Source: a bacterium (GTDB taxonomy: Bacteria > Bacteroidota > Bacteroidia > B-17B0 > Aurantibacillaceae). Taken from it: DNA of 58,060 nt. Positions 1 to 58,060 of this stretch are shown in pieces. The stretch lies in NCBI GenBank assembly GCA_029945625.1, contig JAQSCW010000004.1, positions 1 to 58,060 of the forward strand, written 5' to 3'. A model generated the notes under the pieces. The model was not told where the DNA came from, searched no databases, and saw nothing but the letters and a program-made list of their open reading frames with translations. The first letter of the stretch is position 1. Every line of letters begins with the position of its first letter. The position numbers and the translations under genes were made by a program.

Positions 1-265
1 ATTGCAGGGCAGGGTTGGGCACAATTTTAGCTTCTACCGTTGAGGAAATAAGTTCAGTTCTGAAAATGGATTGCTGAAAACCGGGATGGTAGGCGGTATT
101 ATCAGATTGTTTGGTTCCGGTATGATAAGGCTGGCCAACCGTTTGACTCAAACTCACCCCCGAGGAAGAGCTGCTATTGCCAGTCGATGAAATGCTTTCG
201 CGCTTGATGGATTGCGCATTCATAAAAACCGGAGTGATAAAAAAACAAAGTAGAAGTGTTTTCAT
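1..265 (-). CDS. T9SS type A sorting-domain protein, 3' end outside the window
   Basis: An open reading frame on the minus strand begins with ATG at 265 and runs off the left edge, so only about 88 N-terminal residues are visible. It starts with a Sec signal peptide (MKTLLL...VFMNAQ). A Ser-rich stretch follows, then a segment with SLSQTVGQP and HPGFQQ, typical of short Bacteroidota proteins that consist of little more than a T9SS signal. The last visible residues, VPNPALQ, look like the start of the 'PNP' type A C-terminal sorting domain, so the whole protein is probably only about 150-170 residues long. It should cross the inner membrane by Sec and the outer membrane by the type IX machinery. 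The identification rests on signal peptide plus PNP motif; the end of the gene is not seen. Confidence 0.7.
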   Translation of the reverse strand, partial: MKTLLLCFFITPVFMNAQSIKRESISSTGNSSSSSGVSLSQTVGQPYHTGTKQSDNTAYHPGFQQSIFRTELISSTVEAKIVPNPALQ

Positions 266-595
266 GCGCATTCAGTTAAATGAAATTCAAAATTTCAGAC
301 AGGAACTTTAATAGGAACGACGTTAACCCTGTCGGATTGGTATTTAAAAACTTACCTAAATTTCAAACCGCTCTTTAACGAGGACATCGTGCATGGATTC
401 AAAAGCCGGGTTTGCGTCGGCTTCTCACTTGCAACTGATTAATGGTGAATCAAAAATATAAAAAATAATGGGAAAGCAAGACGTTTTTTTCCCCTTTGAT
501 TTTTTCGGAGATTAAACTACCTTCGCCATCCCCAAAAGGCTGTGAAACAATCCTTTTGAGATCATAACGCGTCAACCAAGCACTTTATTAGTTCA
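266..595. other. Intergenic stretch without a recognisable gene
   Basis: These 330 bases separate the minus-strand T9SS gene from the plus-strand lipoprotein. I see no RNA gene. On the minus strand TATTTTTG (458 down to 451) fits the Bacteroidota -7 element and could start a message for the T9SS gene with a leader of about 180 bases. A short hairpin (AAGCCG at 403-408 with CGGCTT at 418-423) would lie in that leader. Both are weak calls. Confidence 0.4.
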
Positions 596-1006
596 ATGAA
601 TTACAAAAAGAAACTTCTCTACCTGGTCTTATCTGTCTCTTTGATCCGCTGCACACCTGCAAATTCGGATGCCAACAGTATGGACAAGTTAATTCGGAAA
701 GTCAATCAAAAATGCCCTGTCATGGTGGATTCCGAGACGCAATTGGACGGAATTGAACTCAAAAACGCACACACAATTTTATACAACTACACGCTGATTC
801 ACACCACAGTGGCAGCCATCGATACACATCAATTTTATTTGAGCATGTGGCCGGGCATCCTCAGTACGATTCGGGTAAGTCCCGAAATGCAGGAATTGAG
901 AGACAACAAAATGTCTGTGTGGTACCATTACCGCGATGGGTATCAGAAGGACATCTACACATTTAAAATTTCTCCATCTGATTATCAAAAACAAAATCAC
1001 CTGTGA
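596..1006 (+). CDS. Small hypothetical lipoprotein
   Basis: A 136-residue protein whose N-terminus MNYKKK followed by a hydrophobic run ending in LIRC looks like a lipoprotein signal with Cys19 as the acylated residue, although Arg just before the Cys is not ideal for signal peptidase II. The rest is a small soluble domain with CPVMVD, LYNYTLIHTT and a C-terminal IYTFKISPSDY segment. I recall similar 'CPxMxDxET...YNYTL' small proteins of unknown function in Bacteroidota, but no functional assignment is available. It stands alone, with no close co-directional partner and no clear promoter. The frame is supported by the signal sequence and sensible composition. Confidence 0.7.
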   Translation: MNYKKKLLYLVLSVSLIRCTPANSDANSMDKLIRKVNQKCPVMVDSETQLDGIELKNAHTILYNYTLIHTTVAAIDTHQFYLSMWPGILSTIRVSPEMQELRDNKMSVWYHYRDGYQKDIYTFKISPSDYQKQNHL

Positions 1007-1088
1007 AAGCCGCCTAAATGATTCACTGATGTAACAATGGAATCTCTCATCGTCCAAATGTCGATTCGCAGCTTAACATCAAAAAAAA

Positions 1089-1119
1089 TTTCTCGCCAAC
1101 GCAAAAAATAGTAAATTTG
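1089..1119 (+). promoter_or_regulatory. Bacteroidota-type promoter for the exonuclease gene
   Basis: TAAATTTG at 1112-1119 is an exact TAnnTTTG -7 element. TTTC at 1089-1092, 19 bases upstream, is one base off the -33 element TTTG. Transcription would start near 1123, about 20 bases before the ATG at 1146. Confidence 0.45.
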
Positions 1120-1145
1120 AGTTTCAACCCAAAAAACCAAATTGC

Positions 1146-1832
1146 ATGGACATCGAAAAAATTTTGTTTATCGACATTGAAACCGCCCCTATCGTATACC
1201 ATTACAACGAACTAGATGAGATCACCAAAGATCTTTGGAACAAAAAGTGGCAGTATAACAAAGAAGTTTCTCCTGAAATCCAGTATAACAAAGCCGGCAT
1301 TTATGCAGAATTTGCGAAAGTAATATGCATAGGATTTGGCTATTACAAACGGGGCAAGTATTACCTGGGCGCTTTTTCAGGTCCCAATGAAGAAGTTCTG
1401 CTCAATCAGCTTTCTGAATTTGTTTCGAGCAACTTTGGCACCGACAATCATGTCTTGTGCGCTCATAACGGCAAGGAATTTGATTTTCCGTTTTTGTGTA
1501 GAAGATACCTTATTAATCAATTGCTGCTTCCTAAGATCCTGCAAATTCAAGGCAAGAAACCCTGGGAGATTAAGCATATCGACACCATGGAACTATGGAA
1601 ATTCGGAGACTTCAAAAATTTTAGTTCTTTAAATTTGTTGGCTCATATCTTTGGCATTCCTTCGCCGAAGGACGATATGGACGGAAGCATGGTGGCCAAA
1701 ACGTTTTATGAAGACAATGATTTGGCGCGGATAGAAAAATATTGCAAGAAGGACGTGACAACGCTCACCCGCGTTTACAACCGTTTTGTGGGCATGCAGA
1801 ATTTAAGCGACGGTGAAATTATTTTTGTGTAA
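1146..1832 (+). CDS. DEDDy-type 3'-5' exonuclease (PolB exonuclease-like, RNase H fold)
   Basis: The 228-residue protein carries the three motifs of a DEDDy exonuclease. Exo I is DIETAP with Asp10 and Glu12. Exo II is in CAHNGKEFDFPFL with Asp113. Exo III is YCKKD with Tyr199 and Asp203 (YX3D). These residues bind the two metal ions that cleave a nucleotide from a 3' end. There is no polymerase domain, so this is a free-standing proofreading-like nuclease of the predicted 3'-5' exonuclease family related to the family-B polymerase exonuclease domain; the substrate is unknown. The gene has its own promoter and is followed 37 bases later by gpsA. Confidence 0.85.
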   Translation: MDIEKILFIDIETAPIVYHYNELDEITKDLWNKKWQYNKEVSPEIQYNKAGIYAEFAKVICIGFGYYKRGKYYLGAFSGPNEEVLLNQLSEFVSSNFGTDNHVLCAHNGKEFDFPFLCRRYLINQLLLPKILQIQGKKPWEIKHIDTMELWKFGDFKNFSSLNLLAHIFGIPSPKDDMDGSMVAKTFYEDNDLARIEKYCKKDVTTLTRVYNRFVGMQNLSDGEIIFV

Positions 1833-1869
1833 ATTCACGCCTACAACAAACAACTAATTAGCGGATCTT

Positions 1870-2865
1870 ATGAAATTGCCACGCATTGCAATTATAGGTA
1901 GCGGAAGTTGGGCCACTGCCCTCGCAAAATTGTTGCTTAATAATTCCGAGCACATCAATTGGTTTACGCGTAAAAAGGAAGATGTTGCTTATTTCAAAGA
2001 GTTTAAAACAAATCCCAGATACCTGAGTTCGGTAGAATTTGAAACCAACAAGATTGATTTTTATACCTCAGTGGCAGAGTGTATCAAACACTCAGATTAC
2101 CTCATCTTAGCTATTCCATCAGCCTTTCTTCACGATTCCTTTGATGGGATTGAATCCAAGGACCTAAAAGATAAGATCATCTTCTCTGCCATAAAGGGCA
2201 TCGTTCCACAACATAATTTGATTATCGGAGAATACCTCAATAAGGTCCATCAGGTGCCCCTCGAAAATATTGGTGTTATCACCGGACCTTGTCATGCAGA
2301 GGAAGTGGCTATGGAAAAATTAAGCTACCTCACCATCGCCTCTATAACTACCGCCAATGCCCAGGTCCTAAGCAATCTCCTAAACTGCCGTTACCTCATG
2401 TCGACCGTTAGCGATGATATCTACGGAACCGAATTTTCTGCTGTACTTAAAAATGTAATCGCCGTGGCAGGGGGAATTTGTCACGGCTTAGGATATGGCG
2501 ATAATTTTCTAGCTGTACTGGTGAGTAATGCCATACAAGAAATAAAACGATTTGTAGACGCTGTTCACCCTATCAATCGCGACATTAATGCATCGGCTTA
2601 TCTCGGCGATCTTTTAGTTACTGCCTACTCTCAGTTCAGCCGAAACCGAATGTTTGGCACCATGTTGGGCAAAGGCTATAGCGTGAAACAAGCACAACTT
2701 GAAATGAATATGATTGCCGAAGGGTATTACGCCGTGAAATGTGTTTATGAGATCAATAAACAACACCGTATCCATATGCCAATCACCGATGCTGTTTACA
2801 ATATCATTTATCAGCATCACGATGTAAAAAGAGAAATCAGCAATTTATCTAAATTACTATCGTGA
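1870..2865 (+). CDS. gpsA: NAD(P)H-dependent glycerol-3-phosphate dehydrogenase
   Basis: GpsA reduces dihydroxyacetone phosphate to sn-glycerol 3-phosphate, the backbone of membrane phospholipids, in the cytosol. At 331 residues it has the usual length. The Rossmann dinucleotide loop GSGSWA (Gly10-Ala15) is at the N-terminus, NPRYL at about residue 48 fits the family, and LKNVIAVAGG places the catalytic Lys at 194. The C-terminal helical domain contains SRNRMFG. The stop overlaps the GTG start of the next gene by four bases (GTGA at 2862-2865), which suggests coupled translation with that membrane protein. Confidence 0.95.
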   Translation: MKLPRIAIIGSGSWATALAKLLLNNSEHINWFTRKKEDVAYFKEFKTNPRYLSSVEFETNKIDFYTSVAECIKHSDYLILAIPSAFLHDSFDGIESKDLKDKIIFSAIKGIVPQHNLIIGEYLNKVHQVPLENIGVITGPCHAEEVAMEKLSYLTIASITTANAQVLSNLLNCRYLMSTVSDDIYGTEFSAVLKNVIAVAGGICHGLGYGDNFLAVLVSNAIQEIKRFVDAVHPINRDINASAYLGDLLVTAYSQFSRNRMFGTMLGKGYSVKQAQLEMNMIAEGYYAVKCVYEINKQHRIHMPITDAVYNIIYQHHDVKREISNLSKLLS

Positions 2866-3503
2866 ACCACCTTAGAACTTTTGCATTACTAATTTCAGTT
2901 GTATTTCATCCGCTATTAATGGCCACCTATGCATGTTTATTACTGTTTTATCTGGTTCCCGACACTGTTTACGATTACCTTACTCCGCGAGATACCAAAT
3001 GGCGCATTTCGCTGATCGTGTTCATGTTCTCGTTTGTGTTCCCGGTTCTAAATATTTTCATTATGTACCGTCTTAAACGTTTGCCCAGTATGATCCTTTC
3101 AAAGCAGGCCGACAGAACTTCCCCCTATATTATGACCTCCTTATTTTACTTCGGTCTGTTTTATCTCATGAAGGACATCAATATATGGCCAAGTCTCAAA
3201 TTATTTGTTGTTGGCGGCGGGATAGCAATTCTGTTGACAGCCATGATCAATTTCAAAACAAAAATCAGCGCACACATGGTGGGTATGGGAGGTCTCTTGG
3301 GTGTGGTAATCTCCGTTTCATATTTAATTCAATTCAACATGACCCCCATATACATGTCCCTTATCGTTCTTGCCGGCCTGGTGGGTTTTGCGCGACTTGT
3401 GCTTGATGAACACAAACCTTTTCAGATCTATCTCGGCTTTTTCCTCGGACTCCTCTTACAAACAATTTTGTTTTTCTCATTTCAAAAATTCATCTTCGCA
3501 TAA
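2862..3503 (+). CDS. PAP2-like integral membrane protein of unknown function
   Basis: A 213-residue protein with about six hydrophobic segments, starting at GTG 2862 inside the gpsA stop. The N-terminal HPLLMATY, the central KISAHMVGMGGLLG and the final LDEHKPFQIYLGFFLG follow the layout of PAP2-fold membrane phosphatases, where two His residues sit near the membrane surface. The complete KX6RP/PSGH/SRX5HX3D signature is not present, so phosphatase activity is uncertain. Coupling to gpsA hints at a lipid-phosphate role, but this is inference. Confidence 0.6.
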   Translation: MNHLRTFALLISVVFHPLLMATYACLLLFYLVPDTVYDYLTPRDTKWRISLIVFMFSFVFPVLNIFIMYRLKRLPSMILSKQADRTSPYIMTSLFYFGLFYLMKDINIWPSLKLFVVGGGIAILLTAMINFKTKISAHMVGMGGLLGVVISVSYLIQFNMTPIYMSLIVLAGLVGFARLVLDEHKPFQIYLGFFLGLLLQTILFFSFQKFIFA

Positions 3504-3513
3504 ATTCCATACC

Positions 3514-4539
3514 TTGAATTTAGTTACGGGCGCCACAGACATATTAGGGAGTCATGTTGTTTACACGTTATTAAGCAAGGGTGAGTTAGTTACTGCAGCA
3601 CGTCAAAAAAACAGTAATCTGAAAAGGACGGAACTGTTGTTTTCTTATTACACTCCTAATTACCATGAACTCTTTAGCAAAATCAAATGGGTTGAAATGG
3701 ATGTATGTGATATTTTTTCAATTGATGATGCCCTCGATGGTGTATCAAATGTATATCACTGTGCAGGCATGGTTTCGTTTGATCGTAAAGACAGAAAGAA
3801 ATTAATGGACATAAATGAAACGGGCACGCGCAACATCGTAAATGCGTGCTTAAACAAATCGGGCATTAATTTATGTCATGTGAGTTCCATCGCAACGGTT
3901 AATAACCTCGATCATAAAACAATGCTCGATGAGTCGGTATTTTGGAAGACCTCGGGTAGCGAAAGTGATTACGCCATCAGCAAATATAATGCTGAGCGTG
4001 AGGTCTGGCGAGGGATAGAAGAAGGATTAAATGCCGTCATCGTAAATCCGGGTGTTATACTTGGTCCCGGATTCTGGACCCAAAGCAGCGGACGGCTATT
4101 TAGTGCCGGATACAGGGGATATAAGTTTTTCACGAAGGGAAGGGCTGCATACGTCGGTGCCATGGACGTGGCATCCATCATGCATCAGCTCATGTTAGAA
4201 AGACATTTTGGTAACCGTTATATTCTTGTGGAAGATAATTACCCGATTGCAGAGGTTTTTTCGAGAATCAATGAGGGATTTGGGCATAAGGGGCCAACAA
4301 TTCAAGTAGGGAGGCACCTCCTTAATTTAGCGTTGCTGATGGAGAAATTTTGGAAAATGTTGTCAAGAGGCGAGCGAACGCTCTCAAAAGCACTGGTGAA
4401 TGCGGCGTTTAGTCAGCAGAATTTCTCAAACAAAAAAATAAAGGAGACGCTGAGAGTAGATTTTCGTCCAACTGCACAGGTCATTGAAGAAACATGCAAA
4501 TTATGCCTTTTGGAAGGGAGAAAAGGGCCGAAACCCTAA
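3514..4539 (+). CDS. NAD-dependent epimerase/dehydratase-like protein (extended SDR)
   Basis: The open frame extends upstream to 3370, but that overlaps the preceding gene; TTG at 3514 gives MNLVTGAT, exactly where extended SDR proteins begin, and leaves an 11-base gap. The resulting 341-residue protein has the Rossmann loop near its N-terminus, a VYHCAGMVSF strand, the catalytic SSIATV serine segment and YAISK (YX3K). Members act on nucleotide sugars or on sterol- and flavonoid-like substrates; which one cannot be told here. One oddity: the loop reads TGATDILG, so the second Gly of TGxxGxxG is replaced by Asp. The remaining catalytic residues look intact. Confidence 0.8.
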   Translation: MNLVTGATDILGSHVVYTLLSKGELVTAARQKNSNLKRTELLFSYYTPNYHELFSKIKWVEMDVCDIFSIDDALDGVSNVYHCAGMVSFDRKDRKKLMDINETGTRNIVNACLNKSGINLCHVSSIATVNNLDHKTMLDESVFWKTSGSESDYAISKYNAEREVWRGIEEGLNAVIVNPGVILGPGFWTQSSGRLFSAGYRGYKFFTKGRAAYVGAMDVASIMHQLMLERHFGNRYILVEDNYPIAEVFSRINEGFGHKGPTIQVGRHLLNLALLMEKFWKMLSRGERTLSKALVNAAFSQQNFSNKKIKETLRVDFRPTAQVIEETCKLCLLEGRKGPKP

Positions 4540-4578
4540 ATCATTCATCGAAGAAAAAACACCCTTTATCAACAATTT

Positions 4579-4610
4579 TTTGCATTTTGTAAGTTATTTT
4601 TCTAATTTAG
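4579..4610 (+). promoter_or_regulatory. Candidate promoter for the deoxynucleoside kinase/SiaB-like pair
   Basis: TTTG at 4579-4582 and TAATTTAG at 4603-4610 (one mismatch to TAnnTTTG) are 20 bases apart, the usual -33/-7 spacing in Bacteroidota. The ATG follows at 4634. Confidence 0.35.
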
Positions 4611-4633
4611 GCTAATTATTTTAACATTTAAGT

Positions 4634-5251
4634 ATGCACATTGCGATTGCGGGTAACATTGGGTCGGGAAAAACCACCTTGACTTCTCTATTGGCGAAAC
4701 ACTACAAATGGCATGCTCACTACGAAGACGCAGATGACAATCCGTATCTGAATGATTTTTACGAAGATATGCAACGATGGTCCTTTAACCTTCAGGTGTA
4801 TTTTCTTAACAATCGATTCACTCAGATCCTAGATATCAGAAAAGGTAAACATACTGTTGTGCAGGATCGTACGATCTATGAAGACGCTTATATTTTTGCT
4901 CCCAATCTTCATGCGATGGGCTTAATGACCTCACGCGATTATGATAATTACTTTTCCTTGTTTAAACTCATGGAAAGTCTAGTGAAAGCACCCGATTTGA
5001 TCATTTACCTCAGAGCAAGTGTGCCTACCTTAGTGAAACAAATTCAGAAACGCGGACGCGAATATGAAAACAGTATTCGCTTGGATTATCTGAAGCGACT
5101 AAACGAACGGTATGAAGCCTGGAATGCTTCTTATGAAGCAGGAAAGATTCTGGTGGTAGATGTGGATGACGTGAATTTTAGTGAGAGTAAAGAAGATTTT
5201 GGTAAAGTGATCAGGATGATTGACGCAGAACTAAACGGTTTATTTAAATAG
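4634..5251 (+). CDS. Deoxynucleoside kinase (deoxyadenosine/deoxyguanosine kinase family)
   Basis: A 205-residue cytosolic enzyme expected to phosphorylate deoxynucleosides with ATP in the salvage pathway. The P-loop GNIGSGKTT spans residues 7-15. QDRTIYEDAYIF (Asp78-Arg79) is the family's DRS/ERS-type motif, and KRGREYE around residues 139-145 is the Arg-rich lid over the phosphates. Length matches the dNK family. Substrate preference (dA, dG or dC) cannot be read from the motifs. The stop TAG shares its last base with the GTG start of the SiaB-like gene (TAGTG), so the two are probably translated together. Confidence 0.9.
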   Translation: MHIAIAGNIGSGKTTLTSLLAKHYKWHAHYEDADDNPYLNDFYEDMQRWSFNLQVYFLNNRFTQILDIRKGKHTVVQDRTIYEDAYIFAPNLHAMGLMTSRDYDNYFSLFKLMESLVKAPDLIIYLRASVPTLVKQIQKRGREYENSIRLDYLKRLNERYEAWNASYEAGKILVVDVDDVNFSESKEDFGKVIRMIDAELNGLFK

Positions 5252-5826
5252 TGGCCCCAACAGTAAATAAAGACGCAGAATTTTTTGACCGGCATTTCTC
5301 AAAATATGTTGAGAAAGTTAATGGTCAGGGTGCACTATTGCTAGCCTACGATGGCGTTCTTAATCCCGAAACAATCAGCAAACTTGAGACAGAGATTGAA
5401 AGTAAGATTCTTGACAAAAATCTTCCTAAAATCGTAATCAAAAAGGTGTTTTTCATTTGTATCGAATCACTGCAAAACATGTTCATTCATGGCTACAAAG
5501 ATGATACAGGCGCCAAACATAATTTCTTCATTCTTTATGTCACCGCTACAGCCGTTAAAATGATTGGGGCTAACCTAATAGCCAATTCGGCCGTTGAAAA
5601 ACTCAGCAAACATATTGACCGCATCAACTCCTTCGATGACCCCGCCGAATTAAAAACGTATTATCTCGAACACCTCGAAAATAACGAACTGAGTGATAAA
5701 GGAGGCGCAGGCCTTGGTTTTATAACCATTGGAATGAAAAGCGGAAACAAACTGGTGACACAGTATGAAAAGATAAACGAAGAAAGGTCAATGTTTTTGA
5801 TGGAAGTTTCCATTAATATTGGCTAG
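5251..5826 (+). CDS. SiaB-like protein kinase (DUF6272 family)
   Basis: A 191-residue soluble protein starting at GTG 5251. ESLQNMFIHGY at about residues 74-84 resembles the N-box of GHKL ATPases, and GGAGLGFITIG at about 151-161 resembles the glycine-rich ATP lid. This matches the SiaB family, whose founder in Pseudomonas phosphorylates the partner SiaC while the SpoIIE-type phosphatase SiaA removes the phosphate. No SiaC-like (DUF1987) gene is adjacent; a SpoIIE-type phosphatase with a sensor propeller is encoded 12 kb downstream at 17936-21121. The overlap with the deoxynucleoside kinase suggests co-expression but not a shared function. The family call rests on motif and length recognition. 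Confidence 0.7.
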   Translation: MAPTVNKDAEFFDRHFSKYVEKVNGQGALLLAYDGVLNPETISKLETEIESKILDKNLPKIVIKKVFFICIESLQNMFIHGYKDDTGAKHNFFILYVTATAVKMIGANLIANSAVEKLSKHIDRINSFDDPAELKTYYLEHLENNELSDKGGAGLGFITIGMKSGNKLVTQYEKINEERSMFLMEVSINIG

Positions 5827-5886
5827 ATGCTTCGACTACCTCCTGCCAAATCCTTTCCTCTGTCGCTCTAAATACGTATTCAACGA

Positions 5887-7068
5887 ATGCCCGCTCGAAA
5901 GCACATCTTATTTATTTCATCCTGGTACCCCAATCGCAACAATCCCACCCACGGCATCTTTAACCTTTATTTCGCTCTGGCCGCCGCACGGTATAATAAG
6001 GTCAGCGTGCTCAATGTATGTTCTGAAGTAGATCTGCAGGCGCCTCTCGAACTCATTGAAACCAACGAAAACAGCATCGTAACTGTAAATGCTTATTATA
6101 GAAAACTGAATTCCACCTTTCCCCTTATTTCTCAAATTGTGAAAAGGTTTAGGGTGTTGAGGGCATTTGATAAAGCCTACCAACAAATTGTTCGCGCGGC
6201 CGGTAAGCCCGATCTCATTCAGCTCAATGTGGTATTGCCAATGGGGGTAGGTGCATTCCACCTTTCAAAAAAACACAACATTCCCTACGTAATCAACGAA
6301 AACTGGTCGGGCTATTGTGTAGAGGATGGAAATTACCGCGGTAAGATGCAGCAATTTTATACTCGCAAAATCGTTAAAGGGGCAAGAAAGATCATGCCCA
6401 CAAGCACGTACCTCATGGAGGCAATGTTAAAACACGACCTAAATGGCAACTACAGCGTAGTGCCGAATGTGGTGGACGTGTCTGTTTTTAAACCTTCAGA
6501 AAGGGTGCCAGACTCCGTCACCCGACTGATCCACATATCTTCACTCAACGACCGCGAAAAGAATGTCAGCGGCCTCATTAGGGCCTTCCACAAGGCATCA
6601 CTCAAACAGAGAGAACTCGAACTCGTTATTGTGGGAGAAGGTATTGACAAGACTAGTTACGAGGGGCTGGTGAGGGAGCTCGCGCTTTCCTCAAAAGTGA
6701 AATTCACGGGGCGATTAATGTCTGAGGAACTTGTCAGTGAAATTAACCACGCTGATGCTCTTGTTATGTTCAGCAACTACGAAACATTTTGCCTGGTAAT
6801 CATTGAAGCCTTTGCTTGCGGAAAACCTGTTATTACCAGTAACGCCGGAGCAATTAAAACCTACATGCAACCAGATCTCGGAATAATGGTGAATAAAGGG
6901 AATGAAGAGGAACTCGAGGAAGCTATGTTGAAATTCGTTGAAATAAAATCACGTTTTGATCACGAAGCCATCCGAAAATTTGCGGTCGACAATTACAGCT
7001 ATGAAACCATTGGAAAGACTCTTAGCGACATCTACCATACGGTTTTATTGGAACAACTTGAGGATTAA
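5887..7068 (+). CDS. Glycosyltransferase, GT4 family (GT-B fold)
   Basis: A 393-residue cytosolic or membrane-associated sugar transferase. The N-terminal half has ISSWYPNRNNPTHGIF, a common start of Bacteroidota GT4 enzymes. The C-terminal half has VIVGEG and the donor-binding EX7E motif (Glu299 to Glu307 in ETFCLVIIE) followed by ACGKPVI. Donor and acceptor are unknown. A flippase gene follows 28 bases downstream, so the pair probably belongs to assembly of a surface polysaccharide or glycan. Confidence 0.88.
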   Translation: MPARKHILFISSWYPNRNNPTHGIFNLYFALAAARYNKVSVLNVCSEVDLQAPLELIETNENSIVTVNAYYRKLNSTFPLISQIVKRFRVLRAFDKAYQQIVRAAGKPDLIQLNVVLPMGVGAFHLSKKHNIPYVINENWSGYCVEDGNYRGKMQQFYTRKIVKGARKIMPTSTYLMEAMLKHDLNGNYSVVPNVVDVSVFKPSERVPDSVTRLIHISSLNDREKNVSGLIRAFHKASLKQRELELVIVGEGIDKTSYEGLVRELALSSKVKFTGRLMSEELVSEINHADALVMFSNYETFCLVIIEAFACGKPVITSNAGAIKTYMQPDLGIMVNKGNEEELEEAMLKFVEIKSRFDHEAIRKFAVDNYSYETIGKTLSDIYHTVLLEQLED

Positions 7069-7096
7069 ATTAATTGCATTTTAAGAAAGTCGGACT

Positions 7097-8344
7097 TTGC
7101 TAAAACACATCATAAATACTTTTTTTACCAGAAGCTTTGTAGCAGTGATACTTCTGCTCAACCTGGTAATCACGTCACGCTACCTGGGTAGTGCGGTGTT
7201 GGGTGAAGTGAGTTTGTTGATCTTAAATATCGCCATCATTCACACCATTGCCGAAATTTATTCCGGCTCCGCACTGGTGCATTTTATACCAACATCTTCC
7301 TTAAAAAAAATTTACCGAACGGGATTGGTTTGGATCATTACCTGTACCGCTCTTATTAATTTCATTTTTTATCTGTTTCAAATTGGTGTAAGCGATTATT
7401 GGCCCCATGTATTCGTTATTTCTTTTATATCCATTCTTCACGCATTTCACAATGTCATCCTCCTGGCAAGAGAAAAAATCAGAACGTATAATTTTCTGAT
7501 TCTCTTTCAGCCCGCCTCGCTTCTCGCTTTTTTGTGCCTTAATATTTTTGTTCTTGAAATGGACACAGTGTATGCTTCCATCATTGCCATGTACCTCTCG
7601 TATGCAATTTCAGTTCTGATCTCGGGCTTCAACGTCATTCAAACGGTTGATCGCTGCGTTAACACAGAGCAATTCCGACTGAAGGATATTTTTGCCAATG
7701 GACTTATTAATCAATTGGGGAACCTGGCGCATATTTTAAGTAACCGCTATAATTATTACATCATCAGTGGAATTGGAGTAGCATTGGTAGGCGTGTATGC
7801 CAGCGCCACCTCACTGATAGAGTCGGTTTGGATTATCAGTGCAAGTGTATCGCCAATTATCTTAACGCATATCGCCAACCAAAAAGACGTGGCCAATAAC
7901 AGCAGAGTCACCTTCCTTTTGTCAAAACTTTGTTTTATGTTAAGCGCCCTCCTTGTGCTTATCATCTACTTTGTTCCTAATTCATTCTTTACTTCTTTAC
8001 TTGGTAAGGATTTTTCGGAAGCCAAACACATTATGTTATACCTTTCCCCGGGAGTCCTCTGCATCAGTTTTTCGAGTATCATCAGCCATTATTTTTCAGG
8101 CTTGGGTAAACAAAAGGTATTATTACTTGCCAATTCTGCGGGATTAGCAGTCACCCTAAGCACCAGTTATTTCTTCATTTCCGCGTATGGCTTAACAGGG
8201 GCTTGTTTCACCGCGTCGCTCGCCTATGTTGTTCAGGCTACTGTACTCACGGTGACATTTATGTCTGAAAATAAGTTATCTTTCTCAAGTCTGTTCAAAT
8301 TTCGCGAGGATCTGTTTCTGCTCCGACATAAAAACCCATCCTAA
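7097..8344 (+). CDS. Polysaccharide flippase-like membrane protein (MOP/Wzx-type)
   Basis: A 415-residue, very hydrophobic protein with about twelve predicted membrane segments and no large soluble domain. The start is TTG at 7097, giving MLKHIINTFF; no in-frame ATG lies near. The N-terminal ITSRYLGSAVLGEVSLL resembles the first helices of Wzx/oligosaccharide flippases, where the 'YLG...LG' region is conserved. It would move lipid-linked oligosaccharides across the inner membrane. The adjacent GT4 gene supports this. Confidence 0.75.
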   Translation: MLKHIINTFFTRSFVAVILLLNLVITSRYLGSAVLGEVSLLILNIAIIHTIAEIYSGSALVHFIPTSSLKKIYRTGLVWIITCTALINFIFYLFQIGVSDYWPHVFVISFISILHAFHNVILLAREKIRTYNFLILFQPASLLAFLCLNIFVLEMDTVYASIIAMYLSYAISVLISGFNVIQTVDRCVNTEQFRLKDIFANGLINQLGNLAHILSNRYNYYIISGIGVALVGVYASATSLIESVWIISASVSPIILTHIANQKDVANNSRVTFLLSKLCFMLSALLVLIIYFVPNSFFTSLLGKDFSEAKHIMLYLSPGVLCISFSSIISHYFSGLGKQKVLLLANSAGLAVTLSTSYFFISAYGLTGACFTASLAYVVQATVLTVTFMSENKLSFSSLFKFREDLFLLRHKNPS

Positions 8345-8652
8345 GAAAACACACCCTTGCTTTATTGTTTTAGACTTACCTGATGCCGTTTTCGAAGTAA
8401 AACATCGTCGCCCTTAATCAAAGCTGGAACTTTATACTGCGGCAGCAGTAGCTCCTCCTAACAGAATTTTCGTTTCTTTTTTTTTCAAGAAAACGGAAGG
8501 AAGAAAAATCAGATAAGAACCATTGGATATATTCTATCGATGAAATAAAAACGTTGACAATCAAAAACAAGAATGATAACTTAGGTAAGAGAAAATATCT
8601 ACTAAAACGAAAAAAGGAATTCCTATTTTCCCTAAAACAAGAGCTTAATCTC
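8345..8652. other. Convergent intergenic stretch without a recognisable gene
   Basis: The 308 bases lie between the stops of the flippase (plus) and rsmA (minus). They are A/T-rich, with a run of nine T near 8477-8485 and weak hairpins (for example GTTTT 8388-8392 with AAAAC 8399-8403). They may stop transcription from either side, but I see no clear terminator, RNA gene or protein. The minus-strand open frame through it reads into rsmA in another frame and looks accidental. Confidence 0.4.
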
Positions 8653-9438
8653 TTACAGTGAGGAACCGTTTTCTTCCACAAATTTGGTGAGCGCCACAAA
8701 CTCTTGTACCGAAAGCTGTTCAGGTCGTTTGTCAAGAAGCGGGTAACGAATATCATTATTATTAAAAAGGATCCGGATAGAATTTCGAATCGTTTTACGC
8801 CTCTGATTAAAAGCTGTTTTCACCACTTTCTTAAAAAGGACTTCATCACACTCTAATTTTTGGACGGAATTACGAGTAAGTCGTATCACCGCACTTTTAA
8901 CCTTGGGCGGAGGGGTAAACACATTTTCGTTCACCGTAAACAAATATTCAATTTCAAAAAAGGCCTGCAACAATACGCTCAAAATCCCATACACCTTCGA
9001 TCCCGGTTTTTCGGCTAAGCGCATCGCCACTTCTTTTTGAAACATACCCACTACAAAATCAATTTGGTTCTTATCTTCCAGGACCTTAAACATGATTTGG
9101 CTCGAAATGTTATACGGAAAATTACCGATCACATTGTATTTTGGTCCCGCAATTTTTTTCACATCGACCGCCAAAAAATCAGCGAGCAGTATTTTCTCCT
9201 TTTTATCAGGATATTTATTTTTTAGAAATTCCACCGATTCCCGATCCACATCCAAAGCATAAAATAGTGGCACTTCTGAGATGAGAAATTGGGTGAGGAC
9301 CCCCGTTCCGGGACCAACCTCCACGACAGGAGTCTTTGAGTCTTTTTCCAAAAGACCATTTACAATATTTCGCGCGATGCTTTCATCGTTCAAAAAATGT
9401 TGTCCTAAATGTTTTTTTGCTCTAACAGGTTGATTCAA
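8653..9438 (-). CDS. rsmA: 16S rRNA (adenine1518/1519-N6)-dimethyltransferase
   Basis: RsmA (KsgA) dimethylates two adjacent adenines in helix 45 of 16S rRNA with S-adenosylmethionine during late 30S assembly. The 261-residue protein has the family start KKHLGQHFLND (residues 8-18), the SAM loop EVGPGTG (40-46) and the catalytic NFPYN (106-110). The C-terminal KTAFNQRRKT helix is also typical. It lies 40 bases downstream of prfB on the same strand and is probably cotranscribed with it. Confidence 0.96.
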   Translation of the reverse strand: MNQPVRAKKHLGQHFLNDESIARNIVNGLLEKDSKTPVVEVGPGTGVLTQFLISEVPLFYALDVDRESVEFLKNKYPDKKEKILLADFLAVDVKKIAGPKYNVIGNFPYNISSQIMFKVLEDKNQIDFVVGMFQKEVAMRLAEKPGSKVYGILSVLLQAFFEIEYLFTVNENVFTPPPKVKSAVIRLTRNSVQKLECDEVLFKKVVKTAFNQRRKTIRNSIRILFNNNDIRYPLLDKRPEQLSVQEFVALTKFVEENGSSL

Positions 9439-9478
9439 CGTATGTGTTTTAAGATGAGAAGCAATGCTGCCTACCTCG

Positions 9479-10586
9479 TTATTCTTTTTTTACGGTCGTG
9501 CTTCCGCCCAATGCCATCAAGTATGATTTTATGAGTTCGTCAAGATCTCCGTTCAAAACTGCTTCTGCATTCGTAATCTTTAGTTCAGTGCGGTGGTCGT
9601 TCACCAGTTTATACGGATGTAAGACATAACTCCGAATTTGTGAACCCCATTCAATCTTCATCTTATTATCTTCTACAGCGCGTTTACTCTCATTTCGTTT
9701 TCGCATTTCTACTTCGTAGAGTTGTGAACGCAACATTTGCATAGCCATGGCGCGGTTTCCAACCTGCGAGCGTTCAACCTGACATACCACCACAATGCCC
9801 GAAGGTTTGTGGGTCAATTGCACTTTGCTTTCTACTTTATTTACATTTTGTCCGCCTGCTCCTCCGCTTCGTGATGTGGATATTTCGATGTCCTGAGGTT
9901 TAATATCTATCTCGATGGTATCATCCACCACAGGATAAACATAAACTGATGCAAAACTGGTATGTCTCTTGGCGTTTGAGTCAAATGGACTGATGCGCAC
10001 CAAGCGATGAACCCCATTTTCGCCCTTTAAAAAGCCGTACGCAAATTCACCTTCTATTTCAAGTGATACAGATTTAATACCTGCAACATCGCCCCCATTA
10101 AGATCAAGTTCCTTTACCTTAAAGCCCTGTTTTTCGGCCCACATGATGTACATGCGCATGAGCATACTTGCCCAGTCGCAACTCTCGGTGCCGCCGGCCC
10201 CCGCGTTAATTTGCAGAACACAATTGAGGTGATCTTCTTCACCTCGAAGCATGTTTTTAAATTCTATGTCTTCAAGATGTTTTAAAGCCTTTTGATACTC
10301 AGCTTCGGTTTCCGCTTCAGTAGCATCACCGCTTTTGTAAAATTCGTATAAGGTGTTTAAGTCATCCACCTGCCGTGAAATCTCTTCATAGCCTGTGGTC
10401 CAGGTTTTAACCTGTTTTACCTCATTTAAAATTTTTTCGGCTTTTTTTGAATCTGTCCAGAAATTTGGATCTAGTGTTTTTTCCTCGAGTAATTCAAGGT
10501 CGTGCTTCTTTCTATCGTAGTCAAAGAAACCCCCTCAAGGCGCCACTGCGATCATTCAAGTCTTTTAATTGTTCGGTTGTAAACAT
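9479..10586 (-). CDS. prfB: Peptide chain release factor 2, made by programmed +1 frameshift
   Basis: RF2 recognises UGA and UAA stop codons and releases the finished peptide. The gene is in two overlapping frames: ATG at 10586 opens 21 codons ([21 protein letters not shown]), then an in-frame TGA at 10523-10521; reading resumes one base on with GAC TAC GAT (10522 down), giving 368 residues in all, close to E. coli RF2 (365). The second part has the stop-codon-reading SPF (about residues 199-201) and the catalytic GGQ (about 244-246, in [11 protein letters not shown]). The frameshift is the known autoregulatory one: plentiful RF2 terminates at the TGA, scarce RF2 lets the shift happen. An annotation starting at the later in-frame GTG 10369 would lose the N-terminal domain. 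Confidence 0.96.
10520..10535 (-). promoter_or_regulatory. prfB: prfB +1 frameshift site
   Basis: Read on the minus strand from 10535 the sequence is AGG GGG TTT CTT TGA C. It matches the classic prfB element: an internal Shine-Dalgarno-like AGGGGG, three bases of spacing, the slippery CTT and the stop TGA followed by C. After the shift CTT is followed by GAC. Confidence 0.95.
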
Positions 10587-10591
10587 GGCGG

Positions 10592-10599
10592 CAAAAATA
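10592..10599 (-). promoter_or_regulatory. -7 promoter element of prfB
   Basis: On the minus strand TATTTTTG (10599 to 10592) fits TAnnTTTG exactly, and only five bases (CCGCC) separate it from the prfB ATG at 10586. Transcription would start at or within a base or two of the start codon. It lies just before the end of the upstream membrane-protein gene. Confidence 0.5.
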
Positions 10600-10607
10600 C
10601 AAAATTT

Positions 10608-11450
10608 TTAGGACAATGGCTTCTTCATGGGCCAAAAATAAATGTATCCCAATATCATAATAATGCCAAACATCAGAAGGCCCATCACCAAAGAGATATA
10701 GAGATGCATCAACATGCCAAAAATCAAAAAGGGTTTTTTTAGTGGTTTTATCCATACGAGCACCGGGAAAAACAGCTGATAGGATAGGATTAAGTAGTTG
10801 AGCACAACATAAAAGGGCGCAAAAGATCCATGGTATGCAAGCGACGTGTTTAAAGAAAAGTGATCTGCCATAGCTACCTGCGCAATAGCGTCCCCATGCA
10901 ACCAACTACTATCCCCCAATTTAGCAAGAGCCGACAAAAAATACGCCACACATATTTGAAGCATAATGGCAAGCGATGAAAAGTTATGGAGCGCCGTTTT
11001 TAAACTGGGCATAAAGCCCCGCTCCGACTCGAAATGAAAAGACAAGAAGCAATTGAAAAGGAGAAATTGATTCAGTAAAAAATTTCCGCCGGTGAGGGTG
11101 GGGTAGATCTTATTATGAATGTTCACTACCAAAAACCATAACATAAAATTAAAAATAAAATAGACTTTCTTCAGCAAGAGGGATAACAGACAAAGGATAA
11201 CCACAGCACCAATAAATAGAGCCCCCAGGTAAGGCGATGTATGATTGTATAAAATGAAAGCCAGGTTCTTGAAACCGGCAATGGGCGTAGGCGCGCTATA
11301 AACTAGAGAGGTTGAACCAAAATACAATTCGTAAAAGCGCCACCAATATGCCGTTTGAATTAACAGCAATAAATAGAGACAGTGCTTGAACCAAAAAGTC
11401 TGTTTTTTGTAGTGATATTCAGAAAAGAAATATGAAACTAGCCTTTGCAA
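10608..11450 (-). CDS. Polytopic membrane protein, possibly HTTM-like
   Basis: A 280-residue protein with about seven hydrophobic segments, starting at TTG 11450 (MQRLVSYFF); no ATG lies nearby. The N-terminal WFKHCLYLLLLIQTAYWWRFYELYFGSTSLVYS and the loop SALAKLGDSSWLHGDAIAQV (with a Trp-His after the helix) are reminiscent of HTTM proteins related to vitamin K-dependent carboxylases. HTTM genes are often found beside DCC-family thiol-disulfide genes; here a DCC gene lies at 15252-15707, on the other strand beyond two genes. The family call is tentative. It ends 22 bases before the prfB start. Confidence 0.55.
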   Translation of the reverse strand: MQRLVSYFFSEYHYKKQTFWFKHCLYLLLLIQTAYWWRFYELYFGSTSLVYSAPTPIAGFKNLAFILYNHTSPYLGALFIGAVVILCLLSLLLKKVYFIFNFMLWFLVVNIHNKIYPTLTGGNFLLNQFLLFNCFLSFHFESERGFMPSLKTALHNFSSLAIMLQICVAYFLSALAKLGDSSWLHGDAIAQVAMADHFSLNTSLAYHGSFAPFYVVLNYLILSYQLFFPVLVWIKPLKKPFLIFGMLMHLYISLVMGLLMFGIIMILGYIYFWPMKKPLS

Positions 11451-11528
11451 TGGAACTTAACCAAGTTATAAAATTAACAATTAATTCCTCCTTTCATTAC
11501 AATAATTGGCATGATATTCTTTTTTGAC

Positions 11529-11562
11529 TTTGCGCAACCAAGTGAATATTTGCATATTTTTG
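11529..11562 (+). promoter_or_regulatory. Promoter of the FG-GAP/cytochrome/DCC operon
   Basis: TTTG at 11529-11532 and TATTTTTG at 11555-11562 are 22 bases apart and both match the Bacteroidota -33/-7 consensus. The ATG of the first gene is at 11569, six bases after the -7 element, so the message would have almost no leader. Confidence 0.55.
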
Positions 11563-11568
11563 TAATGC

Positions 11569-13806
11569 ATGTACCGCTCCATCAGTATAGTTCTTTTCGC
11601 ATTACAAATCACTGCTGCTCATGCGCAATTAATGGTGGCACGCGACACAGTTAAAGTAATTGAAAATGGCTACGTTCTTAAAATGCCCTGGGCCAATGGT
11701 ATCAATTTTTCGAATGTTTCAAATATCGATTTTAATTTCGACGGCAAAAAAGACTTGGTTTTGTTTGATCGCATTAATCAATTCGGAACAGGTCGTTTCA
11801 GATGTTTTTTAAATACGGGAAACGCCGGCCCAACCCAATACAGGGTCGATCTGAACGCGAGTTACTATTTCCCGCAGGCAAGCAATTGGGCCATTTTACG
11901 CGATTATGACCGCGATGGCAAAGAAGATTTGTTCTGTTCAACCAGCGCCGGAATAAAAGTGTATCGAAATACCGGCTCTTCCGGTGTATTAAAATTTACG
12001 TTGATGTCTTCCTTGTTAAATTCCGACTATAATCCAGGCGGTGCACCCTACATGAGCAATTTGTATGCCAGTTCGGTGGGCGTGCCGGGCATTGCCGACA
12101 TTGATAAAGATGGGGACCTTGATATTCTCACATTTTCGCCGCAAGGGGTATTTATCGAATTTCATCGAAACATGAGCAAAGAAAAATTCGGCACTAGCGA
12201 CAGTTTGGTGTTTGAGATTGGAGATTTATGTTGGGGCAAAATCTCAGAAAACAACTGCACGATTACGATGGGACAATGTGTTCAGAAACCCGGAAGTTCT
12301 AAAACAACCGAAGAAACAGAAACACTTCATTCAGGATCTTGCCTCATGTGCTTAGATAGCGACGGTGACAAAGATGAAGATCTGATTATGGGAGATATCT
12401 CCTGCAATAGCGTGCAATATGTTCACAATACCGGGACTACGTTTACCGCTTCTTTTACTGACTCTACAAAAATGTATCCCAATTACCCTCTTAAAAATAA
12501 TACGGTGCAGGTGAAGCTGAATAATTTTCCCTGCACCTACTTTGTAAATATTGATACCGATACCATAAAGGACCTTGTGGCTACTCCAAATTCGTTTGGA
12601 AGTGAGAATTACAAAAGTGTTTGGTATTACAAAAACACAAGCTTAACAAGTACCGTTAATTTCCAATTTGTGAAAAATAATTTTCTTCAGGATGAAATGA
12701 TCGAAGTGGGACAGAATTCCTACCCTTTATTATTCGATTATAATGCTGACGGGAAAAAGGATTTGTTGATTGGTACCTTCGGGTATTATTCAAATAATAC
12801 TTTAAGTGCGCGACTCACCTTGTATGCAAATATAGGTACAGCTTCAGTCCCCTCCTTCTCTCTTGTTTCGCGCGACTATGGAAATTTGGGTTTACAAAAC
12901 CTCAATAATGTGATGCCAACAGCAGGAGATATTGATGGCGATGGCGATATCGACCTTTGCGTGGGCGTTTCAAGCGGACAAATTCACTGGCTAGAAAACA
13001 CTGCAGGTCCCGGTTTCACCTGCAATTTCTCGGTATTTAAAAATAATCCTTTTAATTTTACCACTGCTTCTGCTGTGGCTGCCCCGCAATTGTTTGATCT
13101 CAACAACGACGGAAAATTGGATCTCTTAATTGGCGGTAAAAACGGAAAGATTGCCTATTATCAAAATATCGGAATAACTTCAATACCCTCATTTAGTTTG
13201 GTGAGTAATGCGCTCGGAAACATAAATGTACAAGGAGACCAATCTTTATACGGGTTGGATGGTTATGCGGCACCTTTCTTTTACAAAGAGAATGGGATAA
13301 CCAAATGTTTGGTGGGTTCAATAAGTGGCAATATCTGGCACTACTTGGTACCCTCAAATTTAGCTGGCGCTTTCACGCTCATTTCAAATTCCGAAGATGG
13401 GTTAAACGAAGGAAGTCAGTCTACAGTCTGGTATGAAGATTTGGATGGCGATAATAAGCGCGATCTCATAGTTGGAAATGCTTCCGGTGGGTTAACCTAT
13501 TTTTCTTCAAGCTCAAAGGTGGTGTCATTGAATGAAATTGCGCCTGGGAATTTTTCTGACAGAATAAGCGTATTTCCAAATCCGGCAAATAACTGTGTTC
13601 AATTGAAAATTGAAAACACAGAGATCAATCATGCGCAAGTAGATATTCTTGATCTGAGCGGTAGGCAACTAATACACAAAGAACTAAACAGTAATTTTGA
13701 GATCATTGACGTTTCTGATCTTCAAAATGGATTTTATTTTTTGCGGGTGACTTTGGGAAGCGAGCAATCTTTTCGATCTTCCACCAAAATAATTGTGAAG
13801 GAATAA
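11569..13806 (+). CDS. FG-GAP/VCBS-repeat protein with T9SS type A sorting signal
   Basis: A 745-residue exported protein. Residues 1-19 (MYRSISIV...AHA) form a Sec signal peptide. The body holds about nine calcium-binding loops of the FG-GAP/VCBS kind, for example DFNFDGKKD, DYDRDGKED, DIDKDGDLD, DYNADGKKD, DIDGDGDID, DLNNDGKLD and DLDGDNKRD, which together should form a beta-propeller. The C-terminal 80 residues begin VFPNPANN and end FRSSTKIIVKE, the type A sorting domain used by the type IX system, so the protein is delivered to the surface or released. The next gene starts immediately after the stop (TTG at 13807), so they form one operon. Ligand unknown. Confidence 0.88.
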   Translation: MYRSISIVLFALQITAAHAQLMVARDTVKVIENGYVLKMPWANGINFSNVSNIDFNFDGKKDLVLFDRINQFGTGRFRCFLNTGNAGPTQYRVDLNASYYFPQASNWAILRDYDRDGKEDLFCSTSAGIKVYRNTGSSGVLKFTLMSSLLNSDYNPGGAPYMSNLYASSVGVPGIADIDKDGDLDILTFSPQGVFIEFHRNMSKEKFGTSDSLVFEIGDLCWGKISENNCTITMGQCVQKPGSSKTTEETETLHSGSCLMCLDSDGDKDEDLIMGDISCNSVQYVHNTGTTFTASFTDSTKMYPNYPLKNNTVQVKLNNFPCTYFVNIDTDTIKDLVATPNSFGSENYKSVWYYKNTSLTSTVNFQFVKNNFLQDEMIEVGQNSYPLLFDYNADGKKDLLIGTFGYYSNNTLSARLTLYANIGTASVPSFSLVSRDYGNLGLQNLNNVMPTAGDIDGDGDIDLCVGVSSGQIHWLENTAGPGFTCNFSVFKNNPFNFTTASAVAAPQLFDLNNDGKLDLLIGGKNGKIAYYQNIGITSIPSFSLVSNALGNINVQGDQSLYGLDGYAAPFFYKENGITKCLVGSISGNIWHYLVPSNLAGAFTLISNSEDGLNEGSQSTVWYEDLDGDNKRDLIVGNASGGLTYFSSSSKVVSLNEIAPGNFSDRISVFPNPANNCVQLKIENTEINHAQVDILDLSGRQLIHKELNSNFEIIDVSDLQNGFYFLRVTLGSEQSFRSSTKIIVKE

Positions 13807-15255
13807 TTGACGCGCAGAATCCCATATCCGGTTCTTTTTTCGTTTCTCTTCCTGTGGGCTTGCACAAAAGATGTTGGACAGGTGAATCGTGGTGAATATC
13901 CCAATGAGGTAGGAAAGATAATTACCGGATCATGTTCTGTGCAGGGATGTCACAATTCTGCCAGTTATTTGGCCGCAAGTGGGCTAAATCTGGAAACCTG
14001 GGAATCTCTTTTTGCAGGGTCAAGCAGCGGCTCTCCTGTAATTCCATTCAGCAGTAGATTCTCTTCGCTTTGTTATTTTATTAACACTTACTCTGAATTG
14101 GGATCACAAAACAATCCTACTATGCCTTTAAATAAAAGCGCTTTGTCTTATGACAACGTAAAGATCATTAAGGATTGGGTAGATATGGGTGCGCCCGATC
14201 GTTCGGGAAAGATCAAATGGGCCGGCGATCCGCTTCAGAAGAAACTGTATGCCGTGAATCAAGGCTGTGACGTTGTTACTGTTTTTGATGCGGCTACACA
14301 ACTACCCATGCGTTCTATTGAGGTGGGAAAGGGTAACACCACCCCACACCAGTTGCGTGTTTCGCCCGATGGAAAGTATTGGTATGTGGTATTTATCAAT
14401 AATAATGTGATGAAAAAATTCCGCTGCAGCGACGATGCATTTATAGGGGATATTCCGCTTACCCCCTTTGCCGCGGGTACCGGAACATTAAATGCACAGG
14501 ATTGGAATACATTTACGATCACCAAAGACGGAAAGCGCGCCTATTGTGTTTCATGGACCCAAAGTGGGAAAGTGGCCAAAGTTGACTTGGAACACATGAA
14601 ATTTTTGGGCATTCTTAGTGGACTTTATAACCCCCATGGAATTGCATTGAACAACAATGAAGATCTCCTTTACGTAGCCGCGCAAACTGGAAATTATCTC
14701 ACAGAAATTGATACCGGATTCAGTATGCAAACCGATTATGTACTCGAAAATGCAAGTCAAAGTCAACTTTCATCCCTCGATCCGCATGATCTGGTTTTAT
14801 CAGGGGGAAAAGACAGTTTGTTCATCACGTGTCAGACCTCTAACGAGGTGCGAATATTTGATCTTAGTTCAAAAAAAACCGTGAAAGTTATTAAGACAGG
14901 CTTCCACCCTCAGGAGATTGTGTATTCTTCAAACTTTAAGTCCTATTATGTGAGTTATACCGGCGATGGTTCTGCTGCTAATAACGGTGGTGTTAGTGTT
15001 ATTCCCCTTGTAAGTTTGGCACCAACTAATATTCTCTGCGGCGCGCAGGCGCACGGACTTGCCGTGGATGAATCCAAAGGCCTCCTGTATTTGCTTTCAC
15101 GAAATGTGGCATCTGTAGGCCCTCCACCTCATCACTCGAGCCAGTGCAATGGACGAAACGGCTTTGTAAATTTCATAAATTTGTATTCGCTTTCTATCAC
15201 CAAAAAAAAATACGAACTCAGTGTTGATCCCTATTTTATTGCAGCCCGCCCATGA
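13807..15255 (+). CDS. Lipoprotein with cytochrome c-like domain and YVTN-type beta-propeller
   Basis: A 482-residue protein starting at TTG 13807, directly after the preceding stop. MTRRIPYPVLFSFLFLWAC is a lipoprotein signal with Cys19 as lipid anchor. Residues about 30-135 resemble small cytochrome c domains of Bacteroidota and Planctomycetes: IITGSCSVQGCHN offers a CX4CH haem-attachment site and NPTMPLN a possible Met axial ligand. The rest is a beta-propeller with repeats such as LYAVNQGCDVVTVFDA, LRVSPDGKYWYVV, GIALNNNEDLLYVA and GLAVDESKGLLYLL, like YVTN/lactonase propellers. Haem attachment is inferred from the motif. The stop overlaps the ATG of the DCC gene (ATGA, 15252-15255). Confidence 0.75.
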   Translation: MTRRIPYPVLFSFLFLWACTKDVGQVNRGEYPNEVGKIITGSCSVQGCHNSASYLAASGLNLETWESLFAGSSSGSPVIPFSSRFSSLCYFINTYSELGSQNNPTMPLNKSALSYDNVKIIKDWVDMGAPDRSGKIKWAGDPLQKKLYAVNQGCDVVTVFDAATQLPMRSIEVGKGNTTPHQLRVSPDGKYWYVVFINNNVMKKFRCSDDAFIGDIPLTPFAAGTGTLNAQDWNTFTITKDGKRAYCVSWTQSGKVAKVDLEHMKFLGILSGLYNPHGIALNNNEDLLYVAAQTGNYLTEIDTGFSMQTDYVLENASQSQLSSLDPHDLVLSGGKDSLFITCQTSNEVRIFDLSSKKTVKVIKTGFHPQEIVYSSNFKSYYVSYTGDGSAANNGGVSVIPLVSLAPTNILCGAQAHGLAVDESKGLLYLLSRNVASVGPPPHHSSQCNGRNGFVNFINLYSLSITKKKYELSVDPYFIAARP

Positions 15256-15707
15256 ACAAAAACGAACATAATATACTTGCTATTCAAGTGGAAGAAGTCC
15301 TTAAAAAGCAACCCATCTTGCTTTTCGATGGCGAATGCGGTTTTTGCAATAAGAGTGTTTCGTTCTTTTTAAGACGGGAAAATCCACTTAAGAAGGCGGT
15401 GCATTTTGCTCCCATTGAATCAGAAATTGGCAAGCACCTCCGAAAGTATTTTGAGATAGATGAAAAAATGGATGGCATCATTCTCATAAAAAATCACGAG
15501 GCATTTATCAAGTCTTGCGCGGCACTCCGAATGACCCGATACATGCGTGGCCTATGGCCGGCACTCATGATCTTCCTGCTCATCCCCCCTTTTTTACGAA
15601 ATCCCATCTATGATCTGGTAGCGAAACAGAGACAGAGAATTGTCGGAAGGGTGCAAAGCTGTGAACTCCTTAAAGATGAAGATCAGGAGCGATTTCTCTT
15701 TTTCTGA
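15252..15707 (+). CDS. DCC-family thiol-disulfide oxidoreductase-like protein
   Basis: A 151-residue protein with the family signature ILLFDGECGFCNKSV (Asp followed by Cys-Gly-Phe-Cys at about residues 24-35), a thioredoxin-fold active site. ALRMTRYMRGLWPAL and IYDLVAKQR also fit the family (formerly DUF393). It overlaps the end of the cytochrome-like lipoprotein gene by four bases, so it is the third member of the operon. A role in handling cysteines of the two exported partners, such as the haem-binding pair, is possible but only inferred. There is no signal peptide; the protein would act in the cytosol or at the membrane through its hydrophobic segment near residues 97-115. Confidence 0.88.
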   Translation: MNKNEHNILAIQVEEVLKKQPILLFDGECGFCNKSVSFFLRRENPLKKAVHFAPIESEIGKHLRKYFEIDEKMDGIILIKNHEAFIKSCAALRMTRYMRGLWPALMIFLLIPPFLRNPIYDLVAKQRQRIVGRVQSCELLKDEDQERFLFF

Positions 15708-15714
15708 TAATCGA

Positions 15715-16407
15715 TCAGGCTTTGGTGGCAAAAGCGATACTCGCTACCGATACCTTTACGCCCGGAACTGATTTTATTGCCAACCAGGCGGCTTCAAGTG
15801 TAGCTCCGGTGGTAATCACATCGTCTACCAGCAAAATGTGTTTGTCGCTAAAACTTTCTGATTGATGCAAAGCGAAAATGCCTTCCACATTTTCCCATCG
15901 CTGATACCTATTCTTTTTAGTCTGGGTCTTAGTGTCAACTACCCGCTCAAACAACACGGTTTCCATCGGTTTTTTAAGACCTTCCGAAAGTCCTTTGGCA
16001 AACCATTCACTTTGATTAAATCCTCTTGCCTTCAGTTTGTTTTTATGCAAGGGAATTGGAATAACAACATCTACGTTTGCCAGCGAATTGGCATCGCACA
16101 GTTCTTTGGCATAGAGTAATCCTACGTAACGTGCCAATTCTTTTTGCTCTTGATATTTGATGGCGTGCAACAGTTTCTGCACCCGCCCGCTTTTTTCATA
16201 CAAGTAATACGTGCACCCGTTTGCCAGGGGAATCCTGCCGGCAAATGTCTGAATTATGGGATTGTCTATAAGCTGATGGTAATTGCTTTTGGGGAGATTT
16301 AGCTTACAATAATTGCAAATATAGCGTTCGTGCTTAAATAAATTATTAGCACAGGCCTCACATTGCCTCGGGTAAATTAATGACAAGAAATCGTTAATAA
16401 GTGCCAT
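15715..16407 (-). CDS. ComF family protein (phosphoribosyltransferase-like)
   Basis: A 230-residue protein with an N-terminal zinc ribbon (Cys16, Cys19, Cys31, Cys34) and a C-terminal phosphoribosyltransferase domain with the PRPP-binding loop ILLVDDVITTGAT (191-203). ComF proteins (ComFC) support DNA uptake in naturally competent bacteria and are found in many others without proven competence. KARGFNQSEWFAKGL (126-140) is also highly typical. It converges on the DCC gene with only seven bases between the stops and stands alone on its strand. Confidence 0.92.
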   Translation of the reverse strand: MALINDFLSLIYPRQCEACANNLFKHERYICNYCKLNLPKSNYHQLIDNPIIQTFAGRIPLANGCTYYLYEKSGRVQKLLHAIKYQEQKELARYVGLLYAKELCDANSLANVDVVIPIPLHKNKLKARGFNQSEWFAKGLSEGLKKPMETVLFERVVDTKTQTKKNRYQRWENVEGIFALHQSESFSDKHILLVDDVITTGATLEAAWLAIKSVPGVKVSVASIAFATKA

Positions 16408-16439
16408 GCCTCAGGCACTAAAATACTGTTTTTGATTGT

Positions 16440-16447
16440 TAATTTTG
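16440..16447 (+). promoter_or_regulatory. -7 promoter element of the coiled-coil membrane protein
   Basis: TAATTTTG fits TAnnTTTG exactly and ends four bases before the ATG at 16452, predicting a leaderless message. No good -33 element is visible. Confidence 0.45.
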
Positions 16448-16451
16448 ATTC

Positions 16452-17372
16452 ATGACAGAACAAAAGGAGAAAAAAGAGAACCGACGCGCCATTATTTTAT
16501 GGTCAATAATACTATTACTCCTGGCCACCAATGGCCTTACCATTTGGTTGTGGCTTACCGGACAAACTGAAATTGTAAGAGAAAGGATCATAACGCGGCA
16601 AGTAATGGTTGAACGCGAAACCATTCAATCCGATTTGGAATCTTTAAAGAAGGATTACGAGACCCTCCAAACCAGTGATGCAGCCATGCAAGTGGATATA
16701 GAGCTCAAAAGAGCGCGTATTGACGAATTAATAGCAGAAGCCAAGAGACACAAAGGCGATGCCTATATTATTTCACAGTTGCGCAAAGAAACCGAAACAT
16801 TGCGTGCCATTATGATAGGTTATGTGCGAACCATCGATTCATTAAATACGCTTAACATCAATTTGGTGGCAGAAAAAAAAGTAGTCCTGAAACAATTAGA
16901 TGTTGAAAAAGAAAAACAAGGTGTTCTGGTAAAGGAAAAAGATCAGCTGAAATCCACCATTGCAAAGGGGAGTGTTTTGTCTTGCTTCAACATAATAGCC
17001 AAAGGTATTAGCTTTAAACGAGGAGGGAAGAAAGAAAGTGAAACCACCCGCGCAAAAAAAACACAGAAGATAAAAGTGAGTTTTAGTTTAGGAGAAAACA
17101 AAATTGCAAAAGCCGGCGAAAAAACAATTTACATTCGCATTATGACACCCGATGGCAAGGAGATGGCCAAGGGCTACGATGACAATTACAAATTTGTGTT
17201 CAACAAAAGCAGCGGGTATTTTGCGGGAAAAGAAGAATTAAATTATGCCAATACCGAAATTACAGGAGTTACTTATTGCGAAGGACAGGGAGAATTCGTT
17301 CCCGGCACCTATATGATTGAGATCACGTGTGATCAGGTGGTAATAGGAAATTCAACGTTAAAGCTGGATTAA
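16452..17372 (+). CDS. Single-span membrane protein with coiled coil, unknown function
   Basis: A 306-residue protein with a short basic cytosolic tail, one membrane segment (about residues 14-34, IILWSIILLLLATNGLTIWLWL), a long Glu/Lys-rich coiled coil (about 38-175) and a C-terminal domain of about 100 residues rich in beta strands (IKVSFSLGEN, KTIYIRIMTPDGKEM, GTYMIEITCD). The orientation would place coiled coil and C-terminal domain in the periplasm. I know similar proteins only as Bacteroidota hypotheticals. The C-terminal domain might bind an envelope component. It has its own promoter and no partner gene. Confidence 0.75.
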   Translation: MTEQKEKKENRRAIILWSIILLLLATNGLTIWLWLTGQTEIVRERIITRQVMVERETIQSDLESLKKDYETLQTSDAAMQVDIELKRARIDELIAEAKRHKGDAYIISQLRKETETLRAIMIGYVRTIDSLNTLNINLVAEKKVVLKQLDVEKEKQGVLVKEKDQLKSTIAKGSVLSCFNIIAKGISFKRGGKKESETTRAKKTQKIKVSFSLGENKIAKAGEKTIYIRIMTPDGKEMAKGYDDNYKFVFNKSSGYFAGKEELNYANTEITGVTYCEGQGEFVPGTYMIEITCDQVVIGNSTLKLD

Positions 17373-17396
17373 GTACGTTAATTTTCTTGTGATCAC

Positions 17397-17404
17397 TATT
17401 TTTG
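17397..17404 (+). promoter_or_regulatory. -7 promoter element of the first acetyltransferase gene
   Basis: TATTTTTG matches TAnnTTTG; the ATG follows 34 bases later at 17439. No convincing -33 element is present. Confidence 0.35.
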
Positions 17405-17438
17405 AAGAGGAATCTGTTTTGTTTAGCTGATTCGGAAT

Positions 17439-17942
17439 ATGATTGTCACGGAAACTTCAAGACTTATTTTACGTGAGCTGACTCCGAGCGATGCTGACTT
17501 TATGTATCGTCTTAACCTCGATCCTGAGGTGATCAAATACACCGGTGATAAACCTTTTGATGACATAGATGCTGCGCGATTGTTTTTAGAAAATTACGAT
17601 CACTACCAAAAATATGGCTTTGGAAGATGGGCCGTACTCTTGAAAGAGGATCAGTCGTTGATAGGTTGGTGCGGTTTAAAATACGACACCGTCAAGGATG
17701 AATTCGATGTTGGTTTTCGTTTTTTCAGAGAACACTGGAGTAAGGGTTACGCCACGGAAGCAGCCGGGGCAAGTATTAATTTGGGTTTCAAGAGATTTCA
17801 AATAGCAACGATTGTTGGTAGAGCCATGAGCCAAAATCTTGCCTCCATCAACGTATTACAAAAACTGGGCATGAAGTATTGGAAGGTCGAACTGTGCGGC
17901 CAAGTGCCGGGAGTGGTATACAGAATGAATAATCCCTATTGA
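17439..17942 (+). CDS. GNAT-family N-acetyltransferase (RimJ/RimL type)
   Basis: A 167-residue cytosolic acetyl-CoA-dependent transferase. It begins ETSRLILREL, the usual start of the Acetyltransf_3 subgroup, has DVGFRFFREHWSKGYATEA (the acetyl-CoA site, motif A) at about residues 88-106, and ends with NLASINVLQKLGMKY, the typical final helix. Substrate unknown; family members modify ribosomal protein N-termini, antibiotics or small amines. Its stop overlaps the stop of the phosphatase gene on the other strand by seven bases. Confidence 0.88.
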   Translation: MIVTETSRLILRELTPSDADFMYRLNLDPEVIKYTGDKPFDDIDAARLFLENYDHYQKYGFGRWAVLLKEDQSLIGWCGLKYDTVKDEFDVGFRFFREHWSKGYATEAAGASINLGFKRFQIATIVGRAMSQNLASINVLQKLGMKYWKVELCGQVPGVVYRMNNPY

Positions 17943-20900
17943 TAGCGGGAGCCAATAACCAAAATATCATCTACCTGTTCGTGATTGCCTTTCCAGGATT
18001 CTATTGTTTTATTTAGAAGCGCGCATTGTTCGTCCATACTCAAATGTTGTGATGACATGAGCAGCTGACGAAATGCACTTGCCTTAAATTTCTTTCCGGC
18101 CGGTCCGCCAAACTGGTCCGAATAGCCATCAGAAAAAATGTACACGCAATCTCCTTTTTGAAGCGTTACTTCGTGATTGGTAAATTTATTCGTCTCACCC
18201 ACGCGCGAATTGCCGATGGGGAATTTATTGGCTTTAATTTCTATCAAGTCGTTGTTTCTTATAATCCACAAGGGATTATAGGCCCCCGCAAACTCAAGCA
18301 GTCCGGTTTTTCTATGAAAGGTACACACCGCTATATCCATCCCGTCTTTCACCGTATTATCTTCCAAATTTGTTTGTCTCAAAGTATCACTTATGCTGCG
18401 ATTAAGTTCGTCAAGGATCTGTGCAGGTTGCGTGATCTTATTTTCGCTCACCACACGATCCAGTAAATTATGCCCCACAATGGACATAAAGGCACCCGGG
18501 ACCCCATGCCCGGTGCAATCTACTGCCGCAAAAATCACTTTCTCGTTTTGTTCTTCCATCCAGTAAAAATCACCACTCACAATGTCTTTTGGTTTAAAAA
18601 GAATAAACGTGTTTGGTAAATGTTTTTTTACAAAGTCATCGGGCGGAAGAATCGCATCTTGAATGCGTTTTGCATAGCGAATGCTCGCGGTGATATCCTT
18701 ATTGATCTCATCCAATTCCTTGTTCTTCTCCACCACTTCAGCGGTACGTTCATTCACCTTGTCTTCCAGAATCTTTTTCTCCTGCCGGAGTTTCCGTTCC
18801 CTCACTTTAATATAAGTGAATAATCCACTCACAATGGCACTAAATACGATAAGATAAAACCACCAGGTTTTCCAATAGGGCGGGGTAATGGTGATCTGCA
18901 TAATCACCGGCTCACTTTGTATGCCCGAACTATTGATCCCAATTAATTTAAATACATATTTACCATGGGGCAAATTAGAATATATTTCACTGGTCTGCTC
19001 GCTCAATTGTTTCCAATTCTCATCAAACCCCTCCAACTTCATCTGGTACTTTACGCCTTCAGGATTAGATAAAGAAATACTAATAAAATCGAAACTCAGC
19101 GAATTTTCCTTATACGATAATTCCATATCTTCCGTAATGGGGTAATCTTCGTGATTAACTTCAAAACGGAGCAGTTTGGTGATGGGCTTCACCGTTGTTG
19201 GCAAGTCTTGTTTGGGATTGTATTTAAAGGCGCCATTCACCGTGCCAAACCACATGTTCCCGTTTGGTTCGCAAAACACGGCACGAGGCTTGGTTTCAAC
19301 ACCCGTAAAACCATCGCGTTGTTTGTACGATAAAAACGCAGGCCCCAATGGAAGGTATTTATTTAAACCCTTATTGGTACCTAACCAAATGTTACTCCCT
19401 TTATCGGCTGCAATAAGAGTAATAAAATCAGAAGCGAGCCCATCTTTAACTTTGTAGTTTAAAAAAGATTTTCCGTTAAAAACAAAGGCTCCTCCTCCTT
19501 CAGTTCCAATCCAAATCTGATTCTTCTTGTCTTCAGCAATAGAAGAAATGCTATTATAATTCAGTCCATTACTGCGGTTGTATTTAGTAAATTTTTTCCC
19601 GTCATATACCGTAACTCCTTTTTGTTTGGTGCCGATCCAGATGTTTCCTTTGCTATCTTCAAAAATACAAGAGATGTCGTTGTCACTGAGTCCGTCAATG
19701 GTGCGCAGGGTGCTAATCTTCATCGTATTCAAATCATATCGAACTATTCCTTCATTCGTGCCAATCCACAGCACGTTTTTATGATCAACCAACAAACAAC
19801 CGGCAAACATATTTACGATGTCATTAAGCGCAGGTATGGTAACAAAACGAGAACTCTTACCGTCGAATTTAACTACGTGTCCTCCCCACATAGCCACCCA
19901 CATGTTTCCATTCCCGTCACGTACAATGGCACGGACGTTATTTGAAGGCAAGCCTTGCGCCATGGTGTAATTCTGATACGCTTTTTCTTTTGGCGCTTTT
20001 TCGTCATGTATCGTTATGCCTTCATTGGTCCCAAACCACATTCTATCCTTGCTGTCTTTACATACAGCCCATACTTGATCATCTATGAGTCCGTTCTTTT
20101 TGGAGTACGACAAAAATCGTTCGCCCGAATACACCTCGATGCCCTCACCCGAAGTGCCAAAAATGATATTTCCTTCCCGGTCTTCGAAAATCGATCGCAC
20201 TTTATTAACGGCTAAGCCATTACCCGTATTATAAAGTGTGGTCTTTCCGCGTTTCTTGTCTACGCGTAGCACGCCATAATTTAACACCGAGGCCCAAATC
20301 ACACCTGATCTGTCTTCAAGCATTGTATAAATGATATAAGGACCGGTGCCCTGAATCACGTTCTGTATTTCCGGTCCGCTTATAATGGTTTCGAATTTTT
20401 TTCTTTCCGGAAAATACTTTAAGATGGTGCCATTGTAGGTACCAATGAGAAAATTCTCTTCATGATCGCGCGCGAGCGAAGTTACCTGGCCCCCGGTCAT
20501 GCCTTCGGGTCTAAAGAAATCGAAAGTTCGTGTGCTCTTGCTGTATATTTTAATTCCAATATCTGTAAGAAACCACATATTACCCTCCCGGTCTTCACTA
20601 GCGGAGAGAACATACTGACTTAAACCCTGACTGCCTGAATACGTGTGCGTTTGGTAGGAGGATTTATCACCGGAAGGGTTCACGATTCTTATAACTCCCG
20701 CCGTCTCAGTGCAAATCCAAAGACTGCCCGATTGATCCTGATAAAAGCCATAGATCTTTTTGTCTTTGGGCAGGAACCTGGTTGATCCCACTTTAATAAA
20801 GTTCTTGCCATCATACTTAGTTACAGTGCCATTCTCATGCCCAAACCAAAGTTGGCCCTTACTGTCTTTAAAGATGGCACTTACATTATTATCCGCAAGG

Positions 20901-21121
20901 CCGTTTTCGGTCGTATAGTTTATGAAATTTTTGCCATCGAAACGGGAAACACCTCCTGCAGTAGCAATCCAGTAAAATCCCGAATCATCCTGAACAACGC
21001 CCGTAACGTTAGACTGAGCCAATCCCTCTTTAACACCAAAATTACTAAAATAATAACTTTGAGCATTTAATAGAACAGGAAAAAGAAATAAGAATGATCG
21101 TATAATTTTTTTACTCAACAT
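17936..21121 (-). CDS. Sensor beta-propeller protein with SpoIIE-type serine phosphatase
   Basis: A 1061-residue transmembrane signalling protein. In order: signal peptide (1-20); a dozen or more 'regulator propeller' repeats of the pattern DGKNFxNYTxxNGLxxNxVxxI...WxGT (about 24-640) forming one or two periplasmic propellers; a Y_Y_Y domain (about 690-755); one membrane helix (about 765-787); a coiled coil (about 790-830); and a PP2C/SpoIIE phosphatase domain (about 840-1061). The phosphatase has the metal Asp residues in GDFYWM, AVDCTGHGVPGAFMS, IFSDGYSDQF and QVDDILV. Binding of an outside ligand would control dephosphorylation of a cytosolic Ser/Thr phosphoprotein. It follows the TPR-caspase gene after 27 bases and is probably cotranscribed. 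Confidence 0.92.
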   Translation of the reverse strand: MLSKKIIRSFLFLFPVLLNAQSYYFSNFGVKEGLAQSNVTGVVQDDSGFYWIATAGGVSRFDGKNFINYTTENGLADNNVSAIFKDSKGQLWFGHENGTVTKYDGKNFIKVGSTRFLPKDKKIYGFYQDQSGSLWICTETAGVIRIVNPSGDKSSYQTHTYSGSQGLSQYVLSASEDREGNMWFLTDIGIKIYSKSTRTFDFFRPEGMTGGQVTSLARDHEENFLIGTYNGTILKYFPERKKFETIISGPEIQNVIQGTGPYIIYTMLEDRSGVIWASVLNYGVLRVDKKRGKTTLYNTGNGLAVNKVRSIFEDREGNIIFGTSGEGIEVYSGERFLSYSKKNGLIDDQVWAVCKDSKDRMWFGTNEGITIHDEKAPKEKAYQNYTMAQGLPSNNVRAIVRDGNGNMWVAMWGGHVVKFDGKSSRFVTIPALNDIVNMFAGCLLVDHKNVLWIGTNEGIVRYDLNTMKISTLRTIDGLSDNDISCIFEDSKGNIWIGTKQKGVTVYDGKKFTKYNRSNGLNYNSISSIAEDKKNQIWIGTEGGGAFVFNGKSFLNYKVKDGLASDFITLIAADKGSNIWLGTNKGLNKYLPLGPAFLSYKQRDGFTGVETKPRAVFCEPNGNMWFGTVNGAFKYNPKQDLPTTVKPITKLLRFEVNHEDYPITEDMELSYKENSLSFDFISISLSNPEGVKYQMKLEGFDENWKQLSEQTSEIYSNLPHGKYVFKLIGINSSGIQSEPVIMQITITPPYWKTWWFYLIVFSAIVSGLFTYIKVRERKLRQEKKILEDKVNERTAEVVEKNKELDEINKDITASIRYAKRIQDAILPPDDFVKKHLPNTFILFKPKDIVSGDFYWMEEQNEKVIFAAVDCTGHGVPGAFMSIVGHNLLDRVVSENKITQPAQILDELNRSISDTLRQTNLEDNTVKDGMDIAVCTFHRKTGLLEFAGAYNPLWIIRNNDLIEIKANKFPIGNSRVGETNKFTNHEVTLQKGDCVYIFSDGYSDQFGGPAGKKFKASAFRQLLMSSQHLSMDEQCALLNKTIESWKGNHEQVDDILVIGSRYQ

Positions 21122-21148
21122 GCATCATTACACGATCAATGATAGCAA

Positions 21149-23491
21149 TTATTTTCGAATAAAGAAATAGGTCCCCCCTTCGTCTTCAAGGTCTTTAATC
21201 TTTCCGAACTTAGGGGCTTGGTTTCCGGCATTAGAAACAGCAATGATCACCTTTTTGGCAATCTTCTCAATAGGCAAACAGGCTTCCGTGTTATTGGTAA
21301 GCATCGAACTGAAGGTTTTTGTAAATTGAGAATTATCTGCAGCCAACTCATATCCCGCGGAAGTAAATACTTGTGAAGACTTAGCTTTAGTGAGTTCAAA
21401 ATTGTCACAGTGTTTTTCATCGTCTCCTCCTCTCATGGCCATCAAAAATGTTGCACCCGATTCACAGGCATCGGTCACCACCAAGGTATGTACCAATTTT
21501 CCGGCATACGCCTGCATAGAGGCTTTTAAATTATTGATTCCAAAATAACTAAACTCATCATCGGTCTTGCCGTCTGAAGGCACCCAATATCCAGTAGGAC
21601 TCACATACTTCCCATGTCCTGCATACCAGATCAACAACGAATTGATGTTGTTGTTTCTCACGTAATCACGCAGTTCGATTGAAAAAAACTTCTCCATTTC
21701 GTTTTTTGTCATGTCTCGTTTATGCACAATTTTTGTGATCTTGTAGTTGGCAAGTGCCGCCTTCATTGCCATCACGTCTTTAGCCGGTCCTTCCAAACTT
21801 GGGAAACTCTGGTATTTGCTATTTTCAATAAATACCACCCAGGTATTTCCCATGGGGTTGTCGAGACCTGCTGTAGCGCCACTTCGGTTGAGAGCATACA
21901 CCTGCTTGTTCTCATTGCCGTAAATGTCTCTTACCACCATGGTGATCTTCGTTTTGTCGGCAATTTTTAATTGTGATGAAAACTGAGGGTTTAAATCAGA
22001 TGGATTAAAAACAGCAGTTACCCCTTCAATCACAATAGATTCTATGTGGCTGGCATCCTTAATGGTTCCCTGAATATAAATTTCGGGATTTGTATTGTCG
22101 ATAAAGATCTCATTTTCAAACGTGGCAATTGGCGTTTCAATGGCAATAATGGGCTTATCACTTTCAGTTTTTTCGACCTTGTATCGGGTCACCTGTGTAT
22201 TACCATATACATCGGTTACCGTTAATGAAAGGTCATTCAGTCGGGTAACATCTCTTAGCGTGAGGGTGAAATAAGGGTTTAAGGTATCCGGCGAAAATTT
22301 AGCAATTCCTGAATTTACACTGATGTTCTTAATCGGACTGGCATCTTTAACTTGTCCTTTTATAATCAGTTCATTTTTGTCTGCGCTCACTCTGATTGTA
22401 TTATCAACCGACTTAATGGAGGTGAGCACTACTTCCGGTTTTTCACTCTCCCTGCTTAACTCAAAAATTTTCTTTTTGGCTTGTTTCACCACCAAACTAA
22501 CATTGTCGTTTCCTGTACTAAGTGCCGACACTTTGTTGTAATCGGCAACGGCGGCTTTGTAATTCATAGTGTGTTCAAGTGCAGCTGCTCTGCTCAAATA
22601 AGCACCCAAATCAGTATCATCAATTAGCAGAACCTGGGTATAATCGTTTATGGCGTTTTGGTGCTGTCCCATAATGATATAGAACGCCGCCCTTTGTTTG
22701 TAGGCGGCAGCATTTGGCCGACTAAGGATCACTTTGGTAATATCGTTAATGGCGCTTTGATAATCTTTTTTTGCGGCATCTACTAAGCTCCTTGTAAAAT
22801 AGATATCCATGTTATTGGGATCTTTCAGCAAGGCTTCTTCACACACTTTCATGGCCTCATCGGCTTTGTTCAGCTTTATTTGAGTTAAGGCCAAACCCAC
22901 ATAAGCGGGAATAAATTTAGCATCACTCGCTTTGGCACTTTTGTAAAACTTCTCAGCTTCAGGATAATTGCGTAAGCTATCAAGCATCGCTGCGTGTGCA
23001 AAAAGAGTGCTGGTGCTTTTCTTGGCGTCAATGGCCAGTTGGGTCATCTTAACACCCGTTGTATAATCCTTTAATTTGATCAGCACCCCAATTTCTTCAG
23101 CAATGGCCTCAGAGTATTTTTTATCATTCTCAATGGCAAGTTGAAGCATCTCATCGGCATCCTTATAACGACCAATGGAAGCCAGTAAGCGGCCGGCATT
23201 GTAATACAATTCCTTTTCTTTTGGAAGGAGGGTAATCGCTTTTTTGTAGTCGGCAATCGCCTCCTGTTTTTTATTTACTTTCTCATAACATGCCGCTCTG
23301 GCAACGAAAGCATCCTCAAAATCAGCCTTCATTTCTATCGCCTTCGAATAGTTTTCAATGGCTCCTTCATAATTATTTCCCTTTTCGAGTTTTTGAGCTG
23401 CGCTGAAGTATTTTTTTGGTGACTGTGCAACGGATGCCAAAGCAATACACGAAAGCAATCCCGCAAAAAATATATTTTTGAATGTTAACAT
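21149..23491 (-). CDS. TPR-repeat protein with caspase-like (C14) protease domain
   Basis: A 780-residue exported protein. Residues 1-23 are a signal peptide (MLTFKNIFFAGLL...ASVAQ). About eight tetratricopeptide repeats follow (about 26-345). Then come two similar beta-rich domains (about 355-545), each with an 'I.SI...G..A.F.P..LNP.F' strand set and a D[VI]YGN motif. The C-terminal caspase-hemoglobinase fold (about 549-780) has His626 in IWYAGHGK and Cys676 in VVTDACESG, the expected catalytic dyad. The signal peptide puts the protease in the periplasm or at the outer membrane. It is the first gene of a two-gene unit with the propeller-phosphatase. Targets and activation are unknown. Confidence 0.88.
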   Translation of the reverse strand: MLTFKNIFFAGLLSCIALASVAQSPKKYFSAAQKLEKGNNYEGAIENYSKAIEMKADFEDAFVARAACYEKVNKKQEAIADYKKAITLLPKEKELYYNAGRLLASIGRYKDADEMLQLAIENDKKYSEAIAEEIGVLIKLKDYTTGVKMTQLAIDAKKSTSTLFAHAAMLDSLRNYPEAEKFYKSAKASDAKFIPAYVGLALTQIKLNKADEAMKVCEEALLKDPNNMDIYFTRSLVDAAKKDYQSAINDITKVILSRPNAAAYKQRAAFYIIMGQHQNAINDYTQVLLIDDTDLGAYLSRAAALEHTMNYKAAVADYNKVSALSTGNDNVSLVVKQAKKKIFELSRESEKPEVVLTSIKSVDNTIRVSADKNELIIKGQVKDASPIKNISVNSGIAKFSPDTLNPYFTLTLRDVTRLNDLSLTVTDVYGNTQVTRYKVEKTESDKPIIAIETPIATFENEIFIDNTNPEIYIQGTIKDASHIESIVIEGVTAVFNPSDLNPQFSSQLKIADKTKITMVVRDIYGNENKQVYALNRSGATAGLDNPMGNTWVVFIENSKYQSFPSLEGPAKDVMAMKAALANYKITKIVHKRDMTKNEMEKFFSIELRDYVRNNNINSLLIWYAGHGKYVSPTGYWVPSDGKTDDEFSYFGINNLKASMQAYAGKLVHTLVVTDACESGATFLMAMRGGDDEKHCDNFELTKAKSSQVFTSAGYELAADNSQFTKTFSSMLTNNTEACLPIEKIAKKVIIAVSNAGNQAPKFGKIKDLEDEGGTYFFIRK

Positions 23492-23820
23492 GGCCCTATG
23501 GTTAAAATGTTAGAACGAATATACGATTTTTTTGTTAATTGATAGGCTTTGCGCCCCCATTTTGGCTACCCGGAACCACTCCTACCCCCTTATCAACTAA
23601 CAGTGTTAATTAAATGGATTTAGATGTTAATATCCACCGTATTTTTAACAGAATCTTCCTCAAAGGGGCCGAAAAACAGCATCATTCGCCCTGTTTGGAG
23701 AGATGATTTAACATTTCATGTTTTGGGTTAAGGTCGTAAACAGATAGTTTCTTTGTGATTTTAACATAAAATTGAATCTGAAATTTTGCTTTCAGCATGC
23801 TTTTTGCAGTTTTGATGGAA
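23492..23820. other. Intergenic stretch upstream of the caspase operon
   Basis: These 329 bases hold no recognisable gene. On the minus strand TATATTCG (23523 to 23516) is one base off the TAnnTTTG element and lies 24 bases before the caspase ATG, so it may be the operon promoter. TGTTAAT recurs at about 23603 and 23632. Nothing else stands out. Confidence 0.35.
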
Positions 23821-24285
23821 CTAAGGCCTCTGCAAAAGACAAGGTATATTCTCCTCACACAACTCAACTAGTAAATTAGTTTGCACCGTTTTATAACTTC
23901 TTCGCAATACGGTAATGGTGTAAAGATACTTTTCCCACTCCTTAATCATACACGCGCGATCGAAGGCACTAAAAGGAAGGTTAAGTGGCGTGTACAAATA
24001 ATAGCGCCATGTTTCAAATAAATGATAAGTGCCCTTTCGTAGTTTAAGAGTTAGGGAGCCCTCCGCATCAGTAGATGCCGAATCGATCCTTCCTTTTTCG
24101 GAAAGATAGATGATGGATTTGTTGGCATAAGGTCTTGGCTTGTTGTGAATGGATTCTGTTGCTAGCGTAGAATCCGCATTCATGCAGGGGCCGGGGGAGT
24201 AGGTAATAGTCAGCGCGACTTTCCTTTTTTGTGAAAATGAAATTAGGGCACAACTCAAAAAAAGCCAAATGAACACAAGTCGCAT
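23821..24285 (-). CDS. Small secreted protein of unknown function
   Basis: A 154-residue protein with a signal peptide (MRLVFIWLFLSCALISFSQ). After a Cys-containing segment (GPCMNADSTLATES), IIYLSEKGRIDSASTDAEGSLTLKLRKGTYHLF reads like a small transthyretin-like/carboxypeptidase-regulatory beta-sandwich ('D..G.f...l..G.Y'). The C-terminal 50 residues contain further Cys (ELCEENIPCLL), possibly for disulfides. No family is recognised. The -7 element four bases before the ATG supports this start. Confidence 0.65.
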   Translation of the reverse strand: MRLVFIWLFLSCALISFSQKRKVALTITYSPGPCMNADSTLATESIHNKPRPYANKSIIYLSEKGRIDSASTDAEGSLTLKLRKGTYHLFETWRYYLYTPLNLPFSAFDRACMIKEWEKYLYTITVLRRSYKTVQTNLLVELCEENIPCLLQRP

Positions 24286-24289
24286 TTCA

Positions 24290-24297
24290 CAAAGATA
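24290..24297 (-). promoter_or_regulatory. -7 promoter element of the small secreted protein
   Basis: Minus-strand TATCTTTG (24297 to 24290) fits TAnnTTTG and lies four bases from the ATG at 24285, again predicting a leaderless message. Confidence 0.45.
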
Positions 24298-24320
24298 GTT
24301 GAATGTATGTGCAATCCTCA

Positions 24321-24515
24321 GTGTTCTGTGTTTATCTCTGCGGGTAAAGAAGAGGCAGAAACCCCGCCCGACCAGTGGAAAAACCCTCTTATGTCGTTCG
24401 GGCGGGCACTAAGAACACGAAGAAAGAGGCAGCACAAAGAAACACAAAGAATTAATTGAACGGTACTTATTTTTCTCTGTGCCCTTTGTGTAAACCGTTG
24501 TGCCCTCTGTGTTAA
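24321..24515. repeat. Intergenic repeat patch of CTCTGTG-type units with an inverted repeat
   Basis: The stretch holds several related words: TTCTGTGTTTATCTCTG near 24324, GTGCCCTTTGTGT at 24479-24491 and GTGCCCTCTGTGT at 24500-24512 (one mismatch, 21-base step), and reverse-orientation copies such as CACAAAGAAACACAAAG near 24433. AAGAGGCAG occurs twice (near 24350 and 24424). Between the latter two lies an inverted repeat, CCCGCCCGA 24363-24371 with TCGGGCGGG 24398-24406. Such CTTTGTG/CTCTGTG patches occur between genes in many Bacteroidota and give rise to false 'TQRAQR' open frames. Confidence 0.6.
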
Positions 24516-24614
24516 AAATAGCTTACCCTCCATCAACATCCCATTCCTTGCCGACACCCACTGCCAAACAGTGGACGCCAACACCGCTATCTTCCAATTA
24601 CAAGCACAATGCCA

Positions 24615-26987
24615 TCAAAACAGAACTCTGTATTGAGGTATGACAAAAAAACGCAACTGGTAATCTGTTTTTATGCTTTTACTTAAAGGATCGTAGGTCT
24701 GTTGAAAAACATTTAGGTGTTGCGTCACATTTTGTATATCCACGCTAAATTCATGTGTCACCTTTTTGCTATTGTAGCGGTACCCCGGTTTTATATCCAA
24801 ACGCAGATAAGCGGGATACTGTAATTCATAGGCACGGCTATTGTCTCGTACTTCCGCATTTTTATTAATACTCGCTTCCAGATCTATTGGGGTATAACGT
24901 TTGCCTCCGGCATATGTACCACGGCAATCAACTGTGAGCGCATGTTTTTCTTTAATTTTGATCTCCTTTCCTCCCAGTAAATTGAAAACATAATTTCCAT
25001 TAAAGGCAGTGTTTCTGAGAACATCATCGCTCCCTTTGTAATTGCTTTCAAAAAGACTGGTAGTGAAAAGAAAATAGTAACCCTTGCTGTAAAATTTTTC
25101 AAGCGTAATTTCAAGTCCATAATTCGCGCCTTTGCCTTTGCTTACCAGATTCCCAACATTGGGACTGTTAAAGTCGGCGCCAAGATTGAGAACCGAAAAA
25201 TAGTTTGGGTAACTTTTTACCGGAGCGTTGAAGATGTATTGGTAATAGATCTCCGTTTTTAATCTAAAATCAGGCCTGAAGTTATTGTCGTACGCCATCA
25301 CGGCATGCGCGGCCCTAGTGAAATCGAGTTGCGTATTGGTTTCACGAGGCACACCGCCGGTGGTATCGGTGGCGAAATAAATATAAGTGGGCTGCAACTG
25401 ACTATGCAAGCCACCACCAATGCTAAAGGCTTGTTTTGTAGTGACTAGGTATTTTAAACCAAGGCGCGGCTCCACAGCGTTTGAACCATTGAGCGCAAAA
25501 TACTGATCACTCAGTCCCGCCGTAATCAAAAAATCGTCTGTAAATTTATGTTGCCATTGAACAAAGGCCCGTAAAAATCCTGTTGTGCCGCTGTAATTTC
25601 GCAATGTAATAAAGGTGTTGTTGCCAAAAAGGTAGTCGTTGCTATCTATAAAAACAGTGTTAAATAATTCGGCGTAGATGCCGGTATTCACAAAATTGCG
25701 TGAACTGAATTTTTTGTTGTATGTGGTATTAAACGAATAGCGGATATTTCTGGTAATCTGCCTGTATTCGGGTTTTGTATGGTCTGCCGTTTGAAAGGAA
25801 GAATCAATTCGGTCGGCTATAATGTTATTGTAATTGGCGCTCACTCCCACATTGGTTCTGAGGTAGGAGTTGTTTTTAAAAAGGTAGGTATGAGCTACAC
25901 CGCAGGCTCCCACGCTCGATTTAAAATAAGTATTGCGTGAACTATAACCGTACAAGTCTTGACCTTCTTTTTTATCGCTTTCCAGCAAAGCCACATCACT
26001 TAAACCGCCAATTCCCCAAAACGAGAATTGACCGGCTTTGCGGGTGGTTATATCGGTTTTAAAACTAAGGTCTTGATATTGCGGCACAGCATTGCCTGTT
26101 CCAAAATCGATGTGAAGGGCCTTGAATACTGCCAACGTGGAGTATCTGTAATTAACTAAAAAAGACGCATTCTTTTTTTTGCTAAACGGACCTTCGGCGC
26201 CGAGTTCAAAGCCGTTAAATCCCACTTGGGCAAGATATTCATGTTTCTCGTTATTCCCTTTGCGCATTCGTAGATCAAACACTCCTGCGGTGGCATTGCC
26301 ATAATCTGCTGCAAATGCACCGGTCATAAAATCCGAATTGTCGAGGGTATTGTTGTTGAGTATGCTCACCGGCCCCCCTGTGCTACCGGCATTTCCAAAG
26401 TGATTGGGATTTGGGATATCGAGTCCGTTGAGTCGCCACAAAACACCCATGGGAGAATTGCCACGAACAATAATATCGTTTCTTGAATCATTGGCTCCGC
26501 TCACACCGGCAAAATTCGCCGCCATGCGAGCGGGGTCATTTCTACTGCCCGCATAGCGTGCGGCCTCTTCAGCACTGAACAAACGCGCACTCACGGTACT
26601 CATCTTATTATTTGTTTTTGTTTTGTCTTCTTCAACGGTTACGGTGACTTCTTCTCCTTGCACCACATTTTCTTCCAATTCCATATTCCACACCGATTCT
26701 TTTCCGGCAACAATCACCACCGAAATATACTTCTCCTTATAACTCACCAAACGAAATTGTATTTGCCAACGCCCTATGGGTACTTGGTTGATCTTAAATT
26801 GGCCTTTCTCGTCAGTGTATGTTCCAAGGGGCACCAAGCTATTCATCACTTGCACCAATACACCCGGAAGCGGCGCTTGTGTCTGCTTTTCTACCACTGT
26901 GCCCCTTAATGTTTGAGTAATGCTTTGAGAGAAAACGAGGGTTGAACTAAAAACAAGTATACTGAGAAAAAAGCCTCTCATGTTCAA
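24615..26987 (-). CDS. TonB-dependent outer-membrane receptor
   Basis: A 790-residue outer-membrane transporter. After the signal peptide (MNMRGFFLSILVFSSTLVFSQ) comes a carboxypeptidase-regulatory-like domain (about 27-110, GTVVEKQTQAPLPGVLVQV...TDEKGQFKI), a plug domain (about 130-240, with DIIVRGNSPMGVLWRLNGL) and a 22-strand-type barrel ending in FFVIPQYRVLF with the terminal Phe expected for barrel insertion. It imports an unknown substrate using TonB energy. No SusD partner is adjacent, so it is not a standard polysaccharide-uptake pair. The ATG overlaps the stop of the upstream SDR gene by four bases, so the two are coupled. Confidence 0.92.
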   Translation of the reverse strand: MNMRGFFLSILVFSSTLVFSQSITQTLRGTVVEKQTQAPLPGVLVQVMNSLVPLGTYTDEKGQFKINQVPIGRWQIQFRLVSYKEKYISVVIVAGKESVWNMELEENVVQGEEVTVTVEEDKTKTNNKMSTVSARLFSAEEAARYAGSRNDPARMAANFAGVSGANDSRNDIIVRGNSPMGVLWRLNGLDIPNPNHFGNAGSTGGPVSILNNNTLDNSDFMTGAFAADYGNATAGVFDLRMRKGNNEKHEYLAQVGFNGFELGAEGPFSKKKNASFLVNYRYSTLAVFKALHIDFGTGNAVPQYQDLSFKTDITTRKAGQFSFWGIGGLSDVALLESDKKEGQDLYGYSSRNTYFKSSVGACGVAHTYLFKNNSYLRTNVGVSANYNNIIADRIDSSFQTADHTKPEYRQITRNIRYSFNTTYNKKFSSRNFVNTGIYAELFNTVFIDSNDYLFGNNTFITLRNYSGTTGFLRAFVQWQHKFTDDFLITAGLSDQYFALNGSNAVEPRLGLKYLVTTKQAFSIGGGLHSQLQPTYIYFATDTTGGVPRETNTQLDFTRAAHAVMAYDNNFRPDFRLKTEIYYQYIFNAPVKSYPNYFSVLNLGADFNSPNVGNLVSKGKGANYGLEITLEKFYSKGYYFLFTTSLFESNYKGSDDVLRNTAFNGNYVFNLLGGKEIKIKEKHALTVDCRGTYAGGKRYTPIDLEASINKNAEVRDNSRAYELQYPAYLRLDIKPGYRYNSKKVTHEFSVDIQNVTQHLNVFQQTYDPLSKSIKTDYQLRFFVIPQYRVLF

Positions 26988-27682
26988 GGAGTGCTCAACG
27001 AAACCGGGAGAATCTTACCGTTATAATACTGCTGACCCGTAAGTGCAAAATGACAAATAAATTGGGCCATGGTATGAGCACTTAAAGGGGCTTTGTACCC
27101 TGGAAATGCCTTGCTCAACATTTCGGTTTGCACCGCTCCCAGAGCCAAACAATTTACATGAATATTTTTTGGTTTTAATTCTTCGGCCAAACATTCGGTT
27201 AAAACGGCCAATGCGCCTTTGCTGCTCGTGTATGCGCTCAGTCCCGAAAACTTAGAACTGCCCTGAAATCCGCCCATACTGCCAATATTCACAATATGAG
27301 AGGCGCGCTGTTTGTTCATAAATGGCAACAAGGATTGAATCAACAAAAAGGGAGCAAATACATTGGCGCGGTATACATTTTGAAGTTCTTTCTCAGTGAT
27401 GTGTTCAAATGGTTTTTTTACCAGTTCGCCGGCATTGTTAATTACTACGTCAACCGGGAGACCAAGGGAACGCAGCACCTTGATGATTTTTTGTTGTTGC
27501 GCCTTACTGCTTACATTAGCTTTGAGTGGCAATATCGTGGTCGTATTATTGTCCTTAACAAATTTTAAGAGTGGGGATATGTTTCGTGAAACGGCGATGA
27601 TGAGATGGGCAGAATTCTTCGAAAATTCTTTAACCATTTCGTAGCCTATTCCTTTTGAAGCACCGGTAATTAATATGAGCAT
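26984..27682 (-). CDS. Short-chain dehydrogenase/reductase
   Basis: A 232-residue classical SDR oxidoreductase. The cofactor loop is TGASKGIG (residues 6-13), NNAG is at about 86-89, and the catalytic Ser and Tyr-Lys appear as IGSMGG and YTSSK (YX3K, about 150-154). Lack of an acidic residue directly after the loop leaves NAD versus NADP open. Substrate unknown. It overlaps the start of the TonB receptor gene, an unusual partner for an SDR. The divergent neighbour at 27733 shares the short upstream region. Confidence 0.9.
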   Translation of the reverse strand: MLILITGASKGIGYEMVKEFSKNSAHLIIAVSRNISPLLKFVKDNNTTTILPLKANVSSKAQQQKIIKVLRSLGLPVDVVINNAGELVKKPFEHITEKELQNVYRANVFAPFLLIQSLLPFMNKQRASHIVNIGSMGGFQGSSKFSGLSAYTSSKGALAVLTECLAEELKPKNIHVNCLALGAVQTEMLSKAFPGYKAPLSAHTMAQFICHFALTGQQYYNGKILPVSLSTP

Positions 27683-27689
27683 TTTTTTG

Positions 27690-27697
27690 TATTTTTG
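27690..27697 (+). promoter_or_regulatory. -7 promoter element for the small envelope protein
   Basis: TATTTTTG matches TAnnTTTG and lies 35 bases before the ATG at 27733. No -33 element is evident. Confidence 0.35.
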
Positions 27698-27732
27698 TTA
27701 GGCGAAGATACTTGTTATTTCGGCAACTGTTC

Positions 27733-28314
27733 ATGAGAATTAAATCGGTCATGGTAGCTTTTTTTCTGATTAGCTCTTTATTTCTAAGGGGCCAGGTGGA
27801 TAGTGTTTTTACAGGTCAATCGCCAAGTACAAAACCTGTGAGCCACAAACCTCCAAAATCAGAGGAGTGGAAGAAGTCTTTGACCTGGGGTGGTAATTTT
27901 CAGGCATGGCTCGGAAATCCCACCTTCGTTATCTTATCTCCTACAATTGGTTTTATGGCCTATAAGAATGTGAATGTGGGTCTTGGAATCATTTATAATT
28001 ATACGAGCTATTCAACATCCTACGGATCTTACGCCCAATCTATTTTTGGGGCTCACTCGTATGTGCGGTATATCATTGCCGACAGCTATTTTCTACAAGC
28101 TCAATTTGATAAATTAAATCAGCCAAATTTGATGTCCTTCGATCCCAATGATAAGATTTGGGTCAATTACTTAATGGTAGGCGGGGGCTTTAGACAGAGA
28201 CTCGGAGAGAAAACCGCACTTACTACTTCCATCATGTACAATTTATCACCTAGCCCCTTATCCATCTATCCAAGCAGAGTGCTTGTTCAATTTGGTATAG
28301 TAGGAGGATTTTAA
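27733..28314 (+). CDS. Small outer-membrane/periplasmic protein of unknown function
   Basis: A 193-residue protein counted from ATG 27733 (MRIKSVMVAFFLISSLFLRGQ, a good signal peptide); the frame is open to a TTG at 27712, but that adds seven residues before the signal. After a Pro/Ser/Lys-rich linker, the body alternates hydrophobic and polar residues (SPTIGFMAYKNVNVGLGIIYNYTSYS, LQAQFDKLNQPNL, VLVQFGIVGGF), like a small eight-strand outer-membrane barrel ending in Phe. No family is recognised beyond that architecture. It converges on the S41 protease gene with three bases between. Confidence 0.7.
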   Translation: MRIKSVMVAFFLISSLFLRGQVDSVFTGQSPSTKPVSHKPPKSEEWKKSLTWGGNFQAWLGNPTFVILSPTIGFMAYKNVNVGLGIIYNYTSYSTSYGSYAQSIFGAHSYVRYIIADSYFLQAQFDKLNQPNLMSFDPNDKIWVNYLMVGGGFRQRLGEKTALTTSIMYNLSPSPLSIYPSRVLVQFGIVGGF

Positions 28315-28317
28315 TTC

Positions 28318-29997
28318 TTAAAATTTCTTCTTCAGATTAAATGGCTTAGTCGGTTTCTCAATGGTACTAAGCAGTGTTTTCATTTTTTCCTGATTCGACA
28401 ACAAACTTAAGGCCTGTGAGAGATCATCGTCAAGTTTGATGGAATGCTCAATGCGGCCTTTTTGAAAGTAGTACCGCCCTACAATCTCTTCCTCGAGGTA
28501 CTTCTTAATAACTGCTTTATGATTAACGAGGTCATCTTTCTTATGAGCATTTATTTTACTTTTCAAGGCCTCGTATTCGGCAGTAATTTCAGCATACGAC
28601 TTCTCCTCCTGCGCATCTGTTTTGAGTTCCTCGAGATCTGTTTCACTTTTTGTTTTATAGGAATAATCTTTATCTTTTAAATAAGAAACAAATTGCGCGT
28701 AATCGCTTTCTGATAACTGAAAGTCTTTCAGTGGTCCAATTTCTTTATGAGTGAGCGAATACTCCGTAGCATAATCAAAAATTAGAAATTTAGAAGCAAG
28801 TGAGATCAACACGTTTTCAAACTTCTCTTCCTTTGTCTTAATGTCGGGCATAATGCCTGCTCCATCGTACACAATGCGCCCACCTTTGGTTTTAAAAGCC
28901 GTGATCAAACTATCGGGCACTTTCTCAACACGCCCTTCTTCGTCTTTGTTCGTATAGTCTAAAGCCTGCACGCAGCGGCCACTTGGAATGTAATATTTGG
29001 CCACGGTAAATTTTATTTTGGCATTGTAAACAAGGTCTTTGGTTTGTTGCACCAAACCTTTTCCATAGGTGCGTTTACCAATAATCATCGCCCTATCCAG
29101 ATCCTGCAATGCACCACTCACAATTTCAGATGCCGAAGCCGAATTTTCATCTACTAAAACTACCAGGGGAATTTTAAGATCAATGGGATTATTCACCGAA
29201 AGATAAGTTTTGTCCCATTCCGAAACTTTTCCTTTGGTAAAAACTACTTCCTGACCCTTCTCCACAAAAAAGTTCACGATGTTAACGGCTTCAAGCAACA
29301 ATCCTCCAAGATTACCTCGAAGATCAAGCACCAAACTTTTACATCCTTTTGCCTTTAGGGCAGTAATGGCTTCCTTTACTTCTGCGCTGCAATTGTCGGT
29401 AAACGAAACCAATTTAATGTAGCCGGTTTCATTGTCCGATAAAACCGAATAATAAGGCACCGCCTTGGTCTTAATTTCTTCGCGGTTAAGGCTAATATCG
29501 GTGGGCAGCGATTGTCCGGCTTTTATTACTTTTAGCTTAAGCGGGGTGCCGGCCTGACCTTTTAAAAGATTACTAATATCATCACTCTTTTTTCCTTCCA
29601 CATTAATTCCGTTCACTCCAATTATCTGATCACCGGCACGGAGCCCGGCTTTAAAGGCGGCAAAGCCTTCGTAAGGATCGGCAATAATAATCTTACCGCG
29701 GATGTCATTTACAAGAGCCCCAATTCCCCCGTATTCGCCCGTGGTCATAAAACGGTAGTCTTCAATATCATTTTCGGTATAATACACCGTGTACGGGTCC
29801 AGCGACCCCAGCATGGCATCAATGCCCGTTTTCATCAACTGCCCCGGTTTGGTTCCGTCAACGTATCCCACATTGAGCTCTTTGTAAACTGCATAAAATA
29901 TGTCGAGGTTCTTGCTGATCTCAAAATAATCGGGGGTATAAGAGGCTCCAAGGAGGAGGGCAAAAATGAGGGAAATGGAAACAATCAGTTTCTTCAT
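28318..29997 (-). CDS. C-terminal processing peptidase (S41 family)
   Basis: A 559-residue periplasmic serine protease counted from ATG 29997 (MKKLIVSISLIFALLLGA, a clean signal peptide); an upstream in-frame ATG at 30024 would place MKYLTFSGK before it. The PDZ domain spans about 85-165 (GGIGALV...AGLRAGDQIIGVNG). The catalytic Ser lies in SASASE (about 286-291) and the general-base Lys in TYGKGLVQ (about 313), the Ser-Lys dyad of Prc/CtpA proteases. The roughly 170-residue C-terminal extension is helical and charged. Such proteases trim or degrade envelope proteins. It is divergent from queA. Confidence 0.92.
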   Translation of the reverse strand: MKKLIVSISLIFALLLGASYTPDYFEISKNLDIFYAVYKELNVGYVDGTKPGQLMKTGIDAMLGSLDPYTVYYTENDIEDYRFMTTGEYGGIGALVNDIRGKIIIADPYEGFAAFKAGLRAGDQIIGVNGINVEGKKSDDISNLLKGQAGTPLKLKVIKAGQSLPTDISLNREEIKTKAVPYYSVLSDNETGYIKLVSFTDNCSAEVKEAITALKAKGCKSLVLDLRGNLGGLLLEAVNIVNFFVEKGQEVVFTKGKVSEWDKTYLSVNNPIDLKIPLVVLVDENSASASEIVSGALQDLDRAMIIGKRTYGKGLVQQTKDLVYNAKIKFTVAKYYIPSGRCVQALDYTNKDEEGRVEKVPDSLITAFKTKGGRIVYDGAGIMPDIKTKEEKFENVLISLASKFLIFDYATEYSLTHKEIGPLKDFQLSESDYAQFVSYLKDKDYSYKTKSETDLEELKTDAQEEKSYAEITAEYEALKSKINAHKKDDLVNHKAVIKKYLEEEIVGRYYFQKGRIEHSIKLDDDLSQALSLLSNQEKMKTLLSTIEKPTKPFNLKKKF

Positions 29998-30137
29998 TTT
30001 ACCCGAAAATGTTAAATATTTCATGAAATTTTGTGTCTAAATCGTTAAAATTAAGGAAAATTGAAGGGGAATTCTTAAAAGGTCCATTATTTAGTCAATT
30101 TTGTATTTTTTTACTTCCAAAAGTGCGAATTTTTTAC

Positions 30138-30145
30138 TAATTTTG
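30138..30145 (+). promoter_or_regulatory. -7 promoter element of queA
   Basis: TAATTTTG is an exact TAnnTTTG match. Transcription would begin near 30149, giving queA a leader of about 130 bases, much longer than other genes of this window with a visible -7 element. Confidence 0.45.
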
Positions 30146-30186
30146 CCCCCCGAATTAATCCCGTAAGATTATGACATTTATTTTTT

Positions 30187-30264
30187 AGTCAGTATGCTTT
30201 GAGTCGGATACTGATTTTCCATCAGGACTCAATTTGATTAAAAAATCGACAATTTTCCGGAAAA
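30187..30264 (+). promoter_or_regulatory. Candidate structured leader of queA with alternative hairpins
   Basis: Two pairings exclude each other. Hairpin A joins AGTCAGTAT (30187-30195) to ATACTGATT (30208-30216), nine pairs including one G-T. Hairpin B joins TTGAGTC (30199-30205) to GACTCAA (30226-30232) and, stacked inside, CTGAT (30211-30215) to ATCAG (30221-30225), with a five-base bulge. Both use 30208-30215. A 12-base palindrome TTTTCCGGAAAA follows at 30253-30264, 15 bases before the ATG. It does not match a preQ1 riboswitch that I can recognise. Regulatory function is inference. Confidence 0.4.
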
Positions 30265-30279
30265 AAACTGATTGTACCT

Positions 30280-31329
30280 ATGAAGTTATCCATGTTTAAA
30301 TTTAATCTGCCAAAAGAATTATTGGCAGAACATCCTGCAAAGAACCGTGAAGACTCGCGAATGATGGTTGTTGAACGTGCAACAGGAAAAATTAGTCATA
30401 AGAAATTTAAAGACATCATCAACTATTTTGATGACGGGGATGTTCTGATTTTGAATGATACCAAGGTGTTTCCTGCCCGTATGTATGGGAATAAGGAAAA
30501 AACAGGTGCCAAAATTGAAGTGTTTTTGTTGCGCGAATTAAATGCCGAAAGTCGTTTATGGGATGTATTGGTTGATCCTGCAAGAAAGATTCGTATTGGA
30601 AATAAATTATACTTTGGCGAAGACGACAGCCTTGTGGCAGAGGTGATTGATAATACAACTTCACGTGGACGGACGCTGCGTTTTTTATATGATGGCAGTT
30701 ATGAAGAATTCAGAAAGATCCTTTACGATCTCGGAGAAACGCCCTTGCCTAAATACATTAAACGGGCTGCAGAGCCTGAGGACACCGAACGGTATCAAAC
30801 TGTTTTTGCCAAGAATGAAGGCGCTGTTGCAGCTCCTACCGCAGGATTGCACTTTAGCCGTGAACTCCTAAAACGATTAGAAATTAAAGGGGTGCAATTT
30901 GCTCCTCTTACACTTCACATTGGCTTAGGTACTTTCCGCACCGTAGAAGTGGAAGATCTTACAAAACACAAAACCGAAAGCGAAGAGGTCTTGATTTCTA
31001 GCGACAGTTGCAAGATTGTGAATGCCGCTAAGGATAAAAAGAAAAAAGTATGTGCCGTGGGAACTACCGTAATGAGGGCCATTGAAACTTCTGTGTCAAC
31101 AACCGGTCATCTTAATCCTTATGTGGGCTGGACCAATAAATTCATTTTTCCTCCCTACGATTTTAGTATTGCCAATTGTATGGTCACTAATTTTCACATG
31201 CCCGAAAGCACCTTACTCATGATGGTAAGCGCATTTGGAGGTTACGACCTGGTTACCAAAGCCTATAAAGAAGCGATAAAAGAAAAATACCGTTTCTATT
31301 CGTATGGCGATGTGATGTTGATCATCTAA
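30280..31329 (+). CDS. queA: S-adenosylmethionine:tRNA ribosyltransferase-isomerase
   Basis: QueA moves the ribosyl part of S-adenosylmethionine onto preQ1 in the anticodon of tRNAs for Asn, Asp, His and Tyr, making epoxyqueuosine, the precursor of queuosine. The 349-residue protein has typical length and segments: [22 protein letters not shown] near the start region (residues 7-29), [33 protein letters not shown] and [17 protein letters not shown]. The gene stands alone behind a long leader. In many Bacteroidota queA sits beside ftsX/uppP/truB; here ftsX and uppP are 18 kb away. Confidence 0.96.
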
Positions 31330-31341
31330 ATTGAAACAAAA

Positions 31342-31394
31342 AATTTGAGGTTCTCAAATTATAGACACTAACGAGTGTTTTACGTGTCTATTTT
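31342..31394. terminator. Two hairpins between the convergent queA and acetyltransferase genes
   Basis: A perfect 8-bp hairpin with a three-base loop (AATTTGAG 31342-31349, CTCAAATT 31353-31360) is followed by a second (TAGACAC 31362-31368, GTGTCTA 31384-31390) and TTTT at 31391-31394. The second resembles an intrinsic terminator for queA; together they can serve both strands. Confidence 0.5.
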
Positions 31395-31914
31395 AGTTTT
31401 CCCCTTCCGGCGAAGAAAATAAATACAGATCTTTCTTTTCCTTTGGGAATCTTATTTTCTTTTCGATCTCCATGCCCAACTTCTTCAGCAAATTGATTGA
31501 TCTCAGGTTGTCTAAGTCGGTAACCGCCACAATTTTCTTCATACCAAGTTGTGATTTAGCATAGGCTAAGGTTGCCCGAGCCGCTTCGGATGCATAACCA
31601 TTTCCAACGTAGTCGGGCAAAAAGGCGAATCCCAAATCTACATGCTCCAACGTTTCTCTTTTGACCAAACCGCAGATCCCAATTGGCACCGATGTTTCCT
31701 TGAGTTCTACCAAATACAAACCAAACCCCTGTTTCCGATAACTGTCTATTGGTCCTGTTAACAAATACAGTTGCGCTTCCTCAATGGTGGCAACCCCCCG
31801 GTTTCCAATATATTTAAGCCAGCCCTCTGTATTTACCAAACGCAGAATGAATGAACCATCGTCGCTGTTAAGTTTTCGGAGTCGGAGTCGTTCCGTTTCC
31901 AGGATGACACTCAT
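31393..31914 (-). CDS. GNAT-family N-acetyltransferase (RimJ/RimL type)
   Basis: A 173-residue acetyl-CoA-dependent transferase of the same subgroup as the one at 17439-17942. It begins LETERLRLRKL, has the acetyl-CoA segment LGFAFLPDYVGNGYASEA and the final helix DNLRSINLLKKLGME. Substrate unknown. The two proteins share only the general family pattern and are not a recent duplicate. A -7 element 30 bases upstream supports the ATG at 31914. Confidence 0.88.
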   Translation of the reverse strand: MSVILETERLRLRKLNSDDGSFILRLVNTEGWLKYIGNRGVATIEEAQLYLLTGPIDSYRKQGFGLYLVELKETSVPIGICGLVKRETLEHVDLGFAFLPDYVGNGYASEAARATLAYAKSQLGMKKIVAVTDLDNLRSINLLKKLGMEIEKKIRFPKEKKDLYLFSSPEGEN

Positions 31915-31944
31915 AATAATTAAATGGAATAAATGATTTTAAGG

Positions 31945-31952
31945 CAAAGATA
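31945..31952 (-). promoter_or_regulatory. -7 promoter element of the second acetyltransferase gene
   Basis: Minus-strand TATCTTTG (31952 to 31945) matches TAnnTTTG, 30 bases before the ATG at 31914. Confidence 0.4.
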
Positions 31953-32023
31953 TGGCATTATGCGCACCGAAGCGCGTTTTGAGATTATTTGAGTCGGCTT
32001 ATACATCTACGCGCGGGATATCC

Positions 32024-32031
32024 TAAATTTG
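32024..32031 (+). promoter_or_regulatory. -7 promoter element of the SWIM-protein gene
   Basis: TAAATTTG matches TAnnTTTG and lies nine bases before ATG 32041. It overlaps the alternative upstream TTG at 32029, so it argues for the ATG as the true start. Confidence 0.45.
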
Positions 32032-32040
32032 TTGGTGAAT

Positions 32041-33633
32041 ATGTTATTTACTTTCAAAGACTTCGAACAACATTTTAAAGAATCTGTTTTAAAACGGGGC
32101 ATGAAGTTATTTGAGAACAACAAAGTTGAACCTTTCAAACACCATAGCGGCGGCACTTATCATTATTTGGTTAACGGTGTAGGTTTGTTAGTAAGAAGAA
32201 ATGGCGACAAAATCTTATCCTGCAGCTGCTCCTGCAGATCGAAAAGTTATTGCGAACATCTGAGTGCCTTATTGTTTTATTTTCACAGCGATCTATTCAA
32301 GGAGTCTCCCCGTTTCAAATTAAGGGCGGCAAAAAAAAGAAAAGGAGTTTCCACGAAAAAAAATCAGCTTGTTTTTGATGAAGGAAGAAAAAGTTGGAGG
32401 AACTATCTCACAGAGATTAAAGAACTATTCAAATCTTATACGGTGAAGGAAAAACTGGAGCAGGCAGATATGGATCAGCTATCAGTTCGACTTGTTACGG
32501 ACTTAAATTCCACGAAACGCCACATTGACCGCTTTTATCTGAGTCTGGCCATTTTCTCAGAATTTTCAACGCTGCTCAATCAACGTTTAACCGGAAATGA
32601 AAGCGGATTGATGCGTGTCAACGATCGGTGCAGGGCATTGCTGGATTCCGGATTCCGCGATCACCCTGATGAAGCTAAAAAAGAAGCTTGGTTGGAGGCC
32701 ATCTTAAACGCCTTGAAAAACAATCGCAAATTGATCTCCGGGGCCTATTCTTTTCTGGTGCCAAGATATTTAAGTATAAGTTCAGATAGAGACAATGTGC
32801 GTAAAGTATTTCAAGCCTTAGCGCATCGAAAACAAAAACTGGGTAACAGAGACAAAATTGATAAATTGAAAGTGGCACTCCTGCAGGCTGAAATAAAACT
32901 GGCAGCGCTCTTCAATACCACGGTTGCCCTTTCGATAGACAAACGAGGAGCCGAATTCACAATTGCTAAAGCCGATCTTCTGTTATGCGCTCAAAAATTC
33001 GGGAAGGCATTTAACTTGCTTGAAAAAGATCACGATCGAATTGAGAAGGAATACGAAAGTCAATACCCGGAGTACTTGGAGTATGTGATGTTGCAGGCCC
33101 GATTATTGAAACGCTCCGACCTCGAACTAAACTACCTTCTCAGAATCATGGTTCATGGCTCATTTATTAATGCGCTTCAATTAAAGAGAATTGACGAACT
33201 GGTGCCGGAAAACAAACGTTCAAAATTGTATGATATACTAGTTCAAGAGATCAGGGGCCATCGTAGAACCTATTCATTTGAAAAGTTGAGCATGGTCTTG
33301 CTGCAAACCAACAGAGTGGATGAACTTATACAAGAACTAAAGAAGTTTAGGAACAAATTTAATTTACTGCATTCACTCGTGCTCCGGAGAATCCCTCAGA
33401 GCAGCATGGAAATCCTCTCTCTTTATGCGCTGCACGTGGGAGACGCGCTTATGGAAGGGCGCTACTTTAAACCGCAACAAGGTGTAATTGATAAAGTGAA
33501 ACTGTTCGTGGATCAACTTTCTAAAAAAGAAGCTGATTTCTTAATAAACAAAATCCTTGATCTTTCCGGACATCAGGCCCAGATCTCAAAATACATTCAG
33601 TCAGTCATGCCGGGTGACCTGGTAAGCGACTAA
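32041..33633 (+). CDS. SWIM zinc-finger protein
   Basis: A 530-residue protein counted from ATG 32041 (MLFTFKDFEQHF). The SWIM finger CxC...CxH is visible in LSCSCSCRSKSYCEHLSALL at about residues 60-79; SWIM domains bind zinc and often nucleic acid or protein. A Lys/Arg-rich linker follows (about 95-120), and then some 400 residues of mostly helical, TPR-like sequence without a recognised catalytic motif. In other bacteria SWIM proteins can accompany SNF2 helicases, but no helicase is nearby. Function unknown. Confidence 0.75.
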   Translation: MLFTFKDFEQHFKESVLKRGMKLFENNKVEPFKHHSGGTYHYLVNGVGLLVRRNGDKILSCSCSCRSKSYCEHLSALLFYFHSDLFKESPRFKLRAAKKRKGVSTKKNQLVFDEGRKSWRNYLTEIKELFKSYTVKEKLEQADMDQLSVRLVTDLNSTKRHIDRFYLSLAIFSEFSTLLNQRLTGNESGLMRVNDRCRALLDSGFRDHPDEAKKEAWLEAILNALKNNRKLISGAYSFLVPRYLSISSDRDNVRKVFQALAHRKQKLGNRDKIDKLKVALLQAEIKLAALFNTTVALSIDKRGAEFTIAKADLLLCAQKFGKAFNLLEKDHDRIEKEYESQYPEYLEYVMLQARLLKRSDLELNYLLRIMVHGSFINALQLKRIDELVPENKRSKLYDILVQEIRGHRRTYSFEKLSMVLLQTNRVDELIQELKKFRNKFNLLHSLVLRRIPQSSMEILSLYALHVGDALMEGRYFKPQQGVIDKVKLFVDQLSKKEADFLINKILDLSGHQAQISKYIQSVMPGDLVSD

Positions 33634-33656
33634 GGTTTTTTATTTACAATGTCTAC

Positions 33657-33980
33657 CTAGTCTTCCAAAAGAAAAATGGCCTCCCCGAGTTCGTTAATGG
33701 CTTTATGGTCTTTCTTGAGTGTTGCTTTATCCAGTCCCCTTTTGTACGCATCCAGGGCCTCATTTTTTCGGAGCGTCGATTCAAGGAGTTTACCCAGCTG
33801 ATAGTAAGCGGCAATGTAATCTTCGTTCTTATGGATCACTTTTTTAAAGAGATGTTCGGCCTCGCCGGCTGAATTTAGATCAGTAGCGTATTCGAGAGCG
33901 AGGGCATAATTTAGAAACTCATCTTCCGACTCCTTTTTGAGCATGTCAATAAGCATGTTTATTCGCGTAACGCGTTCCAT
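33657..33980 (-). CDS. Small TPR protein
   Basis: A 107-residue soluble protein of about three tetratricopeptide repeats (EFLNYALALEYATDLNSAGEAEHLFKKVI and AAYYQLGKLLESTLRKNEALDAYKRGL patterns). Its ATG lies four bases after the pheS stop, so it is translated with pheS. Similar short TPR proteins are common in Bacteroidota; a specific role is not known. Confidence 0.75.
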   Translation of the reverse strand: MERVTRINMLIDMLKKESEDEFLNYALALEYATDLNSAGEAEHLFKKVIHKNEDYIAAYYQLGKLLESTLRKNEALDAYKRGLDKATLKKDHKAINELGEAIFLLED

Positions 33981-33984
33981 AAGT

Positions 33985-35007
33985 TTAGGCAGAGGTAAAC
34001 TGATTCAGAAAACGGACATCATTTTCAAAAAACAAACGAAGATCTTTCACTTGATATTTTAACATAGCGATGCGCTCAATCCCCATTCCAAATGCAAAAC
34101 CCTTATGTTTTTTTTCATCAATCCCGCAATTAATCAATACCTGAGGATCCACCATGCCACAACCCAAAATTTCAACCCATCCTGTATGTTTGCAAACATT
34201 ACAACCCTTTCCTTTGCAGATCGTACAACTAATATCCATTTCAGCGCTCGGTTCAGTAAATGGAAAATAACTGGGTCTTAAACGTATCTGAGTGTCAGCT
34301 CCAAACATTTCTTTAGCGAAGTACAACAAGGTTTGTTTTAGATCGGCGAACGACACTTTTTCATCAATGTATAAGCCTTCCACCTGGTGAAATTGACAAT
34401 GCGCCCTGGCACTGATAGCTTCATTGCGGTACACTCTTCCCGGAGAAATGGTGCGAATGGGTGGCTTTTGCTGCTGCATGAGGTGTACCTGCACACTTGA
34501 TGTTTGGGTACGCAGAACCATTTCGGGATTTAGATTTACGTAAAAAGTATCCTGCATATCCCGTGCGGGATGATTTTGAGGAGTATTAAGGGCCGTAAAA
34601 TTATGCCAGTCGTCTTCAATTTCAGCGCCATCGCTTACTGTGAAACCAATGCGTAAGAAAATTTCGAGAATCTCATTCTTAATAATGGTAAGGGGATGTC
34701 TACTGCCCGTTTTAAGAGTCGGAAAGCCGGGAAGCGTATGATCTGCCGAAGAATCACTTGTGGGTTGCTCCGCATCAAAATGTTCTTTCTGCGCATTGAT
34801 CTTCTCCTGAGCTTTTGTCTTCAGCAAATTGAGTTGCTGTCCGACTTCCTTTTTGAGCTCATTGGGCACCGACTTAAAGTCGTCAAAAAGCGCCGTAACT
34901 TCTCCTTTTTTACTTAACCACTTAATTCGGTATTCCTCCACCTGCTCTTTTGTTTGAGCAGCGAAGTCTTCCACTTCTTTTAACAGGGCATTGATTCTTT
35001 CCAACAT
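33985..35007 (-). CDS. pheS: Phenylalanyl-tRNA synthetase alpha subunit
   Basis: PheS forms the catalytic part of the alpha2-beta2 enzyme that charges tRNA(Phe). The 340-residue protein has an N-terminal coiled coil for tRNA binding (about 1-80), class II motif 2 around FHQVEGLYIDE (206-216), and the C-terminal GMGIERIAML (motif 3). A four-Cys insertion, CX2CX4CX2C at Cys261, Cys264, Cys269 and Cys272, sits before GWVEILGCGMV; it is absent from the E. coli protein and probably binds zinc. pheT is not next to it, as in many Bacteroidota. Confidence 0.95.
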   Translation of the reverse strand: MLERINALLKEVEDFAAQTKEQVEEYRIKWLSKKGEVTALFDDFKSVPNELKKEVGQQLNLLKTKAQEKINAQKEHFDAEQPTSDSSADHTLPGFPTLKTGSRHPLTIIKNEILEIFLRIGFTVSDGAEIEDDWHNFTALNTPQNHPARDMQDTFYVNLNPEMVLRTQTSSVQVHLMQQQKPPIRTISPGRVYRNEAISARAHCQFHQVEGLYIDEKVSFADLKQTLLYFAKEMFGADTQIRLRPSYFPFTEPSAEMDISCTICKGKGCNVCKHTGWVEILGCGMVDPQVLINCGIDEKKHKGFAFGMGIERIAMLKYQVKDLRLFFENDVRFLNQFTSA

Positions 35008-35023
35008 GGTATAAAATAAGGTA

Positions 35024-35031
35024 CAAAAATA
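35024..35031 (-). promoter_or_regulatory. -7 promoter element of pheS
   Basis: Minus-strand TATTTTTG (35031 to 35024) matches TAnnTTTG, with 16 bases between it and the pheS ATG at 35007. Confidence 0.45.
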
Positions 35032-35099
35032 GCAAAATAAAGGGCTAAAAACAGAAAAGTCAGACCCTAAAAAAGAGTGGTTTCAACTATAATTCTAGC

Positions 35100-36509
35100 T
35101 CAAACAATACGCTCTAACAGGGTAACATTTTCAACATGTGCCGTTTGCGGAAACATATCCACAGGCTGTGTTTTAATTATTTGATAGTGTTCCTGCATCA
35201 AAGCGAGATCTCTTGCCTGAGTACTGGGATTGCAACTTACATATACCAACCGTTGTGGCGCTGCCTCAAGAATAGCTTTTACTACATTTTCGTGCATGCC
35301 GGCTCTTGGCGGATCAGTGATAATCACATCCGGTTTTCCGTGAGTTCGGAAGAAATCAGCACTCAAAACATCTTTCATATCACCGGCAAAAAAATGAGTA
35401 TTCGTAATGCCATTTTCTTTTGAATTTTCAATGGCATCTTTAATGGCATCTTCCACATACTCCACCCCAATTACTTTCTTGGCAGATCTTGCCACAAAAT
35501 TAGCGATGGTGCCGGTTCCCGTGTATAGGTCATACACCGTTTCGGTGCCCGTGAGTGCTGCAAAATCTCTGGTGATCTTATAAAGCTGATACGCCTGCAC
35601 CGAATTGGTTTGGTAAAATGATTTTGCACTGATCTTAAATTTCAGGCTCTCCATTTCTTCAAGAATATGGTCTCGTCCATGGTAGGTCTTCAAATCGAGA
35701 CCAAAAAAAGTATCATTGCCTTTATTGTTGTGAACATATTGCAGCGAGGTGATTTCGGGAAATTTGGTTTTCAAAAAGTCTAATAGTGTAAATAATTCTT
35801 TTTCCAACCACTCGAATACCGATACTACCACCATGATCTCACCCGTACTTGATGTGCGAATTAGGAGGGTACGCAAAAACCCGCTTTTGTTTCGGATATC
35901 GAAAAAACTCAGTTGTTTCTCCGCAGCATGGTCTCTCACGGCATTTCGGATCGAATTACTCGGTTCGGCCTGCAAATAACAGTTATTAATTGCAAGAATC
36001 TTATCAAACTTGCCGGGAATGTGAAATCCTACAGCATTCTTATTTTCTATAGTTTCGCCCGAACTCATTTCTGCATCGGTAAGCCATTTTTTATTTGAAA
36101 ACGAAAATTCGAGTTTGTTGCGGTAGAAATATTCTTCCTTGTTTCCAAGTATAGGCAATAGATCCGGAAAAGTTAATTTGCCAATCCGAGTAAATGCATC
36201 AAATACGTATTTCTGTTTGAAGTTCAATTGCGTGGTATAGTTCAAATTCTGCCATTTACATCCCCCACAGGTTCCAAAATGTTCGCAGCGCGGATCAACA
36301 CGGTGCTGCGAATGGTGCTTGAATCGCTCGATGGTGGCTTCGGCAAAATTGTTTTTTTTGCGGTGCACCATCACATCAACAACATCACCCGGCACCGCAG
36401 CGTCGATAAACACAACGAGTCCCTCATTTTTCGCGATAGCCTTTCCTTCCGTGCTGATATCAACTACTTCCAGATTCTCCAGTACATAATTCTTCTTAAT
36501 TTTCGACAT
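35100..36509 (-). CDS. rlmD: 23S rRNA (uracil-C5)-methyltransferase, RlmD/TrmA family
   Basis: A 469-residue SAM-dependent RNA methyltransferase. The N-terminal TRAM domain (about 8-65) binds RNA. Cys75, Cys81 and Cys84 in CEHFGTCGGC, with Cys177, match the [4Fe-4S] cluster ligands of RlmD. The catalytic domain has YDLYTGTGTIANF (SAM), DPPRAGMH and the catalytic Cys426 in VYVSCNPST. RlmD makes m5U1939 in 23S rRNA; relatives such as RlmC act on U747, so the exact position is inferred. The gene is divergent from truA with only 40 bases between the start codons. Confidence 0.88.
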   Translation of the reverse strand: MSKIKKNYVLENLEVVDISTEGKAIAKNEGLVVFIDAAVPGDVVDVMVHRKKNNFAEATIERFKHHSQHRVDPRCEHFGTCGGCKWQNLNYTTQLNFKQKYVFDAFTRIGKLTFPDLLPILGNKEEYFYRNKLEFSFSNKKWLTDAEMSSGETIENKNAVGFHIPGKFDKILAINNCYLQAEPSNSIRNAVRDHAAEKQLSFFDIRNKSGFLRTLLIRTSSTGEIMVVVSVFEWLEKELFTLLDFLKTKFPEITSLQYVHNNKGNDTFFGLDLKTYHGRDHILEEMESLKFKISAKSFYQTNSVQAYQLYKITRDFAALTGTETVYDLYTGTGTIANFVARSAKKVIGVEYVEDAIKDAIENSKENGITNTHFFAGDMKDVLSADFFRTHGKPDVIITDPPRAGMHENVVKAILEAAPQRLVYVSCNPSTQARDLALMQEHYQIIKTQPVDMFPQTAHVENVTLLERIV

Positions 36510-36520
36510 AGTATAGGGCG

Positions 36521-36528
36521 CAAAAGTA
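36521..36528 (-). promoter_or_regulatory. -7 promoter element of rlmD
   Basis: Minus-strand TACTTTTG (36528 to 36521) matches TAnnTTTG, 11 bases from the rlmD ATG at 36509. It is back to back with the truA element at 36538. Confidence 0.45.
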
Positions 36529-36537
36529 CTAAAATCT

Positions 36538-36545
36538 TACCTTTG
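36538..36545 (+). promoter_or_regulatory. -7 promoter element of truA
   Basis: TACCTTTG matches TAnnTTTG and ends four bases (CCGC) before the truA ATG at 36550, predicting a leaderless message. Confidence 0.5.
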
Positions 36546-36549
36546 CCGC

Positions 36550-37314
36550 ATGGCCCGGTTCTTTTTAACGCTTTCTTACAATGGCGCAGACTTTAATGGA
36601 TGGCAAATTCAGGACAATACTCCAAATACGGTAGAGCAGGTGCTGGAAGAAAAGATGTCGATGCTCTTAAAAGAAAAGATCGATCTTATTGGATGCGGCA
36701 GAACTGACGCGGGGGTTAATGCCAAAAATTTTGTGGCTCATTTCGACAGTCACTGTCCCGACTTGATTTCAAAACAGTCTCACTGGGTATATAAAATCAA
36801 CACCTTGTTGCCCGCTACCATAGCGGTCCATTCTATTAGGCGCGTGAACGATGGCGCTCATGCACGTTTCGATGCCTCCGAACGGGTGTATTATTATTAC
36901 CTCAGTTTTAAGAAAGATCCTTTTAGAGACCGTTTCACCACCTATGTTTACGGAGATCTCGATTTTGAGTTAATGAATAAAGCAGCGGCCATTCTGCTGA
37001 AACATGAAGATTTCACCAGCTTTAGCAAAGTGAATAGCCAAAGTAAAACCAATTTTTGCAGGGTCACAAAAGCTTTATGGCAAAAATCGGGCGATGGGGA
37101 ATGGCGATTTACAATTTGCGCCGACAGATTTCTGCGCGGCATGGTGCGCGCCATTGTTGGCACCCTGATGATGGTTGGAAAAAACAAAATGAGTCTTGAT
37201 GATTTTAATAAGATAATTCTGGCTAAAGATCGTCGTCTTGCCGGTACCAATGTATCGCCCAAGGCCCTTTTTTTAAGTGGCATTCGTTATCCTAAAGAAG
37301 TATTTGTTGAGTAA
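36550..37314 (+). CDS. truA: tRNA pseudouridine(38-40) synthase
   Basis: TruA converts uridines 38-40 in the anticodon arm of many tRNAs to pseudouridine. The 254-residue enzyme has the catalytic Asp53 in GCGRTDAGVNAKNFVAHFD, the N-terminal LTLSYNGADFNGWQ and the C-terminal FLRGMVRAIVGTL, all typical. The start at ATG 36550 gives MARFFLTLSY. The stop overlaps the likely start of the ABC exporter gene, so truA opens an operon with that transporter and trmB. Confidence 0.96.
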   Translation: MARFFLTLSYNGADFNGWQIQDNTPNTVEQVLEEKMSMLLKEKIDLIGCGRTDAGVNAKNFVAHFDSHCPDLISKQSHWVYKINTLLPATIAVHSIRRVNDGAHARFDASERVYYYYLSFKKDPFRDRFTTYVYGDLDFELMNKAAAILLKHEDFTSFSKVNSQSKTNFCRVTKALWQKSGDGEWRFTICADRFLRGMVRAIVGTLMMVGKNKMSLDDFNKIILAKDRRLAGTNVSPKALFLSGIRYPKEVFVE

Positions 37315-39079
37315 AGAACAAAATAAAAGTCTGAATTTAGATCTCATCAAGAGGATCCTGAGCTACACTAAGCCCTATGGCATGTTGTTTTATGGCTCTG
37401 TGATCGTAACGTTGCTGTTATCGGGACTAGCAATTGTGAGACCTCTTTTGATCAGCACCGCGTTGAATAATTATGTGATTGGTCGCAACAGCCTCAGTGA
37501 CCTAAATACGGTGTGTTTGCTCATTCTGGGTTTTCTAATCCTCGAAGCGCTGCTTCAGGTGATTAATATTCGCGTAACAAATCTACTTGGTCAAAACATT
37601 GTGCGAGATTTGAGAAACCAGGTATATAAACATATTTTGAATCTGAAGAATTCCTATTTTGATAATACACCTGTTGGAATACTGGTTACGAGAGCAATCT
37701 CCGACATTGAAAGTTTAAGCGATGTGTTTGCACAAGGCTTTATTGTGATTGCCGGCGACATGATCATGCTCCTGGTTTTTGTTATTGCCATGTTTGCAAA
37801 AAATTGGGTATTGGCTCTGCTGGCAATGAGCACCATTCCCCTCCTTTTTGTGGCAACGGCATTATTCAAGCGCGGCGTGAAAAAGTCATTTACCCAAGTA
37901 AGAAATGCCGTGGCATCTCTAAATACATTTACGCAGGAGCATATTACCGGGATGCGTTTGGTTCAGTTATTTAATAGGGAAGAGCAGGAGTTTGAGAAAT
38001 TTAGAGAGATCAACAAACTGCACCGCATCGCAAACATTCGGTCGATCCTCTATTATTCTATTTTCTTTCCGGTGGTAGAAATCCTTTCTTCTTTTTCAAT
38101 TGCCCTCATCATCTGGTTTGTGGGCGTGAAAGGAAATTCCTATCAGGTAAATTTAGGAGATATTACATTTTTTGTCATGATGGTGAACATGCTTTTTCGC
38201 CCCATTCGGATGCTCGCCGATCGTTTAAACACCTTGCAAATGGGCTTTGTTTCGGCCGAAAGGGTGTTTAAAGTAGTGGATACCCATGAAGTGATCTCCG
38301 ACAGGGGCGTTATCAAATTTAGCAATGTGCAAAACTCTATTGAGTTCAAAAACGTATGGTTTGCTTATCGAAAAGATCATTTTGTGCTTAAAGATGTTTC
38401 TTTCGAAATCAAAGCAGGAACAACGGTTGGATTGGTTGGCTCAACGGGAGCCGGCAAATCAACCATTATAAATTTACTGAGCCGCTTTTACGAATATAAC
38501 AAAGGTCAGATTCTTATTGATGGAGTGGAAATTAGGGATTATGAGTTGGAATCACTTCGCAAAAACACAGGTGTGGTGCTGCAGGATGTTTATTTATTTA
38601 ATGATACGATTCTCAATAATATCACGCTTAGTAATCCGGAAATAAAATTTGAAGACGTGGTGCAGGCCACAAAACAAATTGAGCTGTACGACTTCATTAT
38701 GTCACTTCCCGGTGGGTTTCATTACCAAGTCGCTGAAAGAGGACAAAGCTTATCGGCGGGTCAGCGACAATTGATTGTGTTCATAAGGGCCTTTGTCTAT
38801 CAACCCGCTATTTTTATTTTAGATGAAGCTACGGCTACTATTGATACACAAACCGAGTTATTGATCCAAAAAGCAGTTCATAAGATTTCAAAAGGGCGTA
38901 CCTCCATCATCATTGCGCATCGTCTCTCAACAATTAGCCACGTCGACAAGATCCTCGTATTCGATAAAGGGCAGATCAGTGAGGAAGGGTCCATCGAAGA
39001 ATTGTTATCGAAAGATAGTAGATTCAAAAAACTGTACGAAATTCAAAACAAAAAATCCGAGGAACAGCTCAACAATTAG
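37307..39079 (+). CDS. ABC transporter, fused membrane and ATPase domains (exporter type)
   Basis: About 590 residues if started at TTG 37307 (MSKEQNKSLNLDLIKRIL); the open frame reaches back to GTG 37277, but that would overlap truA by 38 bases, against 8 for the TTG. Six membrane segments form the exporter domain (about 20-310), and the ATPase domain follows (about 345-590) with Walker A GSTGAGKST, the Q-loop VLQDVYLF, signature LSAGQRQ and Walker B IFILDEATA. The order and the homodimer-type layout match MsbA/LmrA-like lipid or drug exporters. Substrate unknown. trmB begins three bases after its stop. Confidence 0.9.
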   Translation: MSKEQNKSLNLDLIKRILSYTKPYGMLFYGSVIVTLLLSGLAIVRPLLISTALNNYVIGRNSLSDLNTVCLLILGFLILEALLQVINIRVTNLLGQNIVRDLRNQVYKHILNLKNSYFDNTPVGILVTRAISDIESLSDVFAQGFIVIAGDMIMLLVFVIAMFAKNWVLALLAMSTIPLLFVATALFKRGVKKSFTQVRNAVASLNTFTQEHITGMRLVQLFNREEQEFEKFREINKLHRIANIRSILYYSIFFPVVEILSSFSIALIIWFVGVKGNSYQVNLGDITFFVMMVNMLFRPIRMLADRLNTLQMGFVSAERVFKVVDTHEVISDRGVIKFSNVQNSIEFKNVWFAYRKDHFVLKDVSFEIKAGTTVGLVGSTGAGKSTIINLLSRFYEYNKGQILIDGVEIRDYELESLRKNTGVVLQDVYLFNDTILNNITLSNPEIKFEDVVQATKQIELYDFIMSLPGGFHYQVAERGQSLSAGQRQLIVFIRAFVYQPAIFILDEATATIDTQTELLIQKAVHKISKGRTSIIIAHRLSTISHVDKILVFDKGQISEEGSIEELLSKDSRFKKLYEIQNKKSEEQLNN

Positions 39080-39082
39080 AAT

Positions 39083-39751
39083 ATGCCGAGTAAGCTGGAA
39101 AAATTTGCAGAATTGGATACATTCAGAAATTGTTTCACACTTTTTTTTGAAAATCTTTCCCGTGGATTCCCCATGAAGGGAAAATGGAATTCAGACTATT
39201 TCAAAAACAATCGCCCAATTGTTGTTGAACTGGGTTGCGGAAAAGGAGAATACACGGTGGGACTTGCTCTGAATGATCGCACAAAGAATTTTATTGGCGT
39301 GGACATCAAAGGAAATCGCATTTGGACCGGAGCCAAACAAGCTTTGGAGCAAGAACTAAATCATGTGGGGTTTTTAAGGACACGCATTGATTTTATTGAT
39401 TATTGTTTTTCGGAGAACGAGGTGGATGAAATCTGGATCACCTTTCCCGACCCACAACCGCAAAGTACAAGGGCACGAAAACGATTAACTCACCCCATGT
39501 TTCTCAACCGCTACGTTAAATTTTTGAAGCCCGATGGCATCATTCATTTAAAAACAGATAGCACGAGTTTGTATGAATATACCTTAGAAGTATTGCACGA
39601 ACACAAACTTCCGATCCTATGGCACACCTCCGATTTATACCATGAATGTCCTCCACACAGACAAGAACTCATAAACATAAAGACCTATTACGAAAAACTC
39701 TTTACCGAAAAGGGAGAGAACATAAAATACATTCAATTCAAGTTGAAATAA
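39083..39751 (+). CDS. trmB: tRNA (guanine46-N7)-methyltransferase
   Basis: TrmB places the m7G46 mark in the variable loop of tRNAs. The 222-residue protein has the SAM site VELGCGKGEYTVGLA (about 49-63), IGVDIKGNRIW and the family-defining WITFPDPQPQSTRARKRLT (about 119-137). It is the last gene of the truA-ABC-trmB unit. Confidence 0.94.
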   Translation: MPSKLEKFAELDTFRNCFTLFFENLSRGFPMKGKWNSDYFKNNRPIVVELGCGKGEYTVGLALNDRTKNFIGVDIKGNRIWTGAKQALEQELNHVGFLRTRIDFIDYCFSENEVDEIWITFPDPQPQSTRARKRLTHPMFLNRYVKFLKPDGIIHLKTDSTSLYEYTLEVLHEHKLPILWHTSDLYHECPPHRQELINIKTYYEKLFTEKGENIKYIQFKLK

Positions 39752-39823
39752 CAATTTAGTGAAGGAGGAGCCCATTCCATCTAAATTTTATTTATTACTT
39801 TAACGCAAGGTAAATCGCGCTAT

Positions 39824-41629
39824 ATGGAGAAGCAGGCTTTGTTGGAGATCAATAATCTAGTGACTCAGTTCAAGAGCGGAACCGAAATGCTGAAGGCTGT
39901 CAACAATGTTTCTTTTACACTTAATCGCGGTGAAACAATTGGTATTGTTGGTGAAAGCGGATCGGGAAAATCGGTAACCTCACTGTCTGTCATGAACTTG
40001 ATCCCGAATCCGCCGGGTAAGATTACTGGTGGTCAGATCTTGTATCATGCAAAAGATGGGAGCACAGTTGATCTGGTAAATGTGTCGGAAAAAAACATGC
40101 GAAAGTTCCGGGGAAATGAAATCGCCATGATCTTTCAGGAACCGATGACTTCTCTCAATCCTGTTATTAAATGTGGGGACCAAGTAATGGAAGCCATCGT
40201 CTTCCATCAACAGGTTTCGATGAAGGTGGCCAGGGAAAAGACCCTTGAACTTTTCCGGGAAGTGCAATTACCAAATCCTGAAATAATTGTTGATCGATAC
40301 CCTCATCAACTTTCAGGAGGTCAGAAGCAAAGAGTGATGATAGCAATGGCCATTAGCTGTGAGCCTAAGGTGCTTATCGCAGATGAACCTACTACCGCTT
40401 TGGATGTTACCGTGCAAAAGACCATTCTTGAATTGATGCAACGATTGCAGCTTCGGTATAACATGGGGATTCTTTTTATCACGCATGATCTGGGAGTAAT
40501 TGCCGAGTTAGCCGACAAAGTGGTTGTGATGTATAAAGGAGAAATTGTAGAGCAAGGTCCTGTACTCGAAATTTTTTCGAACCCAAAGCATCCTTACACG
40601 AAAGGTTTATTAGCCTGTCGTCCACCACTCAATTTCAGAGTACGACGTTTGCCGGTAGTAAGTGACTTCATGAAGCGAGGCGCCAACGGCGAAATAATTG
40701 AAATTAACGGGAATGTTGGTGAAGCTCTTAAAGGAGTGACGATCACATCTGCTGAACGAGAGCAAGAACATAACGTGTTGTATGCGGGTAACAAAATTTT
40801 GGAACTCAAACAGGTGAAAACATGGTTTCCTGAAAGCCATTCTTTTTTTGAAAAGAACCGAAAATATATCAAGGCAGTAGACGACGTGAGTTTTGACGTT
40901 TTTGAAGGTGAAACATTGGGCTTAGTAGGAGAAAGTGGTTGTGGTAAAACAACTCTCGGCCGATCAATCCTTAAATTGTCACCAACAGTTGGTGGCCAGA
41001 TTCTGTATCGCGGCAATGATATTTTAGCCATGAATGAAAAGGAATTCAGGCAGTACCGGCAAAACATGCAGTTGATTTTTCAGGACCCTTATTCATCTCT
41101 TAATCCCCGATTAACAATAGGTGAGGCCATTTCGGAACCGATGCTGGTACATAAAATCTTCAGCACAGAAGCACAACGCAAAGAGAGGGTAATGGAATTG
41201 CTTAAAAAAGTGGGATTGGAAGAGAAACAGTATCAACGCTACCCCCATGAATTCAGTGGTGGGCAAAGGCAAAGGGTGTGCATCGCTCGTGCTCTGGGGC
41301 TAAATCCCAATTTTATTATTTGTGACGAAAGTGTGAGCGCACTCGATGTGAGTGTGCAGGCACAGGTACTCAATTTACTCAACGACTTGAAAAAGGAATT
41401 TAAATTCACCTACATATTTATTAGTCATGATTTGAGCGTGGTGAAATTTATGTGCGACCGCATGGTAGTGATGCAAAAAGGAAAGGTGGAAGAAATGGGG
41501 GATCCCGACGAAATCTATGCCAATCCAAAGAGCGAATACACGAGAAAATTGATTGAATCAATTCCTAAAGGAACAATTGAGAACATAAAAATCGCAGCAA
41601 CTAATAGAAATAATCAACTTCAGTTTTAA
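39824..41629 (+). CDS. Peptide-type ABC transporter ATPase with two fused ATP-binding domains (DppD-DppF-like)
   Basis: A 601-residue cytosolic protein with two complete nucleotide-binding domains. The first (about 5-275) has Walker A GESGSGKS and signature LSGGQKQR, the second (about 325-590) Walker A GESGCGKT and signature FSGGQRQR. Each ends with an oligopeptide-transporter C-terminal segment (HPYTKGLLACRPPL and SEYTRKLIESIP). The layout matches YejF/GsiA-type ATPases of dipeptide or oligopeptide importers. Permease and binding-protein genes are not adjacent, so the partner is elsewhere. DedA-family gene follows after four bases. Confidence 0.92.
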   Translation: MEKQALLEINNLVTQFKSGTEMLKAVNNVSFTLNRGETIGIVGESGSGKSVTSLSVMNLIPNPPGKITGGQILYHAKDGSTVDLVNVSEKNMRKFRGNEIAMIFQEPMTSLNPVIKCGDQVMEAIVFHQQVSMKVAREKTLELFREVQLPNPEIIVDRYPHQLSGGQKQRVMIAMAISCEPKVLIADEPTTALDVTVQKTILELMQRLQLRYNMGILFITHDLGVIAELADKVVVMYKGEIVEQGPVLEIFSNPKHPYTKGLLACRPPLNFRVRRLPVVSDFMKRGANGEIIEINGNVGEALKGVTITSAEREQEHNVLYAGNKILELKQVKTWFPESHSFFEKNRKYIKAVDDVSFDVFEGETLGLVGESGCGKTTLGRSILKLSPTVGGQILYRGNDILAMNEKEFRQYRQNMQLIFQDPYSSLNPRLTIGEAISEPMLVHKIFSTEAQRKERVMELLKKVGLEEKQYQRYPHEFSGGQRQRVCIARALGLNPNFIICDESVSALDVSVQAQVLNLLNDLKKEFKFTYIFISHDLSVVKFMCDRMVVMQKGKVEEMGDPDEIYANPKSEYTRKLIESIPKGTIENIKIAATNRNNQLQF

Positions 41630-41633
41630 GGCT

Positions 41634-42260
41634 ATGTGGGATTTTCTTAAACAATTAACCGACCCAAACAGCATCATCGAATACGGTGGGTTGGGACTTT
41701 TATTGTTTGTGATTTTTGCAGAAACCGGCCTGCTGGTTGGGTTCTTTCTTCCGGGAGACAATCTTATTTTATTAGCGGGAATCCTTTGCAAAGCAAAACC
41801 CGATCTCATGCATGTAAATTTTGGTCAAATGGTCGCACTCATGACGTTGGCAGCTGTTATGGGCAATATGTTCGGTTATTGGTTTGGCAGAAAAGCCGGT
41901 GAGACACTCTATGCAAAAGAAGACAGTTTCTTTTTCAGAAAAAAGCATATTGAGGTAACTAAGCGATACTATGAAAAATATGGCGGAAATCTTACCCTGG
42001 TATTGGCCAGATTTTTACCTGTGGTTAGAACCTTTGCTCCAGTAATTGCAGGAGCCATAAAAATCGACTTCTTCAAATTTATGTTCTTTAATGTAGTGGG
42101 TGCCTTGGCCTGGATCCTCAGTCTTTCAACTGTAGGCTATTTTCTGGTGCAGATGTTCCCTCAAATAACTAACTATATGGGTTACATTTTCGTGGCATTG
42201 ATCATCATCACCGCCATCCCCATTCTTCGAATCGCATTTAGAAGGAACAAAGAGAATTAG
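41634..42260 (+). CDS. DedA-family membrane protein
   Basis: A 208-residue inner-membrane protein. FAETGLLVGFFLPGDNLIL (about 23-41) and ARFLPVVRTFAPVIAG (about 122-137) are the conserved DedA segments, including the Arg and Pro residues important in the family. DedA proteins take part in flipping undecaprenyl phosphate or phospholipids back across the membrane and in proton-driven envelope homeostasis. This would fit the other undecaprenyl genes in the window (uppP, WecA-like). The stop overlaps that of the TolC-like gene on the opposite strand by four bases. Confidence 0.9.
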   Translation: MWDFLKQLTDPNSIIEYGGLGLLLFVIFAETGLLVGFFLPGDNLILLAGILCKAKPDLMHVNFGQMVALMTLAAVMGNMFGYWFGRKAGETLYAKEDSFFFRKKHIEVTKRYYEKYGGNLTLVLARFLPVVRTFAPVIAGAIKIDFFKFMFFNVVGALAWILSLSTVGYFLVQMFPQITNYMGYIFVALIIITAIPILRIAFRRNKEN

Positions 42261-43666
42261 AAACCCAATGGAATGCCCTGATAGTAATCAAGCACTTTCA
42301 ATTTAAAAACATAATCGTATTTCGACTGTAGTAGATTACTCTCAGCGGCATACAATCTGTTTTTTGCCGTGTTAAAGTCAAATGCACTTATTACGCCGGC
42401 ATTGAATTTTTCCTGGGCATATTCAAAAGACATGGATGCGGCCTCAACACTGGACCTTGTAGCCATATACTTATTAAAGGCTGCTTTCGCATTCGCGGAG
42501 GCCTGTGCAATATTCTTGTAGAGGTTTTGTTTCGTTAGATCTAATGATAATTTGGTATTAAATGCATTTATCTTTGCATTCTTAACTGCCGTGTGCGTTT
42601 GTAAACCATTATAAATTGGAATACTAAGTTGAAAGCCAAAACTCTTACTTACATTGTTTCTGAATTGGTCATAAAATGGTGTCACTTGCGTAATCGACTC
42701 CGTGAGTGGTACATATACACTATCTCCCTTGCTGGTTATTCCTGCAACCTTATATCCTACATAATTCACTCCCAAAACATCTTTGGCAAGTCCCGAGGTT
42801 CCTGTTGCCAAGGTTCCAACCAGACTTAAAGTGGGACTTCTTTTACCTCTGTTGGCGGCCAACGAACGCTCGGAACTAAGAATAGAGTATTCACCACTTT
42901 TTATGCTGGGTTGATTCTTTAAACTGGTTTCGTAAATGGAGGTTAAATTGTTTTCAGCCAGCTGTGATTCGCTGATAACAATATCGGGTCGTGCTACCGA
43001 AAAATTACTAATGCTGTCAAAATTCATCAGTTGTTTGAGGCTCAGGATGGCAAGCGCAAAATTATTGTCGGCAGAAGTCACATTCACTTCCTCGCTGGCC
43101 AGCTGCGCTTTAATATCATATTCAATACTCTTTGCCAGTGCGCCTGCATTCACAAGTTTCTGAGTCCTTTCCAGCTGTTCCTTGGTGATCTGAAACTGAC
43201 TCTGTGAAATCTTTAGAATTTCTTCCGAAAAGATAACACCAATATAAGCATTGGCCACATTTAACGAAAGATCATACTCTTGCTGCTTCAAAAGTTCTAC
43301 GCCACTTAAGTAGTTATATTCATTGGCCTTGATGTTGTTGTACTGACTGAGCCCGCCCCATAGCACCACCTGACCATTCAAAAAGAAATTTTGGGATAGT
43401 ACTTTTGTGTCGGCAAAGGTGTTTGTGAAACGGTCAACTGTTTTCCCGTAGTTATAAATATGGTTTGCCCCCAGATTAAAATTTGGTAAGACGCCGGCTT
43501 TACTCTGCACAACATTGTTTTGTTTTATTTCATTATTAAGCGCGCTTTGTTTTAGCGATATACTATGGTTTAGCGCATAACTGATACAATCCTGCAACGA
43601 CCATGCTGTTTGTGCATGTGCCACCAGACTTAAAAATCCAAAAACTAAAAAGGAAATGTTTTTCAT
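42257..43666 (-). CDS. TolC-family outer-membrane channel protein
   Basis: A 469-residue protein counted from ATG 43666, where a signal peptide begins (MKNISFLVFGFLSLVAHAQ); the frame is open upstream to 43831 but the added 55 residues look non-coding and overlap the next gene. AWSLQDCISYALNHSISLKQS is the usual TolC/OEP start, and long amphipathic helical stretches with AALNxxx patterns (for example QLERTQKLVNAGALAKS) and the second repeat YAQEKFNAGVISAFDF are characteristic. It should form the outer-membrane exit duct of an efflux pump or type I secretion. No pump genes are adjacent. Confidence 0.9.
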   Translation of the reverse strand: MKNISFLVFGFLSLVAHAQTAWSLQDCISYALNHSISLKQSALNNEIKQNNVVQSKAGVLPNFNLGANHIYNYGKTVDRFTNTFADTKVLSQNFFLNGQVVLWGGLSQYNNIKANEYNYLSGVELLKQQEYDLSLNVANAYIGVIFSEEILKISQSQFQITKEQLERTQKLVNAGALAKSIEYDIKAQLASEEVNVTSADNNFALAILSLKQLMNFDSISNFSVARPDIVISESQLAENNLTSIYETSLKNQPSIKSGEYSILSSERSLAANRGKRSPTLSLVGTLATGTSGLAKDVLGVNYVGYKVAGITSKGDSVYVPLTESITQVTPFYDQFRNNVSKSFGFQLSIPIYNGLQTHTAVKNAKINAFNTKLSLDLTKQNLYKNIAQASANAKAAFNKYMATRSSVEAASMSFEYAQEKFNAGVISAFDFNTAKNRLYAAESNLLQSKYDYVFKLKVLDYYQGIPLGF

Positions 43667-43775
43667 TGTGAAGGGAATTGAATTTAAAATTAAAGAAATT
43701 ATTCCTTTGGCGGATGACAAATCAAAAATCTTACAGGAACGGTAAATTTGGGGGGACAGCTGTGTTATTCTGCTT

Positions 43776-44882
43776 TCACTGCTTGTGGTTGGACGGAGTT
43801 TTGGTTTTATTTCTTTTTTTGTTGAGCTCAATCACAATGCAAAGAAAGACCAAACCACTAATTACCACTGTAAGTAGACTGTATGTGGGCACGGTAAAGA
43901 AATAGGTGAGAATGGAAGCACCAATTGTGAGGAGTGAAAAGAGGTATATGATAATGACGGTTTTTTTATGACTGAATTTACAATCTAATAACTTGTGATG
44001 AATGTGATTGCGGTCGGCATTAAAAGGCGACTGTCCCTTTACCGCTCGTATAATAAATACCCGGAGAGTATCCATCAGTGGATATACTAACGCGGAAATG
44101 GCAAACACAGGTTTACTCACATGTACCCAAAAAGAGTCAAGTTGCTGAGTGGGAAATTCGATTAATTTTATGGCAAGCACACAAATAAACATACCAATTA
44201 CCAGCGAACCGGAATCTCCCATAAAAATACGGGCCGGCGAAAAATTAAAAATAAGAAAACCCGACAATGCGCCGGCCAAGGCAAAAGATAGTGCCGCATA
44301 ACCAAATTCATTGGCGAATATGAACCAAATTCCAAATGCGGTGCAACTAAGAAGCCCGATTCCTGCGGCAAGGCCATCCACCCCATCAATTAAATTAAAG
44401 GCATTAACTACTACCACGTAAGTAAAAATGGAGATAAAGACACTCCCCCAATACGGAATGTCGGATACCCCGAAAATGCCATGAAGCCCGGTGATGCGAA
44501 TGTCGCCCATTAATACCAGAATCAGTGCCACTACAATGTGAGCAAAAAGTTTTTTTACGGGCGCAGTCCCAATAATATCATCTTTCACGCCTACAAAAAA
44601 CAAAATAAGACTGGTGGCAATAATGAGTTTAAATTCCGTCACCGACCGAAAGATCTTATCATAATACACACGGTCCTCCACATCAAACCATAAGGCATAC
44701 GCAAAAAGGGTGCCGGCATAAATTATGATTCCCCCAATAGTGGGTATGGAATGTTTATGAACCTTGCGCTCTTCACTGGGGGCATCGATCAGCCTTTTGA
44801 GCACGGCAACTTTAATAAGCGCAGGGGTAGAGTAGAGCACTACAATAAAAGAGGTTAAAAATACAAGAATGAGTGCTGCCAT
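43776..44882 (-). CDS. WecA/MraY-type undecaprenyl-phosphate sugar-1-phosphate transferase
   Basis: A 368-residue membrane enzyme with about eleven hydrophobic segments. GVKDDIIG, NLIDGVDGLAAGIG, FMGDSGSLVIG and RNHIHHKLLD give the catalytic Asp residues and the HIHH motif of the polyprenyl-phosphate N-acetylhexosamine-1-phosphate transferase family. It should link a sugar phosphate (probably GlcNAc-1-P or a related amino sugar) to undecaprenyl phosphate, the first membrane step in glycan assembly. Its start adjoins the stop of the RemB-like gene (44883), so the two form an operon. Confidence 0.92.
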   Translation of the reverse strand: MAALILVFLTSFIVVLYSTPALIKVAVLKRLIDAPSEERKVHKHSIPTIGGIIIYAGTLFAYALWFDVEDRVYYDKIFRSVTEFKLIIATSLILFFVGVKDDIIGTAPVKKLFAHIVVALILVLMGDIRITGLHGIFGVSDIPYWGSVFISIFTYVVVVNAFNLIDGVDGLAAGIGLLSCTAFGIWFIFANEFGYAALSFALAGALSGFLIFNFSPARIFMGDSGSLVIGMFICVLAIKLIEFPTQQLDSFWVHVSKPVFAISALVYPLMDTLRVFIIRAVKGQSPFNADRNHIHHKLLDCKFSHKKTVIIIYLFSLLTIGASILTYFFTVPTYSLLTVVISGLVFLCIVIELNKKRNKTKTPSNHKQ

Positions 44883-46451
44883 TTAAAAATCGTAATACAA
44901 ATTATAAATACTGGTTTTTAAGCCCAAATAAATATAATTCGTTTCATTAGTTGAAGCATTAAAGTTATAAAAATTTTGCTTCCTGTAAATCATTCCTAAA
45001 CTTATATTTAAATTATAAGATGGATTTATTACATAGCCTATTCTGGCATTAATAAGACTGAGACTGTAACTGTTTGCGGGCACGTCGGCAGCCCGATCCT
45101 GAAGATGATACCGCACAGATGCAAAAAAACGCTTCATTTTGTAATTCGCAATAAATATCACCTCTTCCCCGTCTATGGGGGTGTAAGCCAAGGTTTGATT
45201 ATAATGAAAGTAGCTCTGATCTGTGCCGGTTCCCGGCGGACTTTGATAACTGGTCCGCTGAACTTTATTGAATTCTGTTTGTAAAAAAAGATTTTTTACG
45301 CCAAAGGCATCAAAATAGGTAAATCCGCCCTGCACCCCACAGCCGCTCTCGGCTATGGTGGATTGTTGCAAATTGTCGAGCATAAATTGACCGTAAAAGC
45401 TGAAGGTATTGCTAAGTTTACACTTGAGATCTCCTCCAATCAGAATATTATTCTTATTATCTAAGCCATACGTAAAAAGATTACTGTAGATCAGAGGATT
45501 AAAATACTGCCAGCTTATTTGCTGCTGGTTACGGGCGTCACCCGCCTGCCAAATTAAACCTTGAAAAAATCCCACATTGAGGTACTTTGTTACATTGATG
45601 CTGAGGTACTGGAAAGAGGCGGCTTTTTTCTGATACAATCGTTCGGTATTAGGATTAACAACCACAGATGCCGGCACCAGATTCATAAGTACCGCGTAAA
45701 TATTGGTGTACTGCACCTTTCCTTTAAACCACTGTTGTGTAATGCGTGCATAAGGATAATTAAAGGAGTTATCGCTGAGCAGCAGCGATCTGTAACCATT
45801 CCCTATTTTTTGTTTGCCATGTCCTACCTGTAAATTCAAAAATTTGAAAGGTTGCATCGACACAAAACCCGATGAAAATGCATAATCATAGCCGGTTGTT
45901 TTGTACGTTTTCCAGCGACCTTGGCCGGGCACAACCTGAGTGGCATTTGCCATCTTGCTGATGTAATTGGGAAAAATGGATTGGTTTTCTGAAAAAATGG
46001 TCTCAAAATAAAAACGACCACCAATAGAACCACTGGCAATAATGCCGCGCGTATTGGTGAATAGTCGAGTTTTCACAGAGTCAGCCAGGTCTCCGCCTCC
46101 TTCAAAATTCAGGATCGGATCTATTCGCAATTTAAATTCCTCCGCCTTTGAATCAACACGGATCAAATGCCTATAGAACAACAGATCTTTTAATTTACCT
46201 TCGCGAATGAACCTAAATACCTGTTCACTGTCGCCGGCAGCCCTATATTTTTCTGAAAAGAAGGGAATATACGGCTTTACGTTCGAGTGAACTTCCCGGT
46301 CTTTTTCAGATAATGTTTTTTCTGTGGGTAACGAAAAGAAATAATCAGCGGGTAAATTGTAGAATTGCGCTCTTCCTGCAAAGTGACTCAGAAACAAGAC
46401 TGAGGCACTTAGGATTTTGAAATGTGTATATAGCTTTTTAATAGTGCTCAA
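44883..46451 (-). CDS. Outer-membrane barrel protein resembling gliding protein RemB / Wzi
   Basis: A 522-residue protein with signal peptide (MSTIKKLYTHF...HFAGRAQ). The body is rich in alternating beta strands and contains LQVGHGKQKIGNGYRSLLLSD (about 212-232), close to the GHGK...GDGYRSLLLSD stretch I recall from RemB of gliding Flavobacteria and from Wzi-type capsule-anchoring proteins. It ends ...YNLYYDF with the terminal Phe of a barrel. With the WecA-like gene directly downstream and gmd/fcl upstream, a role in surface-polysaccharide attachment is likely. The specific name is tentative. Confidence 0.65.
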   Translation of the reverse strand: MSTIKKLYTHFKILSASVLFLSHFAGRAQFYNLPADYFFSLPTEKTLSEKDREVHSNVKPYIPFFSEKYRAAGDSEQVFRFIREGKLKDLLFYRHLIRVDSKAEEFKLRIDPILNFEGGGDLADSVKTRLFTNTRGIIASGSIGGRFYFETIFSENQSIFPNYISKMANATQVVPGQGRWKTYKTTGYDYAFSSGFVSMQPFKFLNLQVGHGKQKIGNGYRSLLLSDNSFNYPYARITQQWFKGKVQYTNIYAVLMNLVPASVVVNPNTERLYQKKAASFQYLSINVTKYLNVGFFQGLIWQAGDARNQQQISWQYFNPLIYSNLFTYGLDNKNNILIGGDLKCKLSNTFSFYGQFMLDNLQQSTIAESGCGVQGGFTYFDAFGVKNLFLQTEFNKVQRTSYQSPPGTGTDQSYFHYNQTLAYTPIDGEEVIFIANYKMKRFFASVRYHLQDRAADVPANSYSLSLINARIGYVINPSYNLNISLGMIYRKQNFYNFNASTNETNYIYLGLKTSIYNLYYDF

Positions 46452-46528
46452 CGTATAGATGTTGTTACAAGGTGATCATAAAAAGAAAATGACCTCATCC
46501 ATTTTGGAATTAATTCAACGGCCGAGAT

Positions 46529-47470
46529 TCACCACACTTTCACGTTTTCCTTCTTCTTAAAGTCTTCGTATACGGCCTTTACGCCCTCTTTAATATCAAT
46601 GGTGTGTTTCCATCCCAGCTTATGAAGAAAATTCACATCCATTAACTTACGGGGGGTACCATCGGGTTTACTCAGGTCATGTTTAATTTCGCCCTTATAA
46701 CCCACAATCTGTTGGATGAGCAAAGCGAGGTCTTTTATGGAAAGGTCGTTTCCGGTACCAATATTAACATGCTGCTGACCGTTATAGTTTTGCATCAGAA
46801 ACACGCAAGCATCGCCCAAATCATCGGCATGAAGGAACTCACGCAGAGGGGTGCCTGTTCCCCATATTTCAACGAAAGGCGAATTGAGTATCTTCGCCTC
46901 GTGAAATTTTCGGATAAGCGCCGGCAGTACATGTGAATTGCTGAGGTTATAGTTATCATTGGGTCCGTATAGATTGGTGGGCATCACCGAAATGTAATTA
47001 CAGCCGTGTTGCCTGCGGTAACTTTCAATTAATTTGATCCCTGCAATCTTGGCAATGGCATAAGGTTCATTTGTGTCTTCAAGAAATCCGCTTAACAGAT
47101 ATTCTTCTTTGAGCGGTTGCGGGGCCAGTTTGGGATAGATGCAGGAAGACCCAAGAAACATCAGCTTTTTTACTCCATGCACATACGCACTGTGAATCAC
47201 ATTATTCTGGATCATGAGGTTGTCGTACAAAAAGTCGGCACGAAATACATTGTTTGCCTGGATACCCCCTACTTTTGCTGCCGCCAGAATCACATAGTCA
47301 GGTTTTTCGTCGGCAAAAAACTGCGCTACCTTTTCCTGATCCCTCAGATCTAATTCATCTGAAGTGCGGAAAACAAAATTCTGAAATCCTTTCTTTTGTA
47401 AATTTCTTAAAATAGCCGATCCCACCATTCCACGGTGACCGGCAATATATATTTTCGATGTTACTTCCAT
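46529..47470 (-). CDS. fcl: GDP-L-fucose synthase
   Basis: Converts GDP-4-keto-6-deoxymannose to GDP-L-fucose by epimerisation and NADPH reduction. Counted from ATG 47470 ([20 protein letters not shown]) the protein has 313 residues, the usual length; the upstream ATG at 47506 adds 12 unlikely residues. The loop [13 protein letters not shown] and YAIAK (YX3K) are the expected motifs. It acts directly after gmd, whose gene lies upstream on the same strand. Confidence 0.95.
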
Positions 47471-47576
47471 TTCTTGATTATCCAAAAACGACTTTCGAAG
47501 TGGCAAATAGCCTTTAAAAAACTAAAATCGTGTTGCAAATAAGTTAGACTTTGAGGGCCTCAGTATCGACAGATAA

Positions 47577-48665
47577 TTATTCTTTATAATTTAATACTTT
47601 ATGACCACCCTCTAAAAGGTACTTATCGCGCTTAAAGAGTTCGAGATCCGACAGCACCATCTCCTTGCAAAGTTCTGCTACGGTGTAAGTAGGGGTCCAA
47701 CCCATTTTTGTTTTCGCTTTGGTGGCGTCTCCAACCAAAAGATCTACTTCGGCGGGACGGTAATAATTTGGATCAATTTCAACGAGGGTTTTCCCACTCG
47801 CCGTATCAATACCCTTTTCATTTTCTCCCTTTCCCTCCCACTTAAGTTTAATGCCTACTTCTGAGAACGACATATTTATGAATTCACGTACTGTTATTTT
47901 TATGCCGGTAGCCAGAACATAATCGTCGGGCTCAGGCTGCTGAAGCATGCGCCACATACCTTCCACATAATCTTTGGCATGGCCCCAATCGCGCTCCGAA
48001 TCAATATTTCCGACAAATAATTTTTCTTGCATGCCAAGGCTGATCTTGGCGGCTGCTCGTGTTATTTTCCGTGTCACAAAGGTTTCCCCGCGAAGTGGAC
48101 TTTCGTGATTGAAAAGAATGCCATTACATGCGTACATTCCGTAACTCTCACGGTAATTCTTAGTAATCCAGAATCCATACAGCTTTGCAACGCCATACGG
48201 ACTGCGCGGATAAAAGGGAGTGGTTTCTTTTTGCGGAATCTCTTGCACGAGGCCATATAACTCACTAGTAGAGGCCTGATAAAAACGGGTCTTTTTTTCC
48301 AAGCCAAGAATGCGGATCGCCTCAAGAATTCGTAAGGTCCCCAAAGCATCTGAATTGGCGGTGTACTCAGGCGTTTCGAAACTCACCTTCACGTGACTTT
48401 GAGCTGCCAAATTGTATATCTCATCGGGCTGAACTTCCTGCACGATCCGGATCAAATTAGTACTATCAGTAAGGTCGCCGTAATGAAGTTTGAAATTTAC
48501 TTTCTTCTCATGTTGATCCTGATACAAATGATCGATCCGATCGGTATTGAACAATGAACTGCGGCGTTTAACGCCATGCACCACATATCCCTTTTCCAAT
48601 AGTAATTCAGCTAAATAGGCACCGTCCTGGCCGGTTACCCCTGTTATTAGTGCTACTTTTCCCAT
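47577..48665 (-). CDS. gmd: GDP-mannose 4,6-dehydratase
   Basis: Makes GDP-4-keto-6-deoxy-D-mannose from GDP-mannose, the precursor of GDP-L-fucose, colitose or perosamine. The 362-residue protein starts [20 protein letters not shown] with the Rossmann loop, has STSELYG, YGVAK (YX3K), [13 protein letters not shown] and [19 protein letters not shown], all typical of Gmd. It precedes fcl by about 106 bases and probably drives it; the pair marks fucose in the cell's surface glycans. Confidence 0.96.
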
Positions 48666-48744
48666 ATTATTTCAATTAACGAATTTACGAAAAATTAATG
48701 GATCAAAATGACAGGAAGGAACCTGCAACAAAATGTTTTTTGAC

Positions 48745-48752
48745 TATATTTG
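48745..48752 (+). promoter_or_regulatory. -7 promoter element of the DUF3098-uppP unit
   Basis: TATATTTG matches TAnnTTTG and lies 30 bases before the ATG at 48783. No -33 element is visible at the normal distance. Confidence 0.4.
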
Positions 48753-48782
48753 ATGCTTCATTAAATAAATTAGTTAGATCCT

Positions 48783-49019
48783 ATGAAAACCACTTTCACC
48801 AAAAAGAACTACACTGTTTTGATCATTGGTATTGCCTTGATCGTGCTGGGATACATTTTAATGATTGGTGGAGGCAGCGACGATCCCAATGTGTTTAATC
48901 CCGAAATCTTTAATTTTCAACGGATCACCCTGGCCCCAATGATGTGCCTGGCCGGTTTCATTACAATTGTGGTGGCCATCATGTGGCGACCAAAACCCAC
49001 ACAGGAAGTATCGAAATAA
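48783..49019 (+). CDS. DUF3098 membrane protein
   Basis: A 78-residue protein with two membrane helices (about 11-28 and 51-69). YTVLIIGIALIVLGYILM and GGGSDDPNVFNPEIFNFQRITLAP (the family signature, here quoted in parts: GGGSDDP and IFNFQRI) identify DUF3098. In Bacteroidota it usually lies between ftsX and uppP, and a link to cell division or envelope synthesis is suspected. Here the order is DUF3098, small membrane protein, uppP, ftsX. The stop overlaps the next ATG (TAATG). Confidence 0.88.
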   Translation: MKTTFTKKNYTVLIIGIALIVLGYILMIGGGSDDPNVFNPEIFNFQRITLAPMMCLAGFITIVVAIMWRPKPTQEVSK

Positions 49020-49426
49020 TGACAGATAGTTACGCGCCCGAAACAAAAAACAAAACCTCCGGGTTTACCAAATTCATTCGCATTGCGATTCTTCTTTTAC
49101 TGGTTAGTTTGGTGAGTTATTATTTTATTTGTGGGATTACTTATAGCGAAGGTACTCGCTCGGGCGTGCTTAATAAAATAAGTAAAAGAGGTTACGTGTT
49201 TAAAACCCGCGAAGGAGAAATGAATATCGGGGGTTTGAATCAGGGTGAGGGAACCATTATGCCCCTTTCGATATTTAAGTTCTCTGTGAAGCAGGATAGT
49301 ATTTATGATCAATTGGAGCAACTGCAAGGAAAAAAGGTAGTCGTTCATTACAAAGAAGTCATCAAAAGTTTTTTCTGGCAGGGCGATACAAATTATTTTG
49401 TTTACAAAGTCAACGTTCTAAAATAG
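49019..49426 (+). CDS. Small membrane-anchored protein, often misnamed 6-phosphogluconate dehydrogenase
   Basis: A 135-residue protein starting at ATG 49019 inside the preceding stop codon; the frame is open further upstream but only within the DUF3098 gene. One membrane helix (about 19-40) is followed by a periplasmic beta domain with TYSEGTRSGVLNKISKRGYV, FKTREGEMNIGG, FKFSVKQDS and GKKVVVHYKE. This pattern ('SeGtRsG...kGyvfKT.EGel') is a common Bacteroidota family that databases often label 6-phosphogluconate dehydrogenase; nothing here resembles that enzyme. Function unknown. It lies two bases before uppP. Confidence 0.78.
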   Translation: MTDSYAPETKNKTSGFTKFIRIAILLLLVSLVSYYFICGITYSEGTRSGVLNKISKRGYVFKTREGEMNIGGLNQGEGTIMPLSIFKFSVKQDSIYDQLEQLQGKKVVVHYKEVIKSFFWQGDTNYFVYKVNVLK

Positions 49427-49427
49427 C

Positions 49428-50219
49428 ATGACCTACCTCCAGGCCTTGATTATCGCCATCATCGAAGGGCTCACCGAATTTTTACCGGTTTCATCTACAG
49501 GCCACATGATTTTGGCCGATTCGCTGATGAAAATACAAAACAGGGACTTCGCGAAAACGTTTGAAATTGTTATCCAACTGGGAGCAATCATCGCCGTGCT
49601 CGCGTTATACATCAAACGATTTTTTGTGGGGATTAACATTTATTTGAAACTCGCTATTGCTTTTTTGCCAACGGGAGTCATCGGTTTGTTGGCTTACAAA
49701 ACTATTAAACAGTATCTTTTTAATCCATACACCGTTAGTATTTCACTCATTGTGGGCGGCATACTTTTAATTGTATTAGACAAATGGTCTGATCGTAAAT
49801 CATCTGCTTATAAGAACGTGGAAGAGATCAGTTACCTGGGCTCCTTTAAAATTGGCTTCATTCAGTGCTTCTCCATGATTCCCGGTGTTTCCCGAGCGGC
49901 TGCCACCATACTTGGCGGGGTGTATGCGGGTTTTGACCGGAAGCAGGCTGCTGAATTTTCATTCCTTCTTGCTATTCCCACCATGTTTGCCGCGTCAGGG
50001 TATGATTTGCTGAAGGAAAAAGATAATATTCATAGCAGCGATCTGCAATTATTGCTCTTTGGAGGGCTCATTGCTTTTGTTGTGGCTATCTTTGCAGTGA
50101 AAGCCTTCATCGCATTTTTGAACAAATATGGATTTAAACATTTTGGTTATTACCGTATTGTACTTGGAATATTATTTTTGGTGTATGCATTGGGAACAGG
50201 CATGGTGCTTACTGATTAG
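49428..50219 (+). CDS. uppP: Undecaprenyl-diphosphatase
   Basis: UppP (BacA) removes a phosphate from undecaprenyl diphosphate to recycle the lipid carrier of peptidoglycan and other glycans; overproduction gives bacitracin resistance. The 263-residue membrane protein has the two signature regions EGLTEFLPVSSTGHMIL (about 13-29) and PGVSRAAATI (about 155-164), with the catalytic Glu, His and Arg. It is coupled to the two small upstream genes. Confidence 0.96.
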   Translation: MTYLQALIIAIIEGLTEFLPVSSTGHMILADSLMKIQNRDFAKTFEIVIQLGAIIAVLALYIKRFFVGINIYLKLAIAFLPTGVIGLLAYKTIKQYLFNPYTVSISLIVGGILLIVLDKWSDRKSSAYKNVEEISYLGSFKIGFIQCFSMIPGVSRAAATILGGVYAGFDRKQAAEFSFLLAIPTMFAASGYDLLKEKDNIHSSDLQLLLFGGLIAFVVAIFAVKAFIAFLNKYGFKHFGYYRIVLGILFLVYALGTGMVLTD

Positions 50220-50220
50220 G

Positions 50221-50246
50221 CGCCCTTCTGTACAAACATCAGGGCG
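50221..50246 (+). terminator. Hairpin after uppP
   Basis: CGCCCT (50221-50226) pairs with AGGGCG (50241-50246) directly after the uppP stop, followed by TTAATAATT rather than a pure T-run. It may weaken read-through into ftsX. Confidence 0.35.
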
Positions 50247-50317
50247 TTAATAATTCACGAGTACGCTCCCCTTAAGCTTTTCTTAATTACATAACTTCGC
50301 TCAAGAAATAATACGAC

Positions 50318-51187
50318 GTGAGCGAACGAATTACCAAAAAAAACATACGAACATCCGGAATTACAGTGATTATAAGTCTTTCACTTGTTCTCTTCATGCT
50401 CGGAACACTAGGTCTTTTGGTGATCAACGCCAATAAATTAGCGACCCATTTTAAAGAAAATGTAGGGTTTCAGGTTTACCTGAAAGACACAGCTAGTTCG
50501 GCACAGACGGATTTTCTGATTCAAGAACTCAATAATGCCCCCTTCACCAAAAGCGTTAACCTTATCACCAAAGATCGTGCAGCCGAAAAGTTAAAAGCCG
50601 ATCTGGGTGAGGATTTTGTGGCATTTTTGGGGAGCAATCCCCTGCTGAATTCCCTGGAAGTAAAGTTGAATGCCGATTATGCCAATACCGACACACTGCA
50701 GATTATTGAAAAAGATCTGCTTAAAAAATCGTTTGTAAAAGAAGTGGTCTATCAAAAAACCATGATCAATAAGTTGAACAAGAACACACGTGCCGTGGCA
50801 TTTTTTATCCTCATTTTTAGCAGCGCCCTCCTCATTGTTGCCATTGCTCTGATCAACAATACCATTCGCTTATCCATTTATTCTCAACGTTTTCTCATCA
50901 GAACCATGTATCTCGTGGGGGCTACGCGCACCTTTATCAGTAAACCATTTATTTTTAAAGGAGTGCGGCAAGGCAGCATTGCCGGAATAATTGCCGGCCT
51001 TCTACTGGCAGGTTTTTTGGTGCTCAGTACCCGTTTTATACCTGATTTACTGCAATTACAAGACGAAAATGTGTTACTGATCCTATTCATTGCAATTATA
51101 TTGGTGGGCATCATTATTTCGGCCTTCAGCGCCTTCCTGGCCGTTCTGCGTTACCTTCGTTTGAAAACCAGCGACTTGTATTTTTAA
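50318..51187 (+). CDS. ftsX: Cell-division protein FtsX (permease-like)
   Basis: A 289-residue inner-membrane protein with four membrane segments and an outer loop after the first, the FtsX layout. GTG 50318 is the start (MSERITKKNIRTSGIT). GFQVYLKDTASSAQ and VALINNTIRLSIYSQRFLIRTMYLVGATR are characteristic: the latter is the cytosolic coupling helix that contacts FtsE. FtsEX transmits ATP hydrolysis to peptidoglycan hydrolases at the septum. ftsE is not adjacent. Confidence 0.93.
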   Translation: MSERITKKNIRTSGITVIISLSLVLFMLGTLGLLVINANKLATHFKENVGFQVYLKDTASSAQTDFLIQELNNAPFTKSVNLITKDRAAEKLKADLGEDFVAFLGSNPLLNSLEVKLNADYANTDTLQIIEKDLLKKSFVKEVVYQKTMINKLNKNTRAVAFFILIFSSALLIVAIALINNTIRLSIYSQRFLIRTMYLVGATRTFISKPFIFKGVRQGSIAGIIAGLLLAGFLVLSTRFIPDLLQLQDENVLLILFIAIILVGIIISAFSAFLAVLRYLRLKTSDLYF

Positions 51188-51220
51188 ATTATCTTAACGG
51201 ATACGCAGCGAAGAATTTAT

Positions 51221-51228
51221 TAAATTTG
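51221..51228 (+). promoter_or_regulatory. -7 promoter element of the Bax-inhibitor-1 gene
   Basis: TAAATTTG matches TAnnTTTG and lies 18 bases before ATG 51247, supporting that start over the in-frame upstream TTG at 51226. Confidence 0.45.
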
Positions 51229-51246
51229 TTCTCAAAAAAACACAAC

Positions 51247-51972
51247 ATGGATACAAATTTTAGAAATACCGATATTGATAAAATGGATTTCACCACCACA
51301 GTGGCGGGCGAAAATAAATTGCTCAGAGCTTCCTTTTCCTGGATGTCACTGGCCATGCTCCTTACTACCATCACAGCATACGCGTTTGGTTTCGTGCCTG
51401 AATTAACCGCTTACCTCATTACCGAAACGGGTCCAACCACCCTTGCCTACGTGGTGATGTTTGCGCCTCTTATTTTTGTTTTGGCAATGAGTTTTGGTTT
51501 AAATAAACTTTCATACCCCGCGCTCATAGGATTGTTCATCGCCTATTCACTGGTAAATGGCATAAGTTTCAGTTTTATTTTTTGGGTATACAGCATAGGC
51601 TCCATTGCAAAGGTATTTTTGAGCACAACTGCCTTATTTGCGGTGATGGCCATTGCCGGCTATACTACCAAAACGGACCTCACCAAACTAGGCAGCATCT
51701 TGATGATTGGCGTAATTGGAATTATTATCGCCTCCCTCATCAACCTGTTTATGCACAGCGAAAGTATGGACTACATGATCAGCATTTTGGGTGTTATTAT
51801 TTTCACCGGATTAACAGCCTATGATGTCCAGAAGATCAAAAATCTGGGCGAACACGCCGATAATTCAACAATGGCAGGCAAACTTGGCGTAATGGGTGCG
51901 CTTACTTTGTACCTTGACTTTATTAACTTGTTTCTATTTCTTTTGCGCTTGTTTGGCGGAAGGAAGGACTAA
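51247..51972 (+). CDS. Bax inhibitor-1/YccA family membrane protein
   Basis: A 241-residue inner-membrane protein with seven membrane helices, counted from ATG 51247 (MDTNFRNTDIDKM). LLRASFSWMSLAMLLTTITA at the first helix and TAYDVQKIKNLGEH near the end identify the Bax inhibitor-1 superfamily, whose bacterial members (YetJ-like) behave as pH-sensitive calcium leak channels. Its stop is followed by an intrinsic terminator. Confidence 0.92.
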   Translation: MDTNFRNTDIDKMDFTTTVAGENKLLRASFSWMSLAMLLTTITAYAFGFVPELTAYLITETGPTTLAYVVMFAPLIFVLAMSFGLNKLSYPALIGLFIAYSLVNGISFSFIFWVYSIGSIAKVFLSTTALFAVMAIAGYTTKTDLTKLGSILMIGVIGIIIASLINLFMHSESMDYMISILGVIIFTGLTAYDVQKIKNLGEHADNSTMAGKLGVMGALTLYLDFINLFLFLLRLFGGRKD

Positions 51973-51991
51973 ATCCCTGTTTTAAGTGAAG

Positions 51992-52025
51992 AAGCCGGTT
52001 ATTTCTAAAATAGCCGGCTTTTTTT
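51992..52025 (+). terminator. Intrinsic terminator after the Bax-inhibitor-1 gene
   Basis: AAGCCGGTTAT (51992-52002) pairs with ATAGCCGGCTT (52010-52020), eleven pairs with one G-T, seven-base loop, followed by an unbroken T-run to 52025. This is the best terminator in the window. Confidence 0.9.
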
Positions 52026-52190
52026 AGTTTCATCATTTTTTTCTTAAAGCGGAGATAATACTTAGTGAATACCACTGTTGGCTGAGTCAAACCCTTTTAA
52101 AGCGAGCAATTTTTCAGTAACTTTATGCTATCCTTAAAACCGAACGTAGGCTGGTGATTTTTGCCGTATTAGGAAAGGCATTGCGGATTT

Positions 52191-55100
52191 ATGAAATTTT
52201 TGAAGATCGTCATACTGGTTTCTTTTCTTTTCGAAAGTGATCTCCTTCTTTCCCAAAGTACAAATAATAATTGTGCCAGTGCCAGTCCGTATTGCACCGG
52301 ACAAACCATGACATTCCCTGCTACAACAGGCGTTTCGGGTTCTCAGCCCGGGCCGTTTTACGGGTGTTTGGGTTCTCAGCCAAATCCTGCATGGTTTTTT
52401 CTGCAGATTGCCAGCGGAGGATCTTTATCCATCAGCATGTCGGCAAATAACGATATTGATTTTATTTGTTGGGGACCTTTTGCAAGTCTGTCAACCGCCT
52501 GCGGAAGTTTAACGTCAAGCAATGTGCAATCCTGCAGCTACTCGCCTTCCAACACCGAAACCTGCACCATCGCCAACGCCATTCCGGGAATGTTTTATAT
52601 GATGCTGATCACCAATTTTTCTAACTCATCACAAACAATCACCTTTAGTCAAACTTCCGGAAATGCATCCACCAATTGTGGGTTTGTTTGTCTCATCACA
52701 CCAACAAATTCGGGCATGACCTGTGCCGGCGGTGCAGTCACCATTTCCCTAACACCCGCTACAAGTTCTGCCGTTAGTTCTTACACATGGTCCGGTCCAA
52801 ACAGCTTCAGCTCCACATCCTCGTTCAATGTTTTGTCGGCATTGCTAAGCAGCGGCATCTATACGGTGCGGGGCACTGCCACCAGTACCATCGGTTTGGT
52901 GCCATATTCCAGTACCTGTCAGGCAGTAACGAGCGTGACCGTGATCCCTTATCCAACTTTTTCTGTAACACCAACAACTGCCAGCATTTGTCAGGGAGGA
53001 AGTGTGTTTGCGTCCGTTACGTTTACGCCGCCATCCAACCCTTCACTTTATTTCTATAGTTGGACACCTACCCTGGGTCAGGGTATGATTTGGTCACCGC
53101 AGGCCCAATCTACTCTCCTCCAGCCACCTTTAGCTCCTGTTTCGCTCACCCTGTCCACTCTCGTATACAACATAACCGTACAGCCCAGTTTTACAAATAT
53201 TAGCTGTCCCGTAACCAAATCCATCATTATCACCATTAATAATCCCGCCACACCTTCGCTCACCATGCCGCCACCGCTATGCGACATCAATAATCCTTTG
53301 CAGTTGATGGCTAGTCCCGGGGGTGGGACTTGGAGTGCAAACCCGGCCGTTGCCCCAGGGGGCATGTTTAGCCCAAACATCGCTGCAATTGGACCCAACA
53401 CGGTTTCTTATGGCGTGAGTGTAGGCACATGTATCGTAAACAATACGGCCACACTTCAGGTTTCAAAATTTCACACTTCGGCCTTAAGCTCAGGAATTAC
53501 CCAACGTTGTGTGCAAGATCCTGCTTTCAGGTTAATGAACATTGTGCAGGATTCTTTAACAGGTAGCTGGTTTGGTCCGAATGTGACGAGTAATTATTTT
53601 AATCCTGCGGGTTTGGCTACCGGTATTTATAATCTTACGTACAGTACTGTATCATCTAATACATCATACAGTATAGTTTCACAGCCAAATCCTAACACGT
53701 GTCCCTCCTCAACCATACTTGCCGTGTCTGTATTTAATCCTCCGGTTCCCATCATTAATCCCATTTCACCATCGTGCAACAATTCGGCAACCGTTATATT
53801 GTCCGCAACGCCGCCGGGGGGTTTTTGGAACGGAAACGCCGGAATTTCTCCTTCGGGAATTCAAACCCCCTCTCTTAATTTGATAGGCACAAACACCTTA
53901 ACATATACTGCCGGACAGGGTACCTGCGTGGCAAGTTCTTCAAAAACCTTTCATGTTTCGCAATTCAATACCGCAACGCTCACCGGCCCGGTTCCTAATT
54001 TGTGCGCGAATAGCAATCCGTTTAATCTCATGAGTATTGTTCAAAACACCAATGGTTCATGGTCTGGCTTAGGTGTAACGAATAGCAGTGCGTTTAACCC
54101 ATCGGGTTTGCCAAGCAGTAACTATGTGATCACCTATTTTAACCCTTCAACGCCAAATGCAGGCTTATGTAATGATACCAGAACCATTTCGGCATCCGTT
54201 CTCAATCCGCCTACTCCTAATATTGTTTTGGCGGGTCCTTTTTGCAGCACCAAAGCGGGGGTACAAATGACAGTAAGCCCTGCCACCGGCAGTTGGATTC
54301 CAACCCCCTATTTAAATACTGCCGGAGTTTTTAATCCATCCTTGGCTGTTATTGGCAATAATGCTGTACAATACATAATTGGCACCAATACCTGCAATGC
54401 CCGACAAACGATGTTTGTGAGTGTTGAAGCCTTTGTTCCTGCTACAATTTTAGCGGGCACCGGCGATCTGTGCAACAACAGCCCGGCAGTTAATCTTTCT
54501 CCATTTACCGCAAATACACTTGGTACGTGGAGTGGCCCCGGACTAACAGGATCGAGCTTTAACCCTGCTGTTACCAATGCAGGGCTATTTTCACTCATCT
54601 ATAAAACGGCCACCAGCCCAAGCGGCCTATGTCCCGATGTTGATACACTGGCCATCAGAGTATTTTCTCTCGCTGTTCCAGTTATTACTGCGGTTGGGCC
54701 CTTGTGTGACACGCATGCCCCTTTCAAATTGCAGGTAAGTCCTGTTGGTGGCCTGTTTGGCGGCACCAATAACGGTGCCGTGAATATTGAAGGTCTCTTC
54801 CAACCTGCTCTGGGAATCATTGGCAATAATCTGGTGAGTTACAGTATTTCTTCAGGTCCCTGCATTGCCTATGCGCAATCAATGATCGCCGTTGAAAAAT
54901 TTGTCACTGCCGATTTCGAAAAACAAGTGGATCCTGCATATTGTAAGAACCACTTGGCATTTGACCTAAACAGTTTAGTCAAAAATCCGGGAGGCTTTTG
55001 GAGTGGTCCGGGTGTGGTAGGCAGCATGTTTAATCCTGCAAAAGCCAATATCGGGGATAATAATGTAATTGTTTATCAAACCCATTCCAATCCTACGGCC

Positions 55101-55946
55101 TTGCTCTGTCCCGATTCCAGCGCTGTTAGAATTCGGGTAAAAGACATTCCTAAAGGTACCGCCATTTCAAATGCCATTAGCGGATGTGTGCCATTTTCTG
55201 TCTTACTCAGCAGTGCCGGTTTTGTTTCAGGAAAGGGCTCCTGGAACATCGACGATGGTTCTGCGCCATTGCCGGGTTTAACTAATGCTTACGTGTTTAC
55301 AAAACCGGGAAGCTATCAGGTGGTTTTTAATTTTTGGGATGATGAAGCGGTGGGCTGTTCCACGCAAGTAGTTCTGAAGAATCTTATTACCATTCTTCCG
55401 GTACCCAAGGCTGACTTTATTACCAACCCCTCTGATATCAGTATTTCTGCCCCTGACGTGGCACTTACCAATCTCACCAAACCACTCGGGGATAACAACT
55501 ATGTTTGGACGGTGTGGGGCATGAATCAGTTATTTGAGGTACATCCTAAAATCACATTCCCTGAGCCGGGCACTTATAAGATATCTCTGAGAGCTACAAA
55601 CATAAATGGTTGCAGTGATGAACTTATTAAATATGTGGAGGTTAAAAACGACTTTAATATTTTTATACCTAATTCATTTACGCCAAATTTTGACGGATTA
55701 AATGACTATTTTTTGCCGGTATTTTCGCCTTTTGGGCTTGACCCTAATTCCTATCTAATGGAAGTGTATGATCGCTGGGGACACCTTGTATTCAGTGGGA
55801 AGGACCACACCAAAGGTTGGGATGGAACCTTCCAAAACAAGGGCGCTGAAGAACTAAAAGAAGATAGTTATACCTACCGGATAAAATTCAGGGATCTTGA
55901 GGGAAAGGTCTACTCAAAAACAGGAACGGTGATCTTACTGAAATAA
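52191..55946 (+). CDS. Large modular surface protein with gliding-motility-type (T9SS type B) C-terminus
   Basis: A 1251-residue exported protein. After the signal peptide (MKFLKIVILVSFLFESDLLLSQ) there is a Cys-rich domain (about 24-165) of the pre-peptidase-like kind common in this phylum. An Ig-like region follows, then four tandem modules of 155-165 residues (351-515, 516-671, 672-826, 827-985), each with two halves and conserved words such as NPPxPxI, FxPxLxxIGxN, GTWSGPG and FNPA. One or two PKD-like domains (about 986-1160) lead to the C-terminal type B sorting domain (FIPNSFTPNFDGLNDYFLPV...YDRWGHLVFSG). It is expected on the cell surface as an adhesin or filament component. A related large gene follows. 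Confidence 0.88.
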   Translation: MKFLKIVILVSFLFESDLLLSQSTNNNCASASPYCTGQTMTFPATTGVSGSQPGPFYGCLGSQPNPAWFFLQIASGGSLSISMSANNDIDFICWGPFASLSTACGSLTSSNVQSCSYSPSNTETCTIANAIPGMFYMMLITNFSNSSQTITFSQTSGNASTNCGFVCLITPTNSGMTCAGGAVTISLTPATSSAVSSYTWSGPNSFSSTSSFNVLSALLSSGIYTVRGTATSTIGLVPYSSTCQAVTSVTVIPYPTFSVTPTTASICQGGSVFASVTFTPPSNPSLYFYSWTPTLGQGMIWSPQAQSTLLQPPLAPVSLTLSTLVYNITVQPSFTNISCPVTKSIIITINNPATPSLTMPPPLCDINNPLQLMASPGGGTWSANPAVAPGGMFSPNIAAIGPNTVSYGVSVGTCIVNNTATLQVSKFHTSALSSGITQRCVQDPAFRLMNIVQDSLTGSWFGPNVTSNYFNPAGLATGIYNLTYSTVSSNTSYSIVSQPNPNTCPSSTILAVSVFNPPVPIINPISPSCNNSATVILSATPPGGFWNGNAGISPSGIQTPSLNLIGTNTLTYTAGQGTCVASSSKTFHVSQFNTATLTGPVPNLCANSNPFNLMSIVQNTNGSWSGLGVTNSSAFNPSGLPSSNYVITYFNPSTPNAGLCNDTRTISASVLNPPTPNIVLAGPFCSTKAGVQMTVSPATGSWIPTPYLNTAGVFNPSLAVIGNNAVQYIIGTNTCNARQTMFVSVEAFVPATILAGTGDLCNNSPAVNLSPFTANTLGTWSGPGLTGSSFNPAVTNAGLFSLIYKTATSPSGLCPDVDTLAIRVFSLAVPVITAVGPLCDTHAPFKLQVSPVGGLFGGTNNGAVNIEGLFQPALGIIGNNLVSYSISSGPCIAYAQSMIAVEKFVTADFEKQVDPAYCKNHLAFDLNSLVKNPGGFWSGPGVVGSMFNPAKANIGDNNVIVYQTHSNPTALLCPDSSAVRIRVKDIPKGTAISNAISGCVPFSVLLSSAGFVSGKGSWNIDDGSAPLPGLTNAYVFTKPGSYQVVFNFWDDEAVGCSTQVVLKNLITILPVPKADFITNPSDISISAPDVALTNLTKPLGDNNYVWTVWGMNQLFEVHPKITFPEPGTYKISLRATNINGCSDELIKYVEVKNDFNIFIPNSFTPNFDGLNDYFLPVFSPFGLDPNSYLMEVYDRWGHLVFSGKDHTKGWDGTFQNKGAEELKEDSYTYRIKFRDLEGKVYSKTGTVILLK
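53241..55145 (+). repeat. Four tandem Ig-like modules inside the modular surface protein
   Basis: The modules begin at 53241, 53736, 54204 and 54669 and measure 165, 156, 155 and 159 codons. Shared landmarks are NPPxPxI at the start (LAVPVI in the last), a Cys at about position 14, 'F.P.L..IG.N.V.Y', a Cys-containing strand, V..F.TA, then '..C.N...F.L......G.WSG.GV..S.FNP'. The DNA copies have diverged, so this is an old duplication. Confidence 0.8.
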
Positions 55947-55961
55947 CATCTCAATCCCTCC

Positions 55962-55982
55962 AAAAAAAGATCTATTTTTTTT
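55962..55982 (+). terminator. A/T hairpin after the modular surface protein
   Basis: AAAAAAA (55962-55968) faces a run of eight T (55975-55982) across GATCTA, 15 bases after the stop. It could end transcription, but an A/T-only stem in AT-rich DNA is weak evidence. Confidence 0.3.
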
Positions 55983-56111
55983 AAAAAATGAGGGAAATCT
56001 GTTGTCATCAAGTGCAGGTGCCTGCCCGCTGAATCTCCTCACGAGAGTGAGGTGAAAGGGTCAAATCAATATAAAAATTCGTTAGTCTACCGTTTGAATG
56101 AGTGAATAATC

Positions 56112-56142
56112 TTGACTATTGAACGCGTCTCTCCTAACTTTA
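56112..56142 (+). promoter_or_regulatory. Candidate promoter of the second large surface protein
   Basis: TTG at 56112-56114 and TAACTTTA at 56135-56142 are 20 bases apart; the -7 word has one mismatch to TAnnTTTG. The same TAACTTTA occurs at 52118-52125 upstream of the preceding large gene. The ATG is at 56163. Confidence 0.35.
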
Positions 56143-56162
56143 ACGTATAGAAGAATAGTGTT

Positions 56163-58060
56163 ATGAAAAATTTACTTTTTACCCTTTCCGTTTTTGCATT
56201 GACAATGAATTTGTCAGTAACCGGACAAATAGATAATACAAAGGCGAGCGGCTCAAATAGCCGAGCTGATGTGAACGAACTTGATACCAAGTCGCGTTTT
56301 ATTGCTAATCAGGATTATCTTTCGGCTAGTTCCCTGAAAGATTATGCAAATTATTACGGGGATTCTCTGAAGGGGTTTGACGAAGTTGCCGCCAGAGTAG
56401 ACATTCTAAACCGTCATTTTTTTGGTGAAGAATTTCGTGTGGTAATGAATTACCAGAAACGTGATTTTATTGATAGAAAATACGGAATTGGTCAATATGC
56501 ACCTCGTCCGGTTTCTGTAACCCCTCCTCCTTCAGGCCCTTCAAAGCCGATTAGTGGTGGTAGTAATATTAATGTGGCGCCTTGCGTAAATGAGGATTTT
56601 GAGGCCACTACCCCCGGAGCGTATTTTAATCAAGCGAATGCGGTTACTGGTTGGACCATTGCGAGCGGATCAAATGTTGGAACCAATGGATCTTGTCCTA
56701 CTAACACAGCTTATGTTTGGCCCGGTGCGGGAAGTCCCGAATTTTGGATTGTTCAAACGCCAATTTTTGGACACCCCTATATTGGTACTATAGCTAACTC
56801 TCCATTGGGTGGCACGAGAGTAGCGCAATTACAGAACACAAGTCCCGGCGTATTAATGACTAAAATGACGACCACGTTTCCGGTAACTGCTGCAAATACG
56901 TTGTTTCAATTTGCGTATTGCGGTTCGTGGGACGGGTCTGGGCACTCTTGCTGTGACCAGCCTTTTTTCATTATTAATATGTTTGATTGTTTGGGCAATC
57001 CCTTAGGCTGTTCTTCCCTTAGTTTAACCGCAGCCGGACCAAGTTGTGTTACAGGTTTAGGGGGTTATAATCTTACAAGTGGCGTGTCATGGATTAATTG
57101 GACTACCAGGGTAATTGATTTAACACCTTACATTGGTACTTGTGTTACCTTAAAGATAATAAATGGCGACTGCGACGGTGGGGCGCATCACGGTTCGCTT
57201 TATTTTGATGCCAGATGTGGCGGTCAATTAGTAGGCTTAGGTCTTCAACAGCCCGGTGGACCAATGTCCATTCCCGGTCCTGTGAGTTTTTGCGCAGGTT
57301 CTAATCAAGCACAAATAGCTGCACCACTTGGCTATCAATCTTATTCTTGGACTCCTCCTATTTCAGCTGCTCCAATTCCTCCATCACAGGCTACACTTTC
57401 ATCTCTTACAGTTACCAATCCAATCCCGGGACAAATTTATACCGTAACTTTGGTAAGCCCTTCCGGTTGCGTATTTACTTCTACTAATGCCATTGCTTTT
57501 TCCACTGTTAACATTGCGGGTATTGGGTCCACGTCGACTTGTATAGGCGGGGCCAGTGGCTCCGCAACTGTCCAGGGTAACGGAAGCGGGTCGGGGTATA
57601 ATTATACCTGGATCAATGCGGGGAATAGTGCCACGGTCGGGACTACTCAGATTGTTAATGGGTTGGCTCCCGGGGTCTACAGCGTTATGCTCACGGGTAT
57701 TGGTGCCAGCGGCTGTGGTTCGGCCTGGGCTACTACCACGGTTTTTGCCCAGCCATCCAGTGTTATTGAGTTGCTAAAACCTTATTGTGGTAACGAAGCC
57801 TACCTCGCTACGAGTGGAGGAACCAATTTTCAATGGTACAATGGCTTAACTGCTATTTCTCCTACCGCGGGAGGTACGGCATCGAGTTATACGGTCATAA
57901 CACCCTCTAATTTGGCGATCTGGTGGCTGTCTTATACTTCTCAATATGGGTGCCGCGATTCTATTAAGTACACTTTAGTTGCATCCCCTCCGGGCGGCAT
58001 TACAATACCCTATGTATCGTGGATTTGCCCTGGAGGAAGTAATGGGGTAGCATATATTAA
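56163..58060 (+). CDS. Large secreted adhesin-like protein, 3' end outside the window
   Basis: An open frame from ATG 56163 to the right edge, at least 632 residues. It starts with a signal peptide (MKNLLFTLSVFALTMNLSVTGQ), a helical N-terminal region, a Pro-rich linker (VTPPPSGPSKP) and then a beta-sandwich domain (about 140-365, beginning CVNEDFEATTPGAYF) resembling the carbohydrate- or metal-binding modules often fused to T9SS signals. Ig-like repeats follow, one with the SprB-type GSGYNYTWINAGNSATV and LAPGVYSV pattern. I expect a T9SS signal beyond the window. Surface adhesion or gliding is the likely theme. Confidence 0.75.
   Translation, partial: MKNLLFTLSVFALTMNLSVTGQIDNTKASGSNSRADVNELDTKSRFIANQDYLSASSLKDYANYYGDSLKGFDEVAARVDILNRHFFGEEFRVVMNYQKRDFIDRKYGIGQYAPRPVSVTPPPSGPSKPISGGSNINVAPCVNEDFEATTPGAYFNQANAVTGWTIASGSNVGTNGSCPTNTAYVWPGAGSPEFWIVQTPIFGHPYIGTIANSPLGGTRVAQLQNTSPGVLMTKMTTTFPVTAANTLFQFAYCGSWDGSGHSCCDQPFFIINMFDCLGNPLGCSSLSLTAAGPSCVTGLGGYNLTSGVSWINWTTRVIDLTPYIGTCVTLKIINGDCDGGAHHGSLYFDARCGGQLVGLGLQQPGGPMSIPGPVSFCAGSNQAQIAAPLGYQSYSWTPPISAAPIPPSQATLSSLTVTNPIPGQIYTVTLVSPSGCVFTSTNAIAFSTVNIAGIGSTSTCIGGASGSATVQGNGSGSGYNYTWINAGNSATVGTTQIVNGLAPGVYSVMLTGIGASGCGSAWATTTVFAQPSSVIELLKPYCGNEAYLATSGGTNFQWYNGLTAISPTAGGTASSYTVITPSNLAIWWLSYTSQYGCRDSIKYTLVASPPGGITIPYVSWICPGGSNGVAYI

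Follow-up and report, generated by a model that had tools for sequence, protein, structure and literature searches.

The exported caspases of bacteria have been discussed mostly in connection with cell death. Csx29, a TPR-CHAT protease, combines TPRs with a clan CD protease, much as the protein described here combines TPRs with a caspase domain. Orthocaspases, that is, bacterial Peptidase_C14 proteins with TPR or WD40 domains, carry a caspase domain with a His-Cys dyad. The caspase survey PMC3501461 gives WD40 and TPR as the commonest domains attached to caspases and describes metacaspase operons whose neighbours include, among others, sigma-70 and OmpA; SpoIIE has no occurrence in its main text. 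In the SiaABCD system of Pseudomonas aeruginosa, the phosphorylation of SiaC at Thr68 is set by SiaA and SiaB (PMC7647112), and SiaD is activated by SiaC binding (PMC8457831). The HTCS sensors BT4663, BT3049 and BT4673 of Bacteroidota have a periplasmic head composed of a propeller and Y_Y_Y. Among the titles and opening abstract lines listed by searches of open-licence papers, none pointed to a system in which a caspase is paired with a propeller-SpoIIE protein.

Such a pair is encoded at 17936-23491 of the window, the whole stretch of 58,060 nucleotides that was analysed. Its features, together with a kinase gene considered below, are as follows.

21149..23491, minus strand: caspase gene, 780 aa; signal-like start, TPR, two beta-rich (probably Ig-like) domains, Peptidase_C14
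21152..21859, minus strand: caspase domain, residues 545-780, which served as the search profile (alignment A1)
21122..21148, minus strand: intergenic gap of 27 bp, with none of the listed terminator-like sites inside
17936..21121, minus strand: propeller-sensor phosphatase gene, 1061 aa; Reg_prop, Y_Y_Y, one likely TM, helical linker, SpoIIE/PP2C
17939..18796, minus strand: SiaA-like linker and PP2C domain, with the candidate metal-binding Asp conserved
5251..5826, plus strand: gene for a protein kinase of the SiaB family (DUF6272), 191 aa; it lies some 12 kb outside the unit and is at most a possible member of it

The preliminary description reported two same-strand ORFs, the caspase followed by the phosphatase after 27 bp, and its coordinates are exact; residues 626 and 676 of the caspase are the His and Cys that it named, lying within YAGHGK and DACESG. 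A convergent acetyltransferase gene (17439-17942) overlaps the phosphatase gene by 7 bp, and an interval of 329 bp separates the 5' end of the caspase gene from the next ORF upstream, which matched no family. Scans of the window for promoters (15 found vs. 15.8 expected, the chance level) and terminators (8 vs. 6.1, near chance) were given no weight. An Rfam search of the whole window returned no match.

In the caspase protein, Pfam recognises Peptidase_C14 at residues 551-761 (E 9.6e-15, 55.3 bits against a cut-off of 21.4) as well as TPR models. Between them, at about residues 352-535, two beta-rich domains are predicted that were missing from the preliminary description; Pfam assigns no name to this region, and we read the two as Ig-like. 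The TPR part of a structure model of the protein is good and its caspase part poor (10-residue pLDDT means of 28-73), for which reason no conclusion on the active-site geometry was drawn; TPR superhelices dominate the 50 fold matches listed for it. The only solved relatives of the caspase profile at E 0.01, the MALT1 paracaspase and the metacaspase MCA2 (1e-4 to 5e-3), are both eukaryotic, and the likeness is weak and covers the N-terminal half of the profile. Asp572 and Asp674 form a candidate acidic pocket, of which the MALT1 alignment reaches Asp572 only; the aligned MALT1 residue is an Asp that we take to be part of the Arg-binding pocket. The domain may be an active protease, with a possible preference for cleavage after Arg or Lys. 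Compared with orthocaspases, the protein adds a signal-like start and the pairing with a sensor phosphatase. It differs from Csx29 in matching Peptidase_C14, with no CHAT match in Pfam, and in having the signal-like start.

The phosphatase matches Reg_prop (E 5e-64), Y_Y_Y at residues 685-745 and SpoIIE at residues 860-1059 (E 1.7e-21, 77.5 bits) in Pfam. Its sensor head has its closest solved structures, by both sequence and fold, in BT4663, BT3049 and BT4673. Unlike in the HTCS proteins, the cytoplasmic part is a phosphatase rather than a kinase, receiver and DNA-binding module, and the partner is a caspase; Pfam finds none of the HTCS histidine kinase, receiver or DNA-binding domains, SpoIIE being the sole domain recognised after the TM. 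Among 68 aligned propeller-SpoIIE proteins, Asp 851 and 868 are present in every row and Asp 998, 1002 and 1052 in 67 (one gap), and position 929 is Glu in one row; the conserved Asp residues are presumably the metal ligands of PP2C. The NCBIfam model for SiaA scores 218 bits over residues 776-1059, short of its equivalog cut-off of 700 bits, so that the protein is SiaA-like and not SiaA. The PDB entry 6k4e is the only sequence match to the phosphatase domain at E 0.001 (E 9.5e-43), and Foldseek aligns the domain to SiaA with a TM of 0.87 by target length. By profile, sequence and fold alike, the domain is closest to SiaA.

Simple hydropathy, rather than SignalP, gives signal-like hydrophobic starts in both proteins. 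In the phosphatase a hydrophobic segment lies near residue 753, and a weak second window at 427 falls within the propeller region. Among 48 pairs in which the phosphatase has at least 900 aa, a strong hydrophobic segment occurs within the first 65 residues of 47 caspases (the exception, L056, is a fragment) and within the first 60 residues of 47 phosphatases; at the hydropathy threshold used, the listed phosphatases except L026 also have one at residues 734-831. These positions predict the caspase and the propellers outside and the phosphatase domain inside, the caspase being probably exported as far as hydropathy can tell. The preliminary description held that any link between the two proteins must be indirect; this does not follow, as the prediction puts the caspase in the periplasm together with the propeller/Y_Y_Y head, where the two could be in direct contact.

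Our preferred reading, which we consider about as likely as not, is that the caspase is exported and works from the periplasm as partner to a SiaA-type partner-switch sensor, the two genes forming one signalling unit. The protease, an orthocaspase in kind, would act there on the neighbouring protein's sensor head or in concert with it. It might make or remove a ligand of the propellers, dock through its TPR/Ig arms, or nick a regulator. The signal would then pass from the propeller/Y_Y_Y head through the TM helix and the helical linker into the cytoplasm, where the SiaA-like PP2C domain would dephosphorylate a SiaC-type switch protein and a SiaB-type kinase would phosphorylate it. A more specific form of this proposal, offered tentatively and with less than even confidence, is a transmembrane switch gated by the caspase: the exported caspase would process a periplasmic or incoming protein, and the propellers would read the product, or the caspase itself, as input to a SiaA/SiaB/SiaC-type phospho-switch. 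Its logic would be comparable to that of animal protease-cascade receptors. Direct caspase-propeller interplay is a putative part of this scheme, as is the response that it would control.

The adjacency was followed with the caspase-domain profile A1; Pfam Peptidase_C14 as query missed the caspase of the window itself across genomes and gave 2 matches in G000 in the multi-genome search vs. 3 in another search. The own-family search of 87 genomes provided 61 rows (the window, L026, L027 and 58 further regions), to which 60 regions, the best-scoring rows outside the own family in a class search of 395 genomes, and contig L008 were added. Rows under 100 bits (L073, L074, L084, L085) were dropped, as were nine regions with weak matches and no caspase ORF over the threshold (L075-L083); L028-L030, being the same loci as L006, L005 and L004, were counted once, and L056 and L057 are the two ends of one split gene.

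Among these best-scoring copies, i.e., those nearest the caspase of the window, 35 of the 53 TPR-type caspases with a readable downstream gene have a propeller-SpoIIE gene directly downstream on the same strand, with a gap of -59 to +58 bp; 18 do not, and 3 further copies lie at a contig end. The WD40 type has 8 paired copies, 9 unpaired and 1 at a contig end, and the other types have 8 paired (three on the opposite strand, one a split-gene fragment), 25 unpaired and 5 at a contig end. The 51 pairs are spread over 47 genomes. Sequence of the SpoIIE domain itself could be seen for 33 of the 35 TPR pairs and for 7 of the 8 WD40 pairs; the others showed propeller sequence only. By GTDB family, the TPR pairs fall into f1 (16), f34 (6), f6 (4), f28 (3) and f21 (2), with one each in f19, f44, f30 and a contig without a family label, which makes at least eight families. 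The conserved two-gene unit of the preliminary description is thereby borne out well past close relatives. Four further units, chosen by their adjacent coordinates and lying outside the 35/53 count, were confirmed; a fifth chosen in this way has a 164-aa opposite-strand ORF between the two genes. The unpaired TPR copies (f28 7, f3 5, f62 3, f1 2, f34 1) indicate that linkage is not obligatory. In G253 the orthologues lie 90 kb apart, yet both have been kept, which counts in favour of the proposed unit. In a phylum-wide draw of 395 genomes the own genome was the sole match at E 1e-60, so the distribution is patchy.

A tree of the 68 propeller-SpoIIE proteins, made by a quick method and rooted at the midpoint, places the partners of TPR-caspases in one set of 36 with a support of 99. 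This set also includes L056 from the split unit, L161 (the G253 copy) and L162, an unlinked copy from family f3. WD40 and short caspases have their partners in a set apart from this one (support 100), and the phosphatases of the tail-to-tail cases L052-L054 belong to another (support 99). The caspase tree of 101 rows is deeply split into TPR copies (53) and WD40 or other copies (48). With pairs in both halves, the pairing has either an ancient origin, with later replacement in some branches, or more than one origin. Beside the set of 36, with a modest support of 80, stands a set of 15 propeller-SpoIIE proteins. In 14 of these 15 loci the gene immediately upstream, on the same strand, codes for a protein that has a signal-like start and a length of 437-580 aa; these 14 proteins are homologous in each of their 91 pairwise comparisons. 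In the three scanned with Pfam, CarboxypepD_reg and weaker matches were found and no enzyme domain was recognised. The fifteenth locus, L159, has a different upstream ORF and a SiaB gene directly behind its propeller-SpoIIE. A sensor with an exported protein for a neighbour seems to be a design that recurs.

These sets bear on the reading in which the caspase is an output: the sensor phosphatase, acting through the switch, would control the production or activity of the protease, and co-transcription would be a convenient link in expression. We regard this as somewhat unlikely. It is in keeping with the shared strand and short gap of the 35 TPR pairs and with the control of an enzyme by SiaC through binding, described in PMC8457831. 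However, co-transcription is not what is kept in the tail-to-tail loci L052-L054, and the neighbouring set of phosphatases has in the same place an exported-looking protein with no recognised enzyme domain in the three scanned, which fits a sensor accessory better than an output.

Returning to the signalling unit of caspase and sensor, its output appears better placed with a SiaA/SiaB/SiaC partner switch, which was absent from the preliminary description. The genome encodes four SiaC proteins, all of which have the Thr within an NTSS or STSS stretch; one of these proteins was aligned to the PDB SiaC. SiaB-family kinase genes are on contig 2 and in the window (5251-5826). Contig 2 also carries a paralogue (L163) with 38% identity to the window phosphatase across the part that matched; behind it come a 275-aa ORF, SiaB and SiaC. 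The likeness to SiaABCD thus comprises the SiaA-like PP2C domain with its linker, and members of the SiaB and SiaC families encoded in the genome, some of them next to a paralogue; the differences are the sensor head of propellers and Y_Y_Y and the adjoining caspase gene. The window pair is not part of a SiaB, SiaC and SiaD gene cluster, and none of these three genes adjoins it. Within the scanned stretches of the 51 paired loci, SiaC was seen in 2 (L049 and L051, about 1.75 kb from the caspase pair, the gene between being a malate:quinone oxidoreductase in L049) and SiaB in 1 (the window, 12 kb away); hence the pair does not as a rule have Sia genes nearby. SiaC is the target that we would expect for the phosphatase.

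A stand-alone STAS protein of 115 aa that contains an NSSG stretch and a 135-aa RsbW-like kinase, one of each, are encoded in the genome as well; in view of these the target may instead be a STAS protein, the output then running through a classical STAS/RsbW partner switch and not SiaC. That route is an unlikely one in our estimate, given that the phosphatase is SiaA-like on all three measures and that the propeller-SpoIIE genes L163 and L159 are found together with SiaB or SiaC genes.

The catalytic residues bear on whether proteolysis matters at all. The preliminary description had named loss of the dyad in homologues, and an adjacency confined to close relatives, beforehand as evidence that would count against it. 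The adjacency reaches further, as shown above, and among the paired copies of the TPR type no loss of the dyad occurs, His and Cys both being kept in 35/35, and the same holds for 8/8 of the WD40 type; in the other paired types the Cys is kept in 8/8 and the His in 7/8, the one gap being a split gene. Of its interpretation, then, the conserved unit and the intact dyad of paired copies stand, and the necessarily indirect link does not. Since 14 of the 18 unpaired TPR copies also keep the dyad, it does not depend on linkage. The other four have lost Cys676 (replaced by Thr in three and by Ala in one), one of them also lacking the His; these four cases lie in two families and are a trend, not a test. 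Asp674 is present in all 103 aligned caspase copies, and Asp572 is kept in the TPR copies, whether paired or not, and in the paired WD40 copies. Nevertheless, the caspase domain might do no more than bind the propellers, and proteolysis would then play no part in signalling. TPR and WD40 are binding modules, the Cys losses among unpaired copies would suit such a role, and pseudo-orthocaspases exist (PMC6426788). Against this reading, every paired TPR copy (35) and every paired WD40 copy (8) retains the dyad as well as Asp572 and Asp674, which leaves it, to our mind, quite improbable.

Shared descent is a real concern for any conserved adjacency, and the flanking genes are its control. The nearest outer ORFs are homologous within families in 35/140 comparisons on the caspase side and 12/140 on the phosphatase side, and between families in 5/421 and 2/388, respectively; these were mechanical ORFs of at least 80 aa, some perhaps spurious. 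A repeat with ORFs of at least 150 aa anywhere within 6 kb on the same side had the same outcome between families (4/421 and 2/388), with 31/140 and 30/140 within them. From one family to another almost all of the surrounding genes have been exchanged, yet the pair is retained. With five propeller-SpoIIE genes seen in this 4.1-Mb genome, a random gene would by our estimate adjoin one in well under 1/100 cases. That the two genes are neutral neighbours, long adjacent but functionally unconnected, is thus highly improbable: 18 of the 53 TPR copies are indeed unlinked, but the pair stays through this turnover and recurs in two caspase clades, with separate phosphatase sets and in both relative orientations. 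The window pair is real, conserved and probably functional.

The recurrence of the caspase-sensor partnership in many Bacteroidota suggests that a caspase can be wired into bacterial signal sensing. With the dyad intact, the neighbouring sensor defined and the phosphatase of a type whose kind of target is known, it becomes directly testable whether the caspase sets the phosphorylation of a switch protein. If the proposed signalling unit is correct, an exported partner plus a sensor would be a common design for the propeller-SpoIIE proteins of Bacteroidota, and a candidate output would come with it.

For envelope stress, contact-dependent killing and programmed death, the responses suggested in the preliminary description, no evidence was found. 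A role of the window pair in programmed death or defence was rejected, PADLOC giving weak matches to its TPR region only. It was also suspected that caspases of the C18 type lie beside ECF sigma factors, which was not borne out; the three neighbours scanned gave two family matches, an outer-membrane barrel and a CarbopepD_reg-like protein. Profile A1 finds four caspases in this genome, on the window and on contigs 33, 18 and 26, those on contigs 18 and 26 being unpaired. Contig 33 carries a second unit, absent from the preliminary description: a WD40-caspase ORF of 853 aa and, 4 bp behind it, a propeller-SpoIIE ORF of 1084 aa that shares 33% identity with the window phosphatase. This second caspase matches the generic caspase model of PADLOC with E 6.5e-17.

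The genome from which the window comes encodes 16 SpoIIE domains, but a single stand-alone example each of a STAS protein and an RsbW-like kinase was detected; a few targets may be common to many phosphatases in this bacterium. The genes of the switch proteins, together with an open reading frame at the locus of the paralogous propeller-SpoIIE gene on contig 2 (L163), are as follows.

Window 5251-5826, + strand: gene for a protein kinase of the SiaB family (96.7 bits against NCBIfam NF038262, whose cut-off is 85)
L163 1606-2433: 275-aa open reading frame between propeller-SpoIIE and SiaB/SiaC
L166 5852-6259 and L167 6240-6587 (contigs 18 and 2): the two stand-alone genes named above

The SiaB-family gene of the window is immediately preceded by a deoxynucleoside kinase gene. 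The 275-aa frame of L163 matched no Pfam family.

In L052, L053, and L054, the caspase and propeller-SpoIIE genes are arranged tail to tail with a gap of 1-2 bp, that is, their adjacency is retained though the strands differ. Another upstream partner occurs in L146-L158 and L160, loci of the phosphatase set neighbouring the TPR-caspase partners in the tree, where the propeller-SpoIIE gene is directly preceded by a gene for a conserved protein of 437-580 aa with a predicted signal.

Among the unpaired TPR caspases, the catalytic Cys is replaced by Thr in L114, L115, and L116 and by Ala in L143; judged by these residues, the four are predicted to be pseudo-orthocaspases in Bacteroidota. The protein encoded at L046 3896-6313 (contig 26 of the same genome) carries an N-terminal caspase domain followed by TPRs, the inverse of the order in the window protein. 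L169, L125, L133, and L135 each contain two or three caspase open reading frames near one another.
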